NCBI GenBank assembly: GCA_023381995.1
Contig: JAMCVD010000120.1
Coordinates: 1-38,121, forward strand
Direction of reading: 5' to 3'
From: Deltaproteobacteria bacterium
GTDB lineage: Bacteria > JAMCPX01
DNA length: 38,121 nt
Below are positions 1-38,121 of the stretch, piece by piece; within the stretch, counting starts at the first letter, position 1; each line of letters begins with the position of its first letter. The translations under genes were made by a program, and so were the position numbers. The notes beneath the pieces are model-generated. The model did no database searches. It was not told the origin of the DNA and worked only from the letters and a program-made list of their open reading frames with translations.

Positions 1-132
1 TATCCCAAAAGTGATCATGGGACTGATAGAACAAAAAGAAAGAGTGTTCGACACTGCGAAGGGAAACACATCCGGACTGCCTGCAATGCTTCCGTGGTAC
101 TCTGCGTGGACTGCTTCTCTCTCGCTATGGAA
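1..132. repeat. terminal direct repeat, left copy
   Basis: Positions 7-132 are identical to 37996-38121. Positions 1-5 also match 37990-37994, with one mismatch at position 6 (C versus T). An open frame runs through it into the first gene, but that gene has its own signal peptide and ribosome binding site at 302, so I do not treat the repeat as coding. It contains a small palindrome, AGTGT-TCG-ACACT, at 43-55. It is either a dispersed genomic repeat that ended the assembly on both sides or a circular overlap; the chromosomal gene content favours the former. Confidence 0.9.
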
Positions 133-301
133 ATACGGAGACGTTATGGGTCGTACCCCCCTTTACCGAAAAGAGCTTTGTTTTACGAGCAGAGGAGAAA
201 ACTCTTTCTTCATGATCACAAATGGGAGAGGAACCGGCTTTTGTTACCATTTTAAAATAACCCCGTCTAATAGAATACTATCTATTATAAAGGAGGGTTA
301 T

Positions 302-952
302 ATGCATAAATCCGTTACGTTTATTGGGTGCTTGTTTTTGACGACACTGCTACTTTCAATAAGTGCCCGGGCAAAAGAGTATTCAATGAGAGCTGTAGCA
401 CAATCAGCGGAAGTCACACAAAACAAAGACACCTATTTCGATGCAGGGATAGGGGCCATGCTCGTGCCCTTCGCTTCTTACAGAGGCGGGTTTTCTTTTG
501 GTATAGAGGCCGGAGAAAAAGTCTACGGCCGTCGGCACTCGGCCATATCCGTGGGCCTCGGCATTGACTACTACCCCGTCTCGAAGTCCGGCTCGGCGAC
601 ATCGCAGCAAGCCGGCAGCATAAGCTATCGTATGACAGGCTACGCTCTGCCAATACTGGTGAAGGGTGCCTACACGTATGAATTGAACGATCGGATCGAT
701 GTGTATGGAGGCATCGGACTGGGCATGATCGCATCGAAGGTGGACACTTCCATCTCGGGCTTTTCGTCGGTAAGCGAGCAGAGCGGCTCCTTTGCCTTCT
801 CCGTCTATCCCGGCATCAGGGTCACCAGGCTCGGTCCCGGCGCGCTGTTTGCAGAGCTTGATTTCTTATCTTCATCAGTCAACTACCTTACGACAGGTAC
901 CGCAAACATCGGCGGCACGTTGTTCTTGATCGGATACACTATCTTCTTTTAG
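302..952 (+). CDS. small outer-membrane beta-barrel protein
   Basis: Predicted 216-residue exported protein. I chose the ATG at 302 because AAGGAGGG lies just upstream and a typical signal peptide follows (hydrophobic stretch near residues 6-20, probable cleavage after ARA about residue 24). The open frame extends upstream to position 11, but that part crosses the terminal repeat and lacks a start signal. The mature part alternates Gly and aromatic residues in short strands (DAGIGAML, SFGIEAGEK, SVGLGIDYY, YGGIGLGMIAS) and ends in Phe-Phe, the aromatic C-terminus recognised by the BAM machinery. This fits an OmpA/OmpW-like 8-strand barrel; the family is not identified. It sits 9 bp upstream of the giant lipoprotein gene, probably in the same operon. 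Confidence 0.7.
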   Translation: MHKSVTFIGCLFLTTLLLSISARAKEYSMRAVAQSAEVTQNKDTYFDAGIGAMLVPFASYRGGFSFGIEAGEKVYGRRHSAISVGLGIDYYPVSKSGSATSQQAGSISYRMTGYALPILVKGAYTYELNDRIDVYGGIGLGMIASKVDTSISGFSSVSEQSGSFAFSVYPGIRVTRLGPGALFAELDFLSSSVNYLTTGTANIGGTLFLIGYTIFF

Positions 953-961
953 GAGGACGCT

Positions 962-3900
962 ATGAAAAAGTTTATATCGATATTACTGGCAGTATCTTCT
1001 TTAGCCTATGGGTGCTCGAAAACAATTACAGGCCCAACACCACAGCCATTGTCCATAGCACCAAAGGTGGGCTATAACCAGGTTGCGATACCGGTGACAA
1101 TAGAAGGCACGGGCTTTCAGGCCGTCCCGATAAACATCCTCTCCGGTAACCTTACAACAAAGCTCCCGCAGGTATACCTGAGCACAAAGCCATTAACATA
1201 CTTGGATGTGACAAAGGTTTCAGAGACAACCATTCAGGCAACGGTGCCGTCCGGCATTGCCGTGGCTGCGGGTACATGGGTCACGTACAGCGTTACCGTC
1301 GTCAACCCCACTGGCAAGAGCGGTATGCTGAAAAACGCCTACATCGTCTCGAGCTATCCTCCGCCAACAATAAGCAGCGCTTTTATATGTACTAATAATG
1401 CAACAGGAGTTCTTACGATCAAAGGCACGCAGTTTTTCGGCACGCCATCCGTGAGCCTGATCAATGTCAGCAGTGGTACCAAAATCCCATTTGCCGTAAA
1501 CTCAGCATCATCAACAGAGATTACAGCAACCAGTTCAACGAGTGTTGCACCCGGTTCGTATAATATTGTGGTAACCAATCCTGATACTCAGCAAGCCCAG
1601 ATATCTATCACATTTAACCAGATCAATGCGTGCATCTCTATCTCATCTGTCTCTCTGTGCAGTGATAATGGAACTGATCTTCTCAATATACAGGGCACTA
1701 ATTTTTACTCCACACCATCTGTAAGCCTCCAGAATATCACGACAGGGACACAATACCCATTTACTCTACAGACAATAACATCAACTGCTATTACATCAAC
1801 CAGTTCGGCAAACATTCCGGCAGGTGTGTATAGTATAATTGTTACAGAACCGGATGGACAACAGGCATCATACCCGCTTGTCCTTAATCAGATCCCGGCA
1901 TGTGTAATGCCATCCATATCATCTATATATCCGATGTTTGGATGGACTGGCTCGGACACGAATGTTACCATTACAGGGAGTAATTTTGACTTCCCACCCA
2001 CTATTATATTTACCCTGACAGGCTCAACAACAGGCACATCCCTTGTTTATATAGCCTATGTGTCCTCAAGCCAGCTTCAGGCAGTTGTGCCCAAAGGCAT
2101 GTCAGTGGGCTGGTATAATGTTACTGTAATTAATCCTGATGGTCAGCAAAGCACCTATACAAAAGGCTTTTATGTCTCGGCCAACCCGCCGCCCGTTATA
2201 ACGAGCATATCGCCTGCATCGGGTTCATCCAATGCTGCAACACCAATAACCATAACAGGCAATTACTTTGCATACGATGCAACAGCAGAGACTATCGATT
2301 CTACAGGTGCAAGTAATGTATGTTCAATGAGCTCTCAATCATCGACTATTATTACATGCACAACTGCATTACTTCCAACAGGTGTCTACGTAATACGAGT
2401 TACCAACACATCGGATAATACCTATTATGACTATTCAAGCTTTGTTGTAACAAACCCAGCAAACAACCTCAGCGGGTTTAGCGAATCAACAAGTCAACTC
2501 ATCATTGGCAGGCAGGGACTTGCATCGGTTACAGGGCATGACAATATTGGTGATCGGTTTATTTATGCGATCGGTGGAGATGATGGTGCAGGCGGGCATA
2601 CATTTGACAGTGTTGAATACGCACAGCCGGACAGGTTTGGGAATCTCAATCCATTCAACCTTACATCACCTCTTATCTATAAAACTACCGGTGCAGCGGC
2701 ATTCCAGTATAATGGTTATGTGTATGTACTTGGAGGGCTTATTCCATCGGGGTACACCTCAGCAATAGAGCGTGCAAAGATTCTTACAACCGACAGTACT
2801 CCTGTTGTATCGTTCGAAGGCCTTTCCGCATTTACGATGGGGACACTGCCCGCTGGTACATGGGTATACGAGGTGTCCGCAAACCTGCCGACAGGCACAA
2901 CGTACATAGGAGAAAGCCTGCCTTCACCGGTTGTTTTTACAACAACCACACAGACGAGCTCAATCCAGGTATCATGGCAGGCAGTTAAGGTATGGAGCCC
3001 TGTAACAAATAGCTTTATCGATGCTACGGGATACAATGTTTACAGGAACACCCCAGGCACATTCAAGCCTGTGCTTATTGCATGGAATATAAACGGCACA
3101 GGTTTTGTTGATAATGGGACATCTCAGCCTATCAGCATCACGGATACAACATCCGGCTTCCCGGCAACACTCCAGGATCCGAAAAATCTGAGTGCAACAC
3201 CGTCTTCGTCGGGTGGTACCCTCTCACAGGGTACCTACTATTACCGGATTTCTGCCGTAAACTACAGGGGAGAGACAACAGCTCTGGACTTTATATCCGT
3301 TGCAACAACATCGAACACGTCATCGGTAACGCTGACATTCAATCCTGTGCCCGCAGCAGAGTATTACAGGGTTTATCGAAGCCCGTATCCAAATATACCG
3401 CAGGACAATGAAGTGCTGCTCCTGCCGATGACCCTGTCCACGACCATTGTTGATGACGGAGGTACCACACCCAATCAATACATAACCCCGTCAGACGGCG
3501 CAATAGCACCCCTGCCGTATGGCAGCCTTGGGCCGTTCATGCTTGCATCTTCTTCGTTATCAAGCGCACGGGGATATCTTGGCGCTGCAGTAGGTCATAC
3601 GCAGACAGGCACTGTGTACGGTTATGCCGTTGGAGGGACAGCAACTGGTTCGACAGGGCTTTCAACAGTTGACTCAATACAACTATCCGCGTCTCCGATA
3701 ACAGAAGCGAGCCTTACAACCGGCAGTCTTGCAGGAGGTACTTATACCTATGCTGTAACAGCTATCGTGCCTGACGGCGAGCTTGCCTATGCCGGAACAC
3801 TCCAGACATCTGTAACAGGGGGCATACAGTTTACATGGGCAACTGTGCCGGATGCATTATCCTATAATATCTATAGGGACAATGGAACAGGATTAGAGTT

Positions 3901-4513
3901 TCTTGCTAATGTAGTATCACCAACAACTACATTCTCTGATGATAATGGTTCTGTCAGGCCAAATCCGGGTGAATTGCCTATGGGTGGAGGCATTGGAAAT
4001 ATCTTTGCAACAGCACCGCTACAAACAGCCAGATACCAGCTCAGTGCATTAGCAGCAGATAAAACAAATCTGCCTCTGGCAATAACAGATACATCGAGCT
4101 ATGTGTACGTTGCAGGCGGGTACAATGGTACGGTTGCAAACACCATAGAAGTGTCACGTATTCAGGGCGACGGTTCTCTCAATACATTTCAGAATGTAAC
4201 TATAACAGGAAGTGCACCACGGGTATGCGGAGAGTTCTTCATGGAAGACTCGAACAACTACCTCTATACCTTTGGAGGATGGAATACAAACGTCACAGTA
4301 AATATCATAGATTTAAAAATGACATCGTATAACAGCACAAGTGCAACCAACAATGGCAGCGGAAGCGGAGGAGGATTGTTGACTCCAACATATCTTGGGG
4401 GCGGCGTACTCCTCGGACCTTACTTCTACTTCATCGGAGGCACGTCCAACGGCTCGCCCACGACCCTGTCGTCGGACACCGTACTCGACAGCATCGAACA
4501 GGTAATCTATTGA
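962..4513 (+). CDS. giant surface lipoprotein with IPT/TIG, Fn3-like and kelch repeats
   Basis: 1183 residues. The N-terminus is a lipoprotein signal with lipobox AYGC and Cys18 as the acylation site. About five Ig-like IPT/TIG modules follow (roughly residues 25-495), each with the ISPxxG...ITGxxF and PxGxYxVxVxNPDGQQ type signatures. Kelch-like blade segments (YAIGGDDG, YVLGGLIP) come next, then three fibronectin-III-like modules with G/SYNVYR or YYRVYR strands (about 640-960), and further kelch blades at the C-terminus (YVAGGYNG, YTFGGWN, YFIGGTS). A good AGGAGG lies before the start. Ser/Thr-rich composition and the repeats suggest a cell-surface adhesin or carbohydrate-binding structural protein; the ligand cannot be told. 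It is probably co-transcribed with the barrel gene upstream, which could be its membrane partner. Confidence 0.75.
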   Translation: MKKFISILLAVSSLAYGCSKTITGPTPQPLSIAPKVGYNQVAIPVTIEGTGFQAVPINILSGNLTTKLPQVYLSTKPLTYLDVTKVSETTIQATVPSGIAVAAGTWVTYSVTVVNPTGKSGMLKNAYIVSSYPPPTISSAFICTNNATGVLTIKGTQFFGTPSVSLINVSSGTKIPFAVNSASSTEITATSSTSVAPGSYNIVVTNPDTQQAQISITFNQINACISISSVSLCSDNGTDLLNIQGTNFYSTPSVSLQNITTGTQYPFTLQTITSTAITSTSSANIPAGVYSIIVTEPDGQQASYPLVLNQIPACVMPSISSIYPMFGWTGSDTNVTITGSNFDFPPTIIFTLTGSTTGTSLVYIAYVSSSQLQAVVPKGMSVGWYNVTVINPDGQQSTYTKGFYVSANPPPVITSISPASGSSNAATPITITGNYFAYDATAETIDSTGASNVCSMSSQSSTIITCTTALLPTGVYVIRVTNTSDNTYYDYSSFVVTNPANNLSGFSESTSQLIIGRQGLASVTGHDNIGDRFIYAIGGDDGAGGHTFDSVEYAQPDRFGNLNPFNLTSPLIYKTTGAAAFQYNGYVYVLGGLIPSGYTSAIERAKILTTDSTPVVSFEGLSAFTMGTLPAGTWVYEVSANLPTGTTYIGESLPSPVVFTTTTQTSSIQVSWQAVKVWSPVTNSFIDATGYNVYRNTPGTFKPVLIAWNINGTGFVDNGTSQPISITDTTSGFPATLQDPKNLSATPSSSGGTLSQGTYYYRISAVNYRGETTALDFISVATTSNTSSVTLTFNPVPAAEYYRVYRSPYPNIPQDNEVLLLPMTLSTTIVDDGGTTPNQYITPSDGAIAPLPYGSLGPFMLASSSLSSARGYLGAAVGHTQTGTVYGYAVGGTATGSTGLSTVDSIQLSASPITEASLTTGSLAGGTYTYAVTAIVPDGELAYAGTLQTSVTGGIQFTWATVPDALSYNIYRDNGTGLEFLANVVSPTTTFSDDNGSVRPNPGELPMGGGIGNIFATAPLQTARYQLSALAADKTNLPLAITDTSSYVYVAGGYNGTVANTIEVSRIQGDGSLNTFQNVTITGSAPRVCGEFFMEDSNNYLYTFGGWNTNVTVNIIDLKMTSYNSTSATNNGSGSGGGLLTPTYLGGGVLLGPYFYFIGGTSNGSPTTLSSDTVLDSIEQVIY

Positions 4514-4519
4514 GAAAGC

Positions 4520-4543
4520 AGGGCGGGCCCTGCCCGCCCTTTC
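4520..4543 (+). terminator. hairpin terminator after the giant lipoprotein gene
   Basis: Perfect 9-bp stem AGGGCGGGC / GCCCGCCCT with a 3-nt loop, 6 bp after the stop codon and followed by TTTCCC. The U-tract is short, so intrinsic termination is likely but not certain. Confidence 0.6.
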
Positions 4544-4565
4544 CCTATTTCTACGTCAGGGGCAC

Positions 4566-5315
4566 GTGTGCTATAGAAACGGCATGAGACTATCGATACG
4601 GTGCTTGACAGCCGCTTTCATCCTTTCAATCGCAACCGCAAGGGTATATGGGGAAATGGGCCCCGTCGATGGAGCGACCGGGAGAATCCGCTACATCCAG
4701 AAATCGCTCGATGACGGGACGGGACGTGCCATGCTGTGGTGGTACGGATGGGTGGGGTTCTACGCCGCCGCGACCATCGTCCCTCTGACCGCAGCGCTGA
4801 CTTCCAGAAACGGGACACTCCAGGTAACGGGTGGGGTCTCGGCCGCCGAGTCGCTTGTGGGCCTCTCCGGCATGCTGGTATTTCCTTTTACCGCGAAGGA
4901 CGCTGCAGAAAATCTCCGGAGCATGCCGGAAAGCACACCCGAAGAGAAGGCGAAGAAGCTCCTGGCCGCAGAAACGCTCCTGAGAGAATCAGCGGAAGAC
5001 GAGACGACCGGGAGCTCGTGGATACAGCACACGCTCGGCGTTCTCGTCAATGCCGCGGGCGCGCTGGTGATATGGCAGGGCTACGGCGGCAGGATAAGGC
5101 GGGCGGGCGGCGAGCCCTGGGAACAGGCGCTCATAAGCTTCGTCGTCGGGACCTCCGTAAGCGAGCTCCAGATATGGACAGAGCCAACGAAGGCAATGGC
5201 GGATTATAAGGACTACCGGGACAAGTATCCTTCGTCCGGGCCCTCTCCTGACGCAAGGCTCATGGTCCTGCCTCTGGGAAACGGGCTCGAACTCGCCGCT
5301 GCCGTAAGGTTCTGA
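4566..5315 (+). CDS. exported protein of unknown function
   Basis: Not recognised. The frame opens with GTG at 4566, and an ATG at 4584 (MRLSIRCL...) is an equally plausible start; AGGGG lies 3 bp before the GTG. The N-terminal hydrophobic segment (CLTAAFILSIATARVYG) looks like a signal peptide. Further apolar segments occur at about residues 55-75 (GWVGFYAAATIVPLTAAL), 85-105 and 155-175 (LGVLVNAAGALVIWQGYGG). A charged helical stretch rich in Glu/Lys (STPEEKAKKLLAAETLLRES) lies between them. It could be a small multi-pass inner-membrane protein or an exported helical protein. It follows a terminator, so it is probably transcribed separately from the lipoprotein gene. Confidence 0.55.
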   Translation: MCYRNGMRLSIRCLTAAFILSIATARVYGEMGPVDGATGRIRYIQKSLDDGTGRAMLWWYGWVGFYAAATIVPLTAALTSRNGTLQVTGGVSAAESLVGLSGMLVFPFTAKDAAENLRSMPESTPEEKAKKLLAAETLLRESAEDETTGSSWIQHTLGVLVNAAGALVIWQGYGGRIRRAGGEPWEQALISFVVGTSVSELQIWTEPTKAMADYKDYRDKYPSSGPSPDARLMVLPLGNGLELAAAVRF

Positions 5316-5360
5316 GCGAACATCCCCGGAACGGGTGTCAGCCGGGACCCGGCCTTAATC

Positions 5361-5388
5361 TTGACAAAACTTTATGCCTGTATAGACT
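5361..5388 (+). promoter_or_regulatory. sigma70-type promoter of tRNA-Leu(CAG)
   Basis: Perfect -35 TTGACA at 5361-5366 and -10 TAGACT at 5383-5388 with 16-bp spacing, ending 9 bp before the tRNA. Confidence 0.6.
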
Positions 5389-5397
5389 CTATTGCAT

Positions 5398-5481
5398 GCC
5401 GGAGTGGCGGAATTGGTAGACGCGCCAGATTCAGGGTCTGGTGGCCGCAAGGCTGTCAGGGTTCGAGTCCCTGCTTCGGCA
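5398..5481 (+). tRNA. tRNA-Leu (anticodon CAG)
   Basis: Class II tRNA of 84 nt. Acceptor stem GCCGGAG pairs with CTTCGGC (one G-U), discriminator A. The anticodon stem CCAGA/TCTGG encloses TTCAGGG, giving anticodon CAG (Leu CUG). It has a long variable arm and the T-loop GTTCGAGTC. CCA is not encoded. It marks the left edge of the AT-rich accessory region. Confidence 0.95.
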
Positions 5482-5770
5482 TTCTTTTTAAGGTCCTGAA
5501 AATTAAGGCTGATCTCCTGCAAACCCTTTATAGACCTGCATCTGCTGGCTTGGACATAGTTGGAAGTCAAAGGTGCTCTTTAGTGATTTTTGTCCATCTT
5601 GGGAGCACAAAAAGGAGCACAGTGTAAAAATGGTATTTCATATCGGCCTATCAAAGGTACATAGCTCTTGGTTCAAAAGAACCAAGAACTATGGAAATTC
5701 GGGGCAGATGGTTTACAAAGAGTCATCTGGTGGTGGAAATGATTTATGGGTAATTAAAAAAGGGGGATAT
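5482..5770. other. non-coding flank of tRNA-Leu with phased GAGCAC repeats
   Basis: No convincing gene here. The octamer GGAGCACA occurs at 5602-5609 and 5614-5621 (12 bp apart), with an inverted GTGCTC at 5573-5578. This arrangement next to a tRNA 3' end resembles integrase arm-type sites, but there is no integrase gene in the window. The frame that runs through from 5573 into the following gene has no start signal here. Confidence 0.4.
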
Positions 5771-6892
5771 ATGCAAAACGGCATTAAGCACAGCCTACTA
5801 TTAGCGATAGTAGGATGTTTAGCTGCAATACTTCTGATTAGCGGATGTCCGCGCTCATCAAGCACTGACGGGTGTATCGGCGGTTCTTGTGGACCGCATT
5901 CGATCGCTTTTTCTTCGAGTGGTACCGTCTATTTGCTTGGTTATTTACAACTTTTAGCAATTGATCCAACGGGTAATATAATACTTAATGGGAGAACAGG
6001 GAATCCTTTTGGCTGGTTCTCTGATATGTTCAGCATCTCTAAAAGTGGTAATATATGGGAAGTCACTCCCGATCTTGATGGGTACTCTTCTATTTTAATG
6101 ATATCTAACTCACAGGGTAATTTTGTAACACAAATTACTACAGATATTTCTATACTAACTTCTGTAATAGTTTCGCCATCTACGGATATAGGTTGGGTAG
6201 GTGGACAGAATTACACCAGCACCGGGATTATAACTCCGGAGTTGGAAGCTTTAAATATAAGCGGTCAAACTTTAACATCCTTTACGTTGCCTGCAAATCC
6301 TACATCGAATGGCGATTGGATTTTGAGCACAGTAAAACTCGCTATCTCTCCTATCAATGGTACTATATGGGCATGGTCTCCAGGCTATTTGTCAGGATAC
6401 TCGTTTACAGAGCTTGTATACGGGCCTTATCCTGTAAACCTTTTAGAAGTTTCTTACCCATATTTTATAGGGTGTGGTACAAATGAAAAATGGATGGCGG
6501 TGAATCCGGTCACAAACGATATTTGGATGGGGAGTCCTGCTACAACAACTGTACTTGCGCTATCGCCGAATGGTGCTGTCCAATTTCAGAAAAATCTTGA
6601 TATATATGTATCAACAATGACGGTATCTCCCAAGACAGGGAATGTATGGATCGGAAGCAACAACAAAATAGAGGTGCTCGATCCTTACGGTAATATAATC
6701 AAACAATTAACCATCAAGAATCTGAATTGTATTACCTACATCGCAGTATCACCATTGGATGGTACTGTATGGGTGGGTAATTCAGTAAAAATAGGAAGTA
6801 CTGATAAGAACATTTTTATTCTTGATGAGAATGGGAACATTATTAATAGTTTTTATGTACCGGATTGGTGTTTTGTCCCATGCCCTGGTTAA
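5771..6892 (+). CDS. beta-propeller lipoprotein
   Basis: 373 residues from the ATG at 5771, which is preceded by AGGGGGATAT. The N-terminus is a lipoprotein signal ending in LLISGC (Cys26). The mature part has about five or six blade repeats of the form VSPxxGxVWVG followed by a strand and an NG turn (WVGGQNY, ISPINGTIWAW, VNPVTNDIWMGS, VSPKTGNVWIGS, VSPLDGTVWVG). This resembles NHL or two-component-regulator-type propellers. The protein probably faces the periplasm or cell surface; the ligand is unknown. The gene is clearly richer in A+T than the chromosomal genes further right, so it may be acquired. A remnant gene follows 36 bp downstream. Confidence 0.7.
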   Translation: MQNGIKHSLLLAIVGCLAAILLISGCPRSSSTDGCIGGSCGPHSIAFSSSGTVYLLGYLQLLAIDPTGNIILNGRTGNPFGWFSDMFSISKSGNIWEVTPDLDGYSSILMISNSQGNFVTQITTDISILTSVIVSPSTDIGWVGGQNYTSTGIITPELEALNISGQTLTSFTLPANPTSNGDWILSTVKLAISPINGTIWAWSPGYLSGYSFTELVYGPYPVNLLEVSYPYFIGCGTNEKWMAVNPVTNDIWMGSPATTTVLALSPNGAVQFQKNLDIYVSTMTVSPKTGNVWIGSNNKIEVLDPYGNIIKQLTIKNLNCITYIAVSPLDGTVWVGNSVKIGSTDKNIFILDENGNIINSFYVPDWCFVPCPG

Positions 6893-6928
6893 TGTAAAGA
6901 CTTCTGACACGGCTTATAAAGGAGATAT

Positions 6929-7121
6929 ATGGAAACAGAGAAAAGCAAAGACAAAAAGAAGTACTCAATATTCTTGCAGATTTGAGAAAACAGAAGAGGC
7001 TTGAGCCTTTAAAACATCTATTTTGGAGTGAGTTGAATTATAATCGGGTAAATGAGCCGCTTTCACGTCATGGATTACCAGATATTGCCAATAAAGCTCT
7101 GGCAGAAGACCCAATACTATT
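6929..7121 (+). pseudogene. restriction-modification-like gene, 5' fragment, split by the IS
   Basis: An ATG at 6929 with AAAGGAG 5 bp upstream opens METEKSKDKK, but the frame stops after 17 codons. A one-base shift in the A-run near 6950-6956 restores a reading frame containing EVLNILADLRKQKRLEPL, WSELNYNRVNEPLSRHG and ALAEDPILL. This frame is cut at 7121 by the IS1595-type element and resumes at 10382. Removing the element and one copy of the 8-bp target repeat gives ...EDPILLASG in frame. From memory, this region resembles the N-terminal domain of Eco57I-like / large class I SAM-dependent DNA methyltransferases (type IIG-like). That family call is recall, not a search result. Confidence 0.55.
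7114..7121. repeat. 8-bp target-site duplication, left copy
   Basis: ATACTATT at 7114-7121 is repeated directly at 10374-10381, immediately outside the two inverted repeat ends. An 8-bp duplication is the expected size for the IS1595 family. Confidence 0.9.
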
Positions 7122-7144
7122 GGGAATTATATACTTGGTAACAC
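7122..7144. repeat. left terminal inverted repeat of the IS element
   Basis: 23 bp, perfect reverse complement of 10351-10373. The stop codon of the DUF3800 gene (7144-7146) overlaps its last base, so the cargo reaches the very end of the element. Confidence 0.92.
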
Positions 7145-7974
7145 TAACTAAAAAGTGCTTCCGCATTTTGATGCCCTGTTGGATCGCTAACTTTAATTCC
7201 TCCGTACCACCATCCTCGGTAATCTTGATACCTGTATTGTAGTTTTTTTATTCTTTGTCCAAAAGCAGTTCTAATATCTAAATATTTCGGATCATAATGT
7301 AAATTGCATTTCACGAATTTTGAACAATAGGCAGTAGCAGCAACTGGGAAAAGTATAGCCGAAGCAATTAAATCTATAAGTTGAAGACCGGCGTGGTTAT
7401 CACTATGACCATACAGAGGCATTTCAAGAAGACGATTATAGGAATCTCCTTTTGGTTTATATTTCTGTGTGAAGATTGAATGGGAAACATTTGCATTTTT
7501 TTCCTTGTCTCTGCTATCAGCTATTATAATTCCAAATTCAAATTTTTGTGTTAAGAAATTTTGAAAGCTGGTAGCAATATGTTGTATAGAAGATGTGTAA
7601 ACTGCTCTACCTTTAAAAGGTAATCCAATAGGCTTTATTGATATATGTCCCAATATAGATACATCATATTTTTCTAACAAGGTAATTATTTGATCAAGAA
7701 ATCTTAACGCAAAACGACGTTGGTCGTGCTCCCCTTTAATAAATTTTCGTAAATAAGAACCTTTAATTTCAATTTTCATACAATCTAAATACAAAGAACG
7801 TGAGAATTTATTGGGGAAATATGTTCTTTTAAGATTCAGAAAATCATGTGTTAAGTTCATAATGTTTCTTTGATTGGTTATGAGGCCACAAATAGCTATA
7901 AGAGGTTGAATGTCTGATAACGGGTCTATTAAAGTACCTGTATCACCCGCTTCATCTACATAACACACATACAT
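7144..7974 (-). CDS. DUF3800 family protein (IS cargo)
   Basis: 276 residues. The N-terminus YVCYVDEAGDTG is the hallmark of DUF3800, a predicted RNase H-like-fold family with acidic residues at the start. The centre has IIADSRDKEKN and the C-terminal part LQLIDLIASAIL, the other conserved blocks of the family. The ATG at 7974 is preceded by AAAGGAG at good spacing. A 13-bp hairpin (7994-8023) lies in the 5' leader. A TATAAT on the minus strand at 8050-8045 could be the -10, though no good -35 is visible. The function of DUF3800 is unproven; members are often found in mobile elements and near defence genes. Here it is cargo of an IS1595-type element. AT-rich codon use matches the rest of the element. 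Confidence 0.8.
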   Translation of the reverse strand: MYVCYVDEAGDTGTLIDPLSDIQPLIAICGLITNQRNIMNLTHDFLNLKRTYFPNKFSRSLYLDCMKIEIKGSYLRKFIKGEHDQRRFALRFLDQIITLLEKYDVSILGHISIKPIGLPFKGRAVYTSSIQHIATSFQNFLTQKFEFGIIIADSRDKEKNANVSHSIFTQKYKPKGDSYNRLLEMPLYGHSDNHAGLQLIDLIASAILFPVAATAYCSKFVKCNLHYDPKYLDIRTAFGQRIKKLQYRYQDYRGWWYGGIKVSDPTGHQNAEALFS

Positions 7975-7993
7975 ATCATCTCCTTTAAAACAG

Positions 7994-8023
7994 CTAAAGC
8001 CACTATATAAATAGTGGCTTTAG
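7994..8023 (-). promoter_or_regulatory. perfect 13-bp hairpin in the DUF3800 leader
   Basis: CTAAAGCCACTAT, a 4-nt loop, then ATAGTGGCTTTAG. It begins 19 bp upstream of the DUF3800 start codon, just before the Shine-Dalgarno. It could be an operator, an mRNA hairpin limiting translation, or a weak terminator blocking read-through from outside. Confidence 0.6.
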
Positions 8024-8228
8024 GGTTTGCCGCCATAGATTGTAATTATAAGCACAATCCTGTACGACCTTTTTAGAATTTATCTGATTATATATTTAAA
8101 CAGAGAGGGGTAAGATGTCAACCAAGTTTATTGTCAATTTAAACCAATTATTAAATCAACTTAATTCTTGACTTTATCAACATTATTGATATATTGTTTA
8201 CAACAAGAAATTAAAAGTTACAAAATAG

Positions 8229-8257
8229 TTGACAAGAGCTTTATTAAAATGTAGGTT
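8229..8257 (+). promoter_or_regulatory. promoter of the coiled-coil/winged-helix cargo gene
   Basis: -35 TTGACA at 8229-8234 and -10 TAGGTT at 8252-8257 with 17-bp spacing. The start codon is at 8293. Confidence 0.5.
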
Positions 8258-8292
8258 ATATTTATAAACAATAAAGAAGTGAGGTAAATAAA

Positions 8293-8742
8293 ATGGATAA
8301 AGAAACATTGTTAGCTTTGAAAAAACGACTTAAAGAGCTTCAGAAATATGATGAAGAAAAAAGTGCTATTGAAACATTACTTAAAATTTATGAAGAAACA
8401 TTACTAAAGAAACGGGATGCAGTAGAACCTATAGACACAGAATTGATAGAAAAAATTAAGAAAGAAAGGAAAGCAGGAAAATCACAACTGGAATGTATAA
8501 AAATGATTGCAACGGAAAGGCAAAATAAAACTATAAGACTTGTGGATGTTAAAAAAGTATTACTTGAAGCTGGAGTTATGAAAAACAGTAAGAGTATTTT
8601 AGGTAACATTTATGGGATAATAGATCGAAGTGGATACTTTGAAAAAGTTGATCGCGGAATATTCAAACTAAAAGAAGAAACTGTAGAACAGCAATTACCT
8701 TTGGATGAACCAGTATCAGCTTTATTGCATGTAAAAACTTAA
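8293..8742 (+). CDS. coiled-coil / winged-helix-like protein (IS cargo)
   Basis: 149 residues, family not recognised. Residues 1-50 are Lys/Glu/Leu-rich and predicted helical or coiled coil (LLALKKRLKELQKYDEEKSAIETLLKIYEE). Residues about 50-130 look like two small helical segments followed by a winged-helix-like unit (VDVKKVLLEAGVMKNSKS then IYGIIDRSGYFEKVDRGIFKL). This pattern suits DNA binding or an adaptor and resembles HB1/HARE-type helix-turn-helix domains in general shape only. The start is supported by GTGAGG upstream. It has its own promoter and is followed by two hairpins, so it is a separate unit between the DUF3800 gene and the transposase. It could regulate the element or act with DUF3800. 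Confidence 0.6.
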   Translation: MDKETLLALKKRLKELQKYDEEKSAIETLLKIYEETLLKKRDAVEPIDTELIEKIKKERKAGKSQLECIKMIATERQNKTIRLVDVKKVLLEAGVMKNSKSILGNIYGIIDRSGYFEKVDRGIFKLKEETVEQQLPLDEPVSALLHVKT

Positions 8743-8787
8743 GAGAATAAAAACAAGGAGGTGGTGTAAATGAATAGAAGAAAAAAA

Positions 8788-8816
8788 GCACCCTCGCTAC
8801 TGTCATAGCAGGGTGC
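8788..8816 (+). terminator. hairpin downstream of the winged-helix cargo gene
   Basis: GCACCCT-C-GCTA paired with TAGC-AGGGTGC (11 bp with one bulged C), preceded by an A-run. A 12-codon ORF (8770-8808) with a strong AAGGAGGTG sits over its left arm; it is too short to call a gene. Confidence 0.45.
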
Positions 8817-8824
8817 CATCATGG

Positions 8825-8842
8825 GGGCGGGGAAACCCGCCC
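8825..8842 (+). terminator. GC-rich GAAA-loop hairpin before the transposase
   Basis: GGGCGGG-GAAA-CCCGCCC: a perfect 7-bp stem with a GNRA tetraloop, strikingly GC-rich inside AT-rich DNA, followed by TATTAATT. Together with the hairpin at 8788-8816 it probably insulates the transposase promoter from cargo transcription. Confidence 0.45.
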
Positions 8843-8950
8843 TATTAATTATAGTAAATTATATAATACAGTTTCATTATGCTGTCAAGATGAATAATAC
8901 TTTGTATCTTATTGATATATCTATATTAAATAAATAGTGTTACAAAATAC

Positions 8951-8978
8951 TTGACAACACTAATTTAATGTGTATAAT
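8951..8978 (+). promoter_or_regulatory. consensus promoter of the transposase
   Basis: Perfect TTGACA (8951-8956) and perfect TATAAT (8973-8978) with 16-bp spacing, 21 bp upstream of the start codon. Such a strong promoter is unusual for a transposase gene. Confidence 0.75.
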
Positions 8979-8998
8979 AGGGGCAAGAGGTAAATGAT

Positions 8999-9898
8999 AT
9001 GAAAGAAATAAGCATAACAGAATTTCTAACAAAGCGGTTTCCTACAGAGGGAAGTGCTACAGCTTTTTTTGCGGAAAAGCGGTGGGATGGTAAAGTTACT
9101 TGCCCTTATTGTGGTAGTGAAAAAATCTATCAAGGTAAAGGTAAACAACCTTACAAGTGTAGTGAATGTAATAATAAGTTTACTGTAAAGACGGGTACTA
9201 TTATGGAAGGTAGTCATGTTGATGTTAGGATATGGTTGTTTGCAATGTATATTATGGGAACTTCCCGCAAAGGCATATCTTCAATTCAGTTTGCAAAATT
9301 GCTTGGTGTTACTCAAAAGACAGCATGGTATATGGCACATCGTATTCGTGAAGCCTGCAATGAATATGAGAAATTAAAAGGTATAGTGGAAGCAGATGAA
9401 ACGTATGCTGGGGGTAAAGAAAAGAATAAACATGCAAACCATAAACTTGGCGGGCGTGGAACAGCGAACAAAACCCCTATACTTGGTTTAAAACAATGTG
9501 GCGGTAGTTTCAGGGGTAAAGTTTCAGATAATACCGATATTGAAACAATGAATAAATATATTAAAGCAAACGTAGAAACAGAATCAACAATTTACACAGA
9601 TGAATTTTCAGGTTATCAAGAATTAAAAAACAAAGGTTACAATCATACTACTGTAAATCACAACAAAGGCAACTATGTAAATGGTGATGTGCATACAAAC
9701 AGTATTGAATCGTTTTGGGCATTATTAAAGCGTGGAATATATGGCACGTATCATCATGTAAGCAAGAAGCATTTACAGCGTTATGTAAACGAATTTGCTT
9801 TCAAGGCAAGCAACGGAAACTTTGCCTTCCCGTTTATCAATGCTGTTTGTTTACAAGCTAATGGAAATGTGTTACATTACAATCAACTTATAGGTTAA
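8999..9898 (+). CDS. IS1595 family transposase
   Basis: 299 residues, full length. An N-terminal zinc ribbon (Cys35, Cys38, Cys54, Cys57: CPYCGS...CSECNN) is followed by an HTH-like segment (KGISSIQFAKLLGVTQKTAWYMAHRIREA). The DDE-type catalytic domain follows, with acidic residues at Asp133 (EADETYAGG) and Asp201 (YTDEFSGY) and the NSIESFWALLKRG block (Asn234, Lys244) typical of the IS1595/ISXO2-like fold. The start has AAGAGG upstream. No frameshift or truncation is seen, and the element ends and target repeat are intact, so the enzyme is probably active. It should catalyse cut-and-paste or replicative movement of the 7122-10373 element. Confidence 0.93.
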   Translation: MKEISITEFLTKRFPTEGSATAFFAEKRWDGKVTCPYCGSEKIYQGKGKQPYKCSECNNKFTVKTGTIMEGSHVDVRIWLFAMYIMGTSRKGISSIQFAKLLGVTQKTAWYMAHRIREACNEYEKLKGIVEADETYAGGKEKNKHANHKLGGRGTANKTPILGLKQCGGSFRGKVSDNTDIETMNKYIKANVETESTIYTDEFSGYQELKNKGYNHTTVNHNKGNYVNGDVHTNSIESFWALLKRGIYGTYHHVSKKHLQRYVNEFAFKASNGNFAFPFINAVCLQANGNVLHYNQLIG

Positions 9899-9900
9899 AT

Positions 9901-10056
9901 ATGCCAAGACAACAAATAATAAAACCGATAGATAAGTCTTACACAGAGATTATTGAAGCTGTGTCAAAGTATACAACAAAAGAGATCAATCCTGCTTTAA
10001 AACAACATAAACAGAATAAAGCAAAATCAAAGTCCCGTAATGTAAAAAAGAAATAA
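9901..10056 (+). CDS. 51-residue basic protein downstream of the transposase
   Basis: Opens with ATG 2 bp after the transposase stop, so it is probably translationally coupled. Translation begins MPRQQIIKPIDKSYTE and ends in a strongly basic tail (KQNKAKSKSRNVKKK). No known family is recognised. Position and charge suggest an accessory DNA-binding factor of the element; this is inference. Confidence 0.5.
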   Translation: MPRQQIIKPIDKSYTEIIEAVSKYTTKEINPALKQHKQNKAKSKSRNVKKK

Positions 10057-10064
10057 TGCTAAAT

Positions 10065-10277
10065 TCAGAATTTAGATAAAGCTTTCCACGTAATTAACCG
10101 TTTCGCTTTTTGTTTTCCATAAGGTGTCCATCGTATTCCGCCAATGCTGATCGTTATATAACCAAGATGTTTCTTACCATATTTTTTCCATATCTTTATT
10201 TCAATACCACTTTTACCAATAGAAAATCCCTCTTTAATTGAAACATCAGCCCAGCTTGATGGTTTTCCTTTTGCCAT
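10065..10277 (-). CDS. 70-residue small basic protein (IS cargo)
   Basis: The ATG at 10277 has a strong TAGGAGGTG just upstream. The sequence starts MAKGKPSSWADVSIKEG, with a central GIEIKIWKKYGKKHLGYITISIGGIRW and a basic C-terminus. It looks like one small mixed alpha/beta domain of about 70 residues. It is convergent with the transposase and lies 74 bp inside the right inverted repeat. The family is not recognised, but the clear Shine-Dalgarno and clean frame support a real gene. Confidence 0.6.
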   Translation of the reverse strand: MAKGKPSSWADVSIKEGFSIGKSGIEIKIWKKYGKKHLGYITISIGGIRWTPYGKQKAKRLITWKALSKF

Positions 10278-10350
10278 TTTACACCTCCTATTATAACTTA
10301 CTATAATAATTTATAAAAAATCAAATATAATCATACAGAGATGATGGTAG

Positions 10351-10373
10351 GTGTTACCAAGTATATAATTCCC
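10351..10373. repeat. right terminal inverted repeat of the IS element
   Basis: 23 bp, perfect reverse complement of 7122-7144, immediately followed by the second target-site copy. Confidence 0.92.
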
Positions 10374-10381
10374 ATACTATT
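10374..10381. repeat. 8-bp target-site duplication, right copy
   Basis: ATACTATT, identical to 7114-7121. Confidence 0.9.
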
Positions 10382-10795
10382 AGCATCAGGGGATCTGATA
10401 ATGGACTCCATATTATCTATTCCAGATTGTCAACAGACCGATTGCTCATCGGACAGGAACGGCCCATAGTATCAAAACTTCTGCAAACACATCCTTATAC
10501 CCTTTTTGTTTTCTCCAACAGCAATCAATCGAGATGGCATTTCCTCAATGTTAACTATGATGAGAACAGCAGCAAACGACGCTTATTCCGCAGGATAACC
10601 ATAGGTAAGGAAGAACGGCTCCGCACTGCTTCCGAGCGTATTGCCATGCTTGATCTCGAATCAGTCAACTCAAGTCTATTGGGTATTTCATCATTAGATA
10701 TCCAGGCAAAACATGATGAAGCTTTTAATGTAGAAGCTGTAACGACACAATTTTATGAAAATTATAAAATGGTTTTCCAAGACCTTCAAAGCACG
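10382..10795 (+). pseudogene. restriction-modification-like gene, continuation after the IS
   Basis: Continues the fragment at 6929-7121. Just after the junction the frame reads LLASGD. A further small shift near 10390-10397 moves into a frame reading DNGLHIIYSRLSTDRLLIGQ, then FVFSNSNQSRWHFLNV, KRRLFRRITIGKEERLRTAS and DEAFNVEAVTTQFYENY. These segments match what I remember of the N-terminal region of Eco57I-like large DNA methyltransferases. The gene then ends abruptly at about 10795, where GC-rich chromosomal-type sequence (the SDR gene) starts. The methyltransferase and nuclease parts are absent. It is therefore a 3'-deleted, twice-frameshifted, IS-split relic. Confidence 0.6.
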
Positions 10796-10797
10796 GG

Positions 10798-11613
10798 TCA
10801 CCACTGCATCGGTTTGCCGTCGTGGGAAAATCCCCCGCTGCGGCCTCTGTCCCTGAGGAGCGCCGCCCACACGATACTCTTTGCGCCTGCCTTGACATCG
10901 AGCGGTGCAGACTGGCCTCCCATGTCCGTACGCACCCATCCGGGGTGTACCGAGTTCACGATAATACCTTTCGGAGAGAGTTCCTTTGCAAGGATGCGCG
11001 TCAGCATGTTGAGCCCTGCTTTGGAAACGGAATACGCGGAGGACGGCCAGCCGTTGCGCGCAGATGTGCCGTCGCCCGCCGAGCGCACGAAACTGCGCAT
11101 GAGATCCACGAGTCCATCCCTGGTAAGTCCGGGTGATTCAAACCTGCGTCTCAGATCCCCGGACAGGCAGGAGAGCTGGCCCATGGCGCTCGAGACCATG
11201 ACGATGCGCGAGCCTTCGTGCATGAACGGCAGGAGCGCGTCCGTCACATGCATCGGACCGAAAAAATTTGTTTCGATGGTACGTTCTGCGGCCGTCCCGT
11301 CGAACCTTCCGAAATCGGACACACCCGCATTATTGACGAGCACATCGATCCCCTTCCACCGTTCGAGAACCTCGCCGGCAAACCTCGATATGCTCGCTGT
11401 GTCCTGAACGTCCAGGACAGCCCACGATACACCGGTCCCCCCTGGCGACAGCCTGCCCGCTGCTTCTTTGACCTTTGCCTCATCCCGGCCCGTGAGGATG
11501 ACGTGCATGCCCGACTCTTTCAACTGGCGGCACGTCTCCAATCCAAGCCCCTTGTTTGCACCGGTTACTATCGCAATTCCCTTACTATTTTTATGTTGCT
11601 TGTTTTTATTCAT
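10798..11613 (-). CDS. short-chain dehydrogenase/reductase
   Basis: 271 residues, complete. A classical SDR with cofactor motif TGANKGLGLE (residues about 18-27), NNAG (about 92-95) and the active-site YSVSK (about 185-189). The closing HPGWVRTDMGG block is typical of carbonyl-reductase-like (CBR1-type) SDRs. The expected activity is NAD(P)H-dependent reduction of a carbonyl compound; the substrate is unknown. No clear Shine-Dalgarno precedes the ATG at 11613. Base composition is much richer in GC than the pseudogene that abuts its 3' end, marking a recombination junction at about 10795. Confidence 0.85.
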   Translation of the reverse strand: MNKNKQHKNSKGIAIVTGANKGLGLETCRQLKESGMHVILTGRDEAKVKEAAGRLSPGGTGVSWAVLDVQDTASISRFAGEVLERWKGIDVLVNNAGVSDFGRFDGTAAERTIETNFFGPMHVTDALLPFMHEGSRIVMVSSAMGQLSCLSGDLRRRFESPGLTRDGLVDLMRSFVRSAGDGTSARNGWPSSAYSVSKAGLNMLTRILAKELSPKGIIVNSVHPGWVRTDMGGQSAPLDVKAGAKSIVWAALLRDRGRSGGFSHDGKPMQW

Positions 11614-11667
11614 TTAATGGATTATAGTTTTATCTTGAGAAGATGCAATAATTACGAGGAAGAAAAT

Positions 11668-11892
11668 ATGAAGGAATATAACTACACAATCATCCTGGAA
11701 AAAGAGGAAGACGGAGGGTATCATGCCTTTTGCCCGTCACTCCCGGGATGCCACACTCAGGGTGATACATACGATGAGGCTATGGACAATATAAAAGAGG
11801 CAGTTAAACTCTATATAGAAAGTCTTAAAGCCAACAAAGGACCTATACCTGCTGAAGATATAACTATAAAACCGCCCAAGGTGGCGATCTGA
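11668..11892 (+). CDS. hicB: HicB family antitoxin
   Basis: 74 residues from the ATG at 11668, with ACGAGGAAG upstream. The fold signature is clear: YTIILEKEEDGGYHAFCPSLPGCHTQGDT, then a helix EAMDNIKEAVKLYIESLK and a short tail. This is the partially degraded RNase H-like HicB antitoxin domain, which neutralises HicA by direct binding. There is no obvious extra DNA-binding domain. Its TGA overlaps the start of the toxin frame (CTGA), the usual tight coupling, but the toxin gene is damaged. Confidence 0.85.
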   Translation: MKEYNYTIILEKEEDGGYHAFCPSLPGCHTQGDTYDEAMDNIKEAVKLYIESLKANKGPIPAEDITIKPPKVAI

Positions 11893-12106
11893 GCCCTAAA
11901 CTTCCGCATATAAAAGCAAAAGAACTGCTCAGAATAGCAGTAAAACTGGGATTTGAATTTGTAGGCAATCAGGGAGTCACGCAATATATCATAGGAAGTC
12001 TGATAGAAAACGCATTGTTGTACCTATTCATAGCGATAAAGATATCAAACGAAAAACCATGTTAGGAATAATAAAAGATATGGGTTTGGAAATAGAAGAA
12101 TTTTAA
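11889..12106 (+). pseudogene. hicA: HicA toxin, start codon lost and frameshifted
   Basis: The frame begins SPKLPHIKAKELLRIAVKLGFEFV directly after hicB, but its first codon is CTG where ATG or GTG is expected. After Val at 11961-11963 a one-base shift is needed to read RQSGSHAIYHRKSDRKRI, then IHSDKDIKRKTMLG and the C-terminus. The GSH motif contains the catalytic His of the HicA mRNA interferase (dsRBD-like fold). Without the shift the frame gives unrelated residues and stops early. The toxin is therefore probably inactive unless the shift is a sequencing error; the antitoxin is intact. Confidence 0.75.
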
Positions 12107-12155
12107 GAATTACTACCCTAGTAGAAAGAACAAGGCATAGCCGTTTTAGACAACT

Positions 12156-12185
12156 GTAGCAATGTTGTAGCAAAAACGGTAGCAA
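12156..12185. repeat. three phased GTAGCAA repeats upstream of tRNA-Leu(CAA)
   Basis: GTAGCAA at 12156-12162, 12167-12173 and 12179-12185, spaced 11 and 12 bp, about one helical turn each. They lie 52 bp before the tRNA. The arrangement resembles arm-type integrase sites or a protein-binding array. Confidence 0.5.
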
Positions 12186-12237
12186 ACTGATAATGAGATG
12201 TATGCAAAATTCTCTACCTTATCGGAAAACAAGTAAC

Positions 12238-12321
12238 GCCGGGGTGGCGGAACTGGTAGACGCAGGGGACTCAAAATCCCCCGTCCTCCGGGACATGAGG
12301 GTTCAATTCCCTCCCCCGGCA
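12238..12321 (+). tRNA. tRNA-Leu (anticodon CAA)
   Basis: Class II tRNA of 84 nt. Acceptor GCCGGGG/CCCCGGC, discriminator A, CCA not encoded. Anticodon stem GGGGA/TCCCC with loop CTCAAAA, giving anticodon CAA (Leu UUG). Long variable arm and T-loop GTTCAATTC. It forms the right edge of the AT-rich accessory region. Confidence 0.95.
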
Positions 12322-12403
12322 CTCTCCCTCGGCCATGTTTCCTGCGGCCCTCGCGTGAACCAACGTTGGAAAGAACGGAGTCCTACGCCGCGAATGACCT
12401 GTT

Positions 12404-12619
12404 TTACCCTGCGGCCTCTTTCCCTTTCTCTGTCTCTTTATTGATCGAATCCGTGAATACGCGACTCTTTGCATTGTTGAATGCCTCAATAATCGAGGGT
12501 GCATATTCCGCTGATATTTTAAAGCACTCATTCTCGTCCCTTGTCCGCTTTAGCGACCAGTACAATACGCCGAGGTAGAAATATCCCTGCGCAAGGTCTT
12601 TTACGTCCCCGTTCTTCAT
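12404..12619 (-). pseudogene. TPR-like protein fragment
   Basis: 71 residues. The central part (AQGYFYLGVLYWSLKRTRDEN, then CFKISAEYAPS and a helix) reads like one TPR unit of a small periplasmic or lipoprotein-type protein. The ATG at 12619 has AGGAGG only 1 bp upstream, too close to be a good start, so the real N-terminus may be missing. Probably the 3' remnant of a larger gene, as the neighbouring 200 bp also hold fragments. Confidence 0.4.
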
Positions 12620-12677
12620 GCCTCCTGAAATTTAGCTGTCCCTCTATTGCCTTGCCACTCAGACGATGGCGTTTTAG

Positions 12678-12839
12678 TGCCGGGCCGGTGGTTTCGTTTT
12701 TCTTGACCAATATCAGATTTGTCGTATACATACGATCGAAGACGATACCTATATTGATGCCAACGGCAATCAGATCGCCGATTTGAGTGCATATGGCGTA
12801 TGGTACGGTATCGGACCTTCTTTCGGATGGAGCTGGTAA
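12678..12839 (+). pseudogene. C-terminal fragment of a beta-barrel-like protein
   Basis: A plus-strand frame open only from the stop at 12675 reads ...TIEDDTYIDANGNQIADLSA then YGVWYGIGPSFGWSW and a stop at 12837-12839. The Gly/aromatic alternation and terminal Trp fit the last strands of an outer-membrane barrel. There is no start codon or upstream part. The exactly complementary minus frame is also open, so the strand call is uncertain. Confidence 0.35.
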
Positions 12840-13076
12840 AGGAAGAAATGCACCGCCTGCCCGGACATCCATTGATTGTGCCGGACATTTGAAGGGCTTC
12901 CCTGCATACCGAAGCAAGAACCTTCCGCGGGAGGTGAAGGCCGGTCTAATCGTTTGAGTATAATAATTGCGCTTGCAATATTTAATAATGAGTCATAATA
13001 AGAGAAACAGAGTAATGTTTACCCCGATCGGACGGGGCTGGAGCCTATAGCATGACAAAGGAGCCTTATTGTACGG

Positions 13077-14084
13077 ATGGATAAAAAACTTGCAGTCATA
13101 GGAGCAGGGAGCTGGGGAACAGCCCTGTCGCAGGTGATGGCCAACAACGGCTACAGTGTTTCGCTATGGGCGCGGAGAAGGGAGCTGTGCGATGAGATCA
13201 ATGCACGGCACACGAACAGCAGGTTCATCCCCGGCATTGCGCTCTCCGGCGGCATAAGGTCCTATAACGATTTTGGTGATACCCTGTCCGATCAGAAGAT
13301 GGTATTCCTCGTCGTGCCGTCCCAGTTCATGAGGGACACCCTGAAGTCTGCTGCGCCGTACATCAAGGGGGACGCCGTCGTTATAAGCGCAGTGAAGGGT
13401 ATAGAGACCTCGACGCTGATGAGGCCTTCCGAGATCGTACGGGACGTGCTCGGTGCCGGTGCCGCCTGTGCGGTGCTGTCCGGACCGAGCTTTGCGAGAG
13501 AGGTCGTGGGCGGTATGCCCACCGCAGTGACCATTGCGGCGGACGACATACGGACGGCGCGTGAGCTGCAGTACCTCCTGAATACGAAGTTCCTCAGGCT
13601 GTACGCATCGGACGACGTGGCAGGGGTGGAGCTCGGGGGCAGCCTGAAGAACGTGATAGCGATAGCAGCGGGAGTGTGCGACGGGGCGAACATAGGCAAG
13701 AGCGCGAGAGCCTCCATCATAACGCGGGGCCTCGCCGAAATAATAAGGCTGGGCACACGGATGGGGGCCAAGAAAGAGACGTTCTCCGGGCTGTCCGGGC
13801 TGGGCGATCTCGTCCTGACTGCGACGGACGAGCAGAGCAGGAACAGGACGGTCGGGTTCAGGATAGGCAGGGGCGAGAAGGTAAAAGACGTCCTCGACAG
13901 CATGATCATGGTCGCGGAAGGGGTGCAGACCTCGCTGTCCGTAAAGCTCCTTGCGGACAGGCTCGGGGTGGACATGCCCGTGTCCGTCGAGATATACGAG
14001 ATTGTCCACAGGAACAAGGACGCAATGGAGTCCATACGGTCCCTGCTGAGTAGACCGCTGAGAGACGAGCACTATGGAAGCTAA
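13077..14084 (+). CDS. gpsA: NAD(P)H-dependent glycerol-3-phosphate dehydrogenase
   Basis: 335 residues, normal length. It makes sn-glycerol 3-phosphate from dihydroxyacetone phosphate, the first step of phospholipid synthesis, in the cytosol. The Rossmann motif GAGSWGTAL is at residues 9-17. VISAVKGIE (about 104-112), LSGPSFAREV (about 138-147), the catalytic Lys in GGSLKNVIAIAAG (about 190) and SGLSGLGDLVLT (about 240) are all present. The ATG at 13077 lies 13 bp after AAAGGAG. The stop overlaps the start of the next gene by 11 bp, so the two are translationally coupled. Confidence 0.95.
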   Translation: MDKKLAVIGAGSWGTALSQVMANNGYSVSLWARRRELCDEINARHTNSRFIPGIALSGGIRSYNDFGDTLSDQKMVFLVVPSQFMRDTLKSAAPYIKGDAVVISAVKGIETSTLMRPSEIVRDVLGAGAACAVLSGPSFAREVVGGMPTAVTIAADDIRTARELQYLLNTKFLRLYASDDVAGVELGGSLKNVIAIAAGVCDGANIGKSARASIITRGLAEIIRLGTRMGAKKETFSGLSGLGDLVLTATDEQSRNRTVGFRIGRGEKVKDVLDSMIMVAEGVQTSLSVKLLADRLGVDMPVSVEIYEIVHRNKDAMESIRSLLSRPLRDEHYGS

Positions 14085-15534
14085 GAACGAATACACGGTG
14101 AAGAGGCTTCTCTCAATCGAGCGCGACAAGTGGCTTGAGACGCTGAGCATCGACGGCAAGGACAGGCTCCTGTACGAGCTCGAGATGCTCATGAAGGCGT
14201 CGGAGCGGTTCTTTAACATAGACAACCTTCCGGTATCGAACAGGGAGCAGATCATATCGAAGAATTTCTACAACGAGCTGAAGATCCTTGCGGACGCCGC
14301 AAAGAGGATTATCTCGATCGTACGGCTGCTGCTCGTCGACAAGTCGGCCAATGCGTTCTACTTTCAGGCGTACGTCGAGAACCGCCTGCTCGCCGACTAT
14401 GCGAGGGACAGGGTGATCGAGATATACCTGAACCAGTCGTCACCCAGAGACAGTCTGTACCTGCTCTACATAACGTTCCTCAATCTCGGATCGCTCTACG
14501 AGGCGGTCGCCCGCAGCAAGAAGGTATCGTACGGCATGTACAGCAACCTCGGGCAGCTCACGAGCAGGGAGATCTCGCTGAACAAATACTTTAACCCGCT
14601 GAAGCTCGAGCCGTTCCTCGAGAGGTACGACAGGATCCACGATCACCACATCCGCACCGTCGTCGGTGGCATAGACGACGAGAACCTCAGACTGAAAGTG
14701 TCCATCGTGTTCCTGTCGTTGTTCAAGCTGCTCAGGTACCTGCGGTACGTAAACAATGAATCGGAAGACATCGAGAAGCTCCGCTCGTCCCTTCTCATAT
14801 TTACGCTGATCCACGCAGAGGCAAAGATGATAACCAAGTTCCTCGACGACGAGTTCCTCAAACAGAAGTCCAATCGCACCTATGAGAACGGAATCATCAC
14901 GGCCATGGATTCCCTGTCGTTTCAGATGAGCATAGAGATAAGGAAGGTCTTCGGGCAGATACTCAAGGACGCGATAGAGATCGGGAACCTCCTCAAGCTG
15001 AGGGCGGCAATCGACTCGGCAAAAGGCATCCTCACCAACTTTATCCAGCAGTCCATCATACTCGTCGTCCACAAGTTCGACCCCTATTTGAAGGGGAAGG
15101 AGATATTCCCGGACTTCATTTCCAGGATAGAGCAGTCCCTGCGATTGAGGGAAGATATCTGGCTCTTCAAGAGCGTACTCGAATTTTTCGAGGACAACAC
15201 CTCCGAGAACGGCATGGCCCGCAACCATATGCCCGGGACCCTGTTCAACATGGTGAGAGACTACATCTATTATTTCCAGGACATAAGCTTCTCCCTCGTC
15301 AGGTACAGCGATCACGAGGAGTTTGAGAAGTTTTTCGATAGTATAAGCGCCTACAGAGGGGACGATCTGCTGAACAAGTTCAAGTTCATCGAGTTGAGAA
15401 AGTCCATACATAATTTCAAGATCTTCCTCGAGACGACGTTCGGACATATCGCGAACAGGTCCGAGCTGAAGGACATGCCCCTCGATACGAAACATCTTCA
15501 AACCGTGCTCGCACAGTTTCTGCCGGCTCGGTAG
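14074..15534 (+). CDS. unknown all-helical cytosolic protein coupled to gpsA
   Basis: 486 residues, not recognised. There is no signal peptide or membrane segment. The sequence is almost entirely amphipathic helix, rich in Leu, Lys, Glu, Tyr and Arg, with several long helical hairpins (ELKILADAAKRIISIVRLLLVD, then SLFKLLRYLRYVNNESEDIEKL, and more towards the C-terminus). There is no recognisable nucleotide-binding or metal-binding motif. It starts inside the last codons of gpsA, so both are made from one message. A role linked to glycerophosphate or membrane metabolism is possible only by association. Confidence 0.75.
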   Translation: MEAKNEYTVKRLLSIERDKWLETLSIDGKDRLLYELEMLMKASERFFNIDNLPVSNREQIISKNFYNELKILADAAKRIISIVRLLLVDKSANAFYFQAYVENRLLADYARDRVIEIYLNQSSPRDSLYLLYITFLNLGSLYEAVARSKKVSYGMYSNLGQLTSREISLNKYFNPLKLEPFLERYDRIHDHHIRTVVGGIDDENLRLKVSIVFLSLFKLLRYLRYVNNESEDIEKLRSSLLIFTLIHAEAKMITKFLDDEFLKQKSNRTYENGIITAMDSLSFQMSIEIRKVFGQILKDAIEIGNLLKLRAAIDSAKGILTNFIQQSIILVVHKFDPYLKGKEIFPDFISRIEQSLRLREDIWLFKSVLEFFEDNTSENGMARNHMPGTLFNMVRDYIYYFQDISFSLVRYSDHEEFEKFFDSISAYRGDDLLNKFKFIELRKSIHNFKIFLETTFGHIANRSELKDMPLDTKHLQTVLAQFLPAR

Positions 15535-15551
15535 GGCGCGGGTGCTGCTAA

Positions 15552-15585
15552 CCCGAAAAATGCATTTGCAAGACAGGGAAGTCTG
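15552..15585 (+). repeat. dispersed repeat, copy A
   Basis: Begins CCCGAAAAATGCA and ends CAGGGAAGT, as in copies B (15717-15741, inverted) and C (19695-19719), but with about 8 extra bases (TTTGCAAG) in the middle. Confidence 0.55.
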
Positions 15586-15716
15586 TGTAATGAGTGATAG
15601 GCCTGCGTCAAACAGGGGTATTCTTCGGACTATACCATCCCCTCTGACAAAAAGCTCAGAGAGCTTCGGTGGGTCGCACGGCCCATGCCCCGCATGGGTA
15701 CCCCGAACGAACGAGC

Positions 15717-15741
15717 AAACTTCCCTGTTGCATTTTTCGGG
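15717..15741 (-). repeat. dispersed repeat, copy B
   Basis: 25 bp on the minus strand, CCCGAAAAATGCA then ACAGGGAAGTTT, differing from copy C by one base. It is inverted relative to copy A. The 130 bp between A and B hold short dyads (15652-15666; CCCATGC/GCATGGG at 15682-15698) between two convergent genes. The adjacent minus-strand gene ends at 15742, immediately next to it. Confidence 0.65.
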
Positions 15742-16983
15742 CTAAAACAGCGTCTGCTGCGGACTCTGACGGGCATCCCTCCTGATGCTGATCCTGCCGT
15801 ACTCTCCGTCATAACCAGGCTCGATGTCCACCATGCCGTCCCTCACCTTCATGACCCCCTGTACGATGCCTTCCGGAAGGAGGCGCCGCAGTTCCTTCTC
15901 GGGCATGTCCACCAGAATGTCCAGCTCCGGGACCCCCCTCTCGATGACGGCCTCCGTGTAGAGCCTGTCCACCTTTACGGTACCAGCGCCTGTGGAGAGG
16001 ACGTCGGCCATGATCTCTTTGAGCGGGATGAGGTGCTTGAACGGAATGACGTTTTCCGGGACGGCCCCTTCCCTGCGCGTGGCCAGCCTTTCGACCCTGT
16101 TGAGCACGCCTATGGTCAGTGGCCCGCCGCAGACAGGGCACGTCCCGTCGTGCTGGCCCGTCTGCTGCGGCGAGAGCCGGACCTTACAGTTCCGGTGCCC
16201 GTCGAAATGGTATTTCCCCTCTTCCGGGAAGAACTCTATGGTAGAGAGGAACCGCCCCCTGTCCTTTGTTTTTATGGCAGAGACTATGTCCTCGTACCGC
16301 ATGTCGCACTCGAACACGTTGGCCTCCCTGCCGAGCTTCTCCGGCGAATGGGCGTCCGAGTTGGAGACAAGCGTGATCCGGTCGAGCGCATCCAGCCTCC
16401 AGTTCATCGGCGGATCGGACGACAGCCCGGTTTCGATTGCATGGATGTGTACCGCCTGCTCCTCGAAGCACTCTTCGATGGAATCGAAGCCTGAGTTGGA
16501 GCCGAAGACGGAGTACCACGGTGTCCATGCGTGGGCAGGGATCACCATGCACAGCGGAGATGCGTCCATGACCAGCTTGACGAGGTCTTTTGCGTTGAAT
16601 CCGAACATGGGCCTTCCATCGTAGTCGAGCCTGCCGAACCTGGACAGGGCCCGGTTGATCCTGTCCACCGCCTCGAACGAGGGTGCCAGGAGGACGTTGT
16701 GTATGCGCCTCGTCCTGCCCTTGTACGAGTATATGTTGCTGACCTCCGTCGTAAGCATGAAGTGTACGCCCCCTTTCGCACCCCTGGGCGTAAAGAGGCC
16801 GTCCGCAGACGGCCTCAGGATCTTCTTGAGTTCTTTCAGATACTCGGGGTGCGTGAAATCGCCAGTACCAACGAGGTCTATGCCCTTGTGCCCGGCCCAC
16901 AGGGCGATAGTGCCGGCGTCCATGTCCCTGCTCGTCGCCCTGCTGAATTTGGAATGAACATGCAGATCGGCTACTATCTTCAT
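15742..16983 (-). CDS. endonuclease Q-like PHP-domain DNA repair nuclease
   Basis: 413 residues. The N-terminal PHP phosphoesterase domain starts ADLHVHSKFSRATS (metal-binding His/Asp), with DLVGTGDFTHP, IPAHAWTPWYSVFGS, HAIETGLSSDP and LVSNSDAHSP supplying further metal ligands. These blocks are diagnostic of the EndoQ/UvrD-associated PHP family, which nicks DNA 5' to deaminated bases (hypoxanthine, uracil) and abasic sites. A zinc-binding part has Cys in NCKVRLSP and CPVCGG (about residues 270-300). The last residues, QQTLF, resemble a sliding-clamp-binding peptide. It lies 34 bp after the AmmeMemoRadiSam radical SAM gene, same strand. Confidence 0.82.
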   Translation of the reverse strand: MKIVADLHVHSKFSRATSRDMDAGTIALWAGHKGIDLVGTGDFTHPEYLKELKKILRPSADGLFTPRGAKGGVHFMLTTEVSNIYSYKGRTRRIHNVLLAPSFEAVDRINRALSRFGRLDYDGRPMFGFNAKDLVKLVMDASPLCMVIPAHAWTPWYSVFGSNSGFDSIEECFEEQAVHIHAIETGLSSDPPMNWRLDALDRITLVSNSDAHSPEKLGREANVFECDMRYEDIVSAIKTKDRGRFLSTIEFFPEEGKYHFDGHRNCKVRLSPQQTGQHDGTCPVCGGPLTIGVLNRVERLATRREGAVPENVIPFKHLIPLKEIMADVLSTGAGTVKVDRLYTEAVIERGVPELDILVDMPEKELRRLLPEGIVQGVMKVRDGMVDIEPGYDGEYGRISIRRDARQSPQQTLF

Positions 16984-17017
16984 GTCTCGATGTGGGAAAC
17001 GTCCATCGTGCTTGCGC

Positions 17018-18007
17018 TCATACCCTTATTCCGATCCGCTCGCCGCACGTGCCGCACCTGCCGCCCTTCAGGCCGGCAACCCTCACGGTGTATCCCACCC
17101 TCTCGATGAGCAGGCCCCTGCACCTCGGACAGTACGTGCTGTCCGTCTTGCTGTCGATGACGTTGCCCACGTACACATAGTTGAGCTTCTTCCTCGCGTA
17201 GCCATATGCGAATTCCAGCACCTCCATGGGCGTTGCAGGGGCATCGAGCTTATAGCTGGGGAAGTACCGCGAGAAATGAAGGACCGTGTCTTTGCCGAGT
17301 GAGGCGACGTAGTCGACCAGCCTCCGTATCTGCTCCTCGGAGGTGTTGTGGCCGGTTACGAGCAGGTTCGTGAGCTCGACGTGCACGCCCTTCTTCAGCA
17401 CATACTCTATCGTGTGTTTGACCGGATCGAGCCTTCCCTTGCATATCCTCTTGTAGAAATCATCGTCGAGCGCCTTGAGGTCTATGTTCATCGCATCGAT
17501 CAGGGGTACGATGTCTTCGAGCGGTCCAGGGTTTACGAAGCCGTTTGTTACGAGGACGTTCACCATCCCCTTCTCGCGGAACAGTGCCGCGGTATCGTAC
17601 ACGAATTCGAACCAGATGAACGGCTCGTTGTACGTATAGGCCATGCCGATGGAATCCATCTGTCTGGCATACTCGTAAAGCCGCTCCCCTGTTATCTCGT
17701 GCGTGGGCGCCTGGCCCTCCACGAGCTCCCAGTTCTGGCAGAACATGCAGTTGAAGCTGCAGCCTATGGTGCCGACGGAGAGTATGGACGAGCCGGGATG
17801 GAAATGGTAGAGCGGTTTTTTTTCTATCGGGTCGAGGTGCATCGCGCTGACGGTGTTGTACGCCTCGGCCATCAGTACGCCGTGCTCGTTGCCCCGTATG
17901 CCGCAGACGCCCCTGCATCCTTCCGCTATAAGGCAGTTGTAAGGACAGAGGACGCACCGCACCCTGTCGTCCTTTCCCTTCACAGAATATTTTGCGGGTA
18001 TCTTCAT
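17018..18007 (-). CDS. amrS: AmmeMemoRadiSam system radical SAM enzyme (AmrS)
   Basis: 329 residues from the ATG at 18007, which has GGGAGGACAG upstream; the frame runs 61 codons further upstream without a better start. The radical SAM cluster motif is Cys83-x3-Cys87-x2-Cys90 (CSFNCMFC). An N-terminal Cys array (C18, C21, C25, C31, C35) and a C-terminal CPRC...CGTCGE zinc ribbon frame it, as in the PflA-like AmrS family. The AmmeMemoRadiSam system pairs this enzyme with Memo (AmrB) and AMMECR1 (AmrA) proteins; the reaction is not settled. AmrA is encoded 10 kb away at 28124; no Memo gene is in the window. Probably co-transcribed with the EndoQ gene. Confidence 0.88.
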   Translation of the reverse strand: MKIPAKYSVKGKDDRVRCVLCPYNCLIAEGCRGVCGIRGNEHGVLMAEAYNTVSAMHLDPIEKKPLYHFHPGSSILSVGTIGCSFNCMFCQNWELVEGQAPTHEITGERLYEYARQMDSIGMAYTYNEPFIWFEFVYDTAALFREKGMVNVLVTNGFVNPGPLEDIVPLIDAMNIDLKALDDDFYKRICKGRLDPVKHTIEYVLKKGVHVELTNLLVTGHNTSEEQIRRLVDYVASLGKDTVLHFSRYFPSYKLDAPATPMEVLEFAYGYARKKLNYVYVGNVIDSKTDSTYCPRCRGLLIERVGYTVRVAGLKGGRCGTCGERIGIRV

Positions 18008-18249
18008 GACCTGTCCTCCCGGCGGATAACACAGCCTATCAGTCCATTTCCACAAAATCAAACGATTGACCGGCGGAACCGTTCCGGGCGAGCGCCCCTG
18101 TCGTAGGCGTTTCCCTTCGCATCGTTCAAAACTCTTTCCTCTCTCGAGCTGTAAGACAAAGGGCTTTCTGGTAAAGGGGCTTGTCGTCAATAAAGGTATT
18201 CCATGGAGTACCGATGGAGATGCTGTCCACGCAGGATATTATGAAAGGA

Positions 18250-18465
18250 TTAGCCGTTGAGCAGCCAATCGATCGTCACGCTGCCCATCCCGGCTATCAT
18301 TGACAGGGTAAGGAAAGACGGGACATCGACGTTGGCCTCGTACCTGACTATCGTGTCCCTGCGCTTACCGATGGACAGCCCGAACTCGGCCTGCGTCCTC
18401 TTCCCTCTCACAAGCCTTATCCTCTGCCCAAGTGACATTGCTTTTACGTTCATATCTTCTGCCAT
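18250..18465 (-). CDS. XRE-family helix-turn-helix regulator
   Basis: 71 residues, essentially one HTH domain: LGQRIRLVRGKRTQAEFGLSI (helices 1-2), KRRDTIVRYEANVDVPSFLTL (recognition helix and following helix), and a short C-terminal helix. The ATG at 18465 has AAAGGAC upstream. Two 14-bp palindromes 44-78 bp upstream (18509-18522, 18530-18543) are probable operators, so autoregulation is likely. Small size and the absence of an effector domain resemble phage-repressor-like or antitoxin-like regulators; no toxin partner is adjacent. Confidence 0.75.
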   Translation of the reverse strand: MAEDMNVKAMSLGQRIRLVRGKRTQAEFGLSIGKRRDTIVRYEANVDVPSFLTLSMIAGMGSVTIDWLLNG

Positions 18466-18508
18466 GCCTGTCCTTTATACGGGAAGAGATAAGATGTAAA
18501 GCAATTTA

Positions 18509-18543
18509 GGAATAATAGTTCCTACATCAGGAACCATAGTTCC
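18509..18543 (-). promoter_or_regulatory. tandem palindromic operators of the XRE gene
   Basis: GGAATAATAGTTCC (18509-18522) and GGAACCATAGTTCC (18530-18543) are near-identical 14-bp dyads with centres 21 bp apart (two helical turns). They lie upstream of the only nearby start codon. A possible -10 (TATAAA on the minus strand) is just before the ribosome binding site. Confidence 0.65.
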
Positions 18544-18668
18544 CGTTCATCCGGCGAATATCGGAGGATTATAGAGACCGTGGAGAGTCGGTAAAGGGAA
18601 TGCAATAGAAATCGAAAGGTTTGGACAACATATGGCTTGGCGATATGAAAGGCGTATATCCCGGAGTG

Positions 18669-19604
18669 TTATTCCGGTGCCCGGCGTGCGCAGCGGAAGC
18701 CGTAGTAGTCCTGCCAGTAGCCCGGTACCTCGTCGTTGCGGCGGGACGTACGTACGTCCGGGGGATCGACACTGTTCCATGCCCCGCCCCGTAGTACCCG
18801 CATACTGCTCGTAGTGGCGCCTCTCGGATCGTGGTCCGCCGATGTGTGGTAATAGTTCCCATTGTACCAGTCCGCACACCAGTCCCAGACGTTGCCCGCC
18901 ATGTCCAGTACCCCATAGGGGCTTGCTCCCTCCGGATAACTGCCTACGGGACAGGTGGATGACTTGTCGAAACATGCCTTCGATGCGTCCCAGTTATTGC
19001 CCCAGGGGTATATCCGCCCGTCCGTCCCCCGTGCCGCTTTCTCCCACTGCGCCTCGGTCGGCAGCGTTTTGCCAGACCACGTGCAGTACGCATTTGCCTG
19101 GCTCCAATCGACGCATACGATGGGGTGATTGCCCTTTACAAAGTCCGGACCTACCGTTTTTTGCCGCCAACTGCTGCCGTGTGTCCATGTCCCGCAGTAG
19201 TTCCAGTGCGGCTCCGTGCACCCGCCTTTCTCTACACACCTTTTATATTCATCCACCGTAACATCATTCCTATCGATGTAGTACGCGTCGAGATATACCT
19301 TATGGTAGGGCCCCTCGGCATCGCTGCACTGTATGTCCTTCGGGCTGCACCCCATCCAGAACCAGCCCGCAGGGACATATACCATGCCTGCCGGGACGGG
19401 GATTCCCTCAGTTGTACCGGTGATGGCCTGCTTCTCTGCGGCCGGTACCGCCCTACCCTGCGCCTGCTCCTTGTGTACAGTCCCCTGCTTTCCCTTCTGA
19501 GCCACGCTGTGTTGGCATGCCGTACCGCCTGCGACCAGCAGGATGGCGATTACCCTTTTGCCCAGATAGACATACCTTTTTGCGCTGTGTCCTTCGGGAG
19601 ACAT
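18669..19604 (-). CDS. SUMF1/FGE-fold lipoprotein-like protein without FGE cysteines
   Basis: 311 residues from the ATG at 19604; an ATG at 19625 is possible, and neither has a clear Shine-Dalgarno. The N-terminus has a hydrophobic segment (VIAILLVAGGTAC) like a weak lipobox. From about residue 75 it is the formylglycine-generating-enzyme fold: MVYVPAGWFWMGC, YHKVYLDAYYIDRNDVTVDEY, HPIVCVDWSQANAYC, LPTEAQWEKAARG, MAGNVWDWCADWY, VLRGGAWN and YGFRCAR. The active-site cysteines FGE needs after RGGSW are replaced (NSVDPPDVRTSRR), so it is unlikely to modify sulfatases. A structural or sensing role is more likely. Confidence 0.8.
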   Translation of the reverse strand: MSPEGHSAKRYVYLGKRVIAILLVAGGTACQHSVAQKGKQGTVHKEQAQGRAVPAAEKQAITGTTEGIPVPAGMVYVPAGWFWMGCSPKDIQCSDAEGPYHKVYLDAYYIDRNDVTVDEYKRCVEKGGCTEPHWNYCGTWTHGSSWRQKTVGPDFVKGNHPIVCVDWSQANAYCTWSGKTLPTEAQWEKAARGTDGRIYPWGNNWDASKACFDKSSTCPVGSYPEGASPYGVLDMAGNVWDWCADWYNGNYYHTSADHDPRGATTSSMRVLRGGAWNSVDPPDVRTSRRNDEVPGYWQDYYGFRCARRAPE

Positions 19605-19694
19605 AATGATACATACATATGTCATATCAATAAAGATTACAATAAGAATTTGATCCCGGCATTGAAGCCTGATTGTGGCTCTGTTATACACCAA

Positions 19695-19719
19695 CCCGAA
19701 AAATGCAATAGGGAAGTTT
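19695..19719 (+). repeat. dispersed repeat, copy C
   Basis: 25 bp matching copy B (15717-15741 on the minus strand) at 24 positions. It lies between the FGE-fold gene and tRNA-Thr. Confidence 0.65.
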
Positions 19720-19747
19720 TGATCACAAAAGCGATCACAGTAAACAA

Positions 19748-19775
19748 TTGACATGCAGGTAAAAATCTGTAACCT
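19748..19775 (+). promoter_or_regulatory. promoter of tRNA-Thr
   Basis: TTGACA at 19748-19753 and a weak -10 TAACCT at 19770-19775 (16-bp spacing), 18 bp upstream of the tRNA. Confidence 0.4.
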
Positions 19776-19793
19776 ATTAAAAATATTACTAAT

Positions 19794-19865
19794 GCCGGGA
19801 TAGCTCAACGGTAGAGCAGCGCATTCGTAATGCGCAGGTTGTGGGTTCGAGCCCCTCTCCCGGCT
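19794..19865 (+). tRNA. tRNA-Thr (anticodon CGT)
   Basis: 72 nt. Acceptor GCCGGGA/TCCCGGC with discriminator T. Anticodon stem GCGCA/TGCGC with loop TTCGTAA, giving anticodon CGT (Thr ACG). T-loop GTTCGAGCC; CCA is not encoded. Confidence 0.95.
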
Positions 19866-19911
19866 AATCGTCTTTTATGGCTTACGGACCCTACGGGAGG
19901 TGTTGTCGAGA

Positions 19912-20439
19912 ATGAAGATCAATCTGGCAATCGACGACAACGAGCGCCTGACCCTTCTTCTGGCGGCCGAAAAAAAAGGCTACCGGTGTCGTGTCGATGG
20001 AAAGGACGTCGATGCGGACGTGTCTCTCATACATCGGAGCGGGGCAGTTGTCGTATATTCCATCCTTGGCGATGGAAGATCGTACGACGTGATCGTGTAC
20101 AAAAGCAACGGCGGCCACACGGTATTAGTGAATGGACACGGCTTCGCGGTCGGTATAAAAAATCCCTTCGAGACCTTCAAAAACAAGGACAAAAAGCTGC
20201 ACGATGGCACAAGGGCCTTCAAGTTGCAGGCACCGATACCGGGAAAAATCGTGGACGTAAAGGTGTCAAGGACGGAGAGGGTAAAGAAGGGTCAGGCGCT
20301 CGTTGTCGTCGAGGCGATGAAGATGGAGAACGAGCTCAAGTCGCCTGCAGACGGCACCATAACAGAGGTGTACGTCAAGACTGGCGACAAGGTCGAGAAA
20401 GACGCCGCACTGCTCGATATAGACTTGGGCGTGTCATGA
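19912..20439 (+). CDS. biotin carboxyl carrier protein
   Basis: 175 residues. The C-terminal biotinyl domain (about residues 103-175) has the EAMKMEN motif with Lys137 as the biotin site, and [14 protein letters not shown] at its start. The N-terminal 100 residues form a beta-rich region like the linker/BT part of propionyl-CoA carboxylase alpha chains. The ATG at 19912 was chosen over the GTG at 19900 because GGGAGG (19895-19900) sits at good spacing. Its stop overlaps the mutase start (ATGA), so the two are coupled. A role as carrier subunit of a propionyl-CoA or methylmalonyl-CoA (de)carboxylase fits the neighbour; the partner subunits are outside the window. Confidence 0.88.
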
Positions 20440-22085
20440 AGCAAGACAGCAGCGGGACCTTATTGAAAGACCGCGTAGAAAAGTGGAGACAGAGGCAGGC
20501 ACCGCTGAAGCAGAGGAAAAAAGCGTTCACCACTTCGTCCGGCATAAACATAGAAGCGCTCTATACCCCCGTGGACGTCGAGGCGCTGGACTATATCGCG
20601 GACTCGGGCTTTCCGGGAGAGTACCCCTTTACACGGGGCATCCAGCCCCTCATGTACCGATCCAGGCTCTGGACCATGAGGCAGTACGCCGGCTTCGGTG
20701 ACGCTCGTAAGACAAACCAGCGCTTTAAGCTGCTGCTCGATGCCGGGCAGACGGGGCTCTCCGTAGCATTCGACCTGCCAACGCAGATGGGGTACGACTC
20801 CGACGAGGCCGCGGCGAGAGGCGAGGTAGGCAGGGTGGGCGTTGCCATCGATACCCTGAAGGACATGGAGGCCCTCTTCGACGCGATACCGCTCGACAGG
20901 GTCAGCACGTCCATGACGATCAACGCGACATCCGCGATACTGCTCGCCATGTACATGGCTGTCGCAGACAGGCAGGGGGTCCCGCACGACAGGCTCACGG
21001 GCACGGTCCAGAACGATATTCTGAAGGAGTACATCGCGAGGGGCACGTACATATTCCCGGTGGAGCCATCGATGCGCATCACAACGGACATATTCTCCTA
21101 CTGCAGGTCACGCCTGCCGAACTTCAACACGATAAGCATATCGGGCTACCATATAAGGGAGGCCGGCGCCGATGCAGTACAGGAACTTGCGTTCACGTTC
21201 GCCGACGCAATAGAGTACGTAAAGAGCGGGATCAAGGCCGGGCTCGACATCGACGAGTTCGCGCCGAGGCTCTCGTTCTTCTTCGGCGTACACAACAACC
21301 TCATCGAAGAGATAGCGAAGTTCAGGGCAGCAAGGAGGATCTGGGCCGGCATAATGAAGCGCAGGTTCAATGCGAAGGACCCGAAGTCCATGATGCTGCG
21401 CTTCCATACGCAGACGTGCGGCTCCACCCTGACTGCCCAGCAGCACGACAACAACGTCGTCAGGGTAACGATACAGGCGCTCGCCGCGGTGCTCGGGGGC
21501 ACCCAGTCGCTCCACACGAACTCAAAAGACGAGGCACTCGCACTTCCCACGGAGTCGTCCGTACGGCTCGCGCTCAGGACGCAGCAGATCATCGCCCACG
21601 AGTCCGGCATCGCAGATTTCGTGGACCCGTTTGCCGGATCGTACGCCGTGGAGACGATGACGGGCGAAATAGAGAAGAGAGTAACTATCTACCTTGAAAG
21701 GATAGAGGGCGCCGGCGGCGCAATAAAGTGGATCCAGAACGGGACCTTCAAGAACGAGATAGAGGACTCGGCGTACAGGTACCAGCAGTCCATTGAGGAG
21801 AAGGAAAACATCGTTGTCGGCGTCAACGAGTACAGGGAGCAGGACGACGGGGTGGCTGACATACTCAGGGTGGACCCAGAAGTGGAGAAGCTACAGATAC
21901 AGAGGCTCGACGAGACAAGGACAAACAGGGACAGCAGGGCGGTCGACAGCACCCTGAAAGGACTAAAATGCGCGGCGGACTCCGGAGAGAACCTCATGCC
22001 GCATATCTACGACGCCGTCAAGGCCTATGCGTCCATAGGCGAGATCACGGGTGTGCTGAAGAAGGCGTTCGGGGAATACAGATAG
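20436..22085 (+). CDS. methylmalonyl-CoA mutase large (catalytic) subunit
   Basis: 549 residues, covering only the substrate-binding TIM-barrel domain; the B12-binding domain must be a separate protein, as in many archaea and anaerobes. It interconverts methylmalonyl-CoA and succinyl-CoA. [55 protein letters not shown] and [14 protein letters not shown] are classic. Tyr84 (RQYAGFG) and Arg214 (PSMRI) match the residues that distinguish this mutase from isobutyryl-CoA mutase, and His239 lies in SGYHI. The frame is open far upstream, but the ATG at 20436 overlapping the carrier stop is the real start. Confidence 0.93.
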
Positions 22086-22108
22086 AGTACGGGCCCCCGC
22101 TGGAAAGC

Positions 22109-23029
22109 TCAGGGCCGTGCACGGCACACGGCGCCGATTATGGCCGCATCGTCCCCGAGTGTCCCCTTCCTGTACACGATCCCGCGTGAGGGCAGCCTGA
22201 ACGCCCTCCTGTTGACGACGGCCTTTACAGAGGGCAGGAAGAGCCTGATCGCCCTGCTCACTTTGCCGGTAAATATCAATGCCTCCGGGTTCAAAAGATT
22301 TACGACGTCGGTCAGTGCGATACCGAGGTACATGCCCATCTGTCGAAAAGCGTACATGGCAGGGGGCTCGCGCATGATCGCTCTGCGATAGACGTCCTCC
22401 GCCGTAACAGCCCTCGAGCGATCGTGGCTGCGCGCCCTATAGTACCTTACGATGGCCCCAGCGGACGCATACATCTCGACACAGCCGTTACTGCCACAGC
22501 CGCACTCCATGCCCTCCGGCTCTACGACGATATGGCCGATCTCCCCGGCTGTCCCGTCCCTGCCCCGCACGGGCAGGCCGTTCGCATACACGGCACCTCC
22601 TATACCTGTGCCGATCGTAACGAGGACGAAATTGTCATACGGCACTGCCGCGCCGGCGAATTTCTCCCCGGCAGCGGCCATCTTGGCGTCGTTATCGACG
22701 ACGACCGGCACGGAGAGCCTCTCCGACAGCTCCCTCCTTATATCGAACCGATGCCACTTTGGAAAATTCGGCGAGCTGTCTACGATGCCGTACCCGTACC
22801 TGACGGTGCCCGGCACTCCGACACCGACCGATGCAATGCCGTCCGACGTAAGCCCGCACGCGTGCAGGACGGATTGTATGCCGGAAACGATCAGATCGAC
22901 CGCCTGACTGCCGTCCATGCCCTTTGGGGTACCGTATGAGCGCCTGCAGAGTATGCGGCAATCGCGATCAACGATACCGAGCTTGACCGATGTCCCCCCC
23001 ACGTCTATCCCGATATGGTATTCCTTCAT
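22109..23029 (-). CDS. ROK family sugar kinase / glucokinase-like
   Basis: 306 residues from the ATG at 23029 (MKEYHIGIDVGGTSVKLGIV); a GTG at 23056, overlapping the upstream gene, is the alternative. The N-terminal phosphate motif DVGGTSVK, the catalytic Asp in VVDNDAKMAAAGE, TIGTGIGGAVYANG and the ROK zinc signature CGCGSNGCVEMYAS are all present. The family phosphorylates glucose or N-acetyl sugars with ATP, or acts as a repressor; no DNA-binding domain is present here, so a kinase is likely. It is last in a minus-strand operon after the PAP2 gene. Confidence 0.88.
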   Translation of the reverse strand: MKEYHIGIDVGGTSVKLGIVDRDCRILCRRSYGTPKGMDGSQAVDLIVSGIQSVLHACGLTSDGIASVGVGVPGTVRYGYGIVDSSPNFPKWHRFDIRRELSERLSVPVVVDNDAKMAAAGEKFAGAAVPYDNFVLVTIGTGIGGAVYANGLPVRGRDGTAGEIGHIVVEPEGMECGCGSNGCVEMYASAGAIVRYYRARSHDRSRAVTAEDVYRRAIMREPPAMYAFRQMGMYLGIALTDVVNLLNPEALIFTGKVSRAIRLFLPSVKAVVNRRAFRLPSRGIVYRKGTLGDDAAIIGAVCRARP

Positions 23030-23043
23030 ACGCGGTCGGGCAC

Positions 23044-23709
23044 TCAATCGGCCCACTTCGTGTGTCCCCTGAATATCGTGGGGTACACGATGATGGCATC
23101 GAATACGCCCGCAACGACGTCGAGCAGATAGTGTTGCTTCACATAGAGGGTCGATACTGATATCAGGACCGCCGTCAGGAAGAACAGGACGCCCATAGAC
23201 CTGTTGTACTTGTAAAAGATCAACGCGACCAGCAGTGAATTGGCCACATGCATACTCGGAAACACATTGAAGCCTGGATCCACACGATAGAGCAGTGCGA
23301 CGGCCTTTGTGCTCAACGAATCCGGGACCACTACGGGCCTTATCATTTTTACCGGGTATACAATGAACACGGCGAACGCGATGACGAACTCCATGAGATA
23401 TGCACCCGCCACCCTCCTGAATGTGTCCACGTTATGGAGCAGGAACACCGGTGCGAAACAGAGTGGATAATAGAGCAGGTATATCCATATGAACTGCGGT
23501 ACGAACGGGACTGCAAGGTCTATCGTCGTGTTGAGCTCGTGGAACTGCATGCCCTCCTTCCACAGGATCTGGTTGTGCCAGTCGACGTAGTAAAAGCCGC
23601 AGGTGAGGGATATGACCAGAAACAGCGTTATTATGGATTTTTCGTACCGCAGATAAAAATCGACTATCCTGTACAGGCCCCACGTTTCGGCGTGGTTCTC
23701 AGAACGCAT
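23044..23709 (-). CDS. PAP2-superfamily membrane phosphatase/transferase
   Basis: 221 residues with about six transmembrane helices. The phosphatase motifs are KMIRPVVVP (motif 1, like KxxxxxxRP), FPSMHVANS (motif 2, PSxH) and STLYVKQHYLLDVVAG (motif 3, with S and H...D but T in place of the usual Arg). The spacing and long N-terminal part resemble the Aur1/Ipt1-like inositolphosphotransferase branch. The likely substrate is a lipid phosphate or phospholipid headgroup. The start overlaps the end of the FadL gene by 11 bp and its end runs into the ROK gene region, so the three genes are one operon. Confidence 0.82.
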   Translation of the reverse strand: MRSENHAETWGLYRIVDFYLRYEKSIITLFLVISLTCGFYYVDWHNQILWKEGMQFHELNTTIDLAVPFVPQFIWIYLLYYPLCFAPVFLLHNVDTFRRVAGAYLMEFVIAFAVFIVYPVKMIRPVVVPDSLSTKAVALLYRVDPGFNVFPSMHVANSLLVALIFYKYNRSMGVLFFLTAVLISVSTLYVKQHYLLDVVAGVFDAIIVYPTIFRGHTKWAD

Positions 23710-25024
23710 AGTTTACCTCGAACCCTGTATCCAGTATGTAGCCCCTGCTCTCATAGCCTGGATAACCCGGGTTCTGAACGCCGGGTGTGTTCGGGTCCGC
23801 ATCGACGGCGATCTCTTTATACGTCTTCCTGTCGCCCAGTATCTGTGCCTGGAAATGCATAAGGAAGCTTAGGTTCCCGTCCTTATACGGCACCTTATAG
23901 CCCCCCCCAGCGGAAACGATGTTCTTGACATTGTCGACGAAGTTGGTCCTCTGCGTCTGCGGTGGGATAGGGGTGGGCTCATAGAAATAGCCGGCCATGA
24001 CGCTCCATGAGGGAGAGGGCTTATACTCCACGCCTATCCTTGGCACATACACATCGTTCCACGCCTGGCCAGGCTGCAGGGTGTTCGTGTTGGGGTCTAT
24101 CCATTGGGTCTGGGGGGCCACATTGTGGTTGTCCCTGTACTGCGACCACTCCACCCACGTAACGTCCCCGTCAAGCTCGATCTCATCGTTGGGCCTATAC
24201 ATGACACCTGCAGATATGTGCGCGGGCGTGAAGAATATTATCTGCTCTATGGGCTGGGTAAAATGCTGGCCGATGGGAGAAGAAGGTGCATAGACAAACG
24301 CCGCACCCTCCAGCGGAAAGCTGTCCCTCCCCATGTACGAGACCCCGATCTTGAAGTCTTTGGACGGGTGAAAGAGTACGCCCAGATTCGGGACGTACGT
24401 GTATGTCTGCACATCATTGACGTTGATGAATACATCGCTCAGGTCGATCACATTCGGCACATACACATTGGAATAGGTGCTCGAGTGTATAAACAGCGAT
24501 ACGCCCGCCCCTATCGATAAAAACGGAAATAGCTTGAGTGCTATCGTCGGCAGCACTATCTGGCGCTCGGTCATGTTCTCATCGAGCTCGAAGTACAGCT
24601 TGTCCGTGAAGTAATACTCCGTCGCGTCCGGGAAATGCGTTATCTGCTTCTGGACGTCGTCGAGCGGCAAGTACAGGCCCACGCCCAGTCGGAAGAAGTC
24701 CAGCCCGAAGCTGTACGTCAGGCCGAGCGACATACCCTGCGTGTTCATGTTGTCCCTGTTCTCCAGTCCCGCGCTGCCGGGGAACGGCTTGACGTCGAGA
24801 TGGTTCCATACAAATATGAAGCTCGCGCCCACCGAGCTCTTCCTCTGGGTGATGCCCGCCGGGTTATAGTATGTTGCTGTCCAGTCGTCCGCCGAGGCAG
24901 TCCGTGCGTCGCCCATTGCAATACCTTTCGAATCTACACCGAATGTATCAAAAACGCTTGCTCTCGCATGTCCATTGAGGACAAGTATCGTACCGATCGT
25001 CAAAAACAATAATCTTTTTTTCAT
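23699..25024 (-). CDS. FadL/OmpP1/TodX-type outer-membrane transporter
   Basis: 441 residues. Signal peptide 1-22 (LLFLTIGTILVLNGHARA), then SVFDTFGVDSKGIAMGDARTA and WTATYYNPAGIT, the hatch-domain signature of FadL-like channels for long-chain fatty acids or aromatic hydrocarbons. Barrel strands follow to the end (TGFEVNYAF). Good Shine-Dalgarno (AAAGGACAATAGGT). Uptake of hydrophobic substrates would fit the adjacent methylmalonyl-CoA and phasin-like genes, but the link is inferred. First gene of a FadL-PAP2-ROK operon. Confidence 0.88.
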   Translation of the reverse strand: MKKRLLFLTIGTILVLNGHARASVFDTFGVDSKGIAMGDARTASADDWTATYYNPAGITQRKSSVGASFIFVWNHLDVKPFPGSAGLENRDNMNTQGMSLGLTYSFGLDFFRLGVGLYLPLDDVQKQITHFPDATEYYFTDKLYFELDENMTERQIVLPTIALKLFPFLSIGAGVSLFIHSSTYSNVYVPNVIDLSDVFINVNDVQTYTYVPNLGVLFHPSKDFKIGVSYMGRDSFPLEGAAFVYAPSSPIGQHFTQPIEQIIFFTPAHISAGVMYRPNDEIELDGDVTWVEWSQYRDNHNVAPQTQWIDPNTNTLQPGQAWNDVYVPRIGVEYKPSPSWSVMAGYFYEPTPIPPQTQRTNFVDNVKNIVSAGGGYKVPYKDGNLSFLMHFQAQILGDRKTYKEIAVDADPNTPGVQNPGYPGYESRGYILDTGFEVNYAF

Positions 25025-25136
25025 ACCTATTGTCCTTTCCTTTCAGTTTTTTTGAAAACTCACCAGCGAAGCGATGGCGCCCCTCTGTTTCCGAATGTCC
25101 ATTCAATTACTGAACATATATTTTAGTTTATCTAAT

Positions 25137-25165
25137 TACATAAGTATAATAAAGACGATTGTCAA
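25137..25165 (-). promoter_or_regulatory. promoter of the FadL operon
   Basis: On the minus strand TTGACA (25165-25160) and TATGTA (25142-25137) with 17-bp spacing, 113 bp upstream of the start codon, leaving a long leader. Confidence 0.5.
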
Positions 25166-25273
25166 GAAGTTAGAAAATTGTGCCGCTGCTCTCTGCGCAG
25201 GTCCGTTCAAGACATACCACAAAATACTTGCATAACGCAGATTCGTGTATATATTAGCGATCAACTTTATTCT

Positions 25274-25302
25274 TTGACTTTACCATTGTGGTATTGTATA
25301 AA
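25274..25302 (+). promoter_or_regulatory. promoter of the phasin-like gene
   Basis: TTGACT (25274-25279) and TATAAA (25297-25302) with 17-bp spacing; start codon at 25331. A strong promoter shape that suits an abundant protein. Confidence 0.65.
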
Positions 25303-25330
25303 AGGATCAAAAAAATAAAGGAGGTTTTTC

Positions 25331-25777
25331 ATGGCAGCAAAGCAAGGAAGGTTGTTGGATGTTTTAAAGCAGTTTAAGGATGGGGTTCAGGAAGTTGTTC
25401 AGAGTACGCAATCGCAGGTCCGGGAACTCGTAGTCAAGACCACAAATGACGTCACAAAGCTGGCGGTAAACAACCCACAGATCAAGAAAGTCGTTCAAAA
25501 GCTGGAGGCCGAGCAGAAAAAGTATGAGACGGTATTCATGGATCTTCAGGACAAGGTACTGGACACGTACAAGGAGAGAGTGGAAAAGGCCGTTTCCGAC
25601 ATCAGGGGCAAGATAGAAGGCTACAGGAAACAGGCTGAAAAGCTCTACAAAGACGCAGTCTCCGGAAAACGGGCATCGTCGAAAGCAGGCACTTCATCGA
25701 AAGGAAAATCAAGAACGAGGTCAAAGAGAGCAAACGTCGCAAAATCGGGCTCGGTCTCTTCTAATGTACCTATGTAA
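25331..25777 (+). CDS. phasin-like coiled-coil protein with basic tail
   Basis: 148 residues. Residues 1-115 form one long amphipathic helix or coiled coil (VLKQFKDGVQEVVQSTQSQV then KKVVQKLEAEQKKYETVF and further heptads), typical of phasins or apolipoprotein-like helical proteins. The tail (about 115-148) is Ser/Lys/Arg/Ala-rich (SKGKSRTRSKRANVAK), like histone H1-like or AlgP-type tails. This suggests binding to a lipid or polyhydroxyalkanoate surface plus DNA, or nucleoid association alone. Strong AAAGGAGG and a strong promoter suggest high expression; a hairpin follows. No PHA synthase is in the window. Confidence 0.65.
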   Translation: MAAKQGRLLDVLKQFKDGVQEVVQSTQSQVRELVVKTTNDVTKLAVNNPQIKKVVQKLEAEQKKYETVFMDLQDKVLDTYKERVEKAVSDIRGKIEGYRKQAEKLYKDAVSGKRASSKAGTSSKGKSRTRSKRANVAKSGSVSSNVPM

Positions 25778-25788
25778 TAATAGAATGC

Positions 25789-25813
25789 TGCCCCGCCGCA
25801 GCCGGGCGGGGCA
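25789..25813 (+). terminator. hairpin after the phasin-like gene
   Basis: TGCCCCGCC / GGCGGGGCA, a 9-bp perfect stem with a 7-nt loop, 11 bp after the stop. No U-run follows, so termination may be partial. Confidence 0.5.
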
Positions 25814-25855
25814 TGCGTCTATCGAAGCGCCCCTTACCTTACCTGACGAAGCGAT

Positions 25856-26377
25856 GTGAAGAGTTCCAAGAGGCCATACGCTTTTCTGCTAATCGCTGCA
25901 CTGCTACTTCAGGGCTGCGGCTACCATTTCGGAAGGGGGACGGGCGCTGTCCCCTTGAAAGCAACGGAACTCTATGTCCCGGTGTTCACCAATTTAACGG
26001 ACGAAGTGGCCATAGAGGACATGTTCACGTCGGCAATGCGAAAAACCGTAGCGGACTCATCCGATGCACGGCTCGTCTCGAAGAAATACGCAGACGGCAT
26101 CATTGACGGTACGATAGTCTCGTACAGTTCCGTACCCGTTTTTTTCTCTGCGTCCGGCACGGTGAGCGTCTACAGACTGACAATAACAATCAATGTAAAG
26201 CTTGTCCAGGTCATAACAAACAAGACCCTGTGGGAAATGAATGGCTTTACAGAGAGCCTCGATTTCTACCCGATAAACGATCCCGTCCTTACCAAAGAGA
26301 GGGAGAGGGATACCATAAACCTCCTTGCGACATCGATGATGCAGAGGGCATTCGATGCCATGCACAGCAGCTTTTGA
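25856..26377 (+). CDS. lptE: LPS assembly lipoprotein LptE
   Basis: 173 residues from a GTG. The N-terminus is a lipoprotein signal with LLLQGC (Cys21) followed by GYHFGRG, the usual LptE start. The core has LYVPVFTN and DGIIDGTIVSYSSVPVFF strands, matching the alpha/beta LptE fold. LptE plugs the LptD barrel and helps insert LPS in the outer membrane. It lies just upstream of holA, a common pairing in proteobacteria. The start has no strong Shine-Dalgarno. Confidence 0.85.
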   Translation: MKSSKRPYAFLLIAALLLQGCGYHFGRGTGAVPLKATELYVPVFTNLTDEVAIEDMFTSAMRKTVADSSDARLVSKKYADGIIDGTIVSYSSVPVFFSASGTVSVYRLTITINVKLVQVITNKTLWEMNGFTESLDFYPINDPVLTKERERDTINLLATSMMQRAFDAMHSSF

Positions 26378-26391
26378 TAACAGTGGCCGCC

Positions 26392-27246
26392 ATGGGAAAT
26401 ATCCATTTGATCATCAGCAACGATAATTCTTACATCTCCTCCGTCGTCAAAAAGCTTGTCGTGCAGCATATCGACAGGGAAGATGCGGTCGAGTCCTTCG
26501 ACGGGAAATACGCCGCCCCCCAGCAGATCGACAACGCACTTCACACGGGCTCTCTTATCTCAAAAAACAGGGCGATCGTCATACACAGTATCCAATCGTT
26601 AAAAACGGACCTGATCGAAGACATAACTGCGTTTCTGGCCTCTCCGCCCGAAAATGTGCTCCTGATAATGACGTCCGACCACCCGGAGGTCATGAAGCAA
26701 AAACAATTCGGGACGATACAGGCATCGAGAGCGGTCACACGGCACGTCGCCGTGAACAAGTCCACCCATTCGCTCCTACAGGACTACATAAAAGAGCACG
26801 ATGTACGTATCTCGCCGGCCGCCGTGGACATGCTCGTCGACATACTCGAGGTGGGCACGTGGGGCATAGTCGAGAACGAGCTCAATAAGCTGTCGACATA
26901 CGCCGGCAGAGATAAAACCATAGATGAGACCGCCGTCAGCGAGCTCACCTTCAACCTCAACAGGTCGGACACCTTCAAGCTCGTCAACGACGTTCTGGCT
27001 CACAGACAAAAAGATGCATTGAAAGACTTAAAGGCCGTACAAGAGACGGGCGGGGAGAGCGCCATGGTGATCGGAGCGCTTGCATGGAAATTCAGACAGC
27101 TCCTCGCAAGCTCCAACAGCAGGGCCTTCGTTAAAGCTATCGCTCTGCTCTACGGGTACAGTCTCGACATACGGAAGGGCATGATAGGCAATGCCATGGC
27201 CCTCGACAAGCTTATCATCGAGCTTTTGCAGCAAAAAATTCATTGA
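26392..27246 (+). CDS. holA: DNA polymerase III delta subunit
   Basis: 284 residues from the ATG at 26392; the frame continues upstream through lptE but without a good start. It is the clamp-loader subunit that opens the beta clamp. Features are the short AAA+-like N-terminal domain (NIHLIISNDNSYISSVVKKL), a middle with NVLLIMTSD, the helical VDMLVDILEVGTWGIVENELNKL typical of HolA, and the C-terminal collar (ALAWKFRQLL). It is somewhat shorter than the E. coli protein. It overlaps tail-to-tail by 32 bp with rpsT. Confidence 0.88.
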   Translation: MGNIHLIISNDNSYISSVVKKLVVQHIDREDAVESFDGKYAAPQQIDNALHTGSLISKNRAIVIHSIQSLKTDLIEDITAFLASPPENVLLIMTSDHPEVMKQKQFGTIQASRAVTRHVAVNKSTHSLLQDYIKEHDVRISPAAVDMLVDILEVGTWGIVENELNKLSTYAGRDKTIDETAVSELTFNLNRSDTFKLVNDVLAHRQKDALKDLKAVQETGGESAMVIGALAWKFRQLLASSNSRAFVKAIALLYGYSLDIRKGMIGNAMALDKLIIELLQQKIH

Positions 27247-27523
27247 ACCGACGGTTCAACCTCGAGATCTTCCTGCTCGCTGTCCCCTTTTTCAGTATCC
27301 CCTTCGAAGACAGGTGTGCCACGCGTGAAATCAAAGCGCCCATGAACGCCCTGGACTTTTCAAGCTCCTTGCCCTGCAGGAGGGCGTTGAACTTATTGAT
27401 CTCCGTATGCAGCGCGGCCAGCGCAGATGCGTTATGAACCCTCCTTTTGGCGTTCTGTCTCTGTCTCTTCAGGACCGACTTGGACTTCTTCGGCGGCTTT
27501 CGTGTCTTGCCTGTTTGTGCCAT
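27215..27523 (-). CDS. rpsT: 30S ribosomal protein S20
   Basis: 102 residues from the ATG at 27523, with GGAGGT 10 bp upstream; the in-frame start at 27541 lacks this. Sequence features: KKSKSVLKRQRQNAKRR (the S20 N-terminal basic motif), LHTEINKFNALLQGKELEKS and KGILKKGTASRKISRL (C-terminal motif). It binds 16S rRNA early in 30S assembly. Its 3' end overlaps the holA 3' end by 32 bp. Confidence 0.95.
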   Translation of the reverse strand: MAQTGKTRKPPKKSKSVLKRQRQNAKRRVHNASALAALHTEINKFNALLQGKELEKSRAFMGALISRVAHLSSKGILKKGTASRKISRLNRRFNEFFAAKAR

Positions 27524-27699
27524 GTATGCTCTTACCTCCAATCTTAAAGTTGGACGTGATTAGCATTGAAGCGAAACGATGTCAACCTTTCGGCCATCTG
27601 GCCTGAGGACCGGACATGCTCGGTAGTGGTCCCGGACGCAGCCGGACGAGCCGAGGGGAGAAAGATTGACACGGGAAGGACGTATGGTAGACATACGAC

Positions 27700-28122
27700 A
27701 TGACCGCATACAAAAACCCCATTCCGACGGTAGACATTATCGTGGAGATCGATGATGCGATCGTCCTCATAGAGAGGAAAAATCCTCCGCACGGATGGGC
27801 CATACCCGGGGGCTTCGTGGACTATAGAGAATCCCTCGAAAACGCTGCGATGAGGGAGGCACGGGAGGAGACATCGCTCGATGTGGAGCTTTGCGAGCAG
27901 TTTCACACGTACTCAGGCCCGGAGCGCGATCCGCGCCATCACACCATAACGACCGTATATATAGCCAGAGTGACCGGGGGCAGGCCGGAGGCTGGCGATG
28001 ACGCACGGTCGTTAAACTTGTTTACTTTTGATTCATTGCCGGATAAGATCGCCTTCGATCATAGGAAGATACTGATGGATTACTTCGAATATAAGAAAAC
28101 GGGAAAAAGGCCGTCGCCATAA
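27700..28122 (+). CDS. Nudix hydrolase
   Basis: 140 residues. The Nudix box is at residues 38-60: GFVDYRE, seven residues, then REAREETSL, with the usual Gly after the EE pair replaced by Ser59. The short form with [10 protein letters not shown] at the start resembles ADP-ribose pyrophosphatase or MutT-like enzymes; the nucleoside diphosphate-X substrate is unknown. The Shine-Dalgarno is weak. Its stop is 1 bp before the amrA start, so the two are co-translated. Confidence 0.88.
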
Positions 28123-28123
28123 A

Positions 28124-28714
28124 ATGCCGAAGTTGAACCTTCAGGAACAAAAAGAGCTTTTAGCGCTTGCGCGCACAACGATAGAATCGTACCTTAACGA
28201 TGGCTCCATACCCGAATTCGAAACAGACAATCCAAACCTCCTGGGGAAGGTAGGCGTATTTGTGACCCTGAACAAGCACAGCATGCTCAGGGGCTGCATA
28301 GGGAACTTCTCCGCAAAGGGGCCTCTCTACAGAAACGTGCAGATGATGGCAGTTGCTGCTGCTGTCGAAGACCCGAGGTTCAGGCAGGTCTCACCGAACG
28401 AGCTCAAGGACATAGAGATAGAGATTTCCGTATTGTCGGAGCTGGTGTCCGTGGACTCTATCGACGGGATATGCGTTGGCGAGCACGGGCTGTATGTCAC
28501 GAAGGGCCTTTCCAGGGGTGTTTTACTGCCACAGGTCGCGACCGAATATGGATGGGACACGGACACCTTTTTGTGCGAGACCTGCGTAAAGGCCGGCATG
28601 GACCGCGATGAGTGGAGAGACGGCAGCGTGAGGATAGAAAAATTCACCGCACAGGTCTTCAACGAGGCCGGCGTATCAAAGGGGGACACCGGCTCCTCCA
28701 GCCGAGAGAAATAG
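28124..28714 (+). CDS. amrA: AmmeMemoRadiSam system protein A (AMMECR1 domain)
   Basis: 196 residues. The AMMECR1 signature LRGCIGNF is present (with GVFVTLNKHSMLRGCIG), followed by NVQMMAVAAAVEDPRF, IEISVLSE and GLYVTKGLSRGVLLPQVATEYGWD, covering the whole domain. The Cys in RGCIG and the GLxxxKGxxxGxLLPQV block are the conserved core. It is the partner of AmrS (17018-18007) in the AmmeMemoRadiSam system, whose role is unproven. The Memo-type protein B is not in this window. Coupled with the Nudix gene. Confidence 0.9.
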   Translation: MPKLNLQEQKELLALARTTIESYLNDGSIPEFETDNPNLLGKVGVFVTLNKHSMLRGCIGNFSAKGPLYRNVQMMAVAAAVEDPRFRQVSPNELKDIEIEISVLSELVSVDSIDGICVGEHGLYVTKGLSRGVLLPQVATEYGWDTDTFLCETCVKAGMDRDEWRDGSVRIEKFTAQVFNEAGVSKGDTGSSSREK

Positions 28715-28744
28715 TCTTCCCTCCCCGGGAGTACGTTCCCCAGG

Positions 28745-29617
28745 TTAAAACGGATATACCGTAAAGGAAACGAGCTGGGTATTGCCGTACTGGTTTCCCA
28801 GGCCACCGACAAAGGTATACGAAAGCGTAAAGCGTGGCGCCTTCCATGCGAGACCCGCTGAATAGTCATTGCCGCCTGTCGTCTCCCGCCATGCGTAGCC
28901 CCCACGGAGGGCTACCTGATGTATGACAACCACTTCTCCGCCCAGATGGAAGTCGACGTTTTTGGCTGTTTTTATATCAAGGTCCCTTATAGCATCGAAG
29001 GCGAGGGTAAGCATACCCTGTAAAAACATGGATATGCCCACATCAATAAGTCTCGGCGGGAGCTGTTCCGGAGAGCCCTTTACCTTCGTTACATTGAGGG
29101 CCGCCAGCGAGATATTCAGAAACGGTAGGTCCGGAGAAAAGAGGACGCCATAACCGAGCGTACCGGAGCTCCCGGAGATACCCTTCGTAAACTGATCCAT
29201 CCTCCCTGTGATGCCTGCGCTGAATATGCCTGGCTCCCCCATCGACAGGGCAAGCGCATATGTGTCCCTTTCTACCTTGAGAGAGGAAAGATGGTACGTA
29301 TCCGTGTAAAAGCCGACCCCGACCCCGACCGCGGCCGTCACACTATCGACGACCGATACGTCGATCCTGTTTTCGCTGTACGGGTTGTTGTATAAGTAGG
29401 CGGTCTCCGCACCGTACCGTGGCGCTGCACTCATGCCCGCGGGGTTCAAAAGGATCGCACCGTTGTCCGCGGCGACCGCGCCATAAGCACCGCCCATGCC
29501 TGCCGACGCCGGGGTCGTAGAGACGAGCAGAGAATCCGCAAAAGAAGGCGACACAACCACCACAGCTATCCCCGCTGCCGATGCTATACAGACCATTTTC
29601 TTAAAGATACTTTTCAA
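28745..29617 (-). CDS. outer-membrane barrel protein, PorV/FadL-like
   Basis: 290 residues from a TTG start that overlaps the OsmC stop by 4 bp. Signal peptide of about 27 residues (IAVVVVSPSFA). The N-terminal block STTPASAGMGGAYGAVAADNGAILLNPAGM is the hatch signature shared by FadL, PorV and UPF0164-type barrels, shorter than true FadL. Barrel strands follow, ending in FTVYPF. It could be a small porin-like channel or a secretion accessory protein. It is the last gene of the redox-gene run. Confidence 0.75.
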   Translation of the reverse strand: MKSIFKKMVCIASAAGIAVVVVSPSFADSLLVSTTPASAGMGGAYGAVAADNGAILLNPAGMSAAPRYGAETAYLYNNPYSENRIDVSVVDSVTAAVGVGVGFYTDTYHLSSLKVERDTYALALSMGEPGIFSAGITGRMDQFTKGISGSSGTLGYGVLFSPDLPFLNISLAALNVTKVKGSPEQLPPRLIDVGISMFLQGMLTLAFDAIRDLDIKTAKNVDFHLGGEVVVIHQVALRGGYAWRETTGGNDYSAGLAWKAPRFTLSYTFVGGLGNQYGNTQLVSFTVYPF

Positions 29618-30045
29618 GGTTTTCGGTCTTCCGCCTTCAGGAGCTTATAGGTGTACGCTATGTCCGCCGTCTTACCGAGCATCGCCGATACCGAACAAAA
29701 TTTGTCCTGGGAAAGCCCTACGGCCCTCTTAACGTCCCCGTCTTCCATATCGCCTTCGATCAAATATTCGAGATTTATCTTGGTATACACCTTCGGATGC
29801 TCAGACGACCGCTCGGCACGTATGTTCAATTTGAAATACGTAACGTGCTTCCGCATCTTTTTGAGGATGGACACGACATCCATGCCCGTACATCCGCCGA
29901 GACCTATGAGCAGGAGCTCCATCGGTCTTGCTCCGGTATCGGTCCCGTCCGGGGGCCCCCCCGCATCCATGACAACCGTATGCCCCGAGTCCGACGTCCC
30001 CTCGAAACGCATTCCTTCCTTCCATACGATCTCTGCCCCGGGCAT
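29614..30045 (-). CDS. OsmC family peroxiredoxin-like protein
   Basis: 143 residues. The two redox cysteines of the family are Cys52 (IGLGGCTGMD) and Cys117 (SQDKFCSVSAML), with PMELLLIGLGG and the central RPMELL strand. The family reduces organic hydroperoxides using thiols. It starts 1 bp after the stop of the flavoprotein gene, so it is part of the same message, consistent with an operon of thiol-redox enzymes. Confidence 0.9.
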   Translation of the reverse strand: MPGAEIVWKEGMRFEGTSDSGHTVVMDAGGPPDGTDTGARPMELLLIGLGGCTGMDVVSILKKMRKHVTYFKLNIRAERSSEHPKVYTKINLEYLIEGDMEDGDVKRAVGLSQDKFCSVSAMLGKTADIAYTYKLLKAEDRKP

Positions 30046-30046
30046 A

Positions 30047-31399
30047 TCAGACCTTTTTCATCGCATCATTTGCGGGCGCCAATATATCCGGGGACACAGG
30101 GGCAAAGGGCGGTGCATAGCTCAGATCGAGCCTCGACAGTTCGTCGATCGTCATTCCCTTGTATAGCCCTGCTACAACGATATCGATCCTCTTGGACACG
30201 CCTTCACCCCCAACCATCTGAGCCCCCAGCAGCCTCCTGCTCTTCTTTTCGACAACGAGCTTCACCGTTATGGGCCTCGATCCCGGATAGTAATGCGCCC
30301 TCGTCTTCGATGTAATGGTGGTCGCCACCGCATTGAGCTTATTGTCCCTGGCCTCTTTCTCCGTCAGGCCTGTCTTTGCGACTTCGAGATCGAACACCTT
30401 GACGACGGCCGTTCCTGCCACCCCTTTGAACACCTCGTTTGCCCCGGATATATTGGCGCCCGCAATCCTACCCTGCTTGTTGGCGGTCGTCCCCATCGGG
30501 ATGAAGAGGTCCTTTTTCAATAGTATGTGCTTTGCGGTCGCACAGTCCCCCGCAGAGTATACATGAGGGACGTTCGTCTCCATCTTTTCGTTCACAAGTA
30601 TCGCATCGTGCTCTCCGGTCACAACGCCGGCGGACTTTGCAATCTCGGAGTTCGGCCTTACACCGATACCGAGTATCACCATATCGACATCGAAGCTTCC
30701 GCCCGTCGTCTCAATCCTTATCATACCGCTGTCTTTCCTATCAAACGACCTTACCTCCGTCGATTTCAATACCCTGACGCCGTTGCCTTCGAGCGTCCTC
30801 TCGACAACGGAGGTGATCTCGCCGTCCATGCCTCCGAGGATGTTCGGGAGCCTCTCTACGACGATGACCTCGAATCCGAGGCCTTTCATGGCTTCCGCCA
30901 TCTCCATGCCTATATAGCCCGCCCCTATGATGGCGGCCCTCTTCACGTGGCTGGACTTTATATAGCCCTTGATGGCGAGCCCGTCATCGAGCGTCCTGAT
31001 CTGAAAGATTGCATGGTTTCCGATGCCCGGTATGGGGGGCCTTGTCGGCGAAGCGCCGGTCGCAATCGCAAGGTAATCGTACGGTAACACCACGTCCTTC
31101 TTCTCGTTCTGGTCTATCGCACGAACCTTCCCTTCCTTCGGGTCTATACCGACGACCTCCATCTTCGTTAAGACATTTATGTCTCTCACGGACTTGAACT
31201 TTTCCTTTGTAATAGCTATGAGGTCCGTATGCTTTTTGACGACGTCCATTATGTAATAGGGCAGGCCGCATGAGCCATAGGAAACGAATTCGCTCTTTTC
31301 AAGCACCGTGACATTGAGCGACGGTCTCCTTCTCTTCGCCTGACTTGCCGCACTCATTCCTGCCGCTACTCCGCCTACGACGATAAGGTTTTCAGACAT
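30047..31399 (-). CDS. CoA-disulfide reductase / NADH oxidase-like flavoprotein
   Basis: 450 residues. The FAD-binding N-terminus (LIVVGGVAAGMSAAS) is followed by the redox Cys44 in SYGSCGLPYY, the signature of the CoA-disulfide reductase / NADH oxidase branch with a single active cysteine. ATGASPTRPP and the NAD motif IIGAGYIGMEMAEA follow, then VYSAGDCAT, and the C-terminal dimerisation domain with Tyr pair HYYPGS. There is no rhodanese or OsmC fusion domain, but OsmC is the next gene. It could reduce CoA disulfide, persulfides or oxygen. Good Shine-Dalgarno upstream. Confidence 0.85.
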   Translation of the reverse strand: MSENLIVVGGVAAGMSAASQAKRRRPSLNVTVLEKSEFVSYGSCGLPYYIMDVVKKHTDLIAITKEKFKSVRDINVLTKMEVVGIDPKEGKVRAIDQNEKKDVVLPYDYLAIATGASPTRPPIPGIGNHAIFQIRTLDDGLAIKGYIKSSHVKRAAIIGAGYIGMEMAEAMKGLGFEVIVVERLPNILGGMDGEITSVVERTLEGNGVRVLKSTEVRSFDRKDSGMIRIETTGGSFDVDMVILGIGVRPNSEIAKSAGVVTGEHDAILVNEKMETNVPHVYSAGDCATAKHILLKKDLFIPMGTTANKQGRIAGANISGANEVFKGVAGTAVVKVFDLEVAKTGLTEKEARDNKLNAVATTITSKTRAHYYPGSRPITVKLVVEKKSRRLLGAQMVGGEGVSKRIDIVVAGLYKGMTIDELSRLDLSYAPPFAPVSPDILAPANDAMKKV

Positions 31400-31469
31400 A
31401 CCTCATTTCTCCTCTCCACAAAAGTGCTGGGACAGGTGTGCGCGCTTTCTCCCGCGACAGCTATCGCTG

Positions 31470-32117
31470 TCAGTGCTGTTCAAGGGCCGAAAGGACGCCA
31501 TCGACGAACTGGTCCTCAGGAAGGGCCCCGACAAACTCCACATCATCGTTCACGACAATCTTTGGGACAGACTGCACACTATACCTGTTGCTTATGTCCG
31601 GGAACTCCGTTGCCTCCACCATATCGGCGGTGACGAACTCGTTCTCTATGGCTATCTTGTGTGCAGTCCGGACGGCCTTTGGACAATACGGGCAGCTCGG
31701 TGTTACAAAGACCTGTATCCTTACCGGTCTATTTATCGCTTTCAGTCTCGTTTTCGAATTGTCCGATAGGTTCGTAGTGCCCTGGGACACGTCCATGATG
31801 TCCTCTATGACCGAGGCAAACTCATAGCCGGCCGGTATGCCGTAATATCGAATGCCGTAGTCCTTTGCTCCCTCAATGATGAGGGCCGGGAACTTGTCAA
31901 CCTTGTAAGTGTCCTTTTTATCCGCCTGTCCCCCATAGTCATAGTACTCCACTTTTATCTTCGGCGAGAGCGAGCTGAGCTCGTCCATCAGCATCTTCTC
32001 GTCACTGCAGTATGTGCATCCGTCTTCCTGAGTGAAAAGGATCAGCCTGACGTCGTTCTTTAATTTTGAAAACTCGTTCCGCAAATACTCTTTGTCTTTC
32101 TCTTGCAGTACACCCAT
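31470..32117 (-). CDS. protein disulfide oxidoreductase (two thioredoxin folds)
   Basis: 215 residues with two thioredoxin/glutaredoxin-like units. The first has CTYC (Cys34, Cys37) and the second CPYC (Cys142, Cys145) with a preceding VFVTPSC strand and a following VPKIVVND cis-Pro loop. This PDO architecture is common in hyperthermophiles and some anaerobic bacteria, where it works in cytosolic disulfide exchange with a thioredoxin reductase. That enzyme is the gene immediately upstream. Strong Shine-Dalgarno (GGGAGGT). Confidence 0.88.
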   Translation of the reverse strand: MGVLQEKDKEYLRNEFSKLKNDVRLILFTQEDGCTYCSDEKMLMDELSSLSPKIKVEYYDYGGQADKKDTYKVDKFPALIIEGAKDYGIRYYGIPAGYEFASVIEDIMDVSQGTTNLSDNSKTRLKAINRPVRIQVFVTPSCPYCPKAVRTAHKIAIENEFVTADMVEATEFPDISNRYSVQSVPKIVVNDDVEFVGALPEDQFVDGVLSALEQH

Positions 32118-32129
32118 GTTACCTCCCGT

Positions 32130-33113
32130 CTATTCCCTTACCGTTTCCAGCCTTTCAATATACCTCTGCACGGCAGCGCCAGCCGTGGCCCCATCGCCCA
32201 CTGCCGTCGAGACCTGCCTGACCGTCTTTTCCCTCACATCGCCCGCTGCGAATATACCGGGCACGTTGGTTCCCATTTCGGACGTCGTTATGATATAGCC
32301 GCTCTCATTCAATGTCACGATATCTTTCACAAAGAGTGTATTCGGTTTCGTCCCGATAAAGATAAACACGCCGTCTGTCCTCTTTGTCGAGGAGGTCCCA
32401 GTCTTCAGGTTCTTTATATCGACCGCCTGGACGGTCTTTGCCCCTTTGATCTCCGTCACAACGGAATCCCATATAAACTCTATTATGGGTATGCCAAAGG
32501 CCTTCTCCTGCAGTATCTTCTCGGCCCGCAGCTTGTCCCTGCGGTGCACCACCGAGAGTTTTCTTACGAACCGTGTAAGGAATATAGCGTCACCTATCGC
32601 GGTATCTCCGCCGCCGATAACGATCGCCTCTTTGTCCCTGAAGAATGCGCCGTCGCACTGGGCGCAGTACGAAACACCCCGGCCGGTAAACTGCTTCTCG
32701 CCCTTCACATTCAGTTTGACGCTCTCCGTGCCTGCCGCTATTATGACTGCCTTTGAAACAATCCTCCGGTCATCCGTCGTATTCACAATCCTGTCGTCTC
32801 CTTCGACAGCGATGCTGTGTGCACCTACCTCGCATATCTCCACCCCGAAGGACCTCGCCTGCTCTTCCATTGCAGACGTGAGGTCCGAGCCCGAGATCCC
32901 CTTCGGGAAGCCCGGATAGTTCTCCACGATGTCGGCAACCACGATCTCCCCCCCTATGGCTTTTTCTTCCAGAAGCAGCGTCTTCAGCCTCGCCCTCGCC
33001 GTATAGATCCCCGCGGTAAGTCCGGCAGGACCGCCCCCTATTATTACACAATCGTAGCTCTCGCAGGACGGCTTCTCTTTGGTTTTCTCAATTGTTAAGT
33101 CTGATAATAGCAT
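32130..33113 (-). CDS. trxB: thioredoxin reductase
   Basis: 327 residues. FAD site (YDCVIIGGGPAGLTAGIYTAR), catalytic CAQC (Cys150, Cys153), NADPH site (VIGGGDTAIGDA), VHRRDKLRA and GIFAAGDVREK. It has a slightly extended N-terminus (about 20 residues) relative to E. coli TrxB. It reduces thioredoxin, and probably the adjacent PDO, with NADPH. It overlaps the WCAAC thioredoxin-like gene by 26 bp. Confidence 0.95.
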   Translation of the reverse strand: MLLSDLTIEKTKEKPSCESYDCVIIGGGPAGLTAGIYTARARLKTLLLEEKAIGGEIVVADIVENYPGFPKGISGSDLTSAMEEQARSFGVEICEVGAHSIAVEGDDRIVNTTDDRRIVSKAVIIAAGTESVKLNVKGEKQFTGRGVSYCAQCDGAFFRDKEAIVIGGGDTAIGDAIFLTRFVRKLSVVHRRDKLRAEKILQEKAFGIPIIEFIWDSVVTEIKGAKTVQAVDIKNLKTGTSSTKRTDGVFIFIGTKPNTLFVKDIVTLNESGYIITTSEMGTNVPGIFAAGDVREKTVRQVSTAVGDGATAGAAVQRYIERLETVRE

Positions 33114-33471
33114 TATCGATAAAGTTTTCGTAATCCGGCATCTTGCTTTCCCCTACGAGCCTCTCCACTGAGTTGCCCTGATAGTAGATAATAAGCGTCG
33201 GAAGACTGGTCACCTGGTACGTCGACGCTATGCTCTGGCATGCATCGGCATTTATACTGTAGAACTTCAAATGCTCCTTATACTTCGATGCAAGCTTTTC
33301 CACTATGGGCTTTACGGTATGACACGCTGCACACCAATCCGCCCAGAAGCTGACGATAACGGGCTTGCTGGACTTCAATACAAGGCCGTAAAACTCTTCG
33401 CAGTTGATGTCGGCAACAGGCGTAGGCCCTGCTCTCAGTTTCTTTCCCTTTACTATTTCTGGTTTAATCAT
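33088..33471 (-). CDS. thioredoxin-like protein with WCAAC active site
   Basis: 127 residues. Thioredoxin fold with VSFWADWCAACHTVKPIVEKLA (Cys47, Cys50) and the cis-Pro loop VTSLPTLIIY. The dipeptide between the cysteines is Ala-Ala instead of Gly-Pro, which shifts redox potential and substrate choice. It has an N-terminal extension of about 20 residues and no signal peptide, so it is probably cytosolic. It lies between trxA and trxB in the same run. Confidence 0.85.
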   Translation of the reverse strand: MIKPEIVKGKKLRAGPTPVADINCEEFYGLVLKSSKPVIVSFWADWCAACHTVKPIVEKLASKYKEHLKFYSINADACQSIASTYQVTSLPTLIIYYQGNSVERLVGESKMPDYENFIDNAIIRLNN

Positions 33472-33492
33472 AGCTCCGCCCTGGCCACTGTA

Positions 33493-33819
33493 CTACAATA
33501 TCTTATTGACCATCTTCTCGATGTTCGATTTCGGTACTGCACCCACTATCTGATCGACTATCTTCCCGTCCTTAAAAAGGATTATCGTCGGTATTCCCAT
33601 TATGTTATACTGCGTGGGCGTGCGGGGATTGTCATCGGTGTTAAGCCTGCCGAACTTTATCTTGCTCTCGTACTGCTCAGACAATGCCCTGAAAGACGGC
33701 TCTATCATCTTGCACGGCATACACCACTCGGCCCAAAAGTCTAACAAGACCGGCCTGTCGGCTTTCAGGACTTCTTTTTCGAAGTTATCATCCGTTACTG
33801 TGAGCATAGTATCACCCAT
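33493..33819 (-). CDS. trxA: thioredoxin
   Basis: 108 residues, standard thioredoxin size. Active site WCMPC (Cys33, Cys36), an otherwise typical pocket, with IMGIPTIILFKDG providing the cis-Pro loop. The ATG at 33819 follows AGGGAGG at good spacing. First gene of the redox cluster (trxA, WCAAC protein, trxB, PDO, flavoprotein, OsmC). Confidence 0.92.
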   Translation of the reverse strand: MGDTMLTVTDDNFEKEVLKADRPVLLDFWAEWCMPCKMIEPSFRALSEQYESKIKFGRLNTDDNPRTPTQYNIMGIPTIILFKDGKIVDQIVGAVPKSNIEKMVNKIL

Positions 33820-33885
33820 TTTATCCTCCCTGTCATGGAATTATTATGATCATTCTTTCCCGGAAACATAGCCCCACAACGAGTA

Positions 33886-34785
33886 TCATGCGGAGCCATC
33901 GAGAAACCACTTGTATGTCATCGCTACCCCATCTTTTATGCCGACGATGGGTCTCCAGCCGAGTGCTGCTGCTTTTGTATTTGTTAATATATCAATTTGA
34001 TCATCGTGTTTCAATATTTCAAGAGGTATGTCCCGCCTGCCCGAGACCTGTTTAAATATGTCGAATAGCTCCGATATCTTCGTCCCGGCACCGGAGCTTA
34101 TGTTCACGGTCTCGTCGTCCCATCTCTGATCCAGCGAAGCGATAAGGGCACGTGCGGCGTCATCGACATAGAGAAAATCATACCGTGAGCCCGGGCTGTC
34201 GTACAGCGTTACCCTGCCCTTCCTCAGTATCCCGTTTGCCATATCGAACACCGGGTTACGCTCCATAAAGGGACCGTACAAACGTGAGAACCTCAGTATC
34301 GTATACGAGACCAAGAACTTGTCCCTGTAGAGCCTTATCACGTTTTCCGCGTTCCACTTCGTGAATCCGTAGTAGGTGTTCTTGGGCACGGGGTCGTCTT
34401 CCCTCGCGTGATCGGTCGTCTTATAGACCGCGGCAGACGACGAGAAGATGACCTTCCGAAGCCCTGCCCTTCGTGCCATCTCGAGTACATTGACCGTTCC
34501 GAGCACATTGACTTTGAAGCAGCCGAGGGGCTCTTCGGTCGCCTTGCGCTCCGATGAGACGCCTGCAAGGTGCAGTACGCAATCGACGTCCCTGAATGGG
34601 TGCTCCATGTCCTCGAATTTCGTAACGTCCCCCGGGAAGAATTTGAACTGCCCCTTGTGGAGCAGCGGTTCGATAGAAGGCCTTTTCGCCCTTGCCACCC
34701 CATGGACCTCATGCCCAAGCTCCACCAGGGATCCGGCGACACGGCACCCGAGCAGGCTCGTAACACCGGTTATGCCGACCTTCAT
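33886..34785 (-). CDS. NAD-dependent epimerase/dehydratase (extended SDR)
   Basis: 299 residues from the ATG at 34785; the frame continues 22 codons upstream without signal. Rossmann motif GITGVTSLLG at the start, DVDCVLHLAG, SSSAAVY then YYGFTKWNAE (catalytic Tyr-x3-Lys) and RFSRLYGP are those of nucleotide-sugar epimerases/dehydratases. The substrate is unknown. GAGGAGG lies upstream inside the preceding gene, whose 3' end comes 17 bp before this start. Confidence 0.88.
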   Translation of the reverse strand: MKVGITGVTSLLGCRVAGSLVELGHEVHGVARAKRPSIEPLLHKGQFKFFPGDVTKFEDMEHPFRDVDCVLHLAGVSSERKATEEPLGCFKVNVLGTVNVLEMARRAGLRKVIFSSSAAVYKTTDHAREDDPVPKNTYYGFTKWNAENVIRLYRDKFLVSYTILRFSRLYGPFMERNPVFDMANGILRKGRVTLYDSPGSRYDFLYVDDAARALIASLDQRWDDETVNISSGAGTKISELFDIFKQVSGRRDIPLEILKHDDQIDILTNTKAAALGWRPIVGIKDGVAMTYKWFLDGSA

Positions 34786-34801
34786 CGAGGTCCTGACCTC
34801 C

Positions 34802-35740
34802 TCATAATAATTCCATGACCCATGCCGCAAGGAGCGGGAACATAACCTCATGGTGCCCTGTTATGGCAAATCCCTGCCCGCCCGTTTTCGTGGGCCTCTC
34901 GACCACGTTCTTCAACGGCCTGTAGTGCTGTATCATGTCCATGTTTATTGCCGTAAAGTTCTTCACATCATAGCCGATATTCCGTACGACCGAGAGCGCC
35001 TTCAGGAACACCTCCGGCAGGATCACGGCAGAACCTATGTTCAGGATAACGCCGTTCTCGAGCATGGACACTATCGTTGTAAACCTCCTGAAGTCTATCT
35101 CCGTGCCCTTCCCTATCGCCGCACCGTCTGCCTTTGGGTGCATGTGTATAATATCGGTCCCGTACGCGACATGGACGGTCAGAGGTATGCCCAGCCTGTA
35201 GGCGTTGTATGTTATGCTCATATGCTTGTACGGCGCATCGATAGACGACAGCGCCTCTCCCGCGGCCTCGCCTATGCCCATGCCCTTACCGGCCCCGGAC
35301 TTGATGGTACTGTTCAGGAAGGAGCCAGTTTCCTCTGCCATGCCGAAGCTGCCATCCTTTATGGTCACGGCGACATCCTCGGACGTCTCGCCTATGAGTG
35401 CTATCTCCGTATCGTGTATCACGCCGGCTCCCTGCATGGCTACGGCCGTAATAAGTCCGCTTTCCATCAACTGGACGACGAGCGGAGAAAGACCGACCTT
35501 TATTACGCTGTCTCCCATTGCGAGGATGACCTGCCTGTTGTTCTTCTGGGCGGTGACTATCGCCTCTGCGGACGCCCTCAGCTCCTCCGTTTTCAGTATC
35601 CTGGGGAGACTGTCCAAAAACTGTCTGACCGTCCAGCCCTTTTTATAGGGGAGCGAGAAGTCGGCGACTTTCACCTTGTTCTTGCGTGTCTTTATCGAGC
35701 TGGTCTTTACCCTCTTCAGGTCTATCGGCTCTACCCTCAT
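34802..35740 (-). CDS. conserved protein of unknown function, possibly DHS-like
   Basis: 312 residues from the ATG at 35740, chosen because GGAAGGAAG precedes it; the frame has an earlier ATG at 35782. No signal peptide. Blocks include ILAMGDSVIKVGLSPLVVQL, AMQGAGVIHDTEIAL, IIHMHPKADGAAIGKGTEID, NGVILNIGSAVILPEVFLKA and FAITGHHEVMFPLL. The GxGxx and HDxE pattern suggests a Rossmann-type or deoxyhypusine-synthase-like fold; this is a weak analogy, not a firm assignment. Being next to an epimerase suggests sugar or envelope metabolism. Confidence 0.7.
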   Translation of the reverse strand: MRVEPIDLKRVKTSSIKTRKNKVKVADFSLPYKKGWTVRQFLDSLPRILKTEELRASAEAIVTAQKNNRQVILAMGDSVIKVGLSPLVVQLMESGLITAVAMQGAGVIHDTEIALIGETSEDVAVTIKDGSFGMAEETGSFLNSTIKSGAGKGMGIGEAAGEALSSIDAPYKHMSITYNAYRLGIPLTVHVAYGTDIIHMHPKADGAAIGKGTEIDFRRFTTIVSMLENGVILNIGSAVILPEVFLKALSVVRNIGYDVKNFTAINMDMIQHYRPLKNVVERPTKTGGQGFAITGHHEVMFPLLAAWVMELL

Positions 35741-35841
35741 CGTCTTCTTCCTTCCTGGCCCTTCAATCTGTCGCCGCTCCATCCGAAATTCAGCGGCCCT
35801 GTCCTCTCGGACAATAATCCATCTTTACCCAAAGGCTCCAT

Positions 35842-36408
35842 TTATCCTCCTTGTGATTTATACGTAAACCGGAGCTCGGTGAAGGGATCACCGTAACACT
35901 GGCACTTCTCGATCCCGGACTTTACCTCTTTGAACTTGCACATAACCAAAAATTGTTCAAGCCATCCCTGTGCATTCTTTACATGCGCTATGTCTATGTC
36001 TGGGAACTCCTTTATCGTTACCGAAATCCCATTGTCTGCGAGCATGCCTGCTTCCACCTGACCAGCATCATAATAGCTGTTCCATATGCTCATTGCCTTT
36101 GTAACAATCAGTCTGGGACTGACGAAATTTAAAAAGATCCTGTACACGGTCGAAAGATCATGCTGGGCGGAAAGTCTTCCCTGCTCTATGCAGTACGAGA
36201 GGTCCCCCCTACCAATGACCTTGTCCATCGTCTTGAGCAGATCGGTGTAAAGCTTATAGGGGTACCACTCGGTAAGCAGGATGTGCTCGTCCATATACTT
36301 CTTCGTCTCCGGGGGCAGGGAAGCAACGATTTTCGGGAGAGCATCCTTCATGTTCTTTTTAATAAACTTTATCAGGCCGAGAACCGCAATGCCTTTTACC
36401 TGCGCCAT
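35842..36408 (-). CDS. DUF2378-like protein
   Basis: 188 residues from the ATG at 36408 (GAGGAGGAAAAG upstream; the frame extends 15 codons further). The pattern VKGIAVLGLIKFIK...ASLPPETKKYM...EWYPYKLYTDLL...GRGD...DLSTVYRIFLNFVSPRL...WNSYYDAG...CQCYGDPF matches what I remember of the DUF2378 (TIGR02265) family, typical of myxobacteria and relatives. The closing CxxxGDP motif is shared with heme-NO-binding/V4R-like sensor domains. It may be a small-molecule or redox sensor; no output domain is attached. Confidence 0.65.
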   Translation of the reverse strand: MAQVKGIAVLGLIKFIKKNMKDALPKIVASLPPETKKYMDEHILLTEWYPYKLYTDLLKTMDKVIGRGDLSYCIEQGRLSAQHDLSTVYRIFLNFVSPRLIVTKAMSIWNSYYDAGQVEAGMLADNGISVTIKEFPDIDIAHVKNAQGWLEQFLVMCKFKEVKSGIEKCQCYGDPFTELRFTYKSQGG

Positions 36409-36469
36409 GACTTTTCCTCCTCTTACCATTGTTACTTTATAAGTTTCCCACAAGTCAACAATTGCAAAA

Positions 36470-36497
36470 GTAGGGGCGGTTCGTGGACCGCCCCTAC
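36470..36497. repeat. REP-like palindrome
   Basis: GTAGGGGCGGT, 6-nt loop, ACCGCCCCTAC: a perfect 11-bp stem between divergent genes, with no U-run on either side. GTAGGGGCG...CGCCCCTAC palindromes are known as dispersed repeats in many bacterial genomes. Confidence 0.6.
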
Positions 36498-36578
36498 CAA
36501 ATCCTCGCGATCAAAATGGACAAAATCCATCCTTCTATGATCTACCTCATAGACATACTTACTATCGGTAGATAAGCT

Positions 36579-37346
36579 ATGAGTATGAAGGTAAGGAGCA
36601 TCCCATTCCCGAAAGAGTACGGCTCGTGGGGCATACTGCTGACATCATGCGCCATCGGTATCTTCGTAAGCGGGAGTATACCATGGCATGCCATCGCCTC
36701 ACTCGCCGGGATCGCGCTGCTCTTCATGACGAAGGCACCCATCGGCATATTCATGCGGAGGCGTGACAAGGCCTCCTTGCTGTTTACGTCCCTGTACACC
36801 ACTGCCGGCATAGCGCTGCTTCTGCCCGCGCTCCTTCGCATCGGTGCAGGACACGTCCTCGCACTGTCGATTGTCCCCCTGCTGACGATCATCGTATATG
36901 CCGTATCAGCATACATGCATAAAGAGCGGAACCCGGTGGTTGAGTTTTTCGCAATGGGGACGCTGACGACGCCGGTGCCGTTCTTTTATCTTGCCGTGCA
37001 GGGCAGCCCCGGCATCGGCATCCTCGCTATCTGGTCCTTCACGTTCCTGTACTTTTCTGCAAGCATCTTCAGGGTAAAAATGCTGATACTTAAAAAAAAG
37101 ATGTACCGGCGCGCAAACTTCGTGTACCTCGTTGCAACATCCGTATTCGTCTCCGCCATGATCTATCTGCAATCCGCCCCCCTGATTGCGGCCGCGGCAT
37201 TTGCACCCTTACTCGAAAATCTCGTGGAGACGTTCAGACACACGCACGCACGCAGCCTCAGGGTAATAGGGATAAAAGAGCTTTTAAAAGGCGTCGTATT
37301 TGCATTCGTCATCGTCATATCGGCGCATCATACGCGGTCCGGATAG
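36579..37346 (+). CDS. YwiC-like multi-pass membrane protein
   Basis: 255 residues with about seven to eight transmembrane helices. The N-terminal motif PFPKEYGSWGIL is the signature of the YwiC-like family, whose function is unknown; the fold resembles UbiA-like prenyltransferases only loosely. A second start (ATG at 36585) is 6 bp downstream. No strong Shine-Dalgarno is visible. It stands alone between the minus-strand run and the mazF remnant. Confidence 0.75.
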   Translation: MSMKVRSIPFPKEYGSWGILLTSCAIGIFVSGSIPWHAIASLAGIALLFMTKAPIGIFMRRRDKASLLFTSLYTTAGIALLLPALLRIGAGHVLALSIVPLLTIIVYAVSAYMHKERNPVVEFFAMGTLTTPVPFFYLAVQGSPGIGILAIWSFTFLYFSASIFRVKMLILKKKMYRRANFVYLVATSVFVSAMIYLQSAPLIAAAAFAPLLENLVETFRHTHARSLRVIGIKELLKGVVFAFVIVISAHHTRSG

Positions 37347-37580
37347 ACGCTATATTTGCTCCGATGGCAGACAGAGATATTGGAAAGCAAGCACTAAGTC
37401 GTAAGCCCAAAGAATCATTTCTATAGACGTGGCTGTTGCCCAATAATTTCGGGTCGGGATCTTTGCCATATTCAGGGCATTTTTGAATTTCCTCAGTAAA
37501 AGGTATGGTTATTGCTGTTTTTCAGGAATTGTTGTCCTAACGAATCAAATATATAATGTCAAGAAATTTTATCTCTCAAA

Positions 37581-37942
37581 TTACAGATTCAGTATCTTCT
37601 TTAAGATATAATCTACCTTTCGTATCACTTCCTCGCCTACACTTCCCCACCTTTTTAGAAATCGATAGACAGAAATCGATTTTATTTGATCACACCGTAT
37701 AACTGAATCATGTTTTATACCACCTTCTGGTGGTGATATAAGGACATGCAATCTAAATATCTTGTCTTTTCTGGAAGCCGTAATTGGACACACAACAATC
37801 AGGCCCCATGGACTTTCGTTCAGCTCATCCACAGAAACCACAAGGGCCGGATGTTGGTCTTTTATCTCAGAACCTATCGAAGGGTTAAAATCGACCAGCC
37901 ATACCTCTCCCCTCCGGGAATACCTTTATTTTGAAAAACCAT
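37581..37942 (-). pseudogene. mazF: MazF/PemK-family toxin, frameshifted
   Basis: On the minus strand an ATG at 37942 opens MVFQNKGIP. A one-base shift in the GGG run at 37916-37918 (as written, plus strand) is needed to continue into RRGEVWLVDFNPSIGSEIKD and HPALVVSVDELN, then VCPITASRKDK and a helical C-terminus. RRGEVWLVDFNP and the ITA block are MazF/PemK mRNA-interferase hallmarks. Without the shift the frame has no start codon. It is either an inactive toxin or a homopolymer sequencing error. No antitoxin gene is clear upstream; the terminal repeat begins 47 bp away. Confidence 0.7.
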
Positions 37943-37989
37943 CTTTTATGGTCTTTTCGAAGATTGACCTCAATTTTAATTCTGGCTCT

Positions 37990-38121
37990 TATCCTAAAAG
38001 TGATCATGGGACTGATAGAACAAAAAGAAAGAGTGTTCGACACTGCGAAGGGAAACACATCCGGACTGCCTGCAATGCTTCCGTGGTACTCTGCGTGGAC
38101 TGCTTCTCTCTCGCTATGGAA
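37990..38121. repeat. terminal direct repeat, right copy
   Basis: Matches positions 1-132 with a single mismatch (37995 versus 6). It lies upstream of the mazF remnant. Confidence 0.9.

Follow-up and report, generated by a model that had tools for sequence, protein, structure and literature searches.

Insertion sequence (IS) elements are usually regarded as one-gene parasites. In the stretch of DNA analyzed here (38,121 nucleotides, hereafter the window), the segment from 7122 to 10373 places a transposase among several other genes, which raises the question of what kind of element this is and what its additional genes might do. A sequence-only reading had described it as an IS1595-type transporter element with 23-bp perfect inverted ends and an 8-bp direct repeat outside them, and both the ends and the repeat were found as described (Table 1). 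Such ends are not a chance find, because a search for terminal inverted repeats (TIRs) together with target-site duplications (TSDs) was positive at 21 of 37 real loci and at 0 of 37 shuffled loci. The 3252-bp segment also stands apart in base composition, at 32% GC versus 48 to 53% in its flanks. Its TIRs start with GG.. and border an 8-bp duplication, and its transposase combines an N-terminal zinc ribbon with the IS1595 DDE domain (Pfam DDE_Tnp_IS1595, E 1.3e-41; NCBIfam IS1595, E 1.5e-59), all as in the IS1595 family. Passengers unrelated to transposition lie between the two ends of one IS, as in the transporter IS (tIS) of this family (Siguier et al. 2009, as cited in PMC7986276 and PMC3129680). 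With ends, duplication, transposase family, and passengers all in agreement, the element is a complete IS1595-family tIS, a known kind. Judging from this anatomy, the DDE transposase would act on the 23-bp ends to move the element, which is present in one copy in its genome, a single MAG.

Table 1. Features of the element and of the interrupted gene around it (window coordinates).
Feature	Position	Strand	Remarks
5' remnant of interrupted type IIG (Eco57I-like) restriction gene	6949..7121	+	paralogue C53
Left TSD	7114..7121	.	8 bp, ATACTATT
Left TIR	7122..7144	+	GGGAATTATATACTTGGTAACAC, 23 bp, perfect
DUF3800 gene, predicted RNase H-fold nuclease	7144..7974	-	276 aa; stop codon touches left TIR
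DUF3800 leader RNA	7972..8068	-	P1 hairpin 8068-8029, linker, P2 hairpin 8023-7994, Shine-Dalgarno, start codon
Candidate promoter of leader RNA/DUF3800	8093..8121	-	TTGACA, 17 nt, TAAATA; read from sequence
P149 upstream region	8183..8235	+	TTATTGATATAT...GTTACAAAATAsTTGACAA common to it and transposase promoter
P149, probable DNA-binding regulator	8293..8742	+	149 aa; N-terminal helices and winged helix
Back-to-back hairpin pair between P149 and transposase	8789..8843	.	probable terminator(s)
Transposase promoter region	8909..8978	+	TTGACA-16-TATAAT, 12/12 consensus positions
IS1595-family transposase	8999..9898	+	299 aa; zinc ribbon and DDE domain
P51, basic protein	9901..10056	+	51 aa; begins 2 nt past transposase stop
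P70, orphan protein	10065..10277	-	70 aa; no significant match
Right TIR	10351..10373	-	exact reverse complement of GGGAATTATATACTTGGTAACAC
Right TSD	10374..10381	.	ATACTATT
3' remnant of type IIG restriction gene	10382..10795	+	frameshifted and truncated

The claim that the interrupted gene reads through in frame was borne out as well: joined at one copy of the TSD, the two remnants read ...KALAEDPILLASGD. An uninterrupted paralogue elsewhere in the host genome (G000:C53; Eco57I-type, 1125 aa, 85% identical to the target) reads GACCCAATACTATTAGCATCAGGGGG unbroken and represents the empty site. The copy in the window has lost one base (GGGG in place of GGGGG) some 10 bp to the right of the insertion and ends prematurely near position 10795; quite apart from the insertion, it is already dead.

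Within the IS1595 clade of this element, each of the 48 end-bounded copies found contains additional DNA, amounting to at least roughly 0.7 kb. TIRs with 8-bp TSDs were present in 47 related elements from independent samples, most with GG.. ends (L125 and L143 were left out as elements, their ends being unlike the family's). The exact 23-mer of the window element occurs nowhere else in its genome or in the viral contigs, but homologous ends do surround related transposases, among them GGGAACTATATACATGATAACACC with an 8-bp TSD in L079 (transposase identity, 58%) and the left end GGGAACTATATACTTAATAACACC in L016 (69%; the contig stops inside the transposase). L079 is the closest complete relative and the sister of the window element in the transposase tree (99/98), and its cargo is a DNA methyltransferase. 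Close homologues of DUF3800, P149, and P70 occur in none of approximately 45 related elements, and DUF3800 relatives stand alone on plasmids and in prophages. The idea that the four cargo genes make up a conserved set was not supported. Cargo differs between copies of the clade: DNA methyltransferases are found in 13 of 44 elements and NotI-type or PD-(D/E)XK nucleases in some, with PemK, PIN, and NYN also present, and a second, distant IS1595 element (L135) also carries a DUF3800 gene above the Pfam cut-off. Hardly any member of this clade lacks passengers, and these are swapped among elements.

One of the supposed passengers belongs to the IS clade itself and is not arbitrary cargo. In a leave-one-out motif scan, P51 carried the clade motif IIxPIxxSxxEIxxAV, which was present in at least 16 of the 45 clade elements and twice forms the N-terminus of a passenger; a P51-homologous N-terminus is found in L079. 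P51 is probably an accessory peptide of the IS1595 clade, perhaps binding the transposase or DNA. For P149, a single-sequence structure model gave winged-helix matches, and its upstream region aligns locally with the transposase promoter at a score of 41, which 0 of 2000 shuffles equaled; through this common sequence P149 would probably coregulate itself and the transposase. An Rfam search of the element returned subthreshold matches only, one of which (sroC-like, 8773-8859) spans the terminator-like hairpin pair. We considered and rejected an integron attC identity for these hairpins, whose outer sequences, judged by eye, lack mutual pairing. No homologues of P149 were found in the plasmids or viral contigs searched, and none of P70 in the plasmids, viral contigs, or phages searched. 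PADLOC profiles gave no match for DUF3800, P51, or P70, and only a weak SngA match for P149 (E 0.049).

The DUF3800 family is widespread. Among 386 genomes sampled, the gene occurred in 2, and it was not found in 17 genomes with related elements, in a search run without a positive control. The window protein matches Pfam PF12686 (E 5.2e-13; 50.4 bits against a gathering cut-off of 21), and residues D7, E8, E69, K71, D153, H165, H194, and D201 are conserved. Its top Foldseek matches are to RNase HII, although weak (E 4e-3; TM about 0.3 to 0.4), and an RNase H fold has been reported for DUF3800 proteins (PMC10910872, PMC12669027). The suggestion that this passenger may be a nuclease is plausible on these grounds, with the predicted fold pointing to such an activity.

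The DUF3800 gene is preceded by a leader RNA of approximately 75 to 95 nt with two hairpins, P1 and P2. The leader is conserved, with compensatory changes, ahead of related DUF3800 genes from plasmids, prophages, and MAGs, and several copies have a promoter just upstream. One relative resides on plasmid pTunz7 of Thiothrix unzii. A covariance model built without the window found the window copy with a genome-wide E value of 1.2e-7 (next best, 0.59); the alignment started at the start of P1. P2 was scored as terminator-like, although its U-rich tail is broken by a conserved G. No tandem repeats were found in the RNA, which is apparently undescribed: neither the window copy nor those of 10 relatives matched any Rfam 15 covariance model. 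In G309 the leader is present without a DUF3800 gene; a weak R1 model match in G319, with P1 pairs partly broken, is probably due to chance. Candidate promoter, two-hairpin leader RNA, and DUF3800 gene form a self-contained unit within the element.

The joint reading that we favor, and consider probable, is an IS1595 tIS carrying a self-contained leader-RNA/DUF3800 unit in which the RNA holds the nuclease in check, for defense or retention. The unit would have come from copies residing on plasmids and in prophages. Its protein would bind the leader and so keep nuclease expression in check, by autoregulation or by an RNA-antitoxin-like brake, and the nuclease would then hit foreign nucleic acid or make loss of the element costly. 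We hypothesize a role of the element in defense or maintenance, which becomes more credible because the leader RNA is conserved and the clade's cargo is rich in restriction and toxin genes. Counted against the joint reading were the lack of a PADLOC match for DUF3800, the weak fold match, the RNA without a gene in G309, and the single element copy in one MAG; in addition, the RNA may do no more than regulate, as an ordinary leader, and be irrelevant to how the nuclease works.

Pure cis-regulation, with hairpins whose sole task is to adjust how much of a cryptic or housekeeping-like enzyme is translated and which serve neither addiction nor defense, would suit an RNA that lies within the 5' UTR, ends 17 to 21 nt ahead of the start codon in most members, and is single copy in the window's genome. 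A gene present in 2 of 386 genomes, on mobile elements, is nevertheless unlike a housekeeping gene, and we find this account doubtful, if with a real chance of being right. Somewhat doubtful too, and offered tentatively, is the proposal that the P1-P2 RNA and this DUF3800 subfamily form a two-component system, with the RNA acting on the enzyme as inhibitor, cofactor, or guide and the whole spreading as a unit via plasmids, prophages, and IS1595 transposons, a minimal addiction or defense module. A type III-like toxin-antitoxin, in which the short RNA, with P2 as a leaky terminator, neutralizes DUF3800 until element loss frees the toxin, is suggested by an arrangement in which a promoter is followed by a structured RNA, a hairpin with a U-rich tail, and then the nuclease gene, by the terminator-like score of P2, by units standing alone on small plasmids and in prophages, and by the toxins PemK and PIN in clade cargo. 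However, the RNA lacks tandem repeats, a conserved G interrupts the U-rich tail, G309 has the RNA without the gene, and DUF3800 is not known to be related to ToxN-type nucleases; we think it unlikely.

An OMEGA-like RNA-guided nuclease, with the leader as scaffold and a variable flank or loop as guide, is brought to mind by mobile elements on which a structured RNA precedes the gene of a predicted RNase H-fold nuclease, and by the DUF3800 proteins that accompany some Cas12/Cas13 systems (PMC10910872, PMC12669027). Yet the RNA is very short, its ends showed no variable guide region, and several copies have a promoter directly upstream, which leaves this highly improbable. That the element is an ordinary IS1595 tIS with random, inconsequential passengers would agree with cargo that varies freely across the clade and with the orphans P149 and P70. 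Selection is indicated, however, because DUF3800 recurs independently in L135, restriction, methylation, and toxin genes recur in the clade, and both the RNA and active-site-like residues are conserved; random carriage therefore seems quite unlikely.

This IS1595 clade behaves as an all-purpose vehicle for small genes of restriction, methylation, toxins, and nucleases, with a recurrent accessory peptide. The covarying leader common to plasmid, prophage, and transposon copies offers a testable handle on the role of DUF3800, and on why RNAs repeatedly turn up beside it.

The element resembles known IS1595 tIS in its transposase family, GGG.. ends, 8-bp TSD, and passengers unrelated to transposition, and differs in that its passengers (DUF3800 with its leader RNA, winged-helix P149, and P70) flank the transposase on both sides; in many related elements the transposase lies beside the left end, with cargo only downstream. 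Likeness to type III toxin-antitoxin systems (ToxIN) is by analogy only: in both, an RNA precedes a nuclease gene on mobile DNA, whereas the window RNA is without repeats and the protein family is not known to be related. DUF3800 proteins of type V-A2 and VI-F CRISPR loci, for which an RNase H fold is reported (PMC10910872, PMC12669027), belong to the same protein family, whereas no CRISPR array, Cas gene, or TPR domain was seen in the window element. Finally, although none of the Rfam 15 families matches the RNA of the window or of the 10 relatives, the DUF3800 RNA families among them (e.g., RF02969, DUF3800-I, and RF02968, DUF3800-IX) are likewise structured RNAs tied to DUF3800 genes.

The element is a complete IS1595 transporter IS (tIS; an IS carrying passenger genes unrelated to transposition) with an identifiable empty site. 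Its anatomy is as the sequence-only reading had described it: perfect 23-bp inverted repeats bound it, and ATACTATT flanks it on either side as an 8-bp duplication. Profile searches found an IS1595 DDE domain and a zinc ribbon in the 299-aa transposase. The element occurs once in its genome, with a GC content of 32% compared to 48 to 53% in the flanks. Left and right flank alike are fragments of a type IIG (Eco57I-like) restriction gene. An intact 1125-aa paralogue of this gene lies elsewhere in the genome, on contig C53, and more copies were found in related genomes. Given that the C53 copy (85% nucleotide identity) is continuous across the insertion point and contains the 8 bp there once, it represents the empty site. 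The earlier statement that the interrupted gene reads through in frame is correct at the junction itself and for no more than a few codons past it. The window's type IIG gene has lost 1 base close to the insertion and is also truncated, so it was or became a pseudogene. Near the element, a HicB-like antitoxin ORF (MKEYNYTIILEKEEDGGYHAFCPSLPGC..) was recognised by eye.

Features of the element, its surroundings and related loci (window coordinates unless another locus is named)
Feature	Position	Strand	Description
IS1595 element	7122-10373		3252 bp
Type IIG gene remnants	6949-7121 and 10382-10795		Frameshifted, truncated second copy
DUF3800 gene		minus	Stop codon touches the element's left end
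P149			149-aa helix/winged-helix protein inside the element
Hairpin pair	8789-8843		GC-rich, adjacent, between P149 and transposase; minus-strand T-run follows one of them; weak sroC-like Rfam match
P51			51-aa basic protein; begins 2 nt past the transposase stop
P70			70-aa orphan inside the element
Short motif	9901-10056		Also in elements L079, L084, L048, L031, L081, L135, L022, L032, L034, L115, L113, L024, L035, L023
HicB-like ORF	11668-11892		Putative antitoxin
Leader RNA in genome G309	L152:1501-1576	minus	Detected by the blind RNA model

Genome contigs and viral contigs supplied relatives of the transposase, as did a second set comprising 386 genomes; elements were called by inverted ends and an 8-bp duplication around the transposase. 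With two doubtful calls excluded, this search yielded 48 elements, the window's included; the same search on 37 shuffled loci yielded none. The end sequence fits GGGAAYTATATAC in the window's branch and drifts in other branches. Since no element is shorter than 1.64 kb and the gene takes up ~0.9 kb, passengers are the rule in this clade of carriers, not the exception. They vary between elements: a Pfam tally of 116 cargo proteins from 44 elements revealed DNA methyltransferases in 13 elements, 3 of which also have a NotI-type or PD-(D/E)XK nuclease as partner, as well as HNH, PemK, PIN, NYN and other domains. The methyltransferase-bearing elements (L017, L085, L018 and 10 more; 2 to 7 kb, some with a matching restriction nuclease) are minimal mobile restriction-modification transposons. 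In Bacteroides/Phocaeicola, four loci (L044, L045, L047 and L051) combine near-identical IS1595 transposases with differing 8-bp duplications and partly exchanged cargo, a pattern of recent cargo swapping.

On the transposase tree, the window's sister is a methyltransferase carrier (L079; support 99/98). The left end of the closest fragment (L016; 69%) lies just ~80 bp upstream of the transposase, implying that DUF3800 and P149 are additions on the left side. A DUF3800 gene exceeding the Pfam cut-off also accompanies a distant transposase (L135), so the family was picked up at least twice.

A conserved RNA-DUF3800 unit exists independently of this IS. DUF3800 relatives of 35 to 45% identity are found by themselves on plasmids of Thiothrix, Acinetobacter and Klebsiella, as well as in prophage-like contigs and two MAGs. 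Comparison of 12 upstream regions revealed two hairpins directly before the DUF3800 start codon: P1, of the form GNNG-[AU]A-C...G-[GA]-CNNC with a variable tip, and P2, a 10-bp stem with a conserved GCC/GGC core, preceded by an AAAUCC-like linker and followed by UAGUUGUUU and then the Shine-Dalgarno sequence. In the alignment (A8), pairing holds in 98.9% of cells, and both partners vary in 8 of the 16 pairs. Covariation scores 0.439; shuffles give 0.198 ± 0.023, and none of the 500 scores as high. With the window and L075/L076 removed, pairing is 100% and covariation 0.514. A blind RNA model, built from nine sequences with the same copies left out, recovered the window's copy as the sole significant match in its genome (E = 1.2e-7; next, 0.59). 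In G309, the leader stands ahead of a gene for an MFS transporter, and no DUF3800 gene comes after it; a remnant or exapted leader is a candidate reading. No Rfam 15 family matches the leader RNA; other DUF3800-associated RNAs are present in Rfam (PMC11701678).

A single-sequence fold model of P149 gives N-terminal helices followed by a winged helix. The DNA upstream of P149 and that upstream of the transposase share TTATTGATATAT and GTTACAAAATAsTTGACAA at similar spacing (alignment score 41; 0 of 2,000 shuffles as high), and the natural reading is that the transposase and a P149 regulator would be co-regulated. Another winged-helix-like ORF, recognised by eye, lies upstream of the L130 transposase, with a sub-threshold Penicillinase_R match.

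Across IS1595 elements, the motif [IL]x[AD][ST]xExIxxA occurs in a basic small protein adjoining the transposase, a right-end ORF or a passenger's N-terminal fusion. The N-terminal 25 residues of P51 begin the L079 methyltransferase and, in L084, another passenger; motif ORFs of 41 to 50 aa begin at the transposase stop in L048, L031, L081 and L135, and motif ORFs lie at the right end in L022, L032, L034, L115 and others. A leave-one-out profile scan found the motif in 12 of 20 window-branch elements and 4 of 25 others (expectation from flanking ORFs, <0.02 per element; one control ORF scored 28), counts that lean towards the motif because seeds were initially chosen by eye. Several further motif ORFs are recognisable by eye beyond these counts. 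Given this recurrence, P51 probably serves this group of IS elements as an accessory; that it contacts the transposase or DNA is a guess.

Published work describes DUF3800 as a nuclease with an RNase H fold that accompanies certain CRISPR systems (PMC10910872, PMC12669027). Our fold model gave a weak pointer to RNase HII, in agreement with the YVDEAG motif, and the protein would be expected to cut nucleic acid. The leader RNA may restrain DUF3800 or be bound by it, and the unit could benefit its carrier through defence or addiction. The element alone and the conserved RNA alone are near certain, unlike the module's function; the whole picture we consider somewhat more likely than not.

The element is an additional tIS, a kind already known. 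Judged by the libraries searched, neither the RNA that precedes this DUF3800 subfamily nor the accessory peptide found across the clade appears to have been described before; either could be listed under another name in ISfinder or the original tIS/DUF3800-RNA papers. The window's P2 scores as terminator-like. A short RNA may thus end at P2, with the DUF3800 gene reached by read-through. Given that the leader RNA has no repeats, unlike type III toxin-antitoxin loci, and that its U-rich tail is interrupted, we do not claim membership in that class; the likeness to these loci would lie in the possible short RNA with read-through into the gene that follows.
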